Assembly: GCA_008330645.1 (NCBI GenBank)
Contig: VLTN01000004.1
Coordinates: forward strand, 620,001-684,000
DNA: 64,000 nucleotides
Origin: Cafeteria roenbergensis
Lineage: Eukaryota > Sar > Bigyra > Bicosoecida > Cafeteriaceae
Reading direction: 5' to 3'
A program made the translations under genes and the position numbers. The notes beneath the pieces are model-generated. The model worked only from the letters and a program-made list of their open reading frames with translations. It made no database searches and was not told the DNA's origin. This document shows, piece by piece, positions 1 through 64,000 of this stretch. Within the stretch, counting starts at the first letter, position 1. Each line of letters starts with the position of its first letter.

Positions 1-1076
1 GGACGACGCAGGGCTTGAGGAGCTCTGTGCTGTCGGCGTGTCCACCGCGCGCCAGACACCTCAGGGCGCGCCCGGACTGAAGCCCCACCTCTTGCGCGCG
101 CTCGGCGGTCAGCTCTCCTTTCATTGCCTGCCATGCGCAGTGCAAGAGCCTGGCAGCGAAAGCATCGCTGGCATTGCGGCAGGCGGTGGCAGGCACATCA
201 AGTGGCCTCCCGGCATCACCAAGGTCCAGAGGGCCGGCAGCGACTGCAGCCAGGGCGCCGAATGGCCGCCCCACAGTCGCACGCCGCTGCCGCTCATACC
301 GAAGGCGCTGGAGTCGGTAGTGGCGCGATGATGTGGCCCACGCAGCCTGCACGGGCTCCGATTGCCATCTGTGGCCCTCGACCATTCCATCGAGCGTCTT
401 GAACAGCGTCCGCGACGGCTCGCGCAAGAGGCTGGACTCGGGCGCCGGCTCGGCCGCCAGTGTTGCGCGGGCGAACATCCAGCAGATGTCCAGGCTTCCC
501 AGAGCAGGAAAGCCATGGGTCCCGCGGGCAGCGCGCATGGTCGCTTGCATGTCCCCGCTGCAGTGCCCGCCCGCAGCGTCGTGGCTTCGGAGCGCTTGGC
601 GCAGCTTGAGAAGGGTTTTGCTGCATTCCGCCAAGACAGCCATGGCGAAGCCGTCGCGGGGCCACAGGGCAGTGGCCTGCCCGGCCCAGCCTGCCGCCTG
701 CTGCGCTCCACGAAAACAATTGAAGCACGCCTCGGTCCACCTCGGCCCGTTGCGCGCCGCGCTGAGAACCTCCTGGACTTGCAGCAGCTGGATGGCAGCC
801 ATGCGCGCCATGGCAGCGCAGATACACGCGTCGGTTGCAGGGCGCTCGTCCTTGCCCAGGTGGCCAACCCTGCGCTGGCTTGCGCGAGCTCTGGCTGCCA
901 TGGCAATCCGCCGCCACAGCGCGAGCGAAGATTTCATCAGGTCGAAGTCGGGCGCGCCGGCACGCGAAGGGCGCAGGTGGGGCTTGAAGGCGCACTGCCA
1001 AGCAAGCGCGGCGCATTCCAGGACCGTGGCGGGGTCGTCGCAGCGTTCAAGGAAGCGCGCAAACCGCAGCAGCACG
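1..1076 (-). CDS. Unidentified protein, 3' part cut by the left window edge
   Basis: A reverse-strand frame is open from the window edge up to 1076 and beyond, with no stop until 1312-1310. Its composition is protein-like: Ala- and Leu-rich amphipathic stretches with motifs such as PDFDLMKSSLALWRR and GHRWQSEPVQAAW. The frame becomes Ser/Arg/Pro-rich and non-coding in look upstream of about 1080. A CGCAG acceptor ends at 1077, so I place the start of this exon at 1076. The C-terminus lies outside the window and the 5' exon was not found. It looks mainly helical, possibly a helical-repeat protein, but I do not recognise the family. No GTGAG donor occurs inside the exon. Confidence 0.5.
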
Positions 1077-1898
1077 CTGCGTGATCGAAGGCCAGGGCAG
1101 GACAAGCGCGCAGCGCGGGAATGGCGCGAGCGCCACAACCAGCCAGCGCAAGCCGGACGGAGCGCGGACGGGTGATCCCAAGCGCGAGCGCTGGCGAGGA
1201 CGTGCCGAGGGAGGGACGGGCGCGGGGGGCGGGGGACGTGCGGGCGGCCCAAGCGAAAGCGGGCTGCAGGCAAATCACCAGCCCAACGATTTCGGCACAC
1301 ATTCCGCCCTCACCTGAGCCATCGGTCGCTTGGGCCCTGGGAGGGGCTCGCCCTGCTTGTGGGTGGCTCGTGCCGCAGTGAGGTCAAGTCTCGCCGCAGT
1401 TCGTCGTCCATGGGGGCGCTGCCAGCGGGCCCGCAACCCGGAGGCGCGGCGAGCGAGTTCCGCGAACTCTGGCAAACCGGGCCCGGGGGGCAGGTCCGAC
1501 AGGGCTCCTCGCGGGTCCCGTGCCCTCGCGAGGTTCTGCCGGCCGCTGCGCCGCTCGCGCGCTGCGTCCGCGCGCCCTCGCCTCGGCGTGCCGGGCCTTC
1601 GCCAGCAGGCGCGCCGGCATGGCTGCAGAGCAAGCGAGCCCTCGAGATGGCTTGGCGGGCCATCGATCGCACACGCGCGGCCCACCGCCCCAACGCACGA
1701 TTCGCCGCAGCAGGACTGGTCGGAGGGAGGTGTGTGGCGTTCTCCCGAGGCTTTCGGAGCGCGGTCGCGGGGCACGCTGACAAGACACGGAGCGGGTGCG
1801 GCCAAGGCGGCGCTGTCTGGCTCCATACGCTCCAGCCTGCACCGCGGATCCGGGCCCAGGCCCCGCATACTTCCACCTCGGCCAGTTCGGGCGCTGGC
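1077..1898. other. Unresolved 5' region between two divergent genes
   Basis: This stretch should hold the first exon(s) of the leftward gene and the upstream region of the rightward F-box/TBC gene. A GTGAGG donor-like site on the minus strand lies near 1313, directly after an ATGGCTCAG, but its phase does not fit the exon starting at 1076. The plus frame of the TBC gene stays open back to 1359, yet its translation there is Cys/Arg/Ser-rich and looks like untranslated DNA. No clear promoter motif is visible. Confidence 0.35.
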
Positions 1899-4800
1899 AT
1901 GACGCCACACGGGGCGGGAGGCTCGGCCCGCGCTGGCTCAGATGCGGGCGCCGACCCATGCGCCGGAATGGCACTCTGCGACATCGTCGAGCAGTGGGCG
2001 GCCATGCACGCTGCGCTCAAGGCCACCCAGGCCGCTGCACAGACGATTCTGAGCGGCATGCGCTCGTCTGCTGACGCCCTGGAGGCCGTGCAGTCCGGGC
2101 TGGCTACTGCAGGCGGCCCCGGGGGCACAATTCCGGCTTGGACAACCGAATGGTCTCGGCCTATCACGGAGGCGCTCGCGCATGGCGTCGCGGAGGCATT
2201 CTCGGCGTCCGTTCTCCATCCGCTGGCCGCTGTGCTGGGGGTGTTCGCGGAGCTGGAGAAGCGCGTCGCCGCACGGCAGCGCGCAGAGGCTGAGTTTCGG
2301 GCCGCAGAGCGCGCGCTGGGGGCACTTCAGCGGCGCGCCACGCCGCGCAGGGGGATCCTGGGCAGGATACAGGGCGGGGGGGCGAGCAGCGCGGTGAGCC
2401 GCGCTGGGGACGATGTTCGTCAGGCGGCCGTTGAGCGGCTGGCCCGGACACAGGCAACGCTCGAAGGACTTGACGCGATGCTCACGGAGCAGCTGGCGGA
2501 CTGGCTACGACACCGCCCAGCGCTCGCGTCCCTGCTGGCGGAGTCCACGGCCATGTGCCTCGCGTCGCATGTGGCTGCGGCTGGCCGCATTGCTGCTGCA
2601 TGCGCTGCGCCAGACTCTGACGCCGGTCCAGGCGGCGTCAGTGGCGAGGCGGTGCACGACCGGGCACAGGCGCTAGGGGGCGCGGAGTGGTGGCTGCCGC
2701 CGCGGCTCAGGAGCGCTGCCAGGGGTGCCCACGCGCTGGTGCTCCGGGTGACCGGGCGAGCGGTGCGCGAGCCCCCCCTGGTTGCCACGGGCTCCTCCGC
2801 CGTGGCGTTGGGAGCAGACGGCGGGATTCGGGGGCTCCTGGCGATGGATGGGGGCGTGCTGGTGCCGCAGGGCTCGCAAGAGGGGCGCGGCCCGTCCATG
2901 TCCAAGCGAGTGAGGGAGCAGGGTGGGATGTGGCTGCTCCGCAGGCTGGCGCCCGAAGCTTCCTTCAGAGGCGGCGGCGGCGGCGGCGGTGCTAGCGGCC
3001 CCCGCGAGGGCGAGCGCGGGGCTGCCTGTGGGCCGAGCAGGTCTGGTCTCGCACAGGGGTCTCGAGGCGCATCTGCCGCTGCCCGCGAGCTAATGGTTCT
3101 CGACGAAGACACAGCGACAGACTCGGAGGTTGGTCAGCGCATTTCGGCCGCGCAGCAGGCTGGCACGATGCCCAGCCTGCTCGCTCTCGCTGCCCCTGAG
3201 GCCTCGGAGCCCGGCGACTGCCCCGCCGACGATCCTGCTGCAGGCCCTGCTGCTGGGCCAGGCACGGGGCTGGGCACCGACTCGGCGCCCAGGGACCGCG
3301 TCCTGTTTCGGCGCAGATGGCTCCGTCGGGTCTGCCAAGGGCTTAGCTTGGAGGACCTGGGGGTCATGCGCCTGGTCTGCAAGCGCTGGGCGACTGTGAT
3401 CCGCACAGACAGGGACCTTTGGCTCGGCTGCATCTGGGCAGGCGCCGTGTCCGCTGCCCCCCGCCTGCGTCCCAAGTTTTGGGCATGGGTGTCCGGCGCG
3501 GCGGGTCGGCCCCCGCCGCTCTGGAGCCGAACTCGGGGAATCGTCTTTCTGCCGTCGGACGTCGGGGCGGTGCAAGACTCAGCGACTTCTAGCGGCCACC
3601 GCGCAGCGGTTGCGGGTGATGCGGTGACTGATGCCGCAGCCACATCAGGCTCGGGGCGCGCTGCTGGTGCAGCAGGTGGCGTTGCTCACGGTGCCTGGTC
3701 GATGCAGGAGCTGCCTGTTTGCTCCAAGGAGGAGTTCGACTCCGTGCTCAAGGCGTCCGTGGCCGACGCCGAGGAGCGCTCCTCCGACGCGACACCCTCG
3801 GGAGGGTCGTGGGTGAGCACCCTGGAGCAGGACTTGCTCAGAACGCCGGGCTGTGTCGAAGGGACGGTCTTTGGCCAGCTTCCCGGCAGGAGAAGGCGCC
3901 TTGACCTCGAGTCGGCTGCTCTCGATGAGGGTGCCGCGGCGGCCGCTTGCAGCGTCGGAGGCAGCCCAGCCGCGGTCAGCCCAGGCGATGACTCGGCCAG
4001 CAGTGGGCGTGCGGAGGGCGCCGAGCGGCCATTCACCGCGACGGCGGGAACGTCTGAAGGCGGCGTGCCGTCTGTTGATCAGTCCGACGACGACTGCGAG
4101 AGCATCGACATTGAGGCCGTGCTCGCACGTGAGCAACTCGAGGCTGCCATGCGCGCGGATGCAGGCGACGCTGCAGCGCTGAGGGAGCAGGGGAGCACAT
4201 CTCTGCCCGGGGCCGAATCGGCATCCTCGCTTGACCGCAGCCCTGAGGGTGGAGCGGCGCGCGCCCCCGAGCAGCAAGCGGCGCGGCTCCGCTCCATCCT
4301 GCTCGTTGGGGCGCAAACGTTTTCGGTCGGCTACGTCCAGGGCATGAACCACCTGGCCATGATGCTCCTCAGCACGTGCGACGTCGGCGCAGCTCCCGGC
4401 CCAAGCGGCTCTGCTGCTGCGGTGGCAGAAGCGTCTGATGACGCAATGGCACTCGCGTTCACACTGCTCCGCCAGATCATGGGAGGGCGGGGCCTGGAGA
4501 GCCTGCTCGCGAGGGAGATGCTGCAGCTGAAAGCGCTCCTCTTTCAGCTCGATGCGCTCGTGCACGACCAGCTCCCGAGGCTTGCAAAGGTGCTGGACGA
4601 GGCAGACCTGCGGCCAGCCATGTACGCGGGCGCGTGGGTGCTCACGCTCTTTGCGTCGCACAGAGTGCTTCCGCCCGGCGCGGCTGTCGTCGTTTGGGAC
4701 GCCTTCCTGGCGGGCGGGTGGACGGAGGCCTACCGAGCGGTGCTCGCCGTGCTTGGCGAGCTGGAACCGGTGCTGCTTGCCGTTGCTAGCACGGCCCAGG

Positions 4801-5159
4801 ACGGCGACGAAGTCATGGAGGCGCTGCTCCCCGTGCTGCAGAGCCCCCGCGCTTACCTGGACCCGGACTCGCGCGGCCTATGGAGCGAGGGGGTGTTCTG
4901 CCACCGGGTTCTGGCGCGGGCGTGCTCGATGAGGCTTCGCCACTCGCACCTGCGAGCCTTGGCTTCAGCGCACGCCGGGGCCATGGCCAAACGCGACGAG
5001 CTGGACAGCCTCAAGGCGCGTGGCATCCGCGGGGCCGTGCAGGCCAGGCTGCGGGCAGCCCGGGCTCGCTTCCGTCGAGCCTCCAACGCAGTGCGCAACC
5101 GGCGGGCGGCAGCCGCCGCAGGTGGCGCCGGGGCTTCGAGCGCCTCGGGGGCGACGTAG
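1899..5159 (+). CDS. F-box plus TBC (Rab GTPase-activating) domain protein
   Basis: Single-exon gene of 1,086 residues from the ATG at 1899. The frame stays open upstream to 1359, with another ATG at 1410, so the start is uncertain. Residues about 464-510 form an F-box-like segment (LSLEDLGVMRLVCKRW), the fold that binds Skp1 in SCF ubiquitin ligases. The C-terminal third carries a TBC domain: the arginine-finger motif LEQDLLRTPG (Arg648) and the glutamine-finger motif YVQGMNHLA (Gln814), which together drive GTP hydrolysis on Rab proteins. The two motifs are separated by about 165 residues, against roughly 40 in typical TBC domains. The insert is acidic and Ser/Ala-rich. The N-terminal half is Ala/Gly-rich with a possible coiled coil. 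The likely role is a Rab regulator linked to ubiquitination; the F-box assignment is less certain than the TBC. Confidence 0.72.
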   Translation: MTPHGAGGSARAGSDAGADPCAGMALCDIVEQWAAMHAALKATQAAAQTILSGMRSSADALEAVQSGLATAGGPGGTIPAWTTEWSRPITEALAHGVAEAFSASVLHPLAAVLGVFAELEKRVAARQRAEAEFRAAERALGALQRRATPRRGILGRIQGGGASSAVSRAGDDVRQAAVERLARTQATLEGLDAMLTEQLADWLRHRPALASLLAESTAMCLASHVAAAGRIAAACAAPDSDAGPGGVSGEAVHDRAQALGGAEWWLPPRLRSAARGAHALVLRVTGRAVREPPLVATGSSAVALGADGGIRGLLAMDGGVLVPQGSQEGRGPSMSKRVREQGGMWLLRRLAPEASFRGGGGGGGASGPREGERGAACGPSRSGLAQGSRGASAAARELMVLDEDTATDSEVGQRISAAQQAGTMPSLLALAAPEASEPGDCPADDPAAGPAAGPGTGLGTDSAPRDRVLFRRRWLRRVCQGLSLEDLGVMRLVCKRWATVIRTDRDLWLGCIWAGAVSAAPRLRPKFWAWVSGAAGRPPPLWSRTRGIVFLPSDVGAVQDSATSSGHRAAVAGDAVTDAAATSGSGRAAGAAGGVAHGAWSMQELPVCSKEEFDSVLKASVADAEERSSDATPSGGSWVSTLEQDLLRTPGCVEGTVFGQLPGRRRRLDLESAALDEGAAAAACSVGGSPAAVSPGDDSASSGRAEGAERPFTATAGTSEGGVPSVDQSDDDCESIDIEAVLAREQLEAAMRADAGDAAALREQGSTSLPGAESASSLDRSPEGGAARAPEQQAARLRSILLVGAQTFSVGYVQGMNHLAMMLLSTCDVGAAPGPSGSAAAVAEASDDAMALAFTLLRQIMGGRGLESLLAREMLQLKALLFQLDALVHDQLPRLAKVLDEADLRPAMYAGAWVLTLFASHRVLPPGAAVVVWDAFLAGGWTEAYRAVLAVLGELEPVLLAVASTAQDGDEVMEALLPVLQSPRAYLDPDSRGLWSEGVFCHRVLARACSMRLRHSHLRALASAHAGAMAKRDELDSLKARGIRGAVQARLRAARARFRRASNAVRNRRAAAAAGGAGASSASGAT

Positions 5160-5369
5160 CCACTGCACATGGCGACTGCACGTAGCGGCAGCAAGCTTGG
5201 CGAGATTGCAAGTTGTTCGGGCGCTCGCGCTGCTGGTCGCCCCGCCTGCCGACTTTGTGAGTGTTGAGTGTGGAGAGTGACGTCCTGCTCTCCCAGCGCA
5301 ACCAGCTTGAGCTCTCGGACGCCCGGCATGCACAGTTGCGTGGGCCAGGCCCAACGCATGACTAGCTAA

Positions 5370-7907
5370 TCAAACTCCGGCTCCAAGGTCGCGACCCGCA
5401 CGCTGCCGCGCGTCTCCGTGGGAGTGTGCGCCCTCGAGGCCGCTGCCGATGCCCGCCGCTGCAGCTGCCGTTGCGGCACCGTCTAGCGCAGCCCGCCACA
5501 GAGCCAAAGGCCAGCGGGTGCCGCGGAAGGGGTTTCCAACTGACAGCCCCTTGGTCGTCTTGCCGGTGGAAACCAGGTGCCAGTGGTTGATGGCGAAAGG
5601 AACCATCATCATGCTGAGGGCCGCCCCGACCGCTATTGCCAGCAGCACCCAAGGGCCCTCCCAGCTCTGGGGCTCGGTCTCGTACTTGCCGGTCGGGTCG
5701 AAGTTCCACCACCGCGGCATGAGCACGCACAGGGCTGCCCCCCAGCACACGACCGATGACAGCACCTCGGAGATCATGGCAGTGGCGTCACTTGCAAAGG
5801 CGCCCCCAGGGCAGCATCCCAGGGCCGTAGCCAGCGGCGCGCACGGCCCACACATCACTGCGGCGCCCGAGCCAGTGATGCCGCTGAGCGGGCTGCTGCA
5901 GCTCGCCATAACGACGCGGCTGCAACACCAGAGCAGCGTGACCGCAGCCCCCATAAACACGCTGCCCCATGGGCCGTCCAGCGCCTCCGCAGTGCCCGAA
6001 GGCCCATACTCCGTCGCGAGGACCACGGCCGAGGCCCTGGCCTGCTTGGCCGCATCCTCTGCGGCAGCGACCACGGAAGGGACGGTGCCGTTCGCGCCCC
6101 CGCTCAGGTCGGTGAAGCGCGGCTTCAGCGCCACGTCAACCAAGCTTCGGAACGTTGCGGCCATAACAGGGGCGTACACTACAGCCAGCAGGACTGAGCC
6201 GAGCACCCCCATCAGGACGAGCGAGTTCGGAAGCAGCACAAAGAGAGTGTGCCTCCAGAAAGGGCTGCGGATGGTCGGCAGCAACTGCCAGCACTGGAGC
6301 CCCAAGGGCAAGCTGCGCGTTGATGGCTGGCCGTGACTGTGGCCGTGGCCGTGGCTGTGGCCGTGGCCGTGGCTGTGGCCGTGGCTGTGGCCGTGGCCGT
6401 GGCTGTGGCCGTGGCCGTCGCAGCGATGACCGTGCTCGTGGCTGTGGCCGGGAGCACTTGAAGGAGCGCCTTCCTCCGTGGCGCTCGATGGCCCTGCGGA
6501 GGAGTTTGTCGCCTCGGAGGCACTGCTTGGCGCTGAGGTGACACCCTCCGCGTCCGTGCTGCTTGGGCCTCTGGGGCCGGGCGGCGCGGCATCCGCTGCG
6601 CGCTCGGGGCGGATCTCGGGCTCCGAGGGTGCGCGCGCGCCGAGAGGCGCCAAGGGACTGCCGCCCGATGCTGACGACTCGAGAGGCTGCTTCTTCTCGG
6701 ACGCGCCGGCCGCTTGCGAGCCGAGCAGCGACGCTGCCCACCGAGCGGCTGCCGCGCAAGGGCCGCACGCGCTGCGATCCAGGCAGGCGCCACAGCGAAG
6801 GAGAGCCCTTCTGCAGCTGCCGCCAGCTCGGCTGCCCAGGCCGGTGGCCGAGCTCCCTGGGCCGAGCTTCGACGCCGACGCGGATCTCTGCCCTGCTCCG
6901 CAGGCGAGGGCCGCTCCAAGGAACCCCACGGCGCCGCATCCGACCATGGAGGCAGCCATCCCGAACCGGCAGCAGGGCGTGCCCATCGGCCGGATGATGA
7001 GCACCAGGATCAACGCAACGGCGATCGCCTCTGTGGACAGGTTCAGCGCCTCGGACGTCCAGAGCCCCGTGAAGGTCCAGGAGCGAACGAACAGCCAAGC
7101 CAGGTGGCCGACGGCGCAGGCTAGTCCGTGCACCACCAGCCCGGCAGCCGCCACCGTCATCCACGAGAAGAGAACGTGGTTGCCGCCACCCACAGCCGTG
7201 CCAACAGCTGGGCAGTAGTGGTCAAACTGCTTCACGCAGCGGCCGATCTCGCCGCAGTGGCTCGCCCCCGCCGGCCGCCAGACCAGGCACGTGCGGCACC
7301 ACTTGGACCCGTCCATGAGCATGGGAGTGCCACGCGCGTCCCTCCAGGCAACTCCCGGGTCGATGACGACCCACGCGGGAGACGCAGTTCCGGCGTCGCC
7401 GTCGGCTGGACCGCCTGCAGCTGCGGAGCTGTCGCCGCCGCTGGCTGCTGCCTGCGCAAAGGCTTTGGCGCTTGCCTGGTCAACCTCGTAGCTCTTGAGC
7501 TGCGCTCGCGTGTCGTCCATTGACAGCATGCGAGTCCGAGAAGAGTGAGGCACGGCGTCCAGAGCTGCCTGCAGGCGCTCGCGAGTGCCAGATTCAAGAT
7601 CCTCCGAAATGACTTCTGCCGACAGGGCCGATTCGGGGTCCCGCCCGCGGTTGCGAGCCAACACTCCCGGGTCGCTCAGGAACACAGCCGCGACGATGAT
7701 CATGGTGAGAGAGTACAGGGCCAGCGAGGGCACAACAACGAAGGCGAATCCCAGGGCGCGGCTCGAGTCGAACTCCCCGTCGTCCGCGTACGGGTCCGCG
7801 TATGCGCTAAGCACAGTTGACCAGAGGATTACCTCGCAAGTCGTCGTCACGGCCATGTTCGCCACGACAGTGAGCTGGTGCGGCTTGAAATACGCGAACC
7901 GGTCCAT
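5370..7907 (-). CDS. DHHC-type palmitoyltransferase-like membrane protein (DHYC variant) with a His-rich loop
   Basis: Single-exon gene, 845 residues, ATG at 7907 and TGA at 5370-5372. It has two N-terminal membrane segments, the family's DPG motif just after the second (SDPGVLARN, residues 78-86), then the Cys-rich domain: C204, C207, H217, C218, C224 and the catalytic motif D229-H-Y-C232, followed by further membrane spans. These enzymes transfer palmitate from acyl-CoA to cysteines of membrane-associated proteins. By DHHC20 numbering, zinc site 1 is intact here, but three of four ligands of zinc site 2 are replaced (I221, Y231, A238). DHYC forms such as yeast Akr1 are active, so activity is possible but not assured. 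A Gly-His-Ser-His repeat loop, as in zinc transporters, sits between later membrane segments. It converges with the TBC gene 210 bp away. Confidence 0.8.
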   Translation of the reverse strand: MDRFAYFKPHQLTVVANMAVTTTCEVILWSTVLSAYADPYADDGEFDSSRALGFAFVVVPSLALYSLTMIIVAAVFLSDPGVLARNRGRDPESALSAEVISEDLESGTRERLQAALDAVPHSSRTRMLSMDDTRAQLKSYEVDQASAKAFAQAAASGGDSSAAAGGPADGDAGTASPAWVVIDPGVAWRDARGTPMLMDGSKWCRTCLVWRPAGASHCGEIGRCVKQFDHYCPAVGTAVGGGNHVLFSWMTVAAAGLVVHGLACAVGHLAWLFVRSWTFTGLWTSEALNLSTEAIAVALILVLIIRPMGTPCCRFGMAASMVGCGAVGFLGAALACGAGQRSASASKLGPGSSATGLGSRAGGSCRRALLRCGACLDRSACGPCAAAARWAASLLGSQAAGASEKKQPLESSASGGSPLAPLGARAPSEPEIRPERAADAAPPGPRGPSSTDAEGVTSAPSSASEATNSSAGPSSATEEGAPSSAPGHSHEHGHRCDGHGHSHGHGHSHGHSHGHGHSHGHGHSHGQPSTRSLPLGLQCWQLLPTIRSPFWRHTLFVLLPNSLVLMGVLGSVLLAVVYAPVMAATFRSLVDVALKPRFTDLSGGANGTVPSVVAAAEDAAKQARASAVVLATEYGPSGTAEALDGPWGSVFMGAAVTLLWCCSRVVMASCSSPLSGITGSGAAVMCGPCAPLATALGCCPGGAFASDATAMISEVLSSVVCWGAALCVLMPRWWNFDPTGKYETEPQSWEGPWVLLAIAVGAALSMMMVPFAINHWHLVSTGKTTKGLSVGNPFRGTRWPLALWRAALDGAATAAAAAGIGSGLEGAHSHGDARQRAGRDLGAGV
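6332..6446 (+). repeat. Short tandem repeat encoding a His-rich loop
   Basis: The plus strand shows repeats built from the 6-mers GTGGCT and GTGGCC. On the minus strand, in frame with the DHHC-like protein, this reads as alternating Gly-His, Ser-His and Gly-His units, about 20 histidines. Such loops bind Zn2+ or other divalent metals in ZIP and CDF transporters. The repeat should be prone to length variation in multiples of six bases. Confidence 0.85.
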
Positions 7908-8542
7908 GCTGACTTTGCCGCCCGAACCGACTGCAGCGGAGCCAGCGAGCTTGTTTTAGCGGCCGCAGACCGCACGGGCTTCGCCGACGCGCCCCGTTCG
8001 GGGCGGGACTAGTGCGGTCGCGCGCGCGCGCTGCGTCGCCGCGGAGTGGCGCAGCTGGGCGGCGCCTTCGCATCCACGACGGCGGCGGGCGGGCGCGGCT
8101 CTGCCCGCAGGACGCCAGGTTTGGATGCGCGGCGGACCAGCGCTCGGCGTCGCTGCCCGGCCCGTTCCGCAGGCGGGAGCCGCCGGAAGCGCGCTGCAAC
8201 CTGTGCCCCGCAGCTAGAGGCGCAGTGGGGACGAGTTTGGGGAGGTGCTGGAACACCTCGTCCGGCCCGCTCGCAAGCGCAAGTCGATTGTGCGAGCGAC
8301 TGAACCCCAGCTCGGCATGGGGCGCCGCGGACGGGGCTGGGCATCGCTGTGCGCGCCCATCCGTGTGGTGGTCGGACGGAGCCGAGCCGGTGGGCTCGTC
8401 TGCCTGTTGCCCCCCGCCCTCGCAGATTCGCGCTGGCGGAGCCGGCTTGCCGTTGCCTCGCGGGCTCCGCGCTCTGCCGTGCGCAACGACCGAATCGTCG
8501 CCCAGCTTCGGCCCAGGCTCACTCGTACCTTTCCAAGCAGCC
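7908..8542. other. Divergent intergenic region (DHHC-like / scramblase-like)
   Basis: About 635 bp separates two start codons that point away from each other. It must hold both promoters and 5' UTRs. No open frame with coding character, repeat or clear TATA element was seen, apart from a short CG-alternating stretch near 8020-8030. Confidence 0.5.
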
Positions 8543-10038
8543 ATGGCCCTCATCCCCGACAAGATCACCTTCAAGCGCGTGACGGAGAAGGAGAGCATCT
8601 GCTACCGGTGAGCCAAGGGGCTAGCCTGCGGCCCGGCGTTGGCCGGAGCGCGCACCCAGCGCTTGGCGCTTGGATCAGCAGCGGTTGCATCCCGCCAAGC
8701 TCGCGCTGCCCCCCTCACCTCCCCCCGCGCCTCTGCCCCCTTTGCCCGTGTCTCCAACAGCCACTTCGTGTTCAAGTACAAGGACTCCGCTGGTGAGGCA
8801 GGAGCGCGCCAAGCCGGGCTCGCCCCGAGCGTCAAAACTTGTCCCTTGCCCGAAAACGCGGATCGTCACGCCTCGCGCCTTCCTCCGCCGCGCTCGGACG
8901 CCTTGCGGGGCGCCCACGGTACTCATTGCCGAGATCGCCTTCGCCTGCCAGCCGCCCTCGCCCCCCCGCTCCTGGGTCATTCCGTTGTCGCTCGCAGATG
9001 TCGGAGACGAGGGCAGCGAGCTTCACACCGGCGACGTCGCCAAGAAGCTCTTCGGCATCTGCGGCATGAAGGTGAGCCTGCGCCCCGCCCCGCCTGCGCC
9101 CGCTTCGATGGCCTCTGCGCGACTCTCCTGGCGCAACCCGCCGCAGCCGCCGGCTGCTGGCCGGTTCGCAGACTCAGGTCTTGCCTGCTGCGGACGCGTC
9201 GAGGCTGCGCGTTGCGGCCAATTTTCTCGCGCGCCGCGCTTTCCGAGCTCTTTCGAATTGCAGATCGACTTCGGCTCCGACGCCGGCCTCGCCCTGGACG
9301 TGTCCAAGAAGATCCTGTGCCTGTACAACAAGTACGACGTGACTTCGGGCGGTGACAGCGCCCCCAAGGCCGAGATCCTCGAGCCTGGACTCATCACCAT
9401 GATCATGCAGACCATCATGCCCTGCGGCAGCCAGCTCGTGTACCGCATCCGCGACACCGACTCCGATGAGGACCTCTGGCACATCCGCACGCCCGAGGCC
9501 TGCTGCCACATCGCGTGCTGCCCGGTGAGGCTGCTTCCGTGCCCGAGGCCGGGCCGATTCGCTTGCCGCGCAGCGCTTGCCGGGCCATACGAGCCTGACC
9601 CGTCCCGAGTCGTACGCTGCTGCTTGTTCCCTCCCTCGTAACCTTCGCAGGGCCCGTGCTGCCCCCTCGTGAGTATCTTTGCCGCATATGCGGGCCGCCT
9701 TGGTGCCCGAACCCGTCTGGCGAGAACATCGCATGCACCTTCGCGACGCAAACCTTGCGCCATGATTGCCACTGCGCTCGCTTTTTCATCCGCAGTGCCC
9801 GTCCGAGGTGTCCTACACCTTCCACATCTGCAAGGCGGACTCCAAGGAATCCGAGGGCACCATCACCGTGACGGCCAAGACTTGCCTCGCCTCCATCCTC
9901 CTCGCCTCCACCAGCTCCATCTCTGTGGACTTCCCCTCCGAGTCCGGCGCATGCTCCGTGGCCAGCAAGCACGCCATCATGTGCGCTGCCATGCTCCTTG
10001 ATGCCGCCATCCTTGGCTCTCGCTCCTTCTGCGCTTGA
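8543..10038 (+). CDS. Phospholipid scramblase-like protein
   Basis: Six exons: 8543-8607, 8761-8792, 8998-9071, 9264-9524, 9651-9668 and 9796-10038 (230 residues, TGA). All joins keep frame and every donor is GTGAG. The order of elements fits the scramblase/LURP-one (tubby-like barrel) fold: an N-terminal beta-rich part, a central Cys cluster (TPEACCHIACCP plus the 18-nt exon reading GPCCPL) that may be palmitoylated, and a C-terminal segment with SISVDFP followed by a hydrophobic helix MCAAMLLDAAILGSRSF. The last part matches the family's closing FP...KA..LGA.FLIDFM pattern. In animals these proteins move lipids between membrane leaflets or regulate transcription; the exact role here is not known. 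An alternative is a LURP-one-related protein without scramblase activity. Confidence 0.6.
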
Positions 10039-10511
10039 GCCCTCGGGCCTTTCAACCGCATTTGCGCGCCCTCTTCGCCCGCTGCAGCGGCCCTGGTCCT
10101 GGTCGGGCCGGGCCTGAGCTTGAGCTTGAGCTTGACTACTCGTCTACGTTGACGCTGCGACGACGGTGCGTGAAGCTGTCGCGGGGCGAATGGCTGAGGT
10201 TAGACACTGCTCGCCGCTGGTCGCTGCACACATACCCACAAGCCGCGCTGATCGTCCGCGCCTTGCGCCCAGCCACGCACGCGCTGGACCAGCTGCCCAT
10301 GCCCGGAAATCGTGACTGAGCCGGCGGCCGGAGGCAGACGCGCACGCTCGCCCGGTGCCTCCTCTGCCCGGCTCGTGGCTGTGAGCTTGAGCTCACATTT
10401 CCAAGCCCGTGGAGGGGGCACCCGGGCTCCCCGTCTGCCCGCCTGCGTGTGCACGACACCTTGTGGGGTGGACAGGGAGGAGCGGGGCGAGAGCCGTCAG
10501 CCGCGGGCACC
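10039..10511. other. Intergenic region between scramblase-like and GUCD1-like genes
   Basis: This 473-bp stretch lies between two plus-strand genes, so it holds a 3' UTR and the next promoter. The only structure seen is a short tandem of GAGCTT (four copies near 10115-10135). No coding signal was found. Confidence 0.5.
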
Positions 10512-11495
10512 ATGGCCGATGCAGCGCCAAGGCACCTGCTTCACGTGCCGCAGCAGGCGAGCTGGGACTGCGGCCTGGCCTGCCTCGCGATGATCGTGTC
10601 GACGCTTGAGCACATGCAGGGATCGCCTGGCGTGGGGCCAAGCTGCGCTGTTGCTCCCATTGTGACCACGCGGCATGCGACTCGGATGTTGCGTCACCTG
10701 GGCACGCTCGCGGCGACAACGAGCACTTGGACGATCGACCTCGCGTTCGTGCTGCAGCAGCTAGGAATTCCATTTGAGCTCAGGTCTACGCACTTGGGCG
10801 TGAACACCGGGCTGGGTGGGCTGGCATTTTATTCCGGCTTTTTGGACGCAGACAGCGAGCGCGTCAGCAGCCGCCAGCGCGAGCTCGCGGCACTGGCGAG
10901 CCCGCTCTTCCGGGCGGTTGAGACGAAGACGAACCTTGCGGTCCTTCGCGACGCTGTGAGCGACGGCAGCCACGTTTGTGTTGTGCTGACCGATGCGCGG
11001 CGCCTCGCCGAGCGCTCAGGCGCAGCGTCGTGGCTGTCCTGGGCCAGCTCGGGTCAGGACGATTGGTTCTTGAATATGGACGAGGCTGGGTTTCGCGGCC
11101 ACTACGTGCTTCTGGTGGCGTGGCGCGGCCACGAGGGTGGGGCATCCGAGGCAAGAGCGCCGCCTCCCGAGGCCCCGGCAGCGTCGGCAGCCGTTGCAAC
11201 GTCCGCCGCCAGGGCCGCCCCGGGCGAGGCCGCTGCAGTGGGGACTGCTGAGGCCGTGCCGGCCACGCCTGTGGCAAGCTTCCCGGCTGAGGATGGCGGC
11301 GAGTCTTCCGTCACCGGGGATGCCGGGTTCTTGGACCCCGGCGCCCCTGTGGCGCGCATCCGGTGGCTGCCTGCGCGCCAATTCGACGCCGCGCGGCTGG
11401 CGCGCGGCACCGACAGCGACGTCATCATTGTGTCTCTGGACCAGGCACAGAGGGAGTGGGCGAGCGGGGCCACGGCAGGCGGGCCCGCCAAGTGA
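10512..11495 (+). CDS. GUCD1-family protein (C39-peptidase-like fold)
   Basis: Single exon, 327 residues, from the ATG in a good context (gcaccATGG). The N-terminal motif HVPQQASWDCGLACLAM places a cysteine (C20) in the Trp-Asp-Cys-Gly context characteristic of GUCD1 (Pfam Guanylate_cyc_2) proteins. A histidine in GHYVLLVAWRG (H197) matches the second active-site position of the papain/C39-like fold. Despite the family name, guanylyl cyclase activity is doubtful; the visible Cys/His pair suggests a cysteine-hydrolase fold. Residues about 210-270 are an Ala/Pro-rich, probably disordered insert. The C-terminal part (ARIRWLPARQFDAARLARGTD) resumes conserved-looking sequence. An in-frame start at 10449 exists but is less likely, since its codons look untranslated. 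Confidence 0.72.
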   Translation: MADAAPRHLLHVPQQASWDCGLACLAMIVSTLEHMQGSPGVGPSCAVAPIVTTRHATRMLRHLGTLAATTSTWTIDLAFVLQQLGIPFELRSTHLGVNTGLGGLAFYSGFLDADSERVSSRQRELAALASPLFRAVETKTNLAVLRDAVSDGSHVCVVLTDARRLAERSGAASWLSWASSGQDDWFLNMDEAGFRGHYVLLVAWRGHEGGASEARAPPPEAPAASAAVATSAARAAPGEAAAVGTAEAVPATPVASFPAEDGGESSVTGDAGFLDPGAPVARIRWLPARQFDAARLARGTDSDVIIVSLDQAQREWASGATAGGPAK

Positions 11496-11688
11496 CGCCC
11501 CAGGGCTGCCAGCTTGAGCCCGGCGTCAAGGGACCGGGCAGACAGGCAGCAGAGAGGGCGGGGCGTTCAGCGTGAGCGAGTGTGCGCGTGGCGGGCTCGG
11601 GGTGGCGTGGCGGAGCTTGGGCAGCTCGAGCAGACACGCTGCCGCCTGGTGCGTCCTGTTGGGCGCGGCAACAAGGGGTGTGCCCGGC

Positions 11689-12768
11689 TCACTCTGACGC
11701 CGCCGCGAGGGCCTTTCGGGCGGAGGCAAACTTGTGCACCAACGAACCCACAGCAACTGCGGTGGCAGCCGCCCCCTGCCCGACGCAGCGGCAGCCTGGC
11801 GACGCCGCAAGCGCCGCGCAAGCGTCCCACAGCTCAAGCGCAGACCTGGCCACGAAGATCGCCGGAGGCTGGCCACCAGCTCGCCGCGCCGCATCCAGTA
11901 GCACCTCCTCGGGCCAGGCCGCGGCCCTGCCTCGCTCCTCTGTTGGGGCGGCCGCGCCAGCGTCGGGCTCTGGGTTGCGCTCTGGAGCTCCGGCCTTGGC
12001 TGTCGCGCTGCTGGCGTCCCTGTGGCCGGCATTAGCCGTTGCTGGCGATGAAGCAGCAGCCGGGCACGCGGCGTCCGCCCTGGGCGGCGCATCGCCCGAC
12101 GGCTTCGCCGCCTCTGCCTCGTCCGGCTTGGCCTTGAGTGCCGGCCCCCAGCCAATGAGGCAATCCACAAAGCAGCGTTCGGTCCGCAGCTCGGTGGCAA
12201 GCGCGTCCACAGCTGCTGCAAGCTCGCTGCAGATCTCGCCCTCCGATGGCGCATGCGAACCGTCCGCGATCACCACGGCCCGGACGGCGCAATGGCGCAG
12301 CGTCGCGTTTGCCGCGAGCCACTCCCGAATGCCCGCGGCGCAACTCGCAGCGGCGGCAGCCGCGTCGTCCTTGGCACGCGGGAGGGCAGCCCAAGTATCT
12401 GTCTGTAAATCCGCAACGGTGTCCTTCCATGCTGCGCGGCCCACGGCGCTGAGCGAGCCTGCCGCAACCACCGCGAGCCGAGCCGAGGGGCTGCAGGCCA
12501 GCTTTGTTTCTGCAATCGCTGAAACGGATGCTGCTGCCCACGGCGCCGACGTTCCTAGCACGAACAGCAGGTCTTCGTCCATCGACCCCGCCTCGCGAGC
12601 CGCCAACACAATCGCGGTCTCGAGTGCGCCGCTCGGCAACGCTGCTGCTGCCGCCGCTGCTGCAGAGCACCGCGCCTTGAACGCACCGCGCCGCGAGCAG
12701 CACAGCGCGCACGGCATGCAATGCGAGGGCGAATTCACAGTGGCCAAGTTTACGATTCCGTGAGCCAT
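11689..12768 (-). CDS. Hypothetical protein, Ala-rich
   Basis: An open frame of 359 residues from an ATG at 12768 (within CCATGG) to a TGA at 11689. I do not recognise the family. The N-terminus is MAHGIVNLATVNSPSH, then two ordered-looking blocks (residues about 45-180, with repeated hydrophobic strands such as LRHCAVRAVVIAD, and about 190-210, RTERCFVDCLIGW) and a disordered Ala/Pro/Glu linker before a last block (IFVARSALELWDACAAL). The plus strand has an overlapping long frame (11582-12763), but it is Ser/Ala/Arg-rich and reads as the shadow. No intron signals were seen. It converges with the GUCD1-like gene. Confidence 0.5.
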   Translation of the reverse strand: MAHGIVNLATVNSPSHCMPCALCCSRRGAFKARCSAAAAAAAALPSGALETAIVLAAREAGSMDEDLLFVLGTSAPWAAASVSAIAETKLACSPSARLAVVAAGSLSAVGRAAWKDTVADLQTDTWAALPRAKDDAAAAAASCAAGIREWLAANATLRHCAVRAVVIADGSHAPSEGEICSELAAAVDALATELRTERCFVDCLIGWGPALKAKPDEAEAAKPSGDAPPRADAACPAAASSPATANAGHRDASSATAKAGAPERNPEPDAGAAAPTEERGRAAAWPEEVLLDAARRAGGQPPAIFVARSALELWDACAALAASPGCRCVGQGAAATAVAVGSLVHKFASARKALAAASE

Positions 12769-13016
12769 GGGGCGTGCACCACGGCGCGTGGCGGCTGCGC
12801 TTGGCGTGGCCTATTGTTGCATGCTGTGCTCCCCATCCGCGTCTGCCCTCCCGCAGGGAGCCGGATGCCGAATATGAAGGCAGGAAGGTATTCATAGGCG
12901 GGGTGTCGTCTGCATGGAACCTGGGTGAGAAGCCGTTGGCGTCCTGCGGTGCTCTTACCGTGCCTGCGCTGCGGGGCCGGCCACAACTTGCTTCCTCGCC
13001 ACTTGTCTGGCCGCAG

Positions 13017-13996
13017 GTCTGGTCCGAAGGGGTCTCGAGGAATTGTTTGGGGACATCATCGAGTTTCGGCAGCGGCCGCTGCGCCCAGAGAGCAAGACTG
13101 GGTCCGCCATCGCAGTTTTTGCGGAGCTGGCGTCCGCCGCAGCGGCAGTTGCCACGCGCCTGGTGAGCCTTGAGGGGCTTCTGGGCGCTGGGACAGAGTC
13201 AACAGTGCGACGCGTCGAGATTCTCCCGTTCAGGTCTTTGGGCACGGGCGGGGGGCAGGGCGGGGCGGTGGTGCTGCTGGCGGGAGCGGTCAAGCTGGAG
13301 GCCAGGATCGACAGCATTGTGGCGTCGACGTTCGCGCGCCAGCTGGCCGAGTCTGCGGCTGGACGGACATGGCGCCCGTTGGCTCTGCGTGCGCCCGCCG
13401 GTGCCTCGGCGGCCGTTCGTGGTGAGCGCGCGAGCCGGGGAGGCGGCTCTGGCGCCCGTGCGGGCAGCGGGGGCTGCGCGGACGGAGATGTTGACGACGG
13501 CGCCGCCGACATGGCAGAGCCACCACACGCAGAGACGGGCGAAGTGGGGGGCGTGGAGGACGCCGCAGACGACATGGACGGCCGCGTCGACGTGGGCAGC
13601 CGTGCGGACCCGGCGCCCGCAGCGGATCGTCGCCGCCAGCTGTGCGAGCTGGCGGTCGGGTCAGTGGCACGGTGCCTGATCGAGGAGCAGACAGAGACAA
13701 CGAGCGAGGGAGCCGCGCCCGCCGCCCCGATGCAGAGTGCCGCTCCCTCCCAGCAAGCTGTGGCCGGGCTGCGGCCCGCCGACAGGCCGCAGCTCTGCCC
13801 GGGGGCCGCCGGCCCGCCCAGTCCAGATGTGGTTCGGGCCTTGTCCTTCGCGGGCTGTGGCCGTGTGTGGCGGGTGCGGGACATGCGGCTGGTCTTCCCC
13901 GGCCGGGAAGCGAGGCCCCGCTGCGAAGCCGCGCCCCCGGCCGGCGACGACGAGCGCGGCCCCGGGCCCCACTGGTGGCTGGGGGGCGGCTGGTAG
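13017..13996 (+). CDS. Hypothetical protein, 5' end unresolved
   Basis: A plus frame open through 13043-13996 (TAG) has coding character: an ordered N-terminal part (ELFGDIIEFRQRPL, VVLLAGAVKLEARIDSIVAS), an acidic Gly/Ala/Asp-rich middle and a C-terminal block (RVWRVRDMRLVFPGREARP). No ATG opens it, so an upstream exon is expected. A CGCAG acceptor ends at 13016 and a GTGAGA donor begins at 12925 after a short ATGGAACCTGG, but these two do not keep frame. The true first exon is therefore uncertain. The opposite strand also has a long frame (12955-14241) that is Pro/Ser/Arg-rich and was judged a shadow. Function unknown. Confidence 0.45.
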
Positions 13997-14268
13997 CGGA
14001 CTGTAGGGCGTGGACTGCCCCCAGGGCGGGCCCTGGGCCCTTTGGTGCCTTCGCTGCCAGTCGCGTGGGTGGGGGCAAAGGGGCGGGCCGTCCGCTTGCG
14101 GGGTGTGGGAGGCTCGCCGCGGCTGTCATGGACGACGATTGGGGAGGCAGCGCGCATGTCTTGCCACCGCGCATTGTGCACGGTGCTCGCGGCGCGGGGG
14201 AGACGGAGGGGGGGCTGGTGAGGCCGGCGGCCGCGACGCAACGGGAGCAGCCCGCGCCCGGCAGGCGC

Positions 14269-16049
14269 TCACTCCTCTCCGTGGGTGTCAGGGTCCGCCG
14301 TGGAGCTGTCAAACACACGCAGATGCTGCAGCGAGCCGTTGCCGTGCACGCGCTCAATGGCTTCGGCGACGAGCGGGGCCACGCTGACTCGGCGAAGCTT
14401 GCGCGCCGAGGCCAGGGCGAACTTGTGCTCGTGGTCGCGGCCAGTGACGTCCACTGTGTCGGTGGTGATGACCTCGTCGATGGGCGACTCCTCGAGGCGG
14501 CGCAGAGCCTCCCCGCTGAAGAGCGAGTGAGTGGCGTAGGCGATGATGCGGCGCGCGCCGCTGCGCTTCAGCAGCCTCGCGCGCGCGCAGAGGGAGCGGG
14601 CCGTGTCGATGATGCCGTCCACGATGATCACGTCACACCCGTTGACGTTTCCCACCAGCTTGAGTGAGGCGTCGGACGTCTCGCCGCTGGGGGAGCTCGC
14701 CATGGCGCTGGCGTTGGCCTCGGCCTGGGCGCTGCTGCCCGTGTCCAGGATGACTGCGATGCCGGTGCGCTTGCCCTGGCGGCGCTCGATTCCGTGCTGG
14801 AACTCGCGCGCCAGCCCCAGGCAGTCTTCGTGCGGCGCGACCACCACTGGCCGCTGGAAGTCTGTCTTGCAAACCTGCTCGAGCGCGACCGACGTCGAAC
14901 GGATGGTCTCCACGGGCGTGATAGGCCGGAAGAAACCCTGCGCAGCAACCCAAGGCGAGGCGCGTCCGGAGCAAGCGAGTGGCGAGCAGCAGGGCCGGCT
15001 TGCAGAGGCGCAGCGAGGGGGCCGGCAGCGCCACAGGCCCCGCCGCAGGCTCCACCACAGGCCTCTCACCTCAATCTGTCCGCGCCCGGGTGGCTGCAGG
15101 TCCACGGTGATGACCATGTCCACGCCGGCCTCCTCCAGGAGCCTGGCGACGTCGGCAGCGCTGATGGGCCGAGCGGCCACCGTGCCCTGCGAGCCGAAGA
15201 CTGAGAGTGGCGCGTCCTTCATTGCGTCCTCTTCCTCGTGGAGAATCATCCCTGGTGCGAGGTGGGCCTGGTTGCTGGCGACGACCAGCTGGGCGGTCTG
15301 CGAGTCCATCGACGTTGGGGCGCCGCCCACGGCGCGGCTGTACCCGTAGTACGGGATGACAGCCGTGATCTTGTTGGCGCCCGCCCGGCGAATGGCAGTG
15401 ATGGTGAGGATGAGGCCAATGATGGCCTCGTTCACCGGCCTGGACGTAGACTGCACCACGAACACGTCGCGGCCGCGCATCACCTGGAACGACCGCACGG
15501 ACGTTTCGCCGTCGGCAAACGACTTGATGTCCACATCGGCGACCGGGATGCCAAGGTGCGAGGCTGCGGCCGGCGCAAGCAGGAAGCTGGGCCGATGAGC
15601 GTCTCGAGGGAGCGCACGCGCGCGGCGGGGACGACTTGCGCTCGGCGATGCGCGAACCCTGGCCGCGACTCGCCACGGCCAGCGCGCACAGGCCCGCGAC
15701 CGAATTCTGCTGCGCATTGCTTGAATCGACCAATTGTCTCGCGGGCCATCTCACCAACGCTGGCGGTGAAATCGGCGTTCGTGCCGCCTGAGCAAATCAC
15801 GAGGGGCCCGCGTTCAATGTACGCAGCCTCGGTCCGCGAGGAGGACACCGTCTCGCTGGCAACGAAGTCATACACATCGCCCATCCGCAGCGAGCGACGA
15901 GACTCAATGATCGGGCCCATGCCATGCGCCTGAGTTTTGGGATCTGACGCGGCCTCAAGGTGCGCGTCCCCAACCAGCGCGCAAGCCGAGGCGGCCGCCA
16001 AAGCGGGGCCGCCGAACCGCCTGGCTGACCGCAACACAGAGGAGAACAT
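14269..16049 (-). CDS. Ribose-phosphate pyrophosphokinase (PRPP synthetase)-like protein, divergent
   Basis: Three exons on the minus strand: 15755-16049, 15070-15563 and 14269-14937 (485 residues); the joins give ASVASHLGIPVADV and GQIEGFF. Family signatures: KSFADGETS (111-120), VFVVQSTSRPVNE, ITAVIPYYGYSR and ATHSLFSGE. PRPP synthetase makes PRPP from ribose 5-phosphate and ATP for nucleotide, His and Trp synthesis. Key sites differ from active enzymes: the usual DLHA...QIQGFF reads DLQPPGRGQIEGFF (the His is missing), and the PRPP loop DDMIDT-G-GT reads DGIIDTARS (370-378). About 50 extra residues lie before ISAADVARLLEEAG. The start MFSSVLRSARRFGG with about 80 extra residues could be a mitochondrial presequence. 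It may be a regulatory paralogue like PRPP-synthetase-associated proteins. Confidence 0.75.
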
Positions 16050-16629
16050 GACGTGCGCGCGAGCTCCGCAGGCAGGGGCACGTGCAGGCTGCGCGCTGCG
16101 GCGTGACCCGTGCACCGGCCGGCACTGGCCTGTCTGGCTCTGCAGCTCTCCCTCTGGACAGTTTCGGACTCGAGCACCAGCAATTTCGACGAGCCGGGCA
16201 ACGGCGCTCGCCCCGAGCCAGCTGCGGAGGGTCGCGTGCACACCTGGCTAAAGCGTGCCTGTGGCCTGGTGACCGGGACCTGGAGTCCCAGCGGACGGCC
16301 GTTGCTTGCGGCGTCGATGGCCATATTTGCGGCGTAGTCCCCCAAGTTTCTCGATTGGGTCGGCCCCCGAGTGCCATTTCAGCCGCCGACAACGCCACAG
16401 ACATGCCCAAGCATTATCCTACTCGTCGCACAAGAGTGGAGTCGTCGTGGCTGTTTGGAGCGGGGGGGCGGAAGGGGCGATAGAAGGCCGAGGGAAGCGA
16501 TGCGCAGTTTTTTTGCCTTGAATCTGCTCTATTTACTGGGGGCATCCGGAACAGAGCGCAGCAGTGGCGGGCGTCTCACGTGGGGGTGCACTGCACCGCG
16601 GGAGGCGACCCGGGCCGACAACAGCACGA
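16050..16629. other. Divergent intergenic region (PRS-like / proteasome beta-4)
   Basis: 580 bp between two outward-pointing start codons. It contains the lowest-GC patch in the neighbourhood (TTTTTTTGCCTTGAATCTGC near 16507), a plausible promoter core for the proteasome gene, but no defined motif was recognised. Open frames here lack coding character. Confidence 0.4.
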
Positions 16630-17926
16630 ATGGACTCCGTGTTTGGCATCGTTGGCGATGGGTGAGGCCTCAGGCGAATGGCGAGGGGCTCACGCGCCAT
16701 CCCACACTGGGGCACGGCGGCCGCCTTTGGTCCGGAGGCTGCCACGATCTGCTGCCCGGCCCGCGCTGCTCCGGCCTGCCCCAACCACCGCCCCGGTGAC
16801 GATACCCCCGCGTTCGTCGCAGTTTCGTGCTGGTTGCGGCGGACCGCGCGGCGCTTCGGCAGCCCCTCGTGTTCAAGCACGACGAGGACAAGGTAAGCGC
16901 GGTAGCGCAGTTCCGCCAAGGAACCGGCCTTGTCCCCTGGCCGCGCCCGCGCCGAGCTCCGGCGGGTGCGCCAAGCCAGGCGTTGCGTGGGCTTGGCACT
17001 GCTCGCGCGCAGCAGCCAACGCCGGGCTGCCCGCCCGTGAGGCTGTCTGAGAGCCGAAGCTGCTCGGCGCTCGTTCATTCGGCGCTTGCTGCCGCAGGTT
17101 GTCCGCCTGGACGACACCAAGATCGTGGCTGCCGCTGGGGAGAACTGCGACCGGGTGGCCTTCACGGAGCTGATTGTCCGCAACATCGCGCTGGACAAGT
17201 TCCGGTCCAAGCTCTCCAGGAGCTGCAAGGCGACCGCGCACTACATTCGCGGCGAGGTGAGACCCGCGCCCCTCCAGCGCCCCTGCGCCTGGATTGCTCG
17301 CTCTATCGGCCCTGGCGAAGCGAACAGCCTCCCGGCTAGCTCGCGGTCCCTTGCTCACTTGCCCCTGGCGTGCCAGCGCGCTGGCTGAGCGGGCAGCTGC
17401 TTTCGCTGCGTGCAATCCGCGCTTGCTTGTGCCCCCCCCCCAACACCCCCACCCACGCACGCAGCTTGCGACTGCCTTGCGCAAGGCGCCCATGTCCGTG
17501 AACCTGCTCCTGGCGGGCGTGGACGTGCCCGCGACTGAGGCGAGCACAGACTCCAAGGACTCGGCGGAAGCTGGCAAGGCTGCGCCCGCCCCTGCTGGCG
17601 AGCCGTCCCTCTACTGGATTGACTACATGGGCACAATGGCCAAGGTGGGCTTCGGAGCGCACGGGTACTGCGCCTACTTCACCAACGGTTTGCTCGACAG
17701 GTACTGGAAGGCGGGCATGTCCGAAGAGGAGGGCAAGGCGCTCATGGGCCGCTGCATCGGCGAGACGCGCGCCCGCTTCATGCTCAACCAGCCCAACTTT
17801 ATTTGCTACATGGTTACTGCTGCCGGCGTGTCCACCGTGGACATCGATGTCCCCGTGATGCCGGACGTCTCGGTGGCGCCGGCGCCCGCCGCGCCTGCTG
17901 CCGCAGCTGCCGCTGCCACCGCGTGA
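16630..17926 (+). CDS. PSMB2: 20S proteasome subunit beta-4 (PSMB2 type)
   Basis: Four exons: 16630-16661, 16823-16892, 17098-17256 and 17465-17926 (240 residues, TGA). The joined protein begins MDSVFGIVGDGFVLVAADR, matching the beta-4 start, and continues with TKIVAAAGENCDR, NLLLAGVDVP, YWIDYMGTMAK and GAHGYCAYF, all in the order of human PSMB2. Beta-4 is a structural, non-catalytic subunit of the inner ring, consistent with the absence of a propeptide and N-terminal threonine. Two features are extra relative to the human 201 residues: a 25-residue insert (TEASTDSKDSAEAGKAAPAP region) after NLLLAG, and an Ala/Pro-rich C-terminal tail. One donor, at 16893, is GTAAG instead of the usual GTGAG. 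Confidence 0.93.
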
Positions 17927-18125
17927 GCGCTCCCTTCCCCTCGGCCTTCGGCCCTCGGCCCCACACGCCTCGCATCCCTTCCCCGGCACAGCCTCGGTTG
18001 TGTGTTCGTGACGTCATCGCGCAATCCTGCGCGTTTGCAAGCCGTCGCCACGCTTCACTCGCTCACCACACCCGCAGCTTCAAGCAGCGGCACAACGCAC
18101 CCCACAGCCGGCGGCAACACCCCCG

Positions 18126-19417
18126 TCACCGGAAGCGCACATTGGTAGCACCAGTCAGGCCCCTCTTGAGCGCCTTGGGGTCCGCCCAGCTGGCGGCCAT
18201 GAAGTCGTCCGTGTCGTCCTCGGCCAGCTCCTTGAGCTCCTGCTGCTTCTTGAAGTAGTGCGCCATCATGGCCTTCCGCTCGGCCTCGCTGATGGCCGGC
18301 TCCCGCACCGGGGGCCCTCCTCCCCGCTTCTGCAGCCGCCCGATCACCTTGGTCTTCTCGTTCCTGCCAACGCGGTCGCCGACCGTCTGTGCGCGGTCAA
18401 ACTCCTTCCCGGCGAACCACAGCTGCGCGGTGTCCTCCTCCAGCAGCTCGGCGCTCACCGCGAGCCCCTCCACGTCCTCCGTGCCGGCCAGCATGTCGCG
18501 GATGGGGTCACACTCCGGCAGCCCCATGGGGTAGGCGATGGTCACGGCCCCGCCCACGTTCGCCTTGGCCTCAGCGATGGCCTCCTCGGTCAGGGCCACG
18601 CGCCTGCGCACCGCGTCCTTGTGAACCAGCGCGCGCGCCGCGGCAACAGTTTCCCGGATGGTGTTCGCCTGAGCCTCTGGCGGAGCCACGCCCGTGCGCT
18701 GCTCCGACGGGTCGGGGCACGCGCGCCAGCCGGGAGGCAGCGAAAGGGCACCAGAGGAGCCACCCGCGCCCGACGATGCTCCCGACGACGCACCAGCGGC
18801 TGCCGCGGCAGCTGCGCCGGCCCCCGCCCCCGGAGCGCTGTGCCCGAGCGCGGAGCACAGACGGCGACCCTCGCGCTCCGCCGCCGTGCCGGCCTCCATG
18901 GGGCGGCCCCCAGGGGTCTCGGCCTCCACTTTCCGCGACATGGCGACCGTTTTCTGCGCGTACGCGGTTCGGAGCCACGAGGCGCGGGGCGTGGAACATC
19001 TCCGGTCACCGGATGCATCGCGGAGCGGGCGCAAGGGGCAGCGCGCCGCGAATCAGGCCCGCTGGCTCACGTCGTCCAAGCCGCGCTCCTCTTCCACCTT
19101 GGCAACGCCGTGCTCCGCGAGCTGTTCCGCGGCGTCGGCAAGGCGAAGCAGCAAAAGGCGGCCGTTCCAAATACGAACCTGCGAGGACCGAGCGGCAAGG
19201 CACGCGCAGCTCCGCGCACCGCGTTGGTCCGGCACTTCGCACGCAGTGACAGGCCTGCACCCCGTGGGGCGGCGGGGAGGGCGGCCGATGCGCTGCCAGG
19301 GGCGGGCACGACCCCAACGCTCACAAGCCGGCGAATGAGCGCGTCATTCGACTCGGTCACGGTCGTCTCCACCAGGAACTGGTCCGCCTCAGTGCGCTTC
19401 ACGTGGATGACCACCAT
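18126..19417 (-). CDS. CFAP298: Cilia- and flagella-associated protein 298 (C21orf59/Kurly)
   Basis: Three minus-strand exons: 19325-19417, 19071-19178 and 18126-18953 (342 residues). The product starts MVVIHVKRTEADQFL, like the family's MVLLHVKR start, followed by an NGR...AEQLAEHGV block. The C-terminal half is very close to animal CFAP298: GAVTIAYPMGLPECDPIRD, AQLWFAGKEFDRA, VGRNEKTKVIGRLQKRG and FMAASWADPKALKR. In animals and algae the protein is needed for assembly of outer dynein arms and motile cilia, acting in the cytoplasm. The middle contains a Gly/Ala/Ser-rich insert (about residues 90-130). Its presence indicates that the organism builds motile flagella. The start is 230 bp from the divergent Snf7 gene. 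Confidence 0.9.
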
Positions 19418-19647
19418 GACGGCTCGGGAGGGAGCTGCCCTGCAGCCTGCTGGAAGTGCGCCGGGCCAGGGCGGCAGCGGCAGCGGCAGTCCGCGTGGCA
19501 GCAACGCTCTGAGCGCGCAGTTGCTTGCGCGGCGACCAATATCACGTTCGCCGCCAATTCCGCCAAGCGGCGAGTGGCACACACCCAAGCCGCCGCTGCA
19601 GGCGTCGCCGCAACCCAGCCCGTCCAGCCCGCCAGCTGACCCCGACG

Positions 19648-20933
19648 ATGAACTTCTTCGGCCGGCCCAAGGCAGCCGTGAGAGAGCGCGATGCCCGGGG
19701 CTCCCAAGAGTGTACGGACGCTGTTTCCAGGAACCCCGCTGCAGCGCAACCCCTCGCCAAACCTGCGGCCGAGGGGGGCCTCGCCTCGCAGCCCGTGCGC
19801 AGCTGGGCTGGCCTGTCGTAGCGGCAAGCCTGGAGCCGCCTCGGGAGCGCCCTGGCGGCGGCGAACTCCGCAGGTGGCGCCGGGTCGAGCCCGAGTGAGC
19901 GTGTCTGGCCGTGCCGCGCCCCGCGCGAACGCTTGCCGCAGGCCCCCAAGCGGATCTCCAAGGACGCAGTCCTCGATCAGATCAAGACGCTGGACACTGA
20001 GATCGGGACCTACGAGAAAAAGTGAGGCAGCCAGCGCAGGCAAATGGGCCAAGGCCTCGCAGACTTGTGATCGGAGGCGCGTGGGAGCTTGGTGCGGGCC
20101 TCTCCGCTGTGCCCCACGGCCGCCACCCCAGCACGGTCGTCTTGGTGGTGTGTTGCGTTGCAGGGAGACGCACATGAACAAGCAGATCCAGGCCATCCGC
20201 AGGGAGATCAAGGCCAAGATGAGCGCCAAGCCGCCCCAGAAGGAAGGTGAGCTGCCGGCCCCTCGCGCCCGCGCGCTCGGCGGCTGGTCACCGACCCAAG
20301 CCGGGCCAGCACTGCTCACGTTTGGTGCATCCCCCTCCTCCTTTTCGTGCGCCCTTGGTTCCATCGCGCCCCGCAGCCGCTCGCCGCTTGTTGACCAAGA
20401 TGAAGGGGCTCGAGAAGCAACTGCACGTGATCAGCGGCTACATGACGCGCCTCGAGCAGATCAAGAGTGGCCTGGACACGGCCGACATGCAGGCCAGCAT
20501 GGTCAGCACGCTGACCAAGGGCGCCGACACCATCGCTGCCACGCTCAAGGGCCGCGACCTCGTCGAGGAGATGGCCGACGCGAGCGACAAGCTCGAGGAG
20601 GGCCTCGACGTCCTTGACGAGGTCGGCGAGATCATGGCCGACCCTGCGGGCCGCCTGGACGCGGGCGAGCTGGACGACGAGCTGGCTGAGATCATGAACG
20701 AGGACAACGAGGAGCTCGACGAGTTCGAGGCAGCGCCCGCCATGCCGGCCGCGGTTCCGGCCCCGCTGCCGGGCCTCCCCGAGATGAGCGGCCTTCCCGC
20801 CGCGCCCACCTCGACGGCCCTCCCCGCTGCCCCCACCACTCGCCACGCGCCCGCCGCTGCCGCCGCCGCCGCCGGCTCCTCGGCCCGCGCGGAGGAGGAC
20901 GAGTTTGCCGACATTCTCGGCATGATGGGCTGA
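19648..20933 (+). CDS. Snf7/CHMP-family ESCRT-III subunit
   Basis: Four exons: 19648-19677, 19942-20021, 20164-20246 and 20377-20933 (249 residues, TGA). The joins are in frame and each uses GTGAG. The protein starts MNFFGRPKAA, has a basic helical N-terminal half (KRISKDAVLDQIKTLD, KKETHMNKQIQAIRREIKAK, RLLTKMKGLEKQLHVI), an acidic C-terminal half (DELAEIMNEDNEELDEFE) and a terminal helix EEDEFADILGMMG that could bind a VPS4 MIT domain. This is the ESCRT-III layout; such proteins polymerise on membranes in multivesicular body formation, membrane repair and abscission. The subtype is unclear: size and the 30-residue N-terminal helix fit CHMP4/Snf7 or CHMP5/Vps60. The Pro/Ala linker is unusually long. 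Confidence 0.75.
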
Positions 20934-21309
20934 GCTCCCCTGCCCCCGCCGCCGCTGCCCCCGCCTGGGGGGGGGGGCGGCCTCAATGCGTTGCCTGCTG
21001 TGGGTACTCGCCTTTTGCCATCTCCATGTTACTGCGTGGCGCAAGCGCTCCCGGGCACAGGGACCCGGGGGGGGGGGCGGAGAGGCGAGAGGGGCATGTG
21101 GAGGGCGCGAGGGCGCGCCCAACCCTCCCCCTGCCCCATGCCCCCTGCCCTTTGCAACTCGTTTGCTTGCCTGAAACACTCGCGCTCGCCCGCCCTCGCC
21201 ACTCAGCGAGCGCTGACCGCCACTGTTTGCGCAATATATCAAAGCAGCGTCCCTCACAAGAACACAGACACACACAATGGCCCCGCCTCCGCCGAGCCAC
21301 GCAGACAGG
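20934..21309. other. Convergent intergenic region with homopolymer G tracts
   Basis: 376 bp between two converging 3' ends. It contains two runs of about 10-11 G (around 20968-20978 and 21068-21077) and a short AT-rich CAATATATCAAAG near 21232, the likely 3'-end region of one or both transcripts. No coding frame is evident. Confidence 0.45.
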
Positions 21310-23992
21310 TCACGCCACTTCGGTGGCCTGCATGGGGACGGGAGGCACGGCGGAAAAGCCGGGATCGGGGCGAGGATGCGCCGTGGCGTCGGTGGCCCCG
21401 GTGCCTGCCGCGCTGGAGCCGGCTTCCGCGCCGCCTCCCACGGGCCCCGCAGCCACCTTGGCGTCAGCGGCCGCCGCGCCAACAGCCGTCGCGCGCTGAG
21501 GGGGGCGGGCAGGGGCGTCGCGGGCCCAGTCAACAGCAGTGTGGCTGCCTGTGGAGGCGCCACCGGAGGCTGAGGCGCCAGAGCCAACCATCCCAGTGAC
21601 GGAACCGGCAGCAGCCGGGCGGTCGGCAGAGTGCTGCTGAGGCCGGACAGGAGCCGGGTCGTCCGCCTCTGCGTCGCCAGCGCTGCTGCCTGAGCTGGCC
21701 CACGCTGCCGGCGGGCGCAAAGTCCTCGCCCTGGCGGCCCGGGGACCCGGCGCTCCGGGCGGGGGAGCAAGCGTGCCCATTGCCACGTCCGCTGCGGGCG
21801 CCCCCTGGGCCGGAGGGGCCGACAGCTGCGGGGCGCGCGCCCGTTGCTGCGGCGGCGTTGGCTCGTCCACCGCCGACCACTGCTGCGGCGGCGCCGCCGG
21901 TACAACGAACCGCCGGCCCCGCGCCCCGTGCTCGCTCGGCCCGGCGGAGACACCCGGCGGGGCCCCCGCCACGAACCCGCCCCGGGGCGGAGCAGGAGCG
22001 TGCGGCCGCATCGGCACGGGGGGCTCGTGCGCCAGCACTTCCGGGGCCGGCGCTGGGGCCTCCAGAGGCGCCCCTGCCGGGCCGTCGCTCCCGGTGGGTG
22101 CAGCCGGGTCTGCGCTGGGGCGCCCGGGCGAAGCGGGTGCGCCGCCGCCGCCAGCCGCCTTTGGCGTGTGTCCCGCGTCCACGCTGCGCGACCCGGGCCG
22201 CGCTGCGCTTGGTGGCCGCCGCCGCGAATACACGTAGGCGACGCGGCCGGAGCTCACCGGCTGGGCGGTCACCTCCCCGCCGTGGCCCGCGGCCTGCGGC
22301 TGGTCGTCCTGGCGCCCGCCCTGCGCCTCCGAGCCCGCGAAGAAGGCGCCTGGAGGCGGCCTCGAGCCCCCGCCCGCCGATTTTGCGTCCGGGGTCGCGC
22401 CCCCGCCCGCCGGCGAGGCAGGCTCGCCCCCGTCCACGAACCGCAGCTGCTGGGGCTGCTGGCCGCCGTACCCGTTGCGCCCGGCGCGCCGCCTGGCCTG
22501 GGGGCTGCCGCCAGAGCCGGCACCAGCACCGGCGCCGGCTCGGGGCGAGAGGCCGCCGGCGGCCTGGTGGTGGAAGCCGCGCGACGCGCCTCGGGGGTCC
22601 CGCTGGGGCGAGACGGGGAAGGGCCGCGACCCGCTGGTGCTGACGCGGTTGGCCGCCGAGGCTGCCGGAGAGTCGGGCACCACCGGCCGCGCCCGGGGGC
22701 TGAGGGACCGCGCTGTGAGGACCCTGTCGCTGGGCGCGCCCCGCCTGGGGCTCCGCCTCGGCACGGCCTGGGCCTGCGCCCCGTTGCGCCGGGCGGTCCG
22801 CCCGCCCCTTCTGCTGCCACTGCCCCCGCTCTCGAAGCTTCCGCCGCTCGCCGTGGCGGCGCTGCCTCTGCTCCGGGCGGACCGCGACTGGCGCCGCCTG
22901 CCGGACGCGTCGCCGCTGTGGCCGCCGTATCCGCTGCTCCGCACGTAGTCGTACCCGCCGTGCTGCCCCAGCGCGAGGCGGTGGGCGGCGTTTCCGAGCG
23001 ACGCCGCTGCGGCCGCAGCAGCGGCGTCCAGCTCCTGGCTGTCCGGCCCGGTCGCCAGCGGGCCGGCCCCTCTCGCCCCCGCCCGCCCCGCGGAGCGCGA
23101 CCCTGGCCTGCCCTGCATGAACGACCCGCGGGCCGAGCGCTGCGAGCCGTGCTGGCCGGCCAGGAGCGAGAGCCGCTCCAGCCGCTGCGCACGCTGGGCC
23201 CTGGCGGACGAGGGGCGAGAGGACGAGGACGGGGACGGGGCGCCGGCGCCCGCCCTGGACGCGATGCCAGGCGAGGGCACGGGGACTGCGTCGTCGCTGT
23301 CGGTCGCGAAGGCCTGGGGCGGGCCCCTGCCCCGCGCGCCGCTTGCTGGTCGGCCGTCCCTCGACGTGAAGGAGCCCCGCGCAGAGCTTCCCACTGCGGC
23401 GTACAGGCGGGAGGCCCTGCGCGGCTGCTGGCTGGAGAGCGCCGAGAGCCGGGACCCGGGGCGCGCGGACACCGGGCGCCGCGCGGAGGGCGGGCGGGGC
23501 TGCGAGCGAGCGGCGGCGCTGGTGGGCGCGCTTCCCGCGCCCGAGGAGGCAGCCGCAGTCCCCGCTGGCGGCCTCGCGCCCTCCGCGCTGCCACCGTGGC
23601 CAGACAGGTACTCCGCCCGGGGCTGCAGGGGGGGCGCTTCGGCCGGAGCGCCGCTTCGGGCGCGCGTGCCAGGCGCGGCCGTGTGAGCTCTCCGCCGGGC
23701 CGACGAGGACGCCTCCTCGCTTGTGTGGCCCGCCCCCGGCCCCGGCGCGTCCTGCTCATCGTATGATCGAAATGCTGCCTCGCGCTGCCGCCAGGCGTCC
23801 GGGTCGTGGCCGGCGCGCGCGCTGCCGCGCCCCGATCCGGCAGCGACGACGACGGCGCCCGACCCTCGCCTGACCGCCCGCAGGTCGAGGCCCGGGACGC
23901 GGCTGCGGGCCGCAGAGACCGGCCGGGCGTCCCTCGCCGGTCCTGGCTTGGGCAGCGGCTGCACCTGCGAGACCTCGGCAGCCTTGCCCGCC

Positions 23993-24031
<39 letters not shown>

Positions 24032-26040
24032 GGCGAGCTCGGGGCCTTGCGCTCCACGCCTTCCGACGAGGCGGTGTCCTCCCTGCGGGGGGACGCGGCG
24101 CCTCGCCGGGCCGACCAGGGCCGGCTGGCAGCCCTCGCCGGCGCGGCGAGCGGGCGCTGGTCCGCGCGCTGCTGCTCGGCGGCCAGCTGGCCGGGCTGGG
24201 AGGGCGCGCCGTCGGGGGCGGCGGGGGCGGTCATGCCGTCGAGCAGGGCGAGGGCGTCGCCGCGGCGGAGGGCCTGTCTGAGGAGCAGGAAGTACGTGGC
24301 TGTGGCGGCGTTGTGGCTCCTGGACCCCAGCGCCTCCAGCAGCTGCGCGGATGGCACGCCCAGTTCGGCGGCGGCGCGGGCCACCACTGGGAGCACAGAG
24401 TCGCTGCCTCGGGGGGCGTGCATGGTCAGAAGGGCCCTGGCCGACGCCGCGTCCCTGGCCTGGGCAGCGGCCGCGAGGGCGCTCGGGGGCGCTGGCGAGC
24501 GAACCAGCGAGACCGCGGCAGAGGCTCCGCGCATCCAGGGGTGGCGGCGAACCTCCTCCGCCCCGAAGCGGCGCCGCGGGTCGATGACCAGGATGCGGCT
24601 GATGAGGTCCTTGCAGGCCGGGGACAGGTGAGACGGGCACCGGTACCGCGCGTTGAGGATCTGGTCGTACAGCGCCGCCGTGTTGTCGTGCTCGAACGGC
24701 AGGCAGCCCGCAACCATGGCAAAGAGAACGACGCCCAGAGACCATACTGAGGGCGTCGCGGGGGGGGGGCACAAGGGAACGGGCGAGCGGCGCAGGTGGC
24801 TTGCGACCGCTGCAGCTCCCTCGCGTCATCGCAGCAAGCCACGCCGACGCAGCCAAGGCTCACAGTCGCTCTTGCGCGGGTTGTAGCCGCCCGCCACTCT
24901 GAGGATCATCTCGGGCGAGGCGTACGCCGGCGATCCGCACGCCGTGGTGAGCGTGGAGCCCTGCACGAACGTGTTGCTCAGCCCAAAGTCAATTACCTTG
25001 ACGGCCATGCCGCCGTCGGGCGCCGCCTTGTCCATGAGCAAAATGTTCTCCGGCTGCGGCACGCGAGAAAGGGCGCGCGAGCGCGGGGGTCGCAGCCTCG
25101 GAGCGCGGCAGCGACAAGACCAGCCTGCGCTGCCTGGGAGCTCTCAAGCGCGCCTGGACGCGCGGCAGCTCACCTTGAGGTCCCGGTGCACAACCCCAAT
25201 GTCGTGCAAGTAGTCGATGCCCTCGATGAGCTGCGCGAACAGGCGTGCTGCCACCGCCTCGCGCAGCTTGCCGTGCTTGACGATGTAGCCGAACAGCTCG
25301 CCATCCGAGGCGAACTCGCTGATGAGCAGGATGTGGTGCTTGGTGTTGCACACCTCGTACAGGCGGCACAAGAACGGGTGCTCCAGCTTCTTGAAGATCT
25401 TGATCTCGCGGGTGACCCGGGTGACGTCTGTGGCGCGCGGCGGGGAACGAGGCGGCCGCGAGGCAAACTGTCAGAAACGCCAGCAAACCGCGCTGGCTCG
25501 TGCTGCGCGGGGCGGCTCCCCGGCGGCTGGGCAGCGCCCCGCACGAGATTGGGCCCCGCGCATGGCCCTGCGCGGCGCGGCGGCGCCTCCCGCGGCGACG
25601 GCTGCGGCGCTCACCGGCAATCTCCTTGATGCGTGCTTTCTCCAAGACCTTCACAGCCACATTCTCGCCTGTCAAGATGTGGGTTCCGAGCTTCACCTGC
25701 GCGCCGCAGCGTGCCACACGGTCCCCCCACCAAAGAGGCGTGGCGGCGCGGGCGCGCGGCGGGGAGGCGCGCCGCGCGGCGAACGAGCCCGCAACGGGCT
25801 GCAGGCGGCTGCCTCCGGAGCCGCAACGGCCCGACGGCGTCGCCGGGAGCTCACCTTTCCGAAGGTGCCTTGCCCAAGAGTCTTCCCGATCAGATAGTGC
25901 CCCACGTGGGTGGGGGGGGGCACGGACTCCGCCGCAGTCGCGGGCGCAACGGCTGCCGGCGGCGCTCGCTTTGCACGGCCGTTCGAGCGCGAGCGCTCCC
26001 GCGCCGCTCGCGAGCCTGCAGTCCGGGGCCGGTAGGCCAT
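21310..26040 (-). CDS. SNF1/AMPK-family Ser/Thr protein kinase with long disordered tail
   Basis: Five minus-strand exons: 25855-26040, 25615-25696, 25174-25427, 24864-25053 and 21310-24746 (1,382 residues). The kinase domain is complete: glycine loop GKTLGQGTFGK, ATP-binding K78 (VAVKVLEK), HRDLK (170-174), D196-F-G, and an activation loop TTACGSPAYASPEM whose T211 matches the LKB1/upstream-kinase site of AMPK. After the kinase comes a UBA-like autoinhibitory segment (LLEALGSRSHNAATATYFLL), typical of AMPK-related kinases. The remaining roughly 1,000 residues are Arg/Ser/Gly/Ala/Pro-rich, with a run of Gly. Substrates are unknown; the AMPK class links energy or polarity signals to phosphorylation. 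The exon-5 acceptor is CTCAG rather than CGCAG. An upstream in-frame start extends the first exon a little, but 26040 is the first convincing ATG. Confidence 0.82.
23993..24028 (+). repeat. GCC trinucleotide tract (poly-Gly in the kinase tail)
   Basis: An uninterrupted GCC repeat of about 12 units that reads as poly-glycine in the minus-strand kinase tail. It is a likely length-variable microsatellite. Confidence 0.85.
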
Positions 26041-26353
26041 TCGCGAGCTCCCTCGCGTTCCAGCTCGTCCCTCGGCTCGCTGCTGGCGGGGATGGCTGCT
26101 GTGGCCGGGGCGGCGAGCTGAAGCAGAGAGGGACACCGTTTGGGCCTGCTGAGCATGTCAGAGCAGCAGAGCGTGGTTGCGCTTGCGCCTGGCGAGGCGG
26201 GCCCGCGCGCTCGGGGAGCGGGCGCACCCTCGAGCGAAACAACAGGCGAGAAGGCACAAGGCAAATCTTTGTTCGGCGGCGCGCCGGGCGCGGGTCGCGG
26301 CGGTGCAGCGCACACACACGTTGCAATGCTTGCGGTTGCCTGCCACGCAACCC
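26041..26353. other. Intergenic region upstream of the SNF1-like kinase
   Basis: 313 bp between two minus-strand genes: the stop of the CCDC77-like gene and the start of the kinase. It must hold the kinase promoter and a 3' UTR. No motif or coding signal was recognised. Confidence 0.4.
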
Positions 26354-28542
26354 TCATGGAATCGCATGGACTTGCCTCTGGAGCCGCTCGGTGCGCTCCC
26401 CGAGCTCGCGCAGCGAGGCCTGGATTTGCGATGGCTCCCACCGCGCGCCCAGCTGCGCTGGCTTGGACGAGGCTGCCATGCCACGCTGCGCCCGTCGCGA
26501 CCGGGAATCGGCGGGTCGTTGCGCCGAGTCGCGCTCTGCACCGCTCCCGACGCTCGAAGCCCTGCTTCCCCCGACAGCGAGCGGGCTTGTGCGCGGCCCG
26601 CCTTCGCTGATGCCTGACCACGTCATCGGGTCCTGGCCCGCGGCGGGATGCGCGGCGATGCCAGCGGGACGCAGCTGCTCCGCCCTCGCGCCGGAGGCAG
26701 CCGCCGCGGCAGCCGCAACCGCCCCCGCGGTCCCCTCCGCACGCAGCAGCCCCGACGCCGCCATGGCCCGCCCGCCCTGCGCGCGAGAGACTGCGTAGGT
26801 GGGCCGGAACGCGGAGACCTGCCCCCGCCGCGGTTGCGAAGCAAGCGGGCTCCGCTGGTCGCCAGCCCCAGCCCCAGCCCCAGCCCCTGCCGAGCCAGCG
26901 CCTGGTGCTCCGCCATCGGCGCCCTCGGCACCAGGCCCGGCGTACCGCTCCTCCCAGCTGCCCACCACCTCGTCACCCCACGCGCGCCGTGCCAGGCGCT
27001 CCCCCTCCTGTACGGCCAGCGCCACGCCGCTGCGGCCTCCGCCATCAGGGCCGGCCCGCGCAGCAAGGAACGCGGCGGTCTCGCCGACGAGCGCCCACTG
27101 CGTCTCCAGCTGCTCCAGCGCCCGCCGGAGGGCCGTCACGTCGGCGCCGAACCCCTCCAGGTCGCGGGCCCGACGCGCCTGTAGGCGCCGCATGCGCCGC
27201 TGCAGCTCCGCACCGTGCGTCTCCGCAGCACGGAGCTTCTCCGCATAGAGCCGCCGCACGCCGTCGAACTCCGCTCGCATGCTGGCCGCGTCGGCGTCGC
27301 GCGCCGTCGCGGCGGCGCCCGCCTCTCGCTCCAGCTGCCTGGCCTCCTCGGCCGCGGCGGCACGCACGGCCGCCAGCTCGCGCTCCAGCGCCGAGCGCTC
27401 CTGCTCGCCCTGCGCCCGCGCCTGCGCGAGCGCCTGCCCGAGCGCAGTGACCTCCTCCGCGGCCGAGGTTGCGCGCCGCTGCGCCGCCGAGCGCAGCGAA
27501 ACCAGCTGCTCCGCCGTTGACCGCGCCTTGGCCCGCTCCCGCCGGAGCGCCTCCTCCAGAGCAGCCTCCCTGGCTCTGCCGGCCTCTCGGGCGGCGCGCG
27601 CCTCCTCCTCCGCCTGCTCGCGCTCCCGCCGCCACGCCTCGCCGCGCTCCTCCAGCAGCAGCTGTGCCTCGGCCAGGCGGTCTTCCGCGGCGGCGGCGCG
27701 CGCACGCGCTGCCTCCAGCGCCGCGGGACTCCAACTCGGGTCGCCCCCCTCGGCCCGCGCCTCCTGACCTGACCGCAACGCGCCGCCCGCGCCCGCGCCC
27801 GCCTCACGGCCCTCCGCCGCGCCGACGCCCAGAGATACCCCTTCGCGAAAGAATGTGGTCTCGTGCGTCACGGGCTGCGTCAGCGCGAGGAGGTGCTGAA
27901 CCCTGCGCCTGTTTTCGAAATCCCGAATTTTGAGGCCCTCGCACTCAGTCTGCAGCCGCAGCACGGTCTCCCGCTCGTCGTACAGGTACACCTGGGCATC
28001 TCTGACGGCCCTCTGCAAGTCCTCAATCTGCGGGACAGCTCGGCGTGCACGCAAACGCATCGAAAGCGATGAAGGCGCGACGCCCGGCAGCGGCGCGACC
28101 GTGCGGCTGCAGCCTCACGAGCAGCAACGCGCACCTCTGCGTCCCGGGACCGCAGCTCCCACCGCAAGTGGTGGATCTCCTCGTGGGGAACCTGCGGGCA
28201 AGGGCGGTCAGGCGGTGCGGGCCGTTGGGAGCAGCAGGGGGCGGCTGGCACATGTCGGCGGTTGGAGCCCTCTGCGTTCGGTTCAAGGCCCAGCGCCTCT
28301 GTGGGCCGCACGGCCTCGACTGCGCGTGGCCCTCGCAAGCGCGCCTTTGAAGCTAGAGACAGACCGCGGCACATGCTCGGAATGCTCGCTGTGGCGGCGT
28401 GGGACGGCGCCAACGGGAACGCAAGCCTCACAGCGAGGTCTCGAATGCGCGAGGCAAAGTCTGCGCGGTCCGCGTCGAACGCAGCGACGCGGCTGCGGTA
28501 GTACGCCAGCAGGTCCTCTTCCTGCCCTTCTGCCGCCTGCAT
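26354..28542 (-). CDS. CCDC77-like coiled-coil protein
   Basis: Three minus-strand exons: 28432-28542, 28135-28191 and 26354-28027 (613 residues). The N-terminus LAYYRSRVAAFDADRADF and the block VYLYDERETVLRLQTECE...LKIRDFENRRRVQHLLAL match CCDC77 from animals and protists, a centrosome- and cilium-associated coiled-coil protein. Residues about 110-400 are a long Glu/Arg/Ala coiled coil; the C-terminal part is Gly/Ala-rich and ends with a short coil (SLRELGERTERLQRQ). The protein is longer than the roughly 490-residue human homologue. The second intron uses GTGCGC rather than GTGAG as donor, chosen because it preserves frame and the conserved RDAEIEDLQRAV join. Together with CFAP298 it supports a flagellated organism. 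Confidence 0.68.
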
Positions 28543-28943
28543 TGCGCTGCGTGAGGCACTCAGGGTGGAGGCGGTCGCCCGCGACGGCAACGCCAGCCAA
28601 AGCTGCAACTCTTTGCAGGCGCAAGCATTTGCTCTGCGACGCTCCCGCCAGACCCGGCGAAGCACGCAGCGGTGGGACGACGCAGCGAAGCGACGCTGCC
28701 GAGGCCTCGTCGAACGACGGATCGCTGCGCAAGTGGCAGCATCTGGCTGCGGGCCGTGTGCTGGGGACGCGGCGGCTCGATCACGCATTCGACTCGCTGG
28801 CCGGGGGCAGAGGGAGGGGAGGGGAGCGCGACGTCCCGCTCCTCGAACACCCCGCTCGACACACTCTCGTCCCCGCTGGCCCTACTGTTCGGCCCTCGCA
28901 CACAAAAGCACACGCAAGCACTGGCTGGGAGCGCGCGAACCTG
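28543..28943. other. Intergenic region upstream of the CCDC77-like gene
   Basis: 401 bp between the MAGOH stop and the CCDC77-like start, both on the minus strand. It includes short G-rich stretches near 28800-28830 (GGGGGCAGAGGGAGGGGAGG). Several short open frames cross it, but none has coding character. Confidence 0.4.
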
Positions 28944-29853
28944 TCACGGGATGGGCTTGATCTTGAAGTGCATGGAGATGAGGCCGAACACGAGCGCCTT
29001 GAGGTCCTGCGACAGGTAGTAGAACCGGGTCAGGCCCTTGGGGTCATCGCAGGCTTGGGCCTGGGCAAGAGTCCCGACCTTGGCGCACTGCGGACGACAG
29101 AGCGCGCACGAAGGAGGCTGGGAGCGGGGCGCTGGGCGTGGCCAGTGGCGCTCCCCCTCCACCCACACGACGACACGCGAGCGCGGGAGGCGGTGGGGCT
29201 GGAAGGGGCAGGCGCAGGGGCAACATGAACACGCGGCCGCGGGCGCCCCCGCGGTGCCCACGGCGCGGATACGCGGCCGCGGGCGCCCCCGCCGTCAGCA
29301 ACGCGAGCTGGCTGCCCTCTGCGGGCCTCTCGCGCACACTGCTCGCCCACCCACCCCGTCCCTCCTTCCCTGCTCGCCACAATCACAGCGCCCCCAGTCC
29401 CGACCGCTCCGAGGCTAGGCCATTCCCCGCCAGCCGCCGCCGGGCGGGTCTCACAGCGAAGCAGATGTGCTCGTCCTTTGTCACGACCTCAAGCTCCTGC
29501 CTGCCGACCTCATCCGGCTCGGGCCACTGCTCGTCGTCGCACTCAATCACGCAGGCCTCCCGCACGATGCGCTCCGCCTCTGCCACCACCGCGTTGGAGA
29601 TCCAGGCCTCTTTGCGGATGCGGCTTCCCTTCTTGTAGCTGCTCTGGTTCGCGTACCGGAGCCGGCCGGGCCCCTTGCCGTCCGGGGCGGCGGTGATCTC
29701 CAGCTCCAAGAACTCGTGTCCGAACTTCCCGCGGTGGCCCACGTAGTAGCGCACGTAAAACGGCGGCGAGGGCTCGGCAGCGTCCGGGGCTGGCGGGGAA
29801 TGCGAGCCCCTGCCGCCTGCACCCGGATCCGCAGCCACTGTCGCGTCGGCCAT
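28944..29853 (-). CDS. MAGOH: MAGOH / mago nashi, exon junction complex core
   Basis: Two minus-strand exons: 29455-29853 and 28944-29087 (180 residues). After a 28-residue Ala/Pro-rich N-terminal extension the sequence follows Mago nashi closely: [59 protein letters not shown] and a C-terminus [24 protein letters not shown] pairs with Y14 (RBM8A) and, with eIF4A3, forms the core of the exon junction complex laid on spliced mRNA, linking splicing to export, localisation and decay. This suits a genome with active splicing. The second intron boundary places [18 protein letters not shown] in the loop that varies between species. It is divergent from the K+ channel gene, with 315 bp between starts. 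Confidence 0.93.
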
Positions 29854-30168
29854 CGGGGCGGCTGCTGGGTTGCTGGCAGGCCGCGCGCTTGCGAGGCCGA
29901 CCGCCTCCCGGGTGGGCGGCGCATCGCCCGCAAGCCATGTCGCCGGGAGGCCTGCAGAGCCGCGCCGGCGGCAGAGGCAACTGACATGCTTCCGGCGTCG
30001 CGATGGGAAAGAAACGCCGCAGCTCGATGCCACTAAAGGCGACACCCGCCCTCCCTGGCCCTTCTGCGGCGGCACTAGGCACCTCTCGCTGCCCGGTGAA
30101 GCGAAGGCTCCGCTGCCCAGCCGCAGGCCCGGGCCCGCTCGTCGCCCCGGGCGCAGGGGCTGGCTTCC
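29854..30168. other. Divergent intergenic region (MAGOH / K+ channel)
   Basis: 315 bp shared upstream of two opposite genes. No defined promoter element was recognised and frames crossing it lack coding character. Confidence 0.4.
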
Positions 30169-33100
30169 ATGGCTGCAACCGGTGGAAATGCAGCCCGTGG
30201 CGCCCAAGTCACGCCGATGTCACACATCGTGCCCAGTCCCAAGGCGGGGCAGGCCGAGGCGCACCGCGCAGATGGCACGGGAGCGGGTGCCTGGACCCGG
30301 CTGCGCCAGGCGCAGCACGTGGCGGTGACCGCAACGGCTGTGACGAGGGACGCGCAGGAGCTCGGCAGCTCGCAGGTTCTCACGCTCGAGCAAATCGAGC
30401 AGGCCAGCATCCACGGCACACACCTCTCTGGGGTTGGCTGCGTCATCCTCCCCACCAACCCGCTGAAGCAGGCGTGGGACATGGTCGTCCTGGTGGTGCT
30501 GGGCTTCAGCGCCATCATCGTGCCCTTCCGCGTCGCCTTTTACTCCGAGCAGGAGGAGCTGCAGGCCTTCACCCCGTGGAGCATCACCGAGCTGGTCATG
30601 GACTTCCTCCTGCTGCTCGACGTTCTCCTCACCTTCTTCTCCGCCATCGAGGTGGACGGCATCGTGGACGTCAACCTCCGCTCCATCTCCTGGCGCTACC
30701 TGACCTCCTGGTTCGTCTTCGACCTGGCCGCATCGCTGCCGCTCTCCCTCGTGGTGCCCACGGTGGGGCAGGGCCTCCGGGGCGTGCGCCTGCTGCGGCT
30801 GCCGCGCATGCTCAAGCTGCTCAAGGTCTTCCGCCTTTTGCGCGTGATGCGGGTCCTGCGCGCCTCCCGCTACGCCCGCTCCATCCAGCGGTACGTCAAC
30901 CTCAACCCCGCCGTCCTGCGGCTGCTGACCTTCATCGCGGCCTTCATGCTCTTCTCCCACGTGGCCGCCTGCCTCTGGTTCCTCGTCGCCGACCTGGAAG
31001 AGTTCCTGCCCGACACCTGGGTGGCCCGGTACGGCATACTGGACTCGCCGCTGGCGGAGCAGTACGTCGCGTCCCTCTACTACTCCACCACGCTGCTGAG
31101 CACCACTGGCCTGGGCGACATCGTGCCGCTTCTGCCCTCGGAGCAGATTTACACAATCTTCCTCGAGGTGGCGGGCATCACCGTCATCTCCTACCTGACC
31201 TCCACCATCACTGGCCTCATCGGCTCCTTCGACGCGCGGGCCCGGAGGAGGCGCCTCAAGTTCGAGGAGGTGGAGCGGTTCATGGGGGCCAAGAACCTAA
31301 CGCCTCAGCTGCGCTCCCTCATCCGGGACTACTTTGAGATGGTCCTGGCCTCCAAGAGCACCGCCGCCCTGGACGAGAGCAAGCTCCTCTCGGAGCTGTC
31401 GGGCCCGCTGCAGACCGCGGTTGTGTTCGAGGTGCACGGGTCGCTGATCGAGCGGTTCGGCTTCTTCAAGGGCAAGCAGGCCGAGTTCGTGCGCGACACC
31501 CTCAAGGCAGCGTCCCCGCTGCAGGCGCCGCACGACAGACTCATCGTGAGGGAGGGCATGGCCGGAGACGCGCTGTACCTCCTCATCGAGGGGCGGGTCA
31601 ACTTCGAGGCGCTCGACGGCACGGTGTACATGCAGCTCCCTGCAGGCTCCGTCTTCGGGGCCATGGCCCTCCTGTGCACGGGCCGGAACGTGTGCAGCAC
31701 TCGCGCTGTGGGGTTCGTGCAGCTGTACTCCATCTCGAGGAGGGACGTGGAGCGGGTGCTGGAGGACTACCCCGATGTGGAGGCCGAGCTGCTGACGCTG
31801 GCCCTCGCCCGGCTGAAGCGGATCGAGACCGGCCGCAACCGCATGCGGGCAGCTCGCAAGGACGCGGCGCGGGGGCGCTTCTCCGAGGCCGCGGAGGCGG
31901 CCACTGACCTGGCCGTGTCACGCGCGCTGGCGCAGCCGGGCACGCTGCCCTCGTCCCCGTCGGCAGCCTTTAGCAACCCGGCGGCCGGGCTGGCAAGGCG
32001 TCAGGTCTCGTCCACAAAGCCGACGCCGCGGCGGGCCCAGGACGACGGCGGCGAAGGGCTCGCCGCCGGCTCGGCGCAGCGCGTGGCAATGCTTCGGCAC
32101 ATGGCCGAGACCCGGCACCACCGGCGGGCCAGCACCGGCTCTCGGGCCGCCCACGACGAGCGCTCGCCGTCAGGCCCCCCCAGCAGCGGCCACCTTCGCG
32201 GGAGGTTCTTCGGCGAGCCCGAAGACGGGTCAGGGCCCCCTGTGTTCGTCAGCGGCGCCGGGCGGCCAAAGGGCGAAGCGGACAGCAAATCGGCGGCCTC
32301 CCGCGCTGTTGACCTGGCCATGGCGGGGGGGGCAGGCGTCACTAGCTCGCAGAGCGCGCAGGGCAACGCGCCCTCGTCCCCGGGCCAGCAGGAGCCGCAG
32401 AAGACGCGCGGCCGGAGCCTGACGGCAGGGTCGGCAGGCGCCGGTCCGAGCTCCGCGCTGGGTCTGCGCTCGGCGACGAACGGCAGTGCGGCCGAGACGG
32501 AGTCGGAAGTGGCACCAGTGGCAGGCACGCCGACGCCCTCGGCAAGCGAGGGCGGCCCCGGGGACGGCCCTCTATCGGACGGCGCCGAGGCCGGGCGCCC
32601 GGACGCGCGTCAGAAGCGCGCCTCCGAGGTGTGGCCTCTGGCGATGCCGCCGCTTCTAGACGCGTCCTCCCGCAAGCGCGACCTGCACAAGAAGTCCGAA
32701 TCAGCTGACGAGAGCTCTGCCTGGGTGGCACGCGCAAGCCGCCGCCGGAGCGCCACCACGGTCGCCGACCGGGCTCAGCACGGGTTCGAAGAGCAGCTGA
32801 CGCAGAGCAAGGAGCTTGAGGTCTCGCGCCAGACCGACAGCCTCATTGACCGCACCATGACGACGGTGGACCGGGCCGTCCGGCGGAAGGAGCGGCTCGT
32901 GTCCCGCATGGCAGCAGAGCGGGAGCGGCGGCAGTTCACCTCCAAGCCGCTGCGGTCGAGGGAGGCGGGCACCCCGGGGCACGCCTCGCCGGAGAGGCCA
33001 CCAGCCGACCAGGAGCCCTCCGCAGCCATGAGCATGTCGTTTCGGTCGACTACCTCGAAGCGGCTGCAGGAGCGGGCCAGGGGGCTGCGGGCCAAGCTGG

Positions 33101-33486
33101 ACGCCCAGCGGAAGCAGCTGCACGAGGTGACGGCGTTCGGGGCTTCGGGTGTCTGGGCCACTGGCGGAGACGACCCGGCTGCTATAGTGCCACACAGCCA
33201 CCCTGGGGCGGGAGCAGCGGGTGAGGAGGAACTCACACCAACTGCTGCCGCCGCGCGAGTGGTGTCGACGCGAGGCCTGCTGACACCGGGGCGAGCTCCC
33301 TCCCTCTCCGGCCCCTCTCTGACGGCGGCCATCCAAGACATGACCGTGGCAATGCGTGCGGTGGCCAGCTCCATCGCAGGGCTGCAGCTGGAGCAGGAGG
33401 CCATCGTCGACCTCCTCATTGAGGTGCTCGCTGACGACCTGCACGACAACTCGGACAGGGGGGGAGGGTCCATCCACTTCAGGTAG
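30169..33486 (+). CDS. Voltage-gated, cyclic-nucleotide-gated-type (EAG/CNG/HCN superfamily) K+ channel
   Basis: Single exon, 1,105 residues. Residues about 85-360 hold the six-span channel: S1 ([18 protein letters not shown]), an Arg-rich S4 ([20 protein letters not shown]) acting as voltage sensor, and a pore with filter STTGLGDI (G314-L-G-D317) before S6. A C-linker and cyclic-nucleotide-binding-type domain follow (about 440-550; [20 protein letters not shown]). The phosphate-binding cassette lacks the usual glutamate (A498 in FGAMALL) and the RxA pattern, so nucleotide binding is doubtful. The filter has Leu where K+ channels normally have Tyr or Phe, which could change selectivity. The remaining 500 residues are low-complexity and Ser/Arg/Ala-rich, ending in a short amphipathic coil ([19 protein letters not shown]). 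It lies in the plasma or flagellar membrane by inference. Confidence 0.87.
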
Positions 33487-33872
33487 TGGGGGCACGAAAT
33501 GTTCGCGCGCGCTCGACTCACACTCTCCCGCGGAGGGGGGGGGGGGGGGGGGTGTTGTGTCACCGGCTGATGCTGGGACGCCTGGTGGGAGAGGGTGAGT
33601 CATCGACGTGCTTGCAGCGCCAGCGCAGGACTTGTGATGATACATGCGAGCGCTTCGCGGCCCGCTGAGCTGGCGCGCGAACCGGCCCGCGTCCTTGAGG
33701 CAGAACTGCGTGTCTTTCGCTTGGTCATTGCCGCCGGCTCTGCGTGGCAAGCGGTTTCGAGCCTCGGTCGTGCGTTTGCGCCGCTGTCAGACCGTTTCGC
33801 ATCGTTTCGACTGCGATCGCCCAGCCACACCCCAAGCAACGCACACCGCCGTGAGAACGCCCGGCGAGTCGC
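33487..33872. other. Convergent intergenic region with an 18-G run
   Basis: 386 bp between the channel stop and the TOP6A stop. It contains an 18-base G run (33535-33552), able in principle to form a G-quadruplex. No coding frame was accepted here. Confidence 0.5.
33535..33552 (+). repeat. Homopolymer G tract (18 G)
   Basis: An uninterrupted run of 18 G just downstream of the channel gene, the longest homopolymer noticed in the window. Length may be affected by sequencing error. Confidence 0.85.
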
Positions 33873-35615
33873 TCAGATCCAGTCTCGCTCCTTGAGCTTG
33901 CGCGGCAAGTACGTTTCCGTGAGGTACTGGAACCCGTACGACGACAGGGCCTGAATCTCAGCCTTGACCTTGGAGGACAGCATCGCCTCCAGCTCCGCGT
34001 ACCACTTGGGGTTGCGGCGCACGAAGTCCTCCTCCAGCAGGGCCTTGCCGTACTTGATGTCTGATGCCTTCATCGGCAGGCGGCACTGTTCGGGGATGTT
34101 GTACTTGTCCAGATCCGACGGGCGCACCCCGAGCCACTTGATGTCGCTCGTGGTGAGGCTGGCCGAGTCGTAGCTCATCGTCTTGGACCCGCTCATGTAC
34201 ACGGAGAGGATCTTGAGGCCGTAGGGATCAGCGTCCACCAGCCCGAGCACCGGCAGCTTCAGGTCGTCTCGGCACTTTCGCAGAAACAGCCGCGTTGCAA
34301 CGTCCGGCTGGCCCTTGGCAGTGATGATGATGCAAGGGTACTTGTTGTAGAACCTGTCCTCGGCCAGGCGCATGAACGCGGCGTCCTTCTCCACCAGAAG
34401 GATGAACTCGGCGTCGCTTCGGAAGTCGCTGATCTTGTCGATGAAGGGCGGGATCGCCTTGCCCCCCACGCCCATCCGCGTGCAATCAATGAGGTCCCCA
34501 TCTGCGCGGCTCGTACAAGGAATACTCGGGGACTGCAGCGCAGTGAGGAGCACCTGGCCCGTTCCCCGCGCGCGCTCACTCGGCGAGAGGTCCTACGCGC
34601 AGCGCCAGATCTCACCTTCTCGGAACTGCACCCGGCCGACGACGACGCCCTTTTCAGACGCCACGACGTGAAGGGAGGTGCGCGTGCAGCCAATGACGCA
34701 CGCAACGTCGTCGAGAACCGCGTCGCTCTCGTCCTGCGACCGAAAGAGCTTGACGTCCGCGTAGAAGAGGTCTCGCTTCGTGGTGTGGATGTTGCGCCGC
34801 AGGACCTGGTGCAGCATCTCCATCACCCGCGTCATGATGGCTGTCTTGCGCACTTGCGCCGTGGAGTCGAAGCTGCGGGTCGAGGTCTTGCTCTTGAGCA
34901 CGATGCGGTCCAGCTCCGGCACGTAGAGTTGGTTGGTGGCGGTGCGGTTCGGCACCTCGAAGTGAAGCCCTTGGCCGCGCAGGATGCTGTCCGCTGCGTC
35001 TGCGAAGAGCTCTTCGATGGCTCGCATAACCGCGCTCGGATCCCGCTCTCTGACCTCAGTGACGTTTGTGATGCCGAGCGCCTCCAGCGTGGGCGCGCGT
35101 CCCGACGTGGCGCTCAGCTCCTTCTCCACCTGCCTGCGCATCGCGACCACGCCCTGCATGACCCGCGCCACCGCCGCAGTCTGGCTCTTGGCCAGCGCCA
35201 TCTCCCGGCCTGCAGGAGCAGCAGGGCCGGAGCCTTTCATCGTCAGCTGGCCCGCCCCTGCCTCCGCCTCCCCCACCGAAGCCGAGGGCGTGAGCGCTGC
35301 AGCAGCAGCAGCAGATGAAGAGGACGACGAGGAGGAGGAGGAGGAGGAGGAGGGAGCGGTTGCTGTGGCCGCCGAAGCTGCTGCTGCAGCAGCTGCGGGC
35401 GGCGGCGCGTGGGCGCTTGCAGCGCTCCCAGCGGCCGAAGCAGCTCCGCTCGCCGGCAGGGCTGGTGCGTCAGTCGGGCGCATCCTCTTCCCGTCCCCCC
35501 GCCCACCAGCAGCCGCGGGCTTGGGCGCCCGTGGTCGCTTGCTGCCGCGCGACCGCGCAGCCTGCGCTTCCGCCTCGTCGCTCGACGAGGCATCGTCGAA
35601 CAGCGGGTCCATCAT
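33873..35615 (-). CDS. TOP6A: Topoisomerase VI subunit A / SPO11-3-type protein
   Basis: Two minus-strand exons: 34616-35615 and 33873-34501 (542 residues), joined at FREDGDLIDC. The catalytic tyrosine is Y285 in [13 protein letters not shown], preceded by the winged-helix block [14 protein letters not shown]. The Toprim fold follows: [12 protein letters not shown], the acidic [19 protein letters not shown] and the Mg-binding [10 protein letters not shown]. The C-terminus ([36 protein letters not shown]) is strikingly close to plant SPO11-3/RHL2, the A subunit of topoisomerase VI, rather than to meiotic SPO11-1/-2. With the B subunit it passes one duplex through another, supporting endoreduplication in plants. 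The N-terminal 140 residues are low-complexity, with a run of 13 Ser. The B subunit is not in this window. Confidence 0.88.
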
Positions 35616-35871
35616 CGCGCGCAACCCCAAGCGGCTTGGCAAGTTCTGCCTTCCCGCCCCGGGCGTGCGTCCGCTGTGCGCTGCGGCGCGCCGAGGTCGT
35701 TTGAAACTCTGAATGCGATGCTGGCCGGAGGGTCAGATCTCGCGCCTGCAGAGCTCGACCAAGCGCAACTCAAACCGCCGCTTGCGGGTCGTTGGGCACG
35801 CTGCGGGCGGGAGCTGCGCGCCCCCTTGGGCCCCCTGCGCCGGAAGGGGCCGAGCCAGGCACGTTGAGACC

Positions 35872-38800
35872 ATGGACGACGGGCTGGGATCTTCGCCGCT
35901 CGCGGCATGGGGAGAGACCACGCCGCCCAGACCTCGCGACAGCGCCGACGCCTTGACCACCCCTCAATCCGTCGCGCCGCTGCCAGGGATGGGCGCGCCC
36001 AGCTCGGCACGGCCGCCGTGGGAGCCGAGCGACGGGACGCCGGGCATTCCCAGTGCGCCGTGGTCAGCTGCAAGCGCCGGCAGCAACGGGGCCGCGGCAA
36101 CGGCTGGCGCCCCAAGTGCAAGCCGGCCGTGGCCGAGCCGCTTCACCCCGGGCAAGGGAAGGCCGCCTCGCGGGCGGTCGGTGTCGCCCCATGGGCCCTC
36201 GTTCTCGCCGGCTGGGCGCACTCCAGCCGGCCCGGCCATCGGCATGTCCGACTTGTCGCTGAACCCGGCGCTGCCAGGAGCTGCGCAGGCTGGTCAGGGC
36301 GTCCTCTCCCCGATCTCCGAGCTCGGAACCCGGCCCCTGACCAGCAGCGGATGGGACTCTGTGTCGGCGGGGGGGGCTTCCGTGCCCTCGGCGGCGCCAG
36401 GGCAGGCGTCGTCCTCCATAGCGCCGTCGCTCGCCGCGGAGGGCGAAGTGCGACTGCGGCGCGCCGGGCGGGGCAGCGGCCGCAACTGGAACGGCCTGCC
36501 GTCCCGACAAGAGGCCGGAAGCATCCTGCGCGAGGGCGTGCGCGCTGCGGTGGTGCGCGAGGCGAGGGGCCGTCGCGCTGGCAGAGGCGCCGCTGCCCAG
36601 CCCGGGCCGGCAGTCGCGGTGGGGGCGCAAAGCGCGTGGGCGCGATCGGCGTCCATGTCGCGCATGGTCGGCGGGTCCAGGCCGCTGGGCAGCGGCGGCG
36701 CGACTGCCGGCGCCGGCATCGTGGCGGCCGCAGAGCGAAGGGCTGCCGGCAGCCGCGGGGGGCTCGCCGGCCCGGCAGGCGCCCTCTCCTTTGAGGCCAG
36801 GCACATGGCGGACGTCGCGTCGGCGCACCGCGCAGCCTCCAGGGGCTCCCGGCCTCGCAGAGGCGCCGGGTCCCGGTCGCGGCCCGCGGCTCGCGGGCGG
36901 GCGGGCAGGTCCTCCAGCGTGCCGAGGCGGCGCGGCGGCGGGGGCAAGGCCGCCGCCCCCGACGCCGACCGCGCGGCCGCCTTGCACGCGCTGGACGGCG
37001 GCAGCTACGTGGCGATCCACCGAGCAGCGGCCGCAGGCCGCGGCCGCCGGTCGCGGTCCACTGCGGCGGCGCCGGCGCAGCGCTCGGCCGGCCTGTCGTC
37101 TGAGCAGGCCGCAGAGGCGACCCGCCGCTTCCGCGCCCGCCCCCGCCGCGTGAGCGCCTGCGCGTCTCCCACCGGCGAGTGGCTCTACAGCGCGGCTGAG
37201 CAGCGAGCCACCCTGGCAGGATCGGCCGCCCGGTGGGCAACGAGCCTGCGAGACGAGGAGGCCGCCCCTGCGAGCGCCCAGGCGGCGGCGGAGGGGGTCC
37301 CGAGGCACGCGCCGGAGTGGGTGGCGCCGACCTCCAAGGGGCCAGGGTCCCGCGTGCGAGCCGCAGCAGGGCACGCGGACGTCGTCGCACGCAACAGGAG
37401 GCGGTACCACGGCTCTGTGGAGGGCAACACGGCGGCGCTGGTGGCGGGGGGCGGCAGCTCCGAGGCCATGCTCGCTGGCCACCGGAAGCGCCGCGTGGAG
37501 CGCGGGGCACCTGAGCCGCCGGCCGCCGGCCAGCCCCACCGCGCGGGGCTGGACTCGGACTCGGCCGGCATTCGCAGGTCGGGGGCGTTCGACCTGCTGT
37601 CCGGCTCCACGGGCAGGTCGCCCAGCATGCGGCAGGTTCACGAGGGCCTCATCTCCCGCTCCGGCGGCATTCCGGGCCACGTGATGGCGTCGGACCCGTA
37701 TGGCGATGTTCCCCGCGCCCATCCCGACGGCCGGACAATGGCGCAGGCGCCCCCGGGCCGAGGTGAGGCCGGGGCGGGCGCGCAAGCAGAGGTGTCGGCG
37801 GCTGGGCTGCCCCGCGCCGCGGCGCCCCCCTCCATGCCCAGGCGCCCGGCGCCGGCGCCGCCTGGGGCTGGCCGTCCCAGCGCCCACCTGCAGTATGGTC
37901 CGGTGGAACTGGACGCGACGTGGAGCGCGATGACGTCGCCGCCCCGCGCCATGATTCCGCGCCGCGCCGCGGAGCCTCCGCTGGCTCGAGCGCGCCCCAC
38001 CCCGGAGCTGGGAGGGGCCTACCCGGGCGGCATGGTCAGCGTCGCGCACCCGTTCCCGGCCGTGGACAGCCGAGCGCTCGACCCACCGACACGGGAGTTT
38101 GCCAGCTCGGCCGAGGCCACGCACGGCGCGGCTGCGGCTGCGGCTGCCGCTTCGGCTGCCGCTGCCGCTTCGGCGGGAGCAGAGTGGCAGGTCCGGCAAG
38201 CGCGCACGCCAACGACGGCGCCTGCGAACGTGCCGCCCCGCTCCAGCGCAACTCGGGCCCCTCCCGCTCTCGACATCCCGGCATCCGTCCGGACCCCCCG
38301 CAGAGCGGCGCCTCCGAACCCCCTGCAGCTGGGAGCGGCAGGCACCCCCCCTCGCCCCAGCGCCAGCGCTCCTGCTGCCCAGGCTGGGGACGCCGCCGAC
38401 GCCAGCCCCTGGCCGCAGGGCACCGACCCCCGCCGGGAGCACCCGCCGGCTGGCAAGTGGCTGCGCGCGGCCTGGGACCCCGCCGCCGACGTGCGGCGCG
38501 CCGGGTCCCCCTCCCGGGACCTCTCCCTGCGCACCCAGGAGCGCGACGCAGCGGTTTGGCTGCGCCACAAGGGCGTGGGCATCGCGCGCCCCGTGGACTT
38601 CCGCAACCCCGCCACTCTGGCTGACGCCACCGGCACCCCTCACTCTCCCGCTGGGATCGCCTCTTCGGCGGCCCTGCCCGCAGAGCCCGGGAAGGCGCGC
38701 GCGGCCGGTCGCGCAGCGGCTGGCGCTGCCGACCACGCTGCGGCCCTGGAGCGCTTGCGCGCGGAGATGCGGCAGCGGCTTCCGATCAACCCGGCGTCAG

Positions 38801-39711
38801 CCCGAACCGTGCTGCGCCGCCAGCTGTCGCGGCAGGACTACGACGGGGACGGTCGGGTTAACGCAGCGGAGCTCGGGGCGGGGCTGTCGGCGGCCGGGGC
38901 ATCCCTGGGGGCGGCCGATATTCGAGCCCTGTGCCTCGCGTTCGACGCAAACCTGGCCGCGGGGGCGGGGCAGCAATGGTCGGAGGGCCTGCGGTCGATG
39001 CAGAGAGCCGGGTCGGCGTCGGCGCATGGCGCTGCCCTCGGGCGCAGCACGAGCGGCGGCGTGCGGGCAAGCCCGCACCCCTCCCTGCACTACACCGGCT
39101 CCGTTGACCTGGCGGACCTCACCGAGTGGGTGACGGCGGTTCCTGGGGGACACGGACTCCCCGGGTGGCAAGGCTGCGGCGCCAGCGAGGCCACAGTGAG
39201 CGTGGCCGGGGACGGCACGGACCTGCACGCAGCCGCCGCCGAGCGAATCAACACGCCCACGTCGGGCAAGAGGCGGTTCAGGCACCGCCTGCACGAGCGC
39301 TCGGACAGCCCCGCTGGGCCTCGTTCCCGCGCCGCGCCCCCCACGCAGCCCGCCTCGCCGGCAGGCAGCGTGCGGTCGCGCGCGGCAAGCTTGCCTCCGC
39401 TCCCGGCCTCTCCCGCGCACAGCGCGCGCAGCTGGGAGACCAGCAGCGAGGCGGGATCCCTGCGCTCGGAGGGAAGCCGCAGGCGGGAGCGAGTCGACCC
39501 CGCGGCTCTGCCGGCGGCAGGCGTCGCCTCCGCCCGCCGAGGCAGGTCCACGTCGGCGACCAGAATCGCGCCGCCTCGACAGCGCGACGCCCCAGCCAGT
39601 CAAGGCGGTGGGATGCGCTCGGCCTCCGCGCCACGCACGCGGGCGAGCCCTCGGGTTTGGGTCGCCCGCAACAGCTCAGACGGCGTCTGGGAATCGCTGT
39701 CTCCGTCGTAG
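35872..39711 (+). CDS. Large disordered protein with an EF-hand
   Basis: Single exon, 1,279 residues, start at the ATG of MDDGLGSSPLAAWGE. Most of the chain is Arg/Gly/Ala/Ser/Pro-rich and probably disordered. One clear EF-hand loop, DYDGDGRVNAAE (989-1000), has acidic or polar residues at all calcium-binding positions and is followed by a second helix (ADIRALCLAFDANL). Short ordered-looking blocks are scattered: RARPRRVSACASPTGEWLY, AVWLRHKGVGIARPVDF, YGPVELDATW. The C-terminal region carries many RSxxS clusters that may be phosphorylated. I recognise no family. Calcium regulation and a cytoskeletal or flagellar location are guesses from the EF-hand and Arg-rich style only. An 890-residue minus-strand frame through this gene is an antisense shadow. 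Confidence 0.7.
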   Translation: MDDGLGSSPLAAWGETTPPRPRDSADALTTPQSVAPLPGMGAPSSARPPWEPSDGTPGIPSAPWSAASAGSNGAAATAGAPSASRPWPSRFTPGKGRPPRGRSVSPHGPSFSPAGRTPAGPAIGMSDLSLNPALPGAAQAGQGVLSPISELGTRPLTSSGWDSVSAGGASVPSAAPGQASSSIAPSLAAEGEVRLRRAGRGSGRNWNGLPSRQEAGSILREGVRAAVVREARGRRAGRGAAAQPGPAVAVGAQSAWARSASMSRMVGGSRPLGSGGATAGAGIVAAAERRAAGSRGGLAGPAGALSFEARHMADVASAHRAASRGSRPRRGAGSRSRPAARGRAGRSSSVPRRRGGGGKAAAPDADRAAALHALDGGSYVAIHRAAAAGRGRRSRSTAAAPAQRSAGLSSEQAAEATRRFRARPRRVSACASPTGEWLYSAAEQRATLAGSAARWATSLRDEEAAPASAQAAAEGVPRHAPEWVAPTSKGPGSRVRAAAGHADVVARNRRRYHGSVEGNTAALVAGGGSSEAMLAGHRKRRVERGAPEPPAAGQPHRAGLDSDSAGIRRSGAFDLLSGSTGRSPSMRQVHEGLISRSGGIPGHVMASDPYGDVPRAHPDGRTMAQAPPGRGEAGAGAQAEVSAAGLPRAAAPPSMPRRPAPAPPGAGRPSAHLQYGPVELDATWSAMTSPPRAMIPRRAAEPPLARARPTPELGGAYPGGMVSVAHPFPAVDSRALDPPTREFASSAEATHGAAAAAAAASAAAAASAGAEWQVRQARTPTTAPANVPPRSSATRAPPALDIPASVRTPRRAAPPNPLQLGAAGTPPRPSASAPAAQAGDAADASPWPQGTDPRREHPPAGKWLRAAWDPAADVRRAGSPSRDLSLRTQERDAAVWLRHKGVGIARPVDFRNPATLADATGTPHSPAGIASSAALPAEPGKARAAGRAAAGAADHAAALERLRAEMRQRLPINPASARTVLRRQLSRQDYDGDGRVNAAELGAGLSAAGASLGAADIRALCLAFDANLAAGAGQQWSEGLRSMQRAGSASAHGAALGRSTSGGVRASPHPSLHYTGSVDLADLTEWVTAVPGGHGLPGWQGCGASEATVSVAGDGTDLHAAAAERINTPTSGKRRFRHRLHERSDSPAGPRSRAAPPTQPASPAGSVRSRAASLPPLPASPAHSARSWETSSEAGSLRSEGSRRRERVDPAALPAAGVASARRGRSTSATRIAPPRQRDAPASQGGGMRSASAPRTRASPRVWVARNSSDGVWESLSPS

Positions 39712-39843
39712 CCGCGTCGCAGTCTTTGTGGTCGGCAAATATCCAAACGCGTGTTCCGCGGCGCGCCCAGTCGCCGCGCCTGGCCGAGCCGCACTCGCCC
39801 TCGCCTCGGGGCTCAAATATCGCGCATTCCTGCACACCTCATT

Positions 39844-41287
39844 ATGGCCGCGACCGCTGCCGCTGCATGCACTGTTGAGCCCACAACTGTGAACGGGCTC
39901 GCAGCCCAGCGGATTTCGTCCCCAAGCGGATCCAGCTGCACGGTGAGCGCGCCGCAGCAGCTACGAGGCCAGCGGGTGTAAGGGCAGGCGGCGCTCCACC
40001 TGCGCGCGGTGCGCTCTGCTGCTCGCTTGGCTGGCCGCAGGTTGTGGAGTTCGGCGGCTGCATGACCTCGTTCGTGGACGCGACAGGCCAAGAGCGGCTG
40101 TACGTGTCCCCATCGGCAGTGTTTGACGGCAAGAAGGCGATTCGCGGCGGCGTTCCTGTGAGTTGTGCCGGCCCGCCAATGCGTTCTGGTCGCTGGTCTG
40201 CGCCCGTGGCCGAGCGCGGAGACTGGTCTGACGCAGCCGGTCAAGCAGCAACCGCCGGGTTTGCAGTGCCCTCCCCCCCCCCTCCCCAATTCACACCCGC
40301 ACTTGCAACGCACACACGCACACGCCTACCGCCTCGCTGGAACCAAGCTCCCTGTCGCCCCTCCCTCCTTGCCCTTTGTCCCCCCCCCCCCCCCCCGGCC
40401 CGACTCGCAGATCATCTTTCCGCAGTTCGGCCCGGACGGCCCGCTGCCCAACCACGGGTTCGCTCGCACCAGCACGTGGCGCTTCGAAGGCGTGCGCGGT
40501 CCGGCGGCCGTTTTCTCGCTCTCGGACTCTCCAGACACCCGCGCGATTTGGGACTTCTCGTTCCGGCTTGAGTTGGCCATCACGCTGCACGCGGCGGGCT
40601 TCGACTCGGCGCTAACGTGAGCGGCGGCCGCGCAGGCCTGACGGCTGCAGCGCAACCGCGGCGTGTCTTTCGTGACCGTGCTTGGCGGGGAGGCTGTGTT
40701 GACGGGCGCGGCGTGCCTCCTCGCCGCCAGCATCCCCTTGCCCGGCGTCTGTTCGCCGAGCGTGTCTGCCGGCGCCGCTTTCGAACGCCGCCGGTACCCG
40801 CAGCGTGGTCAACACGGGAGCCGAGGGCTTCGAATTCCAGGCGCTGCTGCACTCCTACCACGCCCTGGAGTCGGCCGAGGGCGCGACGGTGTCGGGCCTG
40901 GCGGGAGTGTCCTTCGTGGACAAGCTCGCCGCAGCGGCGGTGGTTGTGCAAGAGGGCGACATCGTGATCGACCGCGAAGTTGACCGCATCTACCGTGCGT
41001 CGCCAACCGGCGCTCCCGCCGAGGCAGTTGTGGTCGCGAAGCGCAGCGCGGGGGGAAAGAGCATTCATGTGGACGTCGATGCCGGCGAGGCAGCCCCTGA
41101 GCTCGCCCCCGCCCCCCACGAGGTTGTCATCTGGAACCCATGGGTGGACAAGAGCGCGTCCCTCGGCGACCTCCCTGACGACGGCTACAAGTCCTTTGTC
41201 TGCGTCGAGCCCGGCCGTGTGGACGGGCTGCACGGCCTGCGCCCCGAGGCCTCGTTTGTGCTCACCCAGCGCGTGCGCTACGAGTAG
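39844..41287 (+). CDS. Glucose-6-phosphate 1-epimerase (hexose-6-phosphate mutarotase)
   Basis: Four exons: 39844-39942, 40041-40157, 40411-40616 and 40804-41287 (301 residues, TAG). The family's signatures are in order: LYVSPSAVFDGKKAIRGGVP, IIFPQFGP then HGFARTSTW (with the substrate-phosphate arginines and first catalytic-site His), GFEFQALLHSYHAL (second site His), DIVIDREVDRIY and ends VIWNPWVDK...KSFVCVEPGRV. The enzyme interconverts alpha and beta anomers of glucose 6-phosphate, feeding glycolysis and the pentose phosphate pathway in the cytosol. It differs from aldose 1-epimerase by the phosphate-binding arginines. The intron before exon 3 holds a run of 17 C. Length is as usual for the family (about 300). 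Confidence 0.9.
40380..40396 (+). repeat. Homopolymer C tract (17 C) in an intron
   Basis: A run of 17 C about 15 bases before the CGCAG acceptor of exon 3 of the epimerase gene, in the position of a polypyrimidine tract. Confidence 0.85.
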
Positions 41288-41648
41288 GCCGTCGGAGGCA
41301 AAGGCGCAACCAAGCGGCGTGCCCTCGCCCCAAGCCTGATAGCCGCTGTTCGAGCGCCTTTCCTGAGGAGCAAGCCTGAGTGCACACACACGCCACAACG
41401 CGGAACGGAAAACACCGCACCGGCCGGCAGAGCCGCGACGCGAGGCGCGGACGAGGCCAGACATTCGACCCTTCCCAGCCAAGCGAGACACCTGCCAGCG
41501 CGAGCCAGGCCGGTGGCGAAGAGCCGAGAGCGGGAGCTCCGCAGCAGGGGGCAGCGCGCGGCTCTGCCTGCAGCTAGGGGCCGGCAGAAGGGCTTGTGCC
41601 TGATCGAGCTCGCGTCAGCTTTGCAGTCGTCGACGCAGCAACTGGGCC
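41288..41648. other. Intergenic region upstream of the DNAJC21-like gene
   Basis: 361 bp between two plus-strand genes; 3' UTR of the epimerase and promoter of the DnaJ gene. No motif or coding frame recognised. Confidence 0.4.
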
Positions 41649-43499
41649 ATGGCAGCCGCGTCCGGACGGTCATCGGTGCGCGAGTGTCACTACGATGTGC
41701 TCGCTGTGTCTATGGATGCGACGGACTCTGAAATCCGCAAGGCCTACCGCAAGGCAGCCTTGAAATGGCACCCGGACAAAAACCCGGGACGCGAAGCCGA
41801 AGCCACAGAGCGCATGAAGCTGGTCACCGAAGCATACGGCGTGCTGAGTGACGCGACGGAACGTGCGTGGTATGACGCACACCGGGAGAGCATCCTTCAC
41901 GGCGGCGGGAGCGGGGCCGCCGACTCGACGACGCTGCTGCCCAACCTCTTCACGTTCTTCTCCACCTCCTGCTTCTCGGGCTTTGGGGAGGACAAGGAGG
42001 GCTTCTACTCGGTGTATGCGCGTGCCTTTGACTCTGTCGCGCGCGCCGAAGCGAGGCACCGTCCTCGCGGCTCGGCTGCTCGGGACTGGCCGGCGTTCGG
42101 CACGGCGTCCTCGGAGTGGAGCGACGTTGCTGCGTTTTACCGCAGCTGGACCAACTACGCCAGCGACATGACCTTTGCCTGGGAGGACGCCCACAACACG
42201 AACGAGGCCCCGAACCGCCTCACTCGCCGCTGGATGGAGCGCGAGAACGCCAAGGCCCACCACAAGGCGCGCGAGGAGTGGACTGACTTGGTGCGGACGC
42301 TGGCCAAGTTCGCGCGGAAGCGAGACCCCCGCGTCGCAGCAGAGGCCCAGCGGCTGCGCGAGGAGCGCGAGGCGCGGCAGGCTGCGAGGGAAGCTAGGAA
42401 CGCTGCAGCGAAGGCAGCCGCGGCTGCGAGTGCGGAGGCGCTGGCGCAAGCGGCCGAGGAGTACAGGGAGGAGCTGGAGGCGGCGTCTGGCTTCCGCTTG
42501 GCCGACGAGGGTCCCGCGCGCCGCAAGGGCGAGGACGAGGCCAAGCCTGCCGCGGCGCCGGCTGCCGCTGACAGCGAGGGCGCGGGCGGGAGCGACGAGC
42601 AGGACGATGATGGCGATGGCGATGGCGATGGCGCAGCAGACGGCACGGACGTCACCAGCAAGGCGGACCGCCTGGACGCATTGCTCAAGTCGGTGGACAT
42701 GACCCGCGATGAGCTGTGCGCGGAGTACGAGGCCACTAGGGAGCTCCTTGTCGCCGACGGCTCGTTCAAGGTAACGCGGCACATGGTGCTGGAGACGCTT
42801 CGCGAGGACGGCACGCTGCCGCGAGAGCTGACCGACGGCCTCGCAGCAATGGCGCTCAAGGGGGGGCGACACGGCCAAGCGTCCAGCTCGGCCCCCGGCA
42901 CTGGCGCAGGTGCTGATGTCTCGGCTGCGCCAGATGCCGGCACGCCCGAAACGGTCATCATCCTGGCGGACGACACCGGGGACCAGGCCGCTGCGGCTGC
43001 GGAAGGTGCTGCCGCCTCCGGGGCAGGAGCCGCGCCGAGCGAGCCCGCTGGGGGGGAGGCAGCCGCTGGGGGCGCAGCCCCCGCTGCGGACGGAGACGCC
43101 GCAGAGCCGGCGCCGCCGCAGGGCCGCCCCTGCCGCGTGTGCAACGAGGTGTTCCCGAACGTGCCTGCGCTGCTGGAGCACATCAAGGAGAGCGGGCACC
43201 AGGCCCCCACGTCAGCAGCAAAGCCTGCCGCGGGCTCGGGGAGCGGGAAGCGCCGCAAGGGCAAGGGCGCCAAGGCTGGTGGTGGCGCGTTCGTCTGCGC
43301 TGCGTGCGGACTTGGCTTCCCCACCCGTTCTCGCATGTTCAGGCACTTGGAGGAGACGGGCCACGCAGTGGCGCCGTCCCAAGTGGAAGTGGCTGCATCC
43401 GCAGCAGCCGCGGCGGCTTCGAAAAAGGGCGGCAAGGGGAAAAAGTCGAAGAAGGGCGGCAGGCGCAAGGGCCAGCGCGGCGCCGATGACTCGGATTGA
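41649..43499 (+). CDS. DNAJC21: DNAJC21/Jjj1-type J-domain protein
   Basis: Single exon, 616 residues (TGA). An N-terminal J domain has the Hsp70-stimulating HPD motif (41-43, KWHPDKNPG). It is followed by the Jjj1/DNAJC21-specific block LFTFFSTSCFSGFGEDKEGF and FYSVYARAFD, WEDAHNTNEAPNRLTRRWME, a charged coiled coil, and two C2H2 zinc fingers near residues 495 and 552 (CRVCNEVFPNVPALLEHIKE and CAACGLGFPTRSRMFRHLEE). In yeast and animals this cytosolic co-chaperone helps remove Arx1/Rei1 factors from the pre-60S ribosome. The Ala/Gly/Glu-rich linker (about 290-490) is longer than usual. A lysine-rich C-terminus (KKGGKGKKSKKGGRRKG) fits rRNA contact. Confidence 0.9.
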   Translation: MAAASGRSSVRECHYDVLAVSMDATDSEIRKAYRKAALKWHPDKNPGREAEATERMKLVTEAYGVLSDATERAWYDAHRESILHGGGSGAADSTTLLPNLFTFFSTSCFSGFGEDKEGFYSVYARAFDSVARAEARHRPRGSAARDWPAFGTASSEWSDVAAFYRSWTNYASDMTFAWEDAHNTNEAPNRLTRRWMERENAKAHHKAREEWTDLVRTLAKFARKRDPRVAAEAQRLREEREARQAAREARNAAAKAAAAASAEALAQAAEEYREELEAASGFRLADEGPARRKGEDEAKPAAAPAAADSEGAGGSDEQDDDGDGDGDGAADGTDVTSKADRLDALLKSVDMTRDELCAEYEATRELLVADGSFKVTRHMVLETLREDGTLPRELTDGLAAMALKGGRHGQASSSAPGTGAGADVSAAPDAGTPETVIILADDTGDQAAAAAEGAAASGAGAAPSEPAGGEAAAGGAAPAADGDAAEPAPPQGRPCRVCNEVFPNVPALLEHIKESGHQAPTSAAKPAAGSGSGKRRKGKGAKAGGGAFVCAACGLGFPTRSRMFRHLEETGHAVAPSQVEVAASAAAAAASKKGGKGKKSKKGGRRKGQRGADDSD

Positions 43500-43589
43500 C
43501 GCGCGTGCGTGTTGGCAACGGCAGTCGCCTCGGCCCACGGCGAATCCGCACCGAACGGGCTCACGCAATATCGGAACGGCGGAGCAGAT

Positions 43590-44564
43590 TCACAGCCCGG
43601 GGGCGCGCATGTCAAGGAACTGGCAAGCTTCGCCGTAGGAGCCTGCCATGCACGAGCAAGTGCCCGTTTGGTGGTCGCAAACACCGCGGTTGGAACACGA
43701 CACGTGGCACTTGTTGCCCACCGCTCCAGCGTTGACGTACTGGCCAGCCGGGGGCACAGTCCCGTGCACAACAGTGCCTGCTGCTGGCACGTTGGACGAG
43801 TAGTCCGGGTTGCCATCTGCATCGACCTGGCCCCGCCACACAGTCCCGTTTCTGTCTTTGAGGTGGCAGTTGGTCTCGTCGAGCCAGTCATGGTGCGCCA
43901 GCATTCCCGTGTCGCGGACCGTGCGAGGGTCGTCTCCGCTTGGGCACCGCTTGAGCGAGCAGTCGTGACCGAAGTATTCCGCGGCTTGGGTCTCCCCTGG
44001 CCCGTAGCCAACTGGCCACCGGGAGTCGCACACGCAGCCAAAGATCCGGTCTTGGTCGAACGTGAAGGAGCCTTCCGCGCCACCGTAGTTTGCATCGTTG
44101 TGGCCAAAAGGCATTGCGTTTGCCATTGCCTGCATCTGGCGAATCGACACGCACTTGCCGTGCCCACTACAATCGGACGGGCAGGCCGAGCGCTGGCAGG
44201 CCTCCCCGGTGAACCCGGCAAGGCAGCTGCAGGTCCCGGAGAGCCGATTGCACACGCCCATGTTGGAGCACTCAGCGAGCTGAGAGTGCGCCAGGGTCGG
44301 GGAGGTTGGAATGCCCACCCATGCCCTGCCCGCCGGGCAAGTCCGAAACCGGCAGTCTGGACTCTTGAAGGCGGCGATATCAGACTCGCTCCCCCACCCG
44401 TCTTGGCAGTCGCACGTTCCTGTGACCCCATTGCATGTGCCATGGCTTGAGCAAAGGTTCAGCGTCAGGCAGGGAACGCCGCTGACGGACTGGCTCGTTG
44501 GCTGAGCCTGGCACGCCAGGCCGAGGAGCGCGGCGGCCGCGCAGGCCAAACTTGCGACACGCAT
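43590..44564 (-). CDS. Secreted EGF-like repeat protein of stramenopile type
   Basis: Single exon, 324 residues from the ATG at 44564. An N-terminal signal peptide (MRVASLACAAAALLGLACQA) precedes Cys-rich modules of EGF pattern: CSSHGTCNGVTGTCDC, CSNMGVCNRLSGTCSCLAGF, SDCSGHGKC and CSNRGVCDHQTGTCSC. Between them lie segments of the form RTCPAGRAW and KRCPSGDDPRT, a combination common in secreted proteins of diatoms, oomycetes and other stramenopiles. Such proteins are found in cell-surface coats and in mastigonemes (flagellar hairs), which is a possible but unproven role. The upstream neighbour on the same strand is another large extracellular Cys-rich protein. It is not similar to animal growth factors beyond the EGF spacing. 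Confidence 0.78.
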   Translation of the reverse strand: MRVASLACAAAALLGLACQAQPTSQSVSGVPCLTLNLCSSHGTCNGVTGTCDCQDGWGSESDIAAFKSPDCRFRTCPAGRAWVGIPTSPTLAHSQLAECSNMGVCNRLSGTCSCLAGFTGEACQRSACPSDCSGHGKCVSIRQMQAMANAMPFGHNDANYGGAEGSFTFDQDRIFGCVCDSRWPVGYGPGETQAAEYFGHDCSLKRCPSGDDPRTVRDTGMLAHHDWLDETNCHLKDRNGTVWRGQVDADGNPDYSSNVPAAGTVVHGTVPPAGQYVNAGAVGNKCHVSCSNRGVCDHQTGTCSCMAGSYGEACQFLDMRAPGL

Positions 44565-44855
44565 TCTGCCCTGCGGCACAGCCAGGGGGTCGCCGCGGCG
44601 AGCTCGGGGCTGGAGGTCCCCCGCTGGCCAGCGACCGGAGTGCAGTTGTGGAGCGCGGGGCAAAACGCAGCTCCGGAGCTCTGCAGCGACGGCAACATTG
44701 TAGTGGTGGAATGCCCTCTGACCCCCCCCAGCGGAGCGAGCAGCAGGTAGGAAGCCGGGCCAGCAACCCCGCAAATGCACACTCGTACGCACACACGCAA
44801 GGTCACAACTTCAAGGCCAACAAAAATTGGGCTGCCACCGTTCCCGGGAGAGCTT

Positions 44856-47800
44856 CTACGGCTGCCCCGAGTCAACCAAGCGCTCGGAGCTCAGGCCTCG
44901 GCTTGCCGACACGGCAGAGGAGCCAGGGCGACCGATTGGGTTCTCGAACTGAATCGTGCTCGCGTGCGACCTTGCGTCGTCATCGCGGGCTTGCCCTTGG
45001 AGCGATGGTGGCGGCACTCGGCCCCCAGCCGACGGGGCAACGCGAACTGTGTGCCGCCGCGGAGCCGCCGCCGCCGCGGGGGGTGGGGGGCGAGGCGGGC
45101 GGGGCTGGCGCACGGGCCGTGCGTCGCGCGTGGAGCTTGCTCCAGCTGCGGCGCCGTATGGGGCAGAGGAGCTCGCAAGCGCCCCTGCCAGGGCAGGCGC
45201 GCGCTCCTCGCTTGCGCTTGCCGCCTCTCGCGTCGCTCCCTGCCCGTCTGCGGCCGCCAGCTCGTCCGTCCAGGCCGCAATGTCCCGGCGGCAGAGGGGG
45301 CACTCCGTCGCGGTGCTGAAGTACTGCACCCCCAAGTGGTAGGTGAGCTGGTGGTCGCACGGCAGCCGCATGATGAACTGCCCCTCGCTGAACTCCTCCA
45401 TGCTGATAATGCACTCTGTGTTGCGGGCCTCGACGCTCTCGCAGTCCGCCTTGTGGAAAGGGATGGCTGGAAGCTGCTCCAGCTGATGGTTTGCCAGCCC
45501 GCGGCGAACCGGCACCATCTCGGCCTCCGCAAACGCCTGTTCCTCCTGCTGCTGCCGTACAAGCATGGCGCGCGCCGCAATGCCGCATGCGCCCCCCACC
45601 ACCAGCGCAAGCACACTGAGCAGAACAACAACAACGACCACCACGTCCTCCGAGTCGTCGCCTGGTGGCGAAGGGAGCGCCGCTGCGAGAAAGTTGCACA
45701 ATCAGCAGGCGGGCAACAGAGAATGCAAGACTCGAGACGGATGGCGCGCAAGGCAGGACCAGGGGCGTCAGGACAGCGAGCGGGCGGGTGGGGGGGGGGA
45801 GGGGTTGGGGGACGGAGGCACAGTTGGGCGAACGCACCAGTGCTGGCCGCTGATGAAACAACAGGCGGGCCCGTGGATCCCGAGGGCAGCGGCCCGGGGG
45901 AGCGCGTGGTTCTGTCCCCCGCACCGCCCGTTGCGGACGCGCCGGCGCTCGCTGAGGGCGGCACGAGAACAGGGCAAGACAGAGCAAGAGGGCAGGCGGT
46001 GAGGGCAGAGGCAGGGTGCCTCGAAGGGATGGGGCAAGGCGAGGGGGGCGGGCCGTGCGAACGAGCTCGTGAGCGCCGCCGGTCCGGGCGGCTGGGCGAC
46101 CAAACATTTTGGTTGGAGCGCCTGGGCTCGAGGGCGCGAGAGCGCGGAGGCGCTGGGGCGCTGGGGCGCGGAGGGCGCATGGGCATGCCACTGCAGACTC
46201 ACGCGAAGGCAGCGCGGAAAAACCGGGCGTCGGGCTCGGAGTTGGGCAGGACACCCCGGGGCCGAAGCAGATGCCATTGCAGTCCTTGGCTGCGTTGGCA
46301 GTCTTGCCCGTGGTTCCCCCGGAGCAAACTCCGCAGTCGTCGACCGCAGCGGCACCCAAGCAGCGGCCCGTGCAGTCGACCCCGCGTCCCCCACCGTTGC
46401 ATATTCCTGCGAAAGCGGGCAATGCACACCAGCACGCGGCGAGGGGAGTGAGCTGCGAGCGACGGACGGGCGGCGGCACAGCGAAACAGTGCATGGCGCT
46501 GCTCAACAGCCACACGCGCAGAGGTCGGCTCACCGCACTGGTCGCAGGAGCTGAGGGGCGACATGTCGCAACCGCACACGGTCGACGAGTTGGCCGGCAA
46601 GACCGTAAACATGAGGGTGTGCGCAGCAACCACTAGGCCGGTTCCGAGCGACTCGGCAAGCTTGCGGCGGCCTTGCTGCAGAACGGCGAGGTTTGGCAGA
46701 GACAGCAGACTGCCAACCAGAGGCGGAACAGCCCTTGAGCGGGAAACAGCCGCCGAAGCAGCAGCGGGGGCGCCAAGCCTGCGGCGAGAAGTGGTGTTGG
46801 CAGTCGCGTTGGCTGTGGCCGTTGCAGACGCTGGTGACGCCGATTGCGACGGCGAAGCCGATTGCGACGGCGAGGCTGAAGGCCAGGCAGAGGGGGACGC
46901 CAGCGAGGAATTGTCGACGGCAAGCGCCCCCACGACAGAGAGGTCCAAGACGAAGCTGCCGTCTGGAGCCGGGCCGCCGACGCTTGCAAAGCGCGGCTCG
47001 GTGCCAGCGCCGGCTCTCCCGGCGGTCACTTGCCAGCCAGAGGCATTGAGCGCCGCGAGATCCCGTGCCAGGTCGGCAGAGGCGACCGTGGCGTTGACAG
47101 GGAGCGCGAGCGCAAGCGTGACGGGTATCGTCACCCCCTCCGGGCCCTCAGACCCGGCCGAGGAGTCGAGCTCGGCTGCTTCCAGTGGCACCACGCATTC
47201 TGCAACCTGGGCGGACGGATCGCCGGTGCGCGCAGTCGACGACGGCGACGACGTGATGACTGAGGCCTCCACGACGTGCTTCCCGAAGATGCAGAGCAGC
47301 CTCGCCCCGGAAGAGGTCGCTCCCAGACCAATCCCGCAGCCGAAACCTGGCCAGTGGACGCGCACCACCGTCCCGGGAGGCCCGCAGCGCGGGGAGAGGC
47401 AGGCCACGGTGCCCACGCTGCAAAATCCCGCCTGGGCGTTGGTGCGGACCGAGGAGGCGGCCATTTCCACGCTTGTCGCATCGTCCAGCGCAACGTCACC
47501 CATTGCGCTCGCCCCGGTGACGAAGCCCCGCGCCACGTCGAGGGCGCCGTCGCGTGCCTCCGCCGGCGACTCGCCAAGTGCCCGGATCCCAGAGAACCAC
47601 TCTGTCGAGTTTGGCGGGCCAGGCACATCTCCCATGGCAAAGCGCACACTGCCGTCCGGGAAGATGCACATCGTCGTGGTCCAGCGCGGGTCGGTCGGCT
47701 CGGGGGCAAAGCTGAACAGCGGCAGCCTGTCCCATCGCACGCACACGAAGTCGGTCGCGTTGCGCACATAAACGTTGGCCGTTGCCGACTGGGCAGGGTT

Positions 47801-49789
47801 CCAGTCGGAGATGAGCGGCCCGATGATGCCCCGGTACCCCGTCCGAATCGTGCAGGCGCCGGATCCAAAGTAGCCGCCGCAAGGGGACTGCTCCGTGACC
47901 TTGACGTAGCCGTTGGCGCCCAGAAACAGCGTGGACACGTTGCTAGTGCTGTAAAACGGGAAGGCGAACCCGAGGGGCAGCCGGTCGAGGGGTGAGTCGT
48001 CCACCTCTGAGACTGGCGACCACATGTCCTGCGGAAGCGTGCCGACGGGCTGGACCGGCATTGGCAGGAGCGCGGCCGATCGGCGCGGGAGCGGGAGGAA
48101 CTGCCGGTCGCCAACGAGGTCCCTCAGCGCCGAAGCCTCGGGCGCGGACTGGCACCTTCCCGTGGGCACAGCGGCGCAGCACCCGGCGAGGCACTTTGCG
48201 CTGTAGCACACGCCGTCGATGCCAGCCACCAGGCTGGCCGCACCGGGACTCCCGCTCGCCAAGCAGTCGGCGTCCGTTGCGCAGAATCCCGGGGAACCGA
48301 AGAAGGCGGCGACGGGAAGGGGGCGGCTGTACCAGGCAGCCGGGTTGTCGATGCGCTCGAACGGCCACGACCCGCCGGAGGGCGCCAGCCCCGCCGCAGA
48401 CGCCTCAGCGGAGTTGCGGAACACGCCGCCACCGCCCCATGGCCAGCGAAGCTGCTCGCTCGGCAGCAAGGGCGCGCTGGACCCGGGAGGCGAGCCCCTG
48501 GGCACTGCTGCCGGGGGACTGAATCCGGGAGCCACGACTGCCTCGGTGAGGTTGCTGATGCCGGCTGCCAGGCCCGTGGACGCTGATCGCTGGGAATCGA
48601 CGCGCGAGTCCGAAACCACGACGTCGAGGAAGCCGGCCGCAGGGCAGAACCCGGGCGGAAGGTCGCACTCGATGCGGCTGTTGCCCATGCCAGGCGCAGG
48701 CTTGTAGCTGGCCTTGGAGGCGTCAGAGCAGAGCGGCGCGTCGTCGAGAATGTCCCCATTCAGGCACATGAAGAAAACGGATTGCCCCGAGGCGCGCTGC
48801 ACCGGGAAGCACTGGGTTCCGCAGGGGCACTCGCCGTTGGCGTCGCACACGGGCGCGCAGACCGACTTGGCGGGGCCGGTTGACGACGTGCGAAGTGCGA
48901 TGCACGTCTTGCCGGTGTCGCAGTCCAAGTCGGAGTTACAAGACTCGCACATGCGGTGGCAGATGGTGGGGTTTGCGCACGACTGGCCGCCCACGACGAC
49001 GGCCACGTCGGCCGGCTCGTTTCCAAGGTCGAACCCGTCGACAACCACGGACATGGTCGCCGTGTGGGCATTGTCGGAGAAGTACGAGAGGTTCAGCGCC
49101 GGGGACAGCGTCCGCGGGGGGTCGCCCGTTGCCGATGCGCGGCCTCCGTGGAGGGCCGTGACAACCGGCGGCGCTGGCGGCGACCCGGGGTACGCAGCCT
49201 CCCCAGGGGACAGGGGCCGGGTGCATGTATACAGCGGCCGCAGAGGTAGTCCCGTCGGTCCCTGCTTCTCCGCGGCGAGCCATCCGTGGTTGGTGTAGGT
49301 TGACCCGCCGACGAAATTTGTGCTGCACGCAAACCCGGAGCCCTTGATGGTGTTTGCCTGTCCGCACCATGCCGAGGGCACGCAGCACCCATCCAGGGAC
49401 GCCGCGCCGGAGGGCGCGCTGCTTGCGTTGCTGAGACCGGCGGCAAGCGCCGCAACCAGCTGCAAGTCCCAAGTTGCGGACGCCAAGGACACCTGCTTCG
49501 TCGTGGCCACAAGCCCAAACCGCGTGCAAGCAGCATCATGCGGCTCTAACAAGCTGCGCACCACTTGTGAGCCCGCCCCAGCGCAGTCTGCTTGACCGAG
49601 CGGGGCAAGCGCCAGGACCCAGTAAAGCCCGTCGGCAAACACAGGTCCGGCCGGCTCTGAGGAGTTGGCACCGGCCGAAACGCTTCGCACGCAGTGAGAG
49701 GCTGCAATCCCGCAGGCAACCAGTCTCAGCAGCGAGCACGGGGCCCTCCTCCGGGCAAGCGCCCTGGCCCGCTGCGGCACAGACGCCAT
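44856..49789 (-). CDS. Large single-pass membrane protein with IPT/NIDO-like ectodomain and cytosolic degenerate RING
   Basis: Three minus-strand exons: 46534-49789, 46203-46406 and 44856-45682 (1,428 residues, TAG); the joins give CDQCGICNGG and ALPSPALPSPPGDD. Start at 49789 gives a basic, hydrophobic signal-like N-terminus (RRRAPCSLLRLVACGIAAS). The ectodomain is Cys-rich: a NIDO-like block near 600 (GFAFPFYSTSNVSTLFLGAN, WTTTMCIFPDGSVRFAMGD), an IPT/TIG-like block near 790 (CGPPGTVVRVHWPGFGCG) and a DCGVCSGGTT module before the membrane. The span is about 1167-1190. The cytosolic tail has a RING-like motif: C1244, C1262, H1264, H1269, C1281, C1284, but S1247 and V1272 replace two ligands. 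Likely a cell-surface receptor or adhesion protein whose tail may act in ubiquitination. The 520-bp last intron is the longest in the window. Confidence 0.75.
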
Positions 49790-50137
49790 GAGCGTTGCCA
49801 GAATGTCGCCTCGGAAATGCACGCAGGCCCAGAGCCCGGCACTGGCTCGCCAGCCGTCGTCAGCCCCCCGCCCCAAACCCGGGCAACGCTCGAATGCCTG
49901 GAGTGGTGCGACGCTCGCAGGCGCTCCGATTGGCTGCGGGGGGGGGCTTCCCACGAGTGGGCTACGCGAGGCGAGCTGGCTCGTGCTGCTGCTCCTGCGC
50001 TCATATTTGCCGCAGGGCGGACATGGCACTGTCGCTCCGCGGCTCTGCTTCAGGTGGCGGGCCGGCGCAGGCGCTCGCGACATAGCGCACCGGCGAGGCG
50101 CCCGCCGAGCCAGCAGCCGCAGCAGCGACGCGCTTGG
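49790..50137. other. Divergent intergenic region (RING membrane protein / DHFR-TS)
   Basis: 348 bp between opposite start codons. Frames remain open through it on both strands, so either gene could start slightly further upstream (minus-strand frame to 50083, plus-strand frame to 49694), but the chosen ATGs give a signal peptide and a normal DHFR start region. Confidence 0.4.
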
Positions 50138-52667
<2,530 letters not shown>

Positions 52668-52890
52668 AATGACCCCTTGACCCGAGAATGAGATTGCTGG
52701 CTGCGCTTGCCATTGCTTGCTGTGCCGTGGCGGAACGATTGCACCTCTGGCCGAGAGAGAGAGACCGCCGCAAGCTTGCCACACCCAGTGCGCTCCCCAC
52801 AACTGTATCCGACTTGGTCCGGGCGAAGCGAGAGCGAGGCAGCCAGGTGGCCTCGGGGCCGAGAATGTGAAACGATGCACGGCCCCAGCA

Positions 52891-59562
<6,672 letters not shown>

Positions 59563-59903
59563 GCCGCGCGGCAAACCAGGCGAGGCGGCTTTCGAGCAGG
59601 GCGCCCGCGCTCGCTCGCCCAGGGCACTCGAGGGCCGGCAACCCGTGCGGAAGCGCGCAAAGGCGGGCGGGCTCCTGGCTGCACGCGGGGACGGAGCTGG
59701 CGGCGGAAGCGACGGCCTCCCCCGCAGTCGTGGGCGTCCCCCGCCAATGCGCCGGCACTCCGTGAGAGTTGGCGACGGATACCTGGCTCTGCCGACCGGC
59801 GCCGACCGTGCCGCCGAGCTCGGTCCCCGCGAAGTGCTCGCGCGGGCCAGTTCTGGCGAGGCCCGGCCGCACCCCCCGCTCTCGCAGCAACAGCAGACGA
59901 AGC
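59563..59903. other. Divergent intergenic region (PI4K-gamma / OLA1)
   Basis: 341 bp between opposite start codons. Open frames cross it but are Arg/Pro/Cys-rich shadows. No motif recognised. Confidence 0.4.
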
Positions 59904-61883
59904 ATGCCGCCTAAGAAGGGCAAGGCAGCCGCCGCCGGCGCTGCGGCGAAGCCGATCCTTGGGCGCCCCACCAACAATGTCAGCATGGGCATTGTCGGGC
60001 TCCCCAACATCGGCAAGAGCACGTTCTTCAACCTCATGTGCAACATGAGCGTGGCCGCGGAGAACTACCCCTTCTGCACCATCGACCCCACGGACGCCCG
60101 CGTGCCCGTGCCGGTGAGCGCTGGCCAGCCGGAACGGTGGAGCCCTTTTTTTTTTCTCGGCTGCATTCGGTTGTTCGCTGTTCCCCGGCTGCTTGTCTCC
60201 GCGTCGCACCTCGCGCCTCGAGGGATGGCGCCGCGCTTGCCCCTCTTCGCAAGCAAGCCGCTTGTGGCGGTGGCGTGGCCGGGCGAGCTTTCGGGCTGGG
60301 CTGGCGGCTGTGCGCAGAATCTCGGGCGAGCATGCGCTCTTGCCGCCCGCGCCCCACGGGAGCTCGCCAGTGCTGCACCACCATGCGCGCGCGCCGCAGG
60401 ATGATCGCTTCGACTGGCTGGTGGACCACTTCAAGCCCAAGTCCGAGGTCCCGGCCGTGCTGTCTACCACGGACATTGCCGGACTCGTCAAGGGCGCTGC
60501 CGAGGGCAAGGGCCTCGGGAACGCCTTCCTGTCGCACATTGCCGCGGTCGACGGCATCTTCCACCTGTGCCGCGGCTTCCCCGGAGAAAAGGTGAGGCAG
60601 CTTTCCGCCTGTCGCCGCGCCGCCTGCCCGCAGCGACTGTTCGGCCCCTCCTGCTGCGCGGGATGGTCGCGGTTGCGCGCTCTGCTGCCCTGCCCGAGCT
60701 GCGCGGCCAGCGTGCCTGGTGCTGGTGCTGCCACGCATCGCAGGTTGGCCACGTGGAGGGCAGTGTGGACCCGGTGCGCGACCTTGAGATCATCCACCGC
60801 GAGCTCCTGCTCAAGGACATCGCCGCTCTGCGCGCCTACATTGTCAAGCACGCTCGCAACGTGGGGCGCAACCTCGGCGGAAAGACGGCCAAGGCCGAGT
60901 TCATGGTGTGCGTCAAGGCCCTCAACTGGGTGCTGCACGGCGAGTTCACTGGCTCGGCCGACGAGTGGGCGGCCGGCCTGATGGACGTGTCCAAGAAGGC
61001 GGCGGCCGCTGCCGTCGAAGAGGCGGATGCCGAAGCCGAAGGCGAGGAGGCCGAGGCCAAGCCCCTTGGCCGGGACATTCGCGCCGCGCCCTGGGCTGCC
61101 GAGGACATTGACACCGTGAACAAGTTCCAGCTGCTCACCGCCAAGCCGATGGTCTACCTGATCAACCTCAGCATGAAGCAGTACACCAGCCAGAAGTGCA
61201 AGTGGATCGCCCCTGTGAAGGAGTTCATCAAGGCCCGCGGCTGCGGCGAGAAGCTTGTGCCCTTCTCCGCGGCGTTCGAGCAGAAGTTCGTCGAAATGGG
61301 CCCCACCGCCGAGCGCGACAGCTGGCTCAAGGAGGTGGGCGTCAAGACCATGATCCCCAAGATCATCAAGGCGGGGTACAAGGCCCTCCACCTCGTGCAC
61401 TTCTTCACTTGCGGTGCCGACGAGGTCAAGGCCTGGACCGTGCGCGCGAACTCGACGGCGCCCAAGGCGGCCGGTGTGATCCACACCGACTTTGAGAAGG
61501 GCTTCATTTGCGCCGAGGTCCAAAAGTACTCCGACCTGCACGAGCGTGAGAACTCGCTGCGCCCCGAAGCGAGCAGCTTGCGTGGGCGGTCGAGGGAGGC
61601 GCCTGCATTGTCCGCCTGGCGAAGCTCTGCTGCCCGCTGGTGCGATGCCTCCGTCCTGTTCCGATCGCAGTTGGGTCCGAGGCGGCGGTCAAGTCTGCGG
61701 GCAAGCTGCGCACTGAGGGCAAGACGTACGTGGTGGAGGACGCTGACATCATGTTCTTCAAGGTGAGCGACCGGGAGGCGGCTGACCTTGGCGCGCGAGG
61801 CTTGGCCCCACGCGGCTGTCCCACGCTGTCGTGAGCGCTCCGCCATGCCTTCCTGTGGCCCTCCTCCGCAGTTCAACGTTTGA
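59904..61883 (+). CDS. OLA1: Obg-like ATPase 1 (YchF family)
   Basis: Five exons: 59904-60113, 60400-60591, 60744-61545, 61671-61762 and a 12-nt last exon 61872-61883 (435 residues, TGA). It begins [12 protein letters not shown] and has the P-loop [12 protein letters not shown], the switch [20 protein letters not shown], and [14 protein letters not shown]. The G4 position reads YLINLS rather than NKxD, the change that makes OLA1/YchF bind ATP in preference to GTP. The C-terminal TGS domain is complete ([46 protein letters not shown]). OLA1 is a cytosolic, ribosome-associated ATPase in translation and stress control. An acidic Ala/Glu insert ([16 protein letters not shown]) lengthens it compared with human OLA1 (396). 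Confidence 0.95.
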
Positions 61884-62135
61884 GTGGTCAGCGAGTCCAG
61901 GCAGCGGCAGCAGTGTCTGGCACGTGGCCCTCCTCCTGCTTCTGTTGCGCGCTGCGGCACGTGGCAAGGGAGCCCGCGTTTGTGTGTGCGGCTTTGGGCA
62001 CGCCAAACCAGCAAGGGGCGCAAGCGAAGCACCCCGCCTGCGCATTGGAGCGCAACGAGCGACCTCACCGCTGGCAGGCTCTGCCGCGCCGCGGCCAACG
62101 CCAAAGCCAGGCCACAATCCGTCCGAACACGAGCC

Positions 62136-63464
62136 ATGCGGTCCGCCGTCGCGGCCCTAGCGGTTGCTGCCCTTTGGGCCGGTGCGTCTGCTCAGTCTGC
62201 CATGATGCCCAAGGTTGTTTTCTCCGTGGCGCTGACGGGAAAGGCGCGCGACGCGGCGCAACCTGACCTGAACCACGTGATCACCAGCATCGCCTCAGAT
62301 GGTGCGTCCCGGCAGCGCGCCCGGGCGATGCTGCCGGCGAGGCCTCTCGCGGCGCGAACTCGCAGCAGCAGGCTGCGCCCCTGGAGCGGCGGCGCGGCGT
62401 CCGGCGACCGCGCGCCCCTGCGACGCCGAGCGCCAAGTTTTGACTCGTGCACGCGTGCCCCTGGCCTTCCGAACGCAACGAGCGCCCGCAGGCCAGAGCG
62501 GCCAGTCCAGTGCGGCGGACCTTTGCAGTCAGCTGCAGGGCTTGCCCCTCGCGGCTCAGTTTCACCTTGACGAGTTTTTCGCCACCTGCCCCCAGACCTT
62601 CGAGCGAGCCATCGCAACGGAGCGCGCAAGCGCCATGGGCCTTGACCCGGCGTTCTACACCGCCCTGTCGGACTTGACGGTCCATCTCTCCCAGAAGCAG
62701 CTCGCAATGGACGTGTTGGCTCGGGCGGTCTCCAAGAACCCGGGCCGGCTGAACTTCGTGCAGCGCTTGATGCAGCAGCATTCTGCGGCCGGTGACGTGT
62801 GCCAGGTTGGCTTCGGAGGCGGCAAGCTCGCCCTTCTTGCGCTTCAGACCATGCCCAACGCAAAGCTGTGGTCTTTCGAAGGCGAAGAGTCCACCGTCAC
62901 GGTGCCCGCACACGACTTCCTCGACGCCGCGTGAGTGGGCCGCGCGACTCCCAGGTCCGCGTTGCCGGGACGACGCCCGCGAGTACGGCGCTCGTGTGCG
63001 CCGTTGCTGCTGTCTCCTGGCGCTTCCTGAAGCCCCTTTGTGTTGTTCGTGGTCGCCCCTTCTTCCGCAGCCACCCCGATCGCTTGACTCTCTACCTCGG
63101 CGACCCGGCCATCCTTGTGCCCCGGTTCATCACGATGCACCCGGAAACGTACTGCTCTGCCATTCTCATTGACGGCGAGATTGATGACTTCGCTCTTCGC
63201 GACGCTCTGGTCGACATGCGCGAGGTGGCCCAAGCCGGCCCGAAGGGCCACTTCGTTGCCATCACCGTCCCGAAGGACGTGCTGAGTGCCACGACCCTGG
63301 CCGCATCTCTCAAGGCGGCTGTGAACCGCGGCGACTTCGTGATCGATGCTGTGACTCGCGGGGAGATGTCTGCGTCCCTCGCCGACGTGCAAGCAATGGA
63401 AGACGGCGAGTTCTTCGCCGACGCGCTCGTTGTTGGCCACTTCACCGAGTTTAAGATGGAGTGA
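62136..63464 (+). CDS. Secreted or lumenal SAM-methyltransferase-like protein
   Basis: Three exons: 62136-62301, 62492-62930 and 63071-63464 (332 residues, TGA). A clear signal peptide (MRSAVAALAVAALWAGASAQ) opens the protein. The middle and end follow a class I methyltransferase fold of the Methyltransf_24/FkbM style: a Gly-rich motif DVCQVGFGGGKLALLALQ, motif II-like AKLWSFEGEE, then RLTLYLGDPAILVPRF and the acidic strand SAILIDGEIDDFALRDAL. N-terminal residues about 60-140 are helical and Cys-containing (DLCSQLQGLPLAAQF). The substrate is unknown; with a signal peptide it probably acts in the secretory pathway or outside the cell. The first donor is GTGCGT rather than GTGAG. Family identification is by fold pattern, so function is tentative. 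Confidence 0.6.
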
Positions 63465-63535
63465 TTGAGCCCGTTCACGTGAGCGCGTGCCGCGCTTGAA
63501 ACAGTCGCAGAAGCTTTCCCGCCTGCGTGGTGCTG

Positions 63536-64000
63536 ACGAACCCGCTCCCCCGTTTCTCGACCGCTCGCTGCTCTGGACCACGCGCGCACGAATCACTGGT
63601 ACCGCGTCAAGCGTCAAGCACGCAGCTCCACTTTGCTGCCGTGCGCCTCTCTGCCGACTGGACTCGAAGCGGCGGACGGCGGCTCGGAAAGGCCCTCGTC
63701 CCCGCCGGCAGGTGGCGCGGAATCCTGGTCCTGCATTCGCCGCAAAGGATCCGCAGACCATCCACCGCGCCGCGCCGTCGTGCTCAGCCTGCCAGACTGG
63801 TTCCGTGGCGTGGAAGTCCGGCGCGGGGACACGACGCCCTGGGAAGTGCTCGCGGGGCTTCGCGGCGTGCCTATGGTCAGCGATCCTTCTGTGTCACCCT
63901 CTGCGTCTTCGGCGATGCTGCGCCTGCTGAATTCCCCCGGGCTGCCTACCAGTGGCGAGATCGGGCCCAGGGAACGAATGCAGCTTGCTTGCGACTCCGG
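63536..64000 (+). CDS. Open coding-like frame running off the right edge
   Basis: One plus frame is free of stops from 63536 to the end of the window. Its translation has protein-like composition, for example ALDHARTNHWYRVKRQARSS and AVVLSLPDWFRGVEVRRGD. No ATG occurs early in it, so it is probably an internal or second exon; CGCAG acceptor-like sites occur near 63622 and 63733. The gene would lie mostly outside the window. Family not recognised, and the coding call itself is uncertain. Confidence 0.3.

Follow-up and report, generated by a model that had tools for sequence, protein, structure and literature searches.

Introduction

Ubiquitin ligases (E3s) in which an ectodomain, a membrane span and a RING follow one another are well known. 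Plant RMR proteins are membrane E3s of this order that work in sorting (PMC12552968), and the membrane E3s ZNRF3/RNF43 act in receptor turnover. MGRN1 acts with transmembrane adapters, ubiquitinating partner receptors (PMC12752501). RINGs with a single zinc are already known as well, from the SUMO ligases and from Gid2. Gid2/RMND5 is an active ubiquitin ligase with such a RING (PMC9180843, PMC3797097), and the hemiRING of UBR4 keeps the zinc site opposite to that of the SUMO ligases and Gid2. Among the open-access literature matches listed, none placed a one-zinc RING on a membrane receptor, the queries not having been worded precisely for such a protein.

The gene described here lies in a 64,000-nucleotide stretch of DNA (the window) from the bicosoecid flagellate Cafeteria roenbergensis. 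An earlier note on this DNA knew of no described family with the same order of domains. That may hold for the particular ectodomain, but not for the succession of ectodomain, span and RING, for which RMR and ZNRF3/RNF43 are precedents. The excerpt of an expression paper on bacterivory (PMC7852580) contains nothing on this gene.

Results

The gene occupies 49789–44856 of the minus strand, and its three exons join in phase to encode 1,428 residues (Table 1). Along the chain follow a weak signal peptide, a Cys-rich ectodomain, one span, the RING and a tail. Codon scores trained on exon 1 and applied to the other exons and the introns favor the proposed frames of exon 2 (+0.295, versus −0.111 and −0.255 in the other two) and exon 3 (+0.201, versus −0.27 and −0.35), with one frame on the opposite strand of exon 3 slightly positive too (+0.092); in both introns the scores are negative in all six frames. 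A Cys motif, CDQCG/ICNGGG...DDCGVCSGG...DCNGICFG, straddles the first join (slash) and is rebuilt by splicing. The coordinates, two joins and length given in the earlier note, and the minus strand, are borne out by the gene model, the GT-AG boundaries and the codon scores.

Table 1. Features of the gene, in positions of the window
Feature	Position	Strand	Description	Basis
Exon 1	46534..49789	−	Signal peptide and most of ectodomain, aa 1–1085	Model, translation, codon positions
Putative signal peptide	49670..49789	−	aa 1–40, weak hydrophobic core LLRLVACGIAA, hydropathy 2.1	
Cys-rich stretch	48665..48982	−	About aa 270–375, no Pfam family	
NIDO-like stretch, probably the NIDO of the earlier note	47480..48022	−	About aa 590–770, no profile match	
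Intron 1	46407..46533	−	GT-AG, 127 nt, phase 1	Negative codon scores
Exon 2	46203..46406	−	Cys module and Pro/Ser stalk	Codon score +0.295 in frame
Intron 2	45683..46202	−	GT-AG, 520 nt, phase 1	Negative codon scores
Exon 3	44856..45682	−	Span, RING, tail, stop	Gene model, codon scores
Transmembrane span	45588..45644	−	aa 1167–1185	Mean hydropathy 3.12
Pre-RING motif RGLANHQLEQLPAIPF	45456..45503	−	aa 1214–1229	Alignment with RLIM RGLTKEQIDNLAMRSF
One-zinc-type RING	45288..45416	−	aa 1243–1285	Profile and RLIM alignments
Cytosolic tail, Pro/Ala-rich	44859..45287	−	aa 1286–1428	One NP[LI] motif (ENPI)

The three exons very probably constitute a single gene. Were there instead two, exon 1, perhaps together with exon 2, would encode a secreted Cys-rich protein and exon 3 a small RING protein of its own. 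The joins are read from the DNA sequence, and the frame of exon 1 does continue beyond the donor until a stop at 46199; but the introns are matched in phase, the Cys motif is restored across the first join, the coding scores agree, and no Met precedes the span in the exon 3 open frame. Moreover, a gene on another contig (C47) holds a signal-peptide-like start, a long ectodomain, a span and a RING within one uninterrupted frame of 2,435 residues, and this lowers the likelihood of the RING exon being part of another gene. We consider the two-gene arrangement quite improbable.

The ectodomain is rich in cysteine, with 54 Cys residues in the first 1,150 of the chain. It had been described as IPT/NIDO-type, labels that we reject: the exon 1 protein gave a single Pfam match up to E 10, a chance one (E 5.7), in a scan whose HMMER filters discard most weak matches, and neither an IPT nor a NIDO profile was matched. 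In genome searches, no listed match to TIG (PF01833) falls in this gene (150 of 250 candidates scored), and NIDO (PF06119) matched nowhere, its controls being likewise silent. A diverged fold is possible. A low-confidence, single-sequence fold covering most of the NIDO-like stretch is β-rich, but at a pLDDT of 40.8 it carries no weight either way. A 273-residue middle part of the ectodomain, used to search the genome for paralogues, retrieved itself alone (4 candidates scored). Ectodomain homology to the C47 protein was also rejected. The alignment of the two chains is confined to the juxtamembrane region and RING (25%, 38.5 bits; E 8.4e-6, a value valid for a two-sequence comparison), and their remaining matches, at 24.3 bits or less, score no better than shuffled sequences do (25.8 bits for the best of 20).

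A hydropathy scan finds one strong span in the chain, beginning 75 residues ahead of the RING match, and the RING is predicted to face the cytosol. The sequence supports the view, already put forward from the letters of the DNA, that the chain is receptor-like and carries a RING in its tail. A Lys-poor tail was discarded as a hallmark of an E3: one Lys lies beyond residue 1170, but the whole protein has just 14 in 1,428 residues.

The RING passes the cut-off of Pfam zf-RING_2 (PF13639) marginally (27.4 bits against 27.3; E 4.2e-6) and scores 31.0 bits in the genome search. A profile built from 13 canonical RINGs of the same genome gives it 34.4 bits, the best of 500 shuffles (497 reported) reaching 8.5. 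Given the Pfam score and a genome-profile score so far above the shuffles, a chance match can be dismissed. The alignments contain no gaps: 43 residues cover 43 positions of PF13639, the mean posterior on the canonical genome RINGs is 0.98, and RLIM is matched gaplessly from the first RING Cys on.

In this register the ligand columns read C, S, C, H, T, L, C, C, and five of the eight are kept, short of the eight-ligand C3H2C3 pattern. The earlier count of six, with V1272 as a replaced ligand, was wrong, columns 5 and 6 being T1267 and L1270. Its H-x4-H register, with V1272 as ligand 6, would require two residues to be inserted and a deletion to make up for them, and is rejected because the alignments with RLIM and the canonical RINGs run without gaps from C1244 to C1284. 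Zinc site II is complete (C1262, H1264, C1281, C1284). All three losses fall in site I, where C1244 is kept and S1247, T1267 and L1270 occupy the other positions. Read from the alignments, the losses are the near-removal of one zinc site rather than two scattered replacements, and the domain probably holds one zinc instead of two. The putative E2-contact positions I1246, P1282 and the linchpin R1285 are retained; the usual Trp is Tyr (Y1274), and the Phe ahead of ligand 5 is Leu. An AlphaFold model of the RING from single-sequence input has a pLDDT of 48.8, too poor to be of use.

Loss of site I with retention of site II recurs in three further RINGs of the genome (C47, C21 and C39), two of which stand behind a span, starting 91 (C47) or 154 (C39) residues ahead. 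The C47 ectodomain is FN3 and PSI-like. On C48 a gene with Kelch repeats carries span and RING in the two-zinc form. In an alignment of five RINGs without site I, including one on a viral contig, I, C3, H4, C7, P and C8 are present in every sequence. A search of the genome with the window RING gave other RINGs, C21 included, as best matches at E 7e-4 or worse; the C47 and C39 RINGs are absent from its matches listed at E 0.01. The membrane-bound one-zinc RINGs may possibly share an origin with that of the window, but since C47 and C39 were not matched at that threshold, parallel loss of site I is conceivable.

The RING might be a binding-only descendant that has lost catalysis and provides the tail of an adhesin or surface receptor with a scaffold or a means of dimerization. 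Three of its four site I ligands are gone, Trp has become Tyr, and it is the most degenerate and lowest-scoring of the four one-zinc-type RINGs in the genome. MAEA/Gid9, the RING-like partner of Gid2/RMND5, is zinc-free on its own (PMC3797097, PMC9180843). Against this, site II is complete, and the window RING and all three others conserve the Ile that follows ligand 1, the Pro, and a linchpin that is basic in each (Lys in C47, otherwise Arg). We regard loss of catalysis in this form as unlikely, though a serious contender.

A ligase using the SUMO E2 is very unlikely. A SUMO ligase would be atypical in the tail of a membrane protein. In favor of this reading, site II is the E2-distal zinc site of SP-RINGs. 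SP-RINGs retain the E2-distal site alone (PMC10873205), and in the genome search the C47 RING scored above the threshold for zf-Nse (27.9 bits, cut-off 27.0); the same protein fell below it in hmmscan (22.4 bits), however, and the window RING matched neither zf-Nse nor zf-MIZ in the Pfam scan, nor zf-Nse in the genome search. The solved proteins closest to it are RING-H2 ligases of the ubiquitin system.

Outside a set of 42 RINGs, the zf-Nse matches of the genome search include three that by eye resemble U-box types (C2:661775, C2:777806, C5:709783), one at C32:374586 that resembles a Bre1 C-terminus, and two others at C20:423036 and C1:1270763.

Discussion

We suggest, as the likeliest reading though a little short of an even chance, that the product of the gene is a type I membrane E3 bringing about the turnover of whatever binds to its ectodomain. 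In this flagellate the ectodomain, outside the cell or in a lumen, would bind a putative partner. The cytosolic tail would bear a domain descended from RING-H2, with zinc site I lost and site II kept; E2~ubiquitin would be recruited through I1246, P1282 and R1285, and either the partner on the ectodomain or the E3 itself marked for endocytosis or sorting. ZNRF3/RNF43, plant RMR and the two-chain MEGF8–MGRN1 system offer analogies for this last step. Site I is the E2-proximal zinc site of a RING, and because it adjoins E2 in ordinary RINGs, E2 binding may have been lost with it; that the window RING is catalytic is about an even proposition.

More doubtfully, the genome may encode a set of receptor ligases in which ectodomains were swapped on a span-plus-RING chassis, the RING working with one zinc. 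The one-zinc form would then comprise the genes of the window (Cys-rich), C47 (FN3, PSI-like) and C39, and the Kelch gene of C48 the two-zinc form. Such proteins might, as tentatively, be single-chain counterparts of MEGF8/attractin–MGRN1, recognizing prey or partners outside and ubiquitinating inside. If one-zinc membrane RINGs are active, a membrane ligase working on its own would be able to dispense with the E2-proximal zinc site, and these RINGs would provide a handle on the linkage of surface recognition to ubiquitin in unicellular predators. With four natural variants and canonical RINGs together in one genome, it could be tested what substitutes for the missing zinc.

Among known systems, plant RMR and the animal PA-TM-RING proteins (RNF13, ZNRF3/RNF43) share with the window gene the type I topology predicted for it, the ectodomain, the single span and the RING-H2-type domain that follows. 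Theirs, however, is a lumenal PA domain, of which Pfam finds no match in the window ectodomain, and RMR1 binds two zincs (PMC12552968) where the window RING has lost site I. MEGF8/attractin with MGRN1 likewise couples a large single-pass ectodomain to a RING (PMC12752501), but as two chains in animals and one here; the window ectodomain has no Pfam match to EGF or Kelch, and Kelch repeats occur in the C48 gene.

Plant ATL proteins have a small N-terminal part and no large ectodomain. Like the window protein they combine a membrane helix, a conserved pre-RING motif (GLD) and a RING-H2, but with eight ligands, and they are restricted to plants according to PMC5764321. The SP-RINGs (Siz/PIAS, Nse2) have one E2-distal zinc site (PMC10873205), as the window RING has by sequence, yet are SUMO ligases, whose zf-Nse and zf-MIZ profiles it does not match.

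The solved sequences nearest to the window RING are RLIM, RNF38, Arkadia and RNF165. RLIM shares the pre-RING motif GL...QL..LP...F and a gapless RING alignment, but has eight ligands to the window's five. RNF38, Arkadia and RNF165 also have eight, and all four proteins are soluble. Gid2/RMND5 is soluble too and carries LisH, CTLH and CRA domains, none of which was matched in the exon 1, 2 or 3 proteins. Its RING keeps the first Cys and has Ser at ligand 2, as here, with a single zinc in site S2 (PMC9180843, PMC3797097); unlike the window protein, Gid2 belongs to a large complex, in which its partner is RING-like, and RING-H2 ligases are closer to the window RING in sequence. Judged by its alignments, then, the window RING combines zinc ligands arranged as in Gid2/RMND5 with a sequence nearest to the RING-H2 ligases.

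Gene Structure and Ectodomain

The window gene is modeled as three exons whose joining yields a predicted product of 1,428 residues. The join of exons 1 and 2 restores a cysteine motif, CDQCG/ICNGGG (slash at the join), and that of exons 2 and 3 falls inside a Pro/Ser-rich stalk. When codon scores are trained on exon 1, the claimed frames of exon 2 (+0.295) and exon 3 (+0.201) are positive and the remaining two frames of the same strand are negative, as are all six frames of introns 1 and 2. On the opposite strand, exon 3 has one frame that scores slightly positive too (+0.092), and the cytosolic tail by itself reaches only +0.072; the GC content of the window is about 70%. The open frame of exon 3 contains no methionine upstream of the span.

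Features of the window gene and its predicted protein
Feature	Position	Strand	Remarks
Exon 1	49789-46534	minus	genomic sequence model
Intron 1	46533-46407	minus	GT-AG, phase 1
Exon 2	46406-46203	minus	genomic sequence model
Intron 2	46202-45683	minus	GT-AG, phase 1
Exon 3	45682-44856	minus	genomic sequence model; includes stop
Span	aa 1167-1185		single, strong; hydropathy
RING	aa 1243-1285		window protein
Pro/Ala-rich tail	end of RING to aa 1428		window protein

A weak signal peptide (11-residue hydropathy peak of 2.1) begins the chain; residues 1-1,150 hold 54 cysteines, and all 13 N-glycosylation sequons are N-terminal to the span. An earlier note had described the ectodomain as IPT/NIDO-type. 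This label is unsupported, because the Pfam scan, in which RING families match exon 3, finds nothing in exons 1 and 2 except a chance match at E 5.7, and because none of the listed TIG (IPT) matches, numerous in the genome (150 of 250 candidates scored), lies inside the gene. A PDB sequence search with exon 1 gave no match up to E 5. The supposed NIDO part is predicted from single sequence as a beta-rich fold with a pLDDT of only 40.8.

The product of the adjacent separate gene on the minus strand (43593-44564) looks secreted and carries EGF repeats of the teneurin type. By eye, plus-strand frames at 50136-52653, divergent from the window gene, resemble bifunctional dihydrofolate reductase-thymidylate synthase, and those at 41604-43499 encode a DNAJC21-like DnaJ protein that also carries two C2H2 zinc fingers.

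Zinc Ligands of the RING

The eight ligand columns of the window RING read C1244, S1247, C1262, H1264, T1267, L1270, C1281, and C1284. Ligands 1, 2, 5, and 6 form zinc site I and ligands 3, 4, 7, and 8 site II, as described for TRIM32 (PMC3797097) and RMR1 (PMC12552968); by alignment, one of four ligands is thus kept at site I and four of four at site II. The six ligands counted earlier need four residues between the ligand-4 histidine and the histidine read as ligand 5, and ungapped alignments contradict this spacing. The Pfam match fills 43 positions with 43 residues, alignment to a profile of 13 canonical RINGs from the genome is ungapped (mean posterior 0.98), and the alignment with RLIM has gaps only upstream of the first RING cysteine. 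H1269, adjoining column 6, could in principle help bind zinc.

RINGs of the Genome

A PF13639 search of the genome (36,303,456 bases, 167 contigs) finds RINGs in at least 42 places, a lower bound; the profile disfavours RINGs of the window type. All 42 were aligned to the 13-sequence profile, whose members are among them and fit by construction. Eight columns are visible in 29; the other 13 were omitted from the count for want of a column. The ligand set is full in 23 of the 29, and in three site I is complete and site II has three of four ligands; two of these look like C4HC3 types with the fourth ligand positioned elsewhere. Three more keep one site I ligand and all of site II: the window RING and those at positions 241328 of contig C47 and 177857 of C21. 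Two or three site I ligands were found in none of the 29. The RING at C39:133340 agrees with them in columns 2, 5, and 6 (T, Q, and S); its column 1, which reads D by eye, lies beyond the alignment, so it stands outside the count.

A hydropathy count over up to 160 in-frame residues ahead of each RING found a hydrophobic segment in 8 of the 42: three of the four site-I-less RINGs (window, C47, C39) and 5 of the 38 others, many of which were covered on shorter stretches. The C47 protein is read from a single open frame of 2,435 residues; MSLLFGVLLGLAACSS stands at residue 71, 65 cysteines lie downstream of the methionine there, and the RING follows a span at about 2029. We read its cysteine repeats as PSI-like; an FN3 match scores 21.9 bits, under the cut-off of 25. 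C39 encodes a span and RING, and its lumenal part, incompletely modeled, shows no clear Pfam family as far as modeled. No span was identified in the 1,321-residue frame of C21.

Every asparagine after the RING lies in NP[LI], by eye, in the tails of the window protein (44859-45287, one of one) and the C47 protein (L055 5515-6327, three of three). Ahead of the cytosolic parts the counts are 0 of 33 and 0 of 37, respectively. NP[LI] is possibly a sorting signal.

On another contig, C32:374586-374663 belongs to a protein resembling the histone ligase Bre1. Its terminal RING (CSVK...CGHSFSAAAV...CPIC) seems short of site I ligands; it scores 19.5 bits with the profile of canonical RINGs, where 500 shuffled sequences reach at most 11.6. 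If this is Bre1, a conserved ligase, the loss of site I would be striking.

Origin of Site I Loss

The exon 3 protein matches six other RINGs of the genome, C21 included, at E 7e-4 to 0.006, and C47 and C39 are not among these matches (13 candidates scored). The C47 RING reaches the window only at E 0.0115, its best other match being the canonical RING at C48:57756 (45%, E 1.8e-8). The C39 RING, with best other matches in C47 and C21, does not reach the window at E 0.1. Pairwise, the window and C47 proteins align only over the juxtamembrane part and RING (25%, 38.5 bits). Since these matches are weak or absent and the alignment is so limited, loss of site I in the window RING may have been its own, independent event.

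Among viral contigs, 1 of 14 pattern-matching stretches codes for a relative, the C-terminal RING of a protein on the 19 kb contig IMGVR_UViG_3300044628_002585. By eye, its ligand columns read C, S, C, H, L, S, C, and C. The contig appears AT-rich by eye, and the RING-bearing protein is repeat-rich and, by eye, LRR-like. Invariant across the five site-I-less RINGs, this one included and all short sequences, are the isoleucine after ligand 1, C3, H4, C7, a proline, and C8.

Relation to Known Systems

Published accounts describe SP-RINGs as keeping the E2-distal zinc site and the UBR4 hemiRING the proximal one (PMC10873205). Gid2/RMND5 is described as an active ubiquitin ligase with one zinc, in which the S2 ligands are conserved and S1 has a single cysteine, with serine elsewhere (PMC9180843; PMC3797097). 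The window RING shares this metal pattern, but its ancestry is RING-H2 instead, and the pre-RING motif of the protein resembles that of RLIM. The kept isoleucine, proline, and arginine argue for E2 use; tyrosine in place of tryptophan and a marginal profile score argue for decay. The chance that the RING is catalytic is put at about one half.

Membership of the window protein in the PA-TM-RING and Gid2 families is ruled out by the absence of PA and CTLH matches, respectively, and in the SP-RINGs by profile. Among the matches listed from the open-access literature, none describes a one-zinc RING on a membrane receptor. C48:57756 joins Kelch repeats, a span, and a canonical RING in one frame, in which a clear start or signal peptide was sought and not found; it resembles attractin plus its ligase partner as one chain. 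Likely functional parallels of the window protein are ZNRF3/RNF43 and the RMR proteins (PMC12552968), which are reported to link an outside or lumenal domain with a RING that serves turnover or sorting, and MEGF8/attractin-MGRN1, described as the same coupling split over two chains (PMC12752501).
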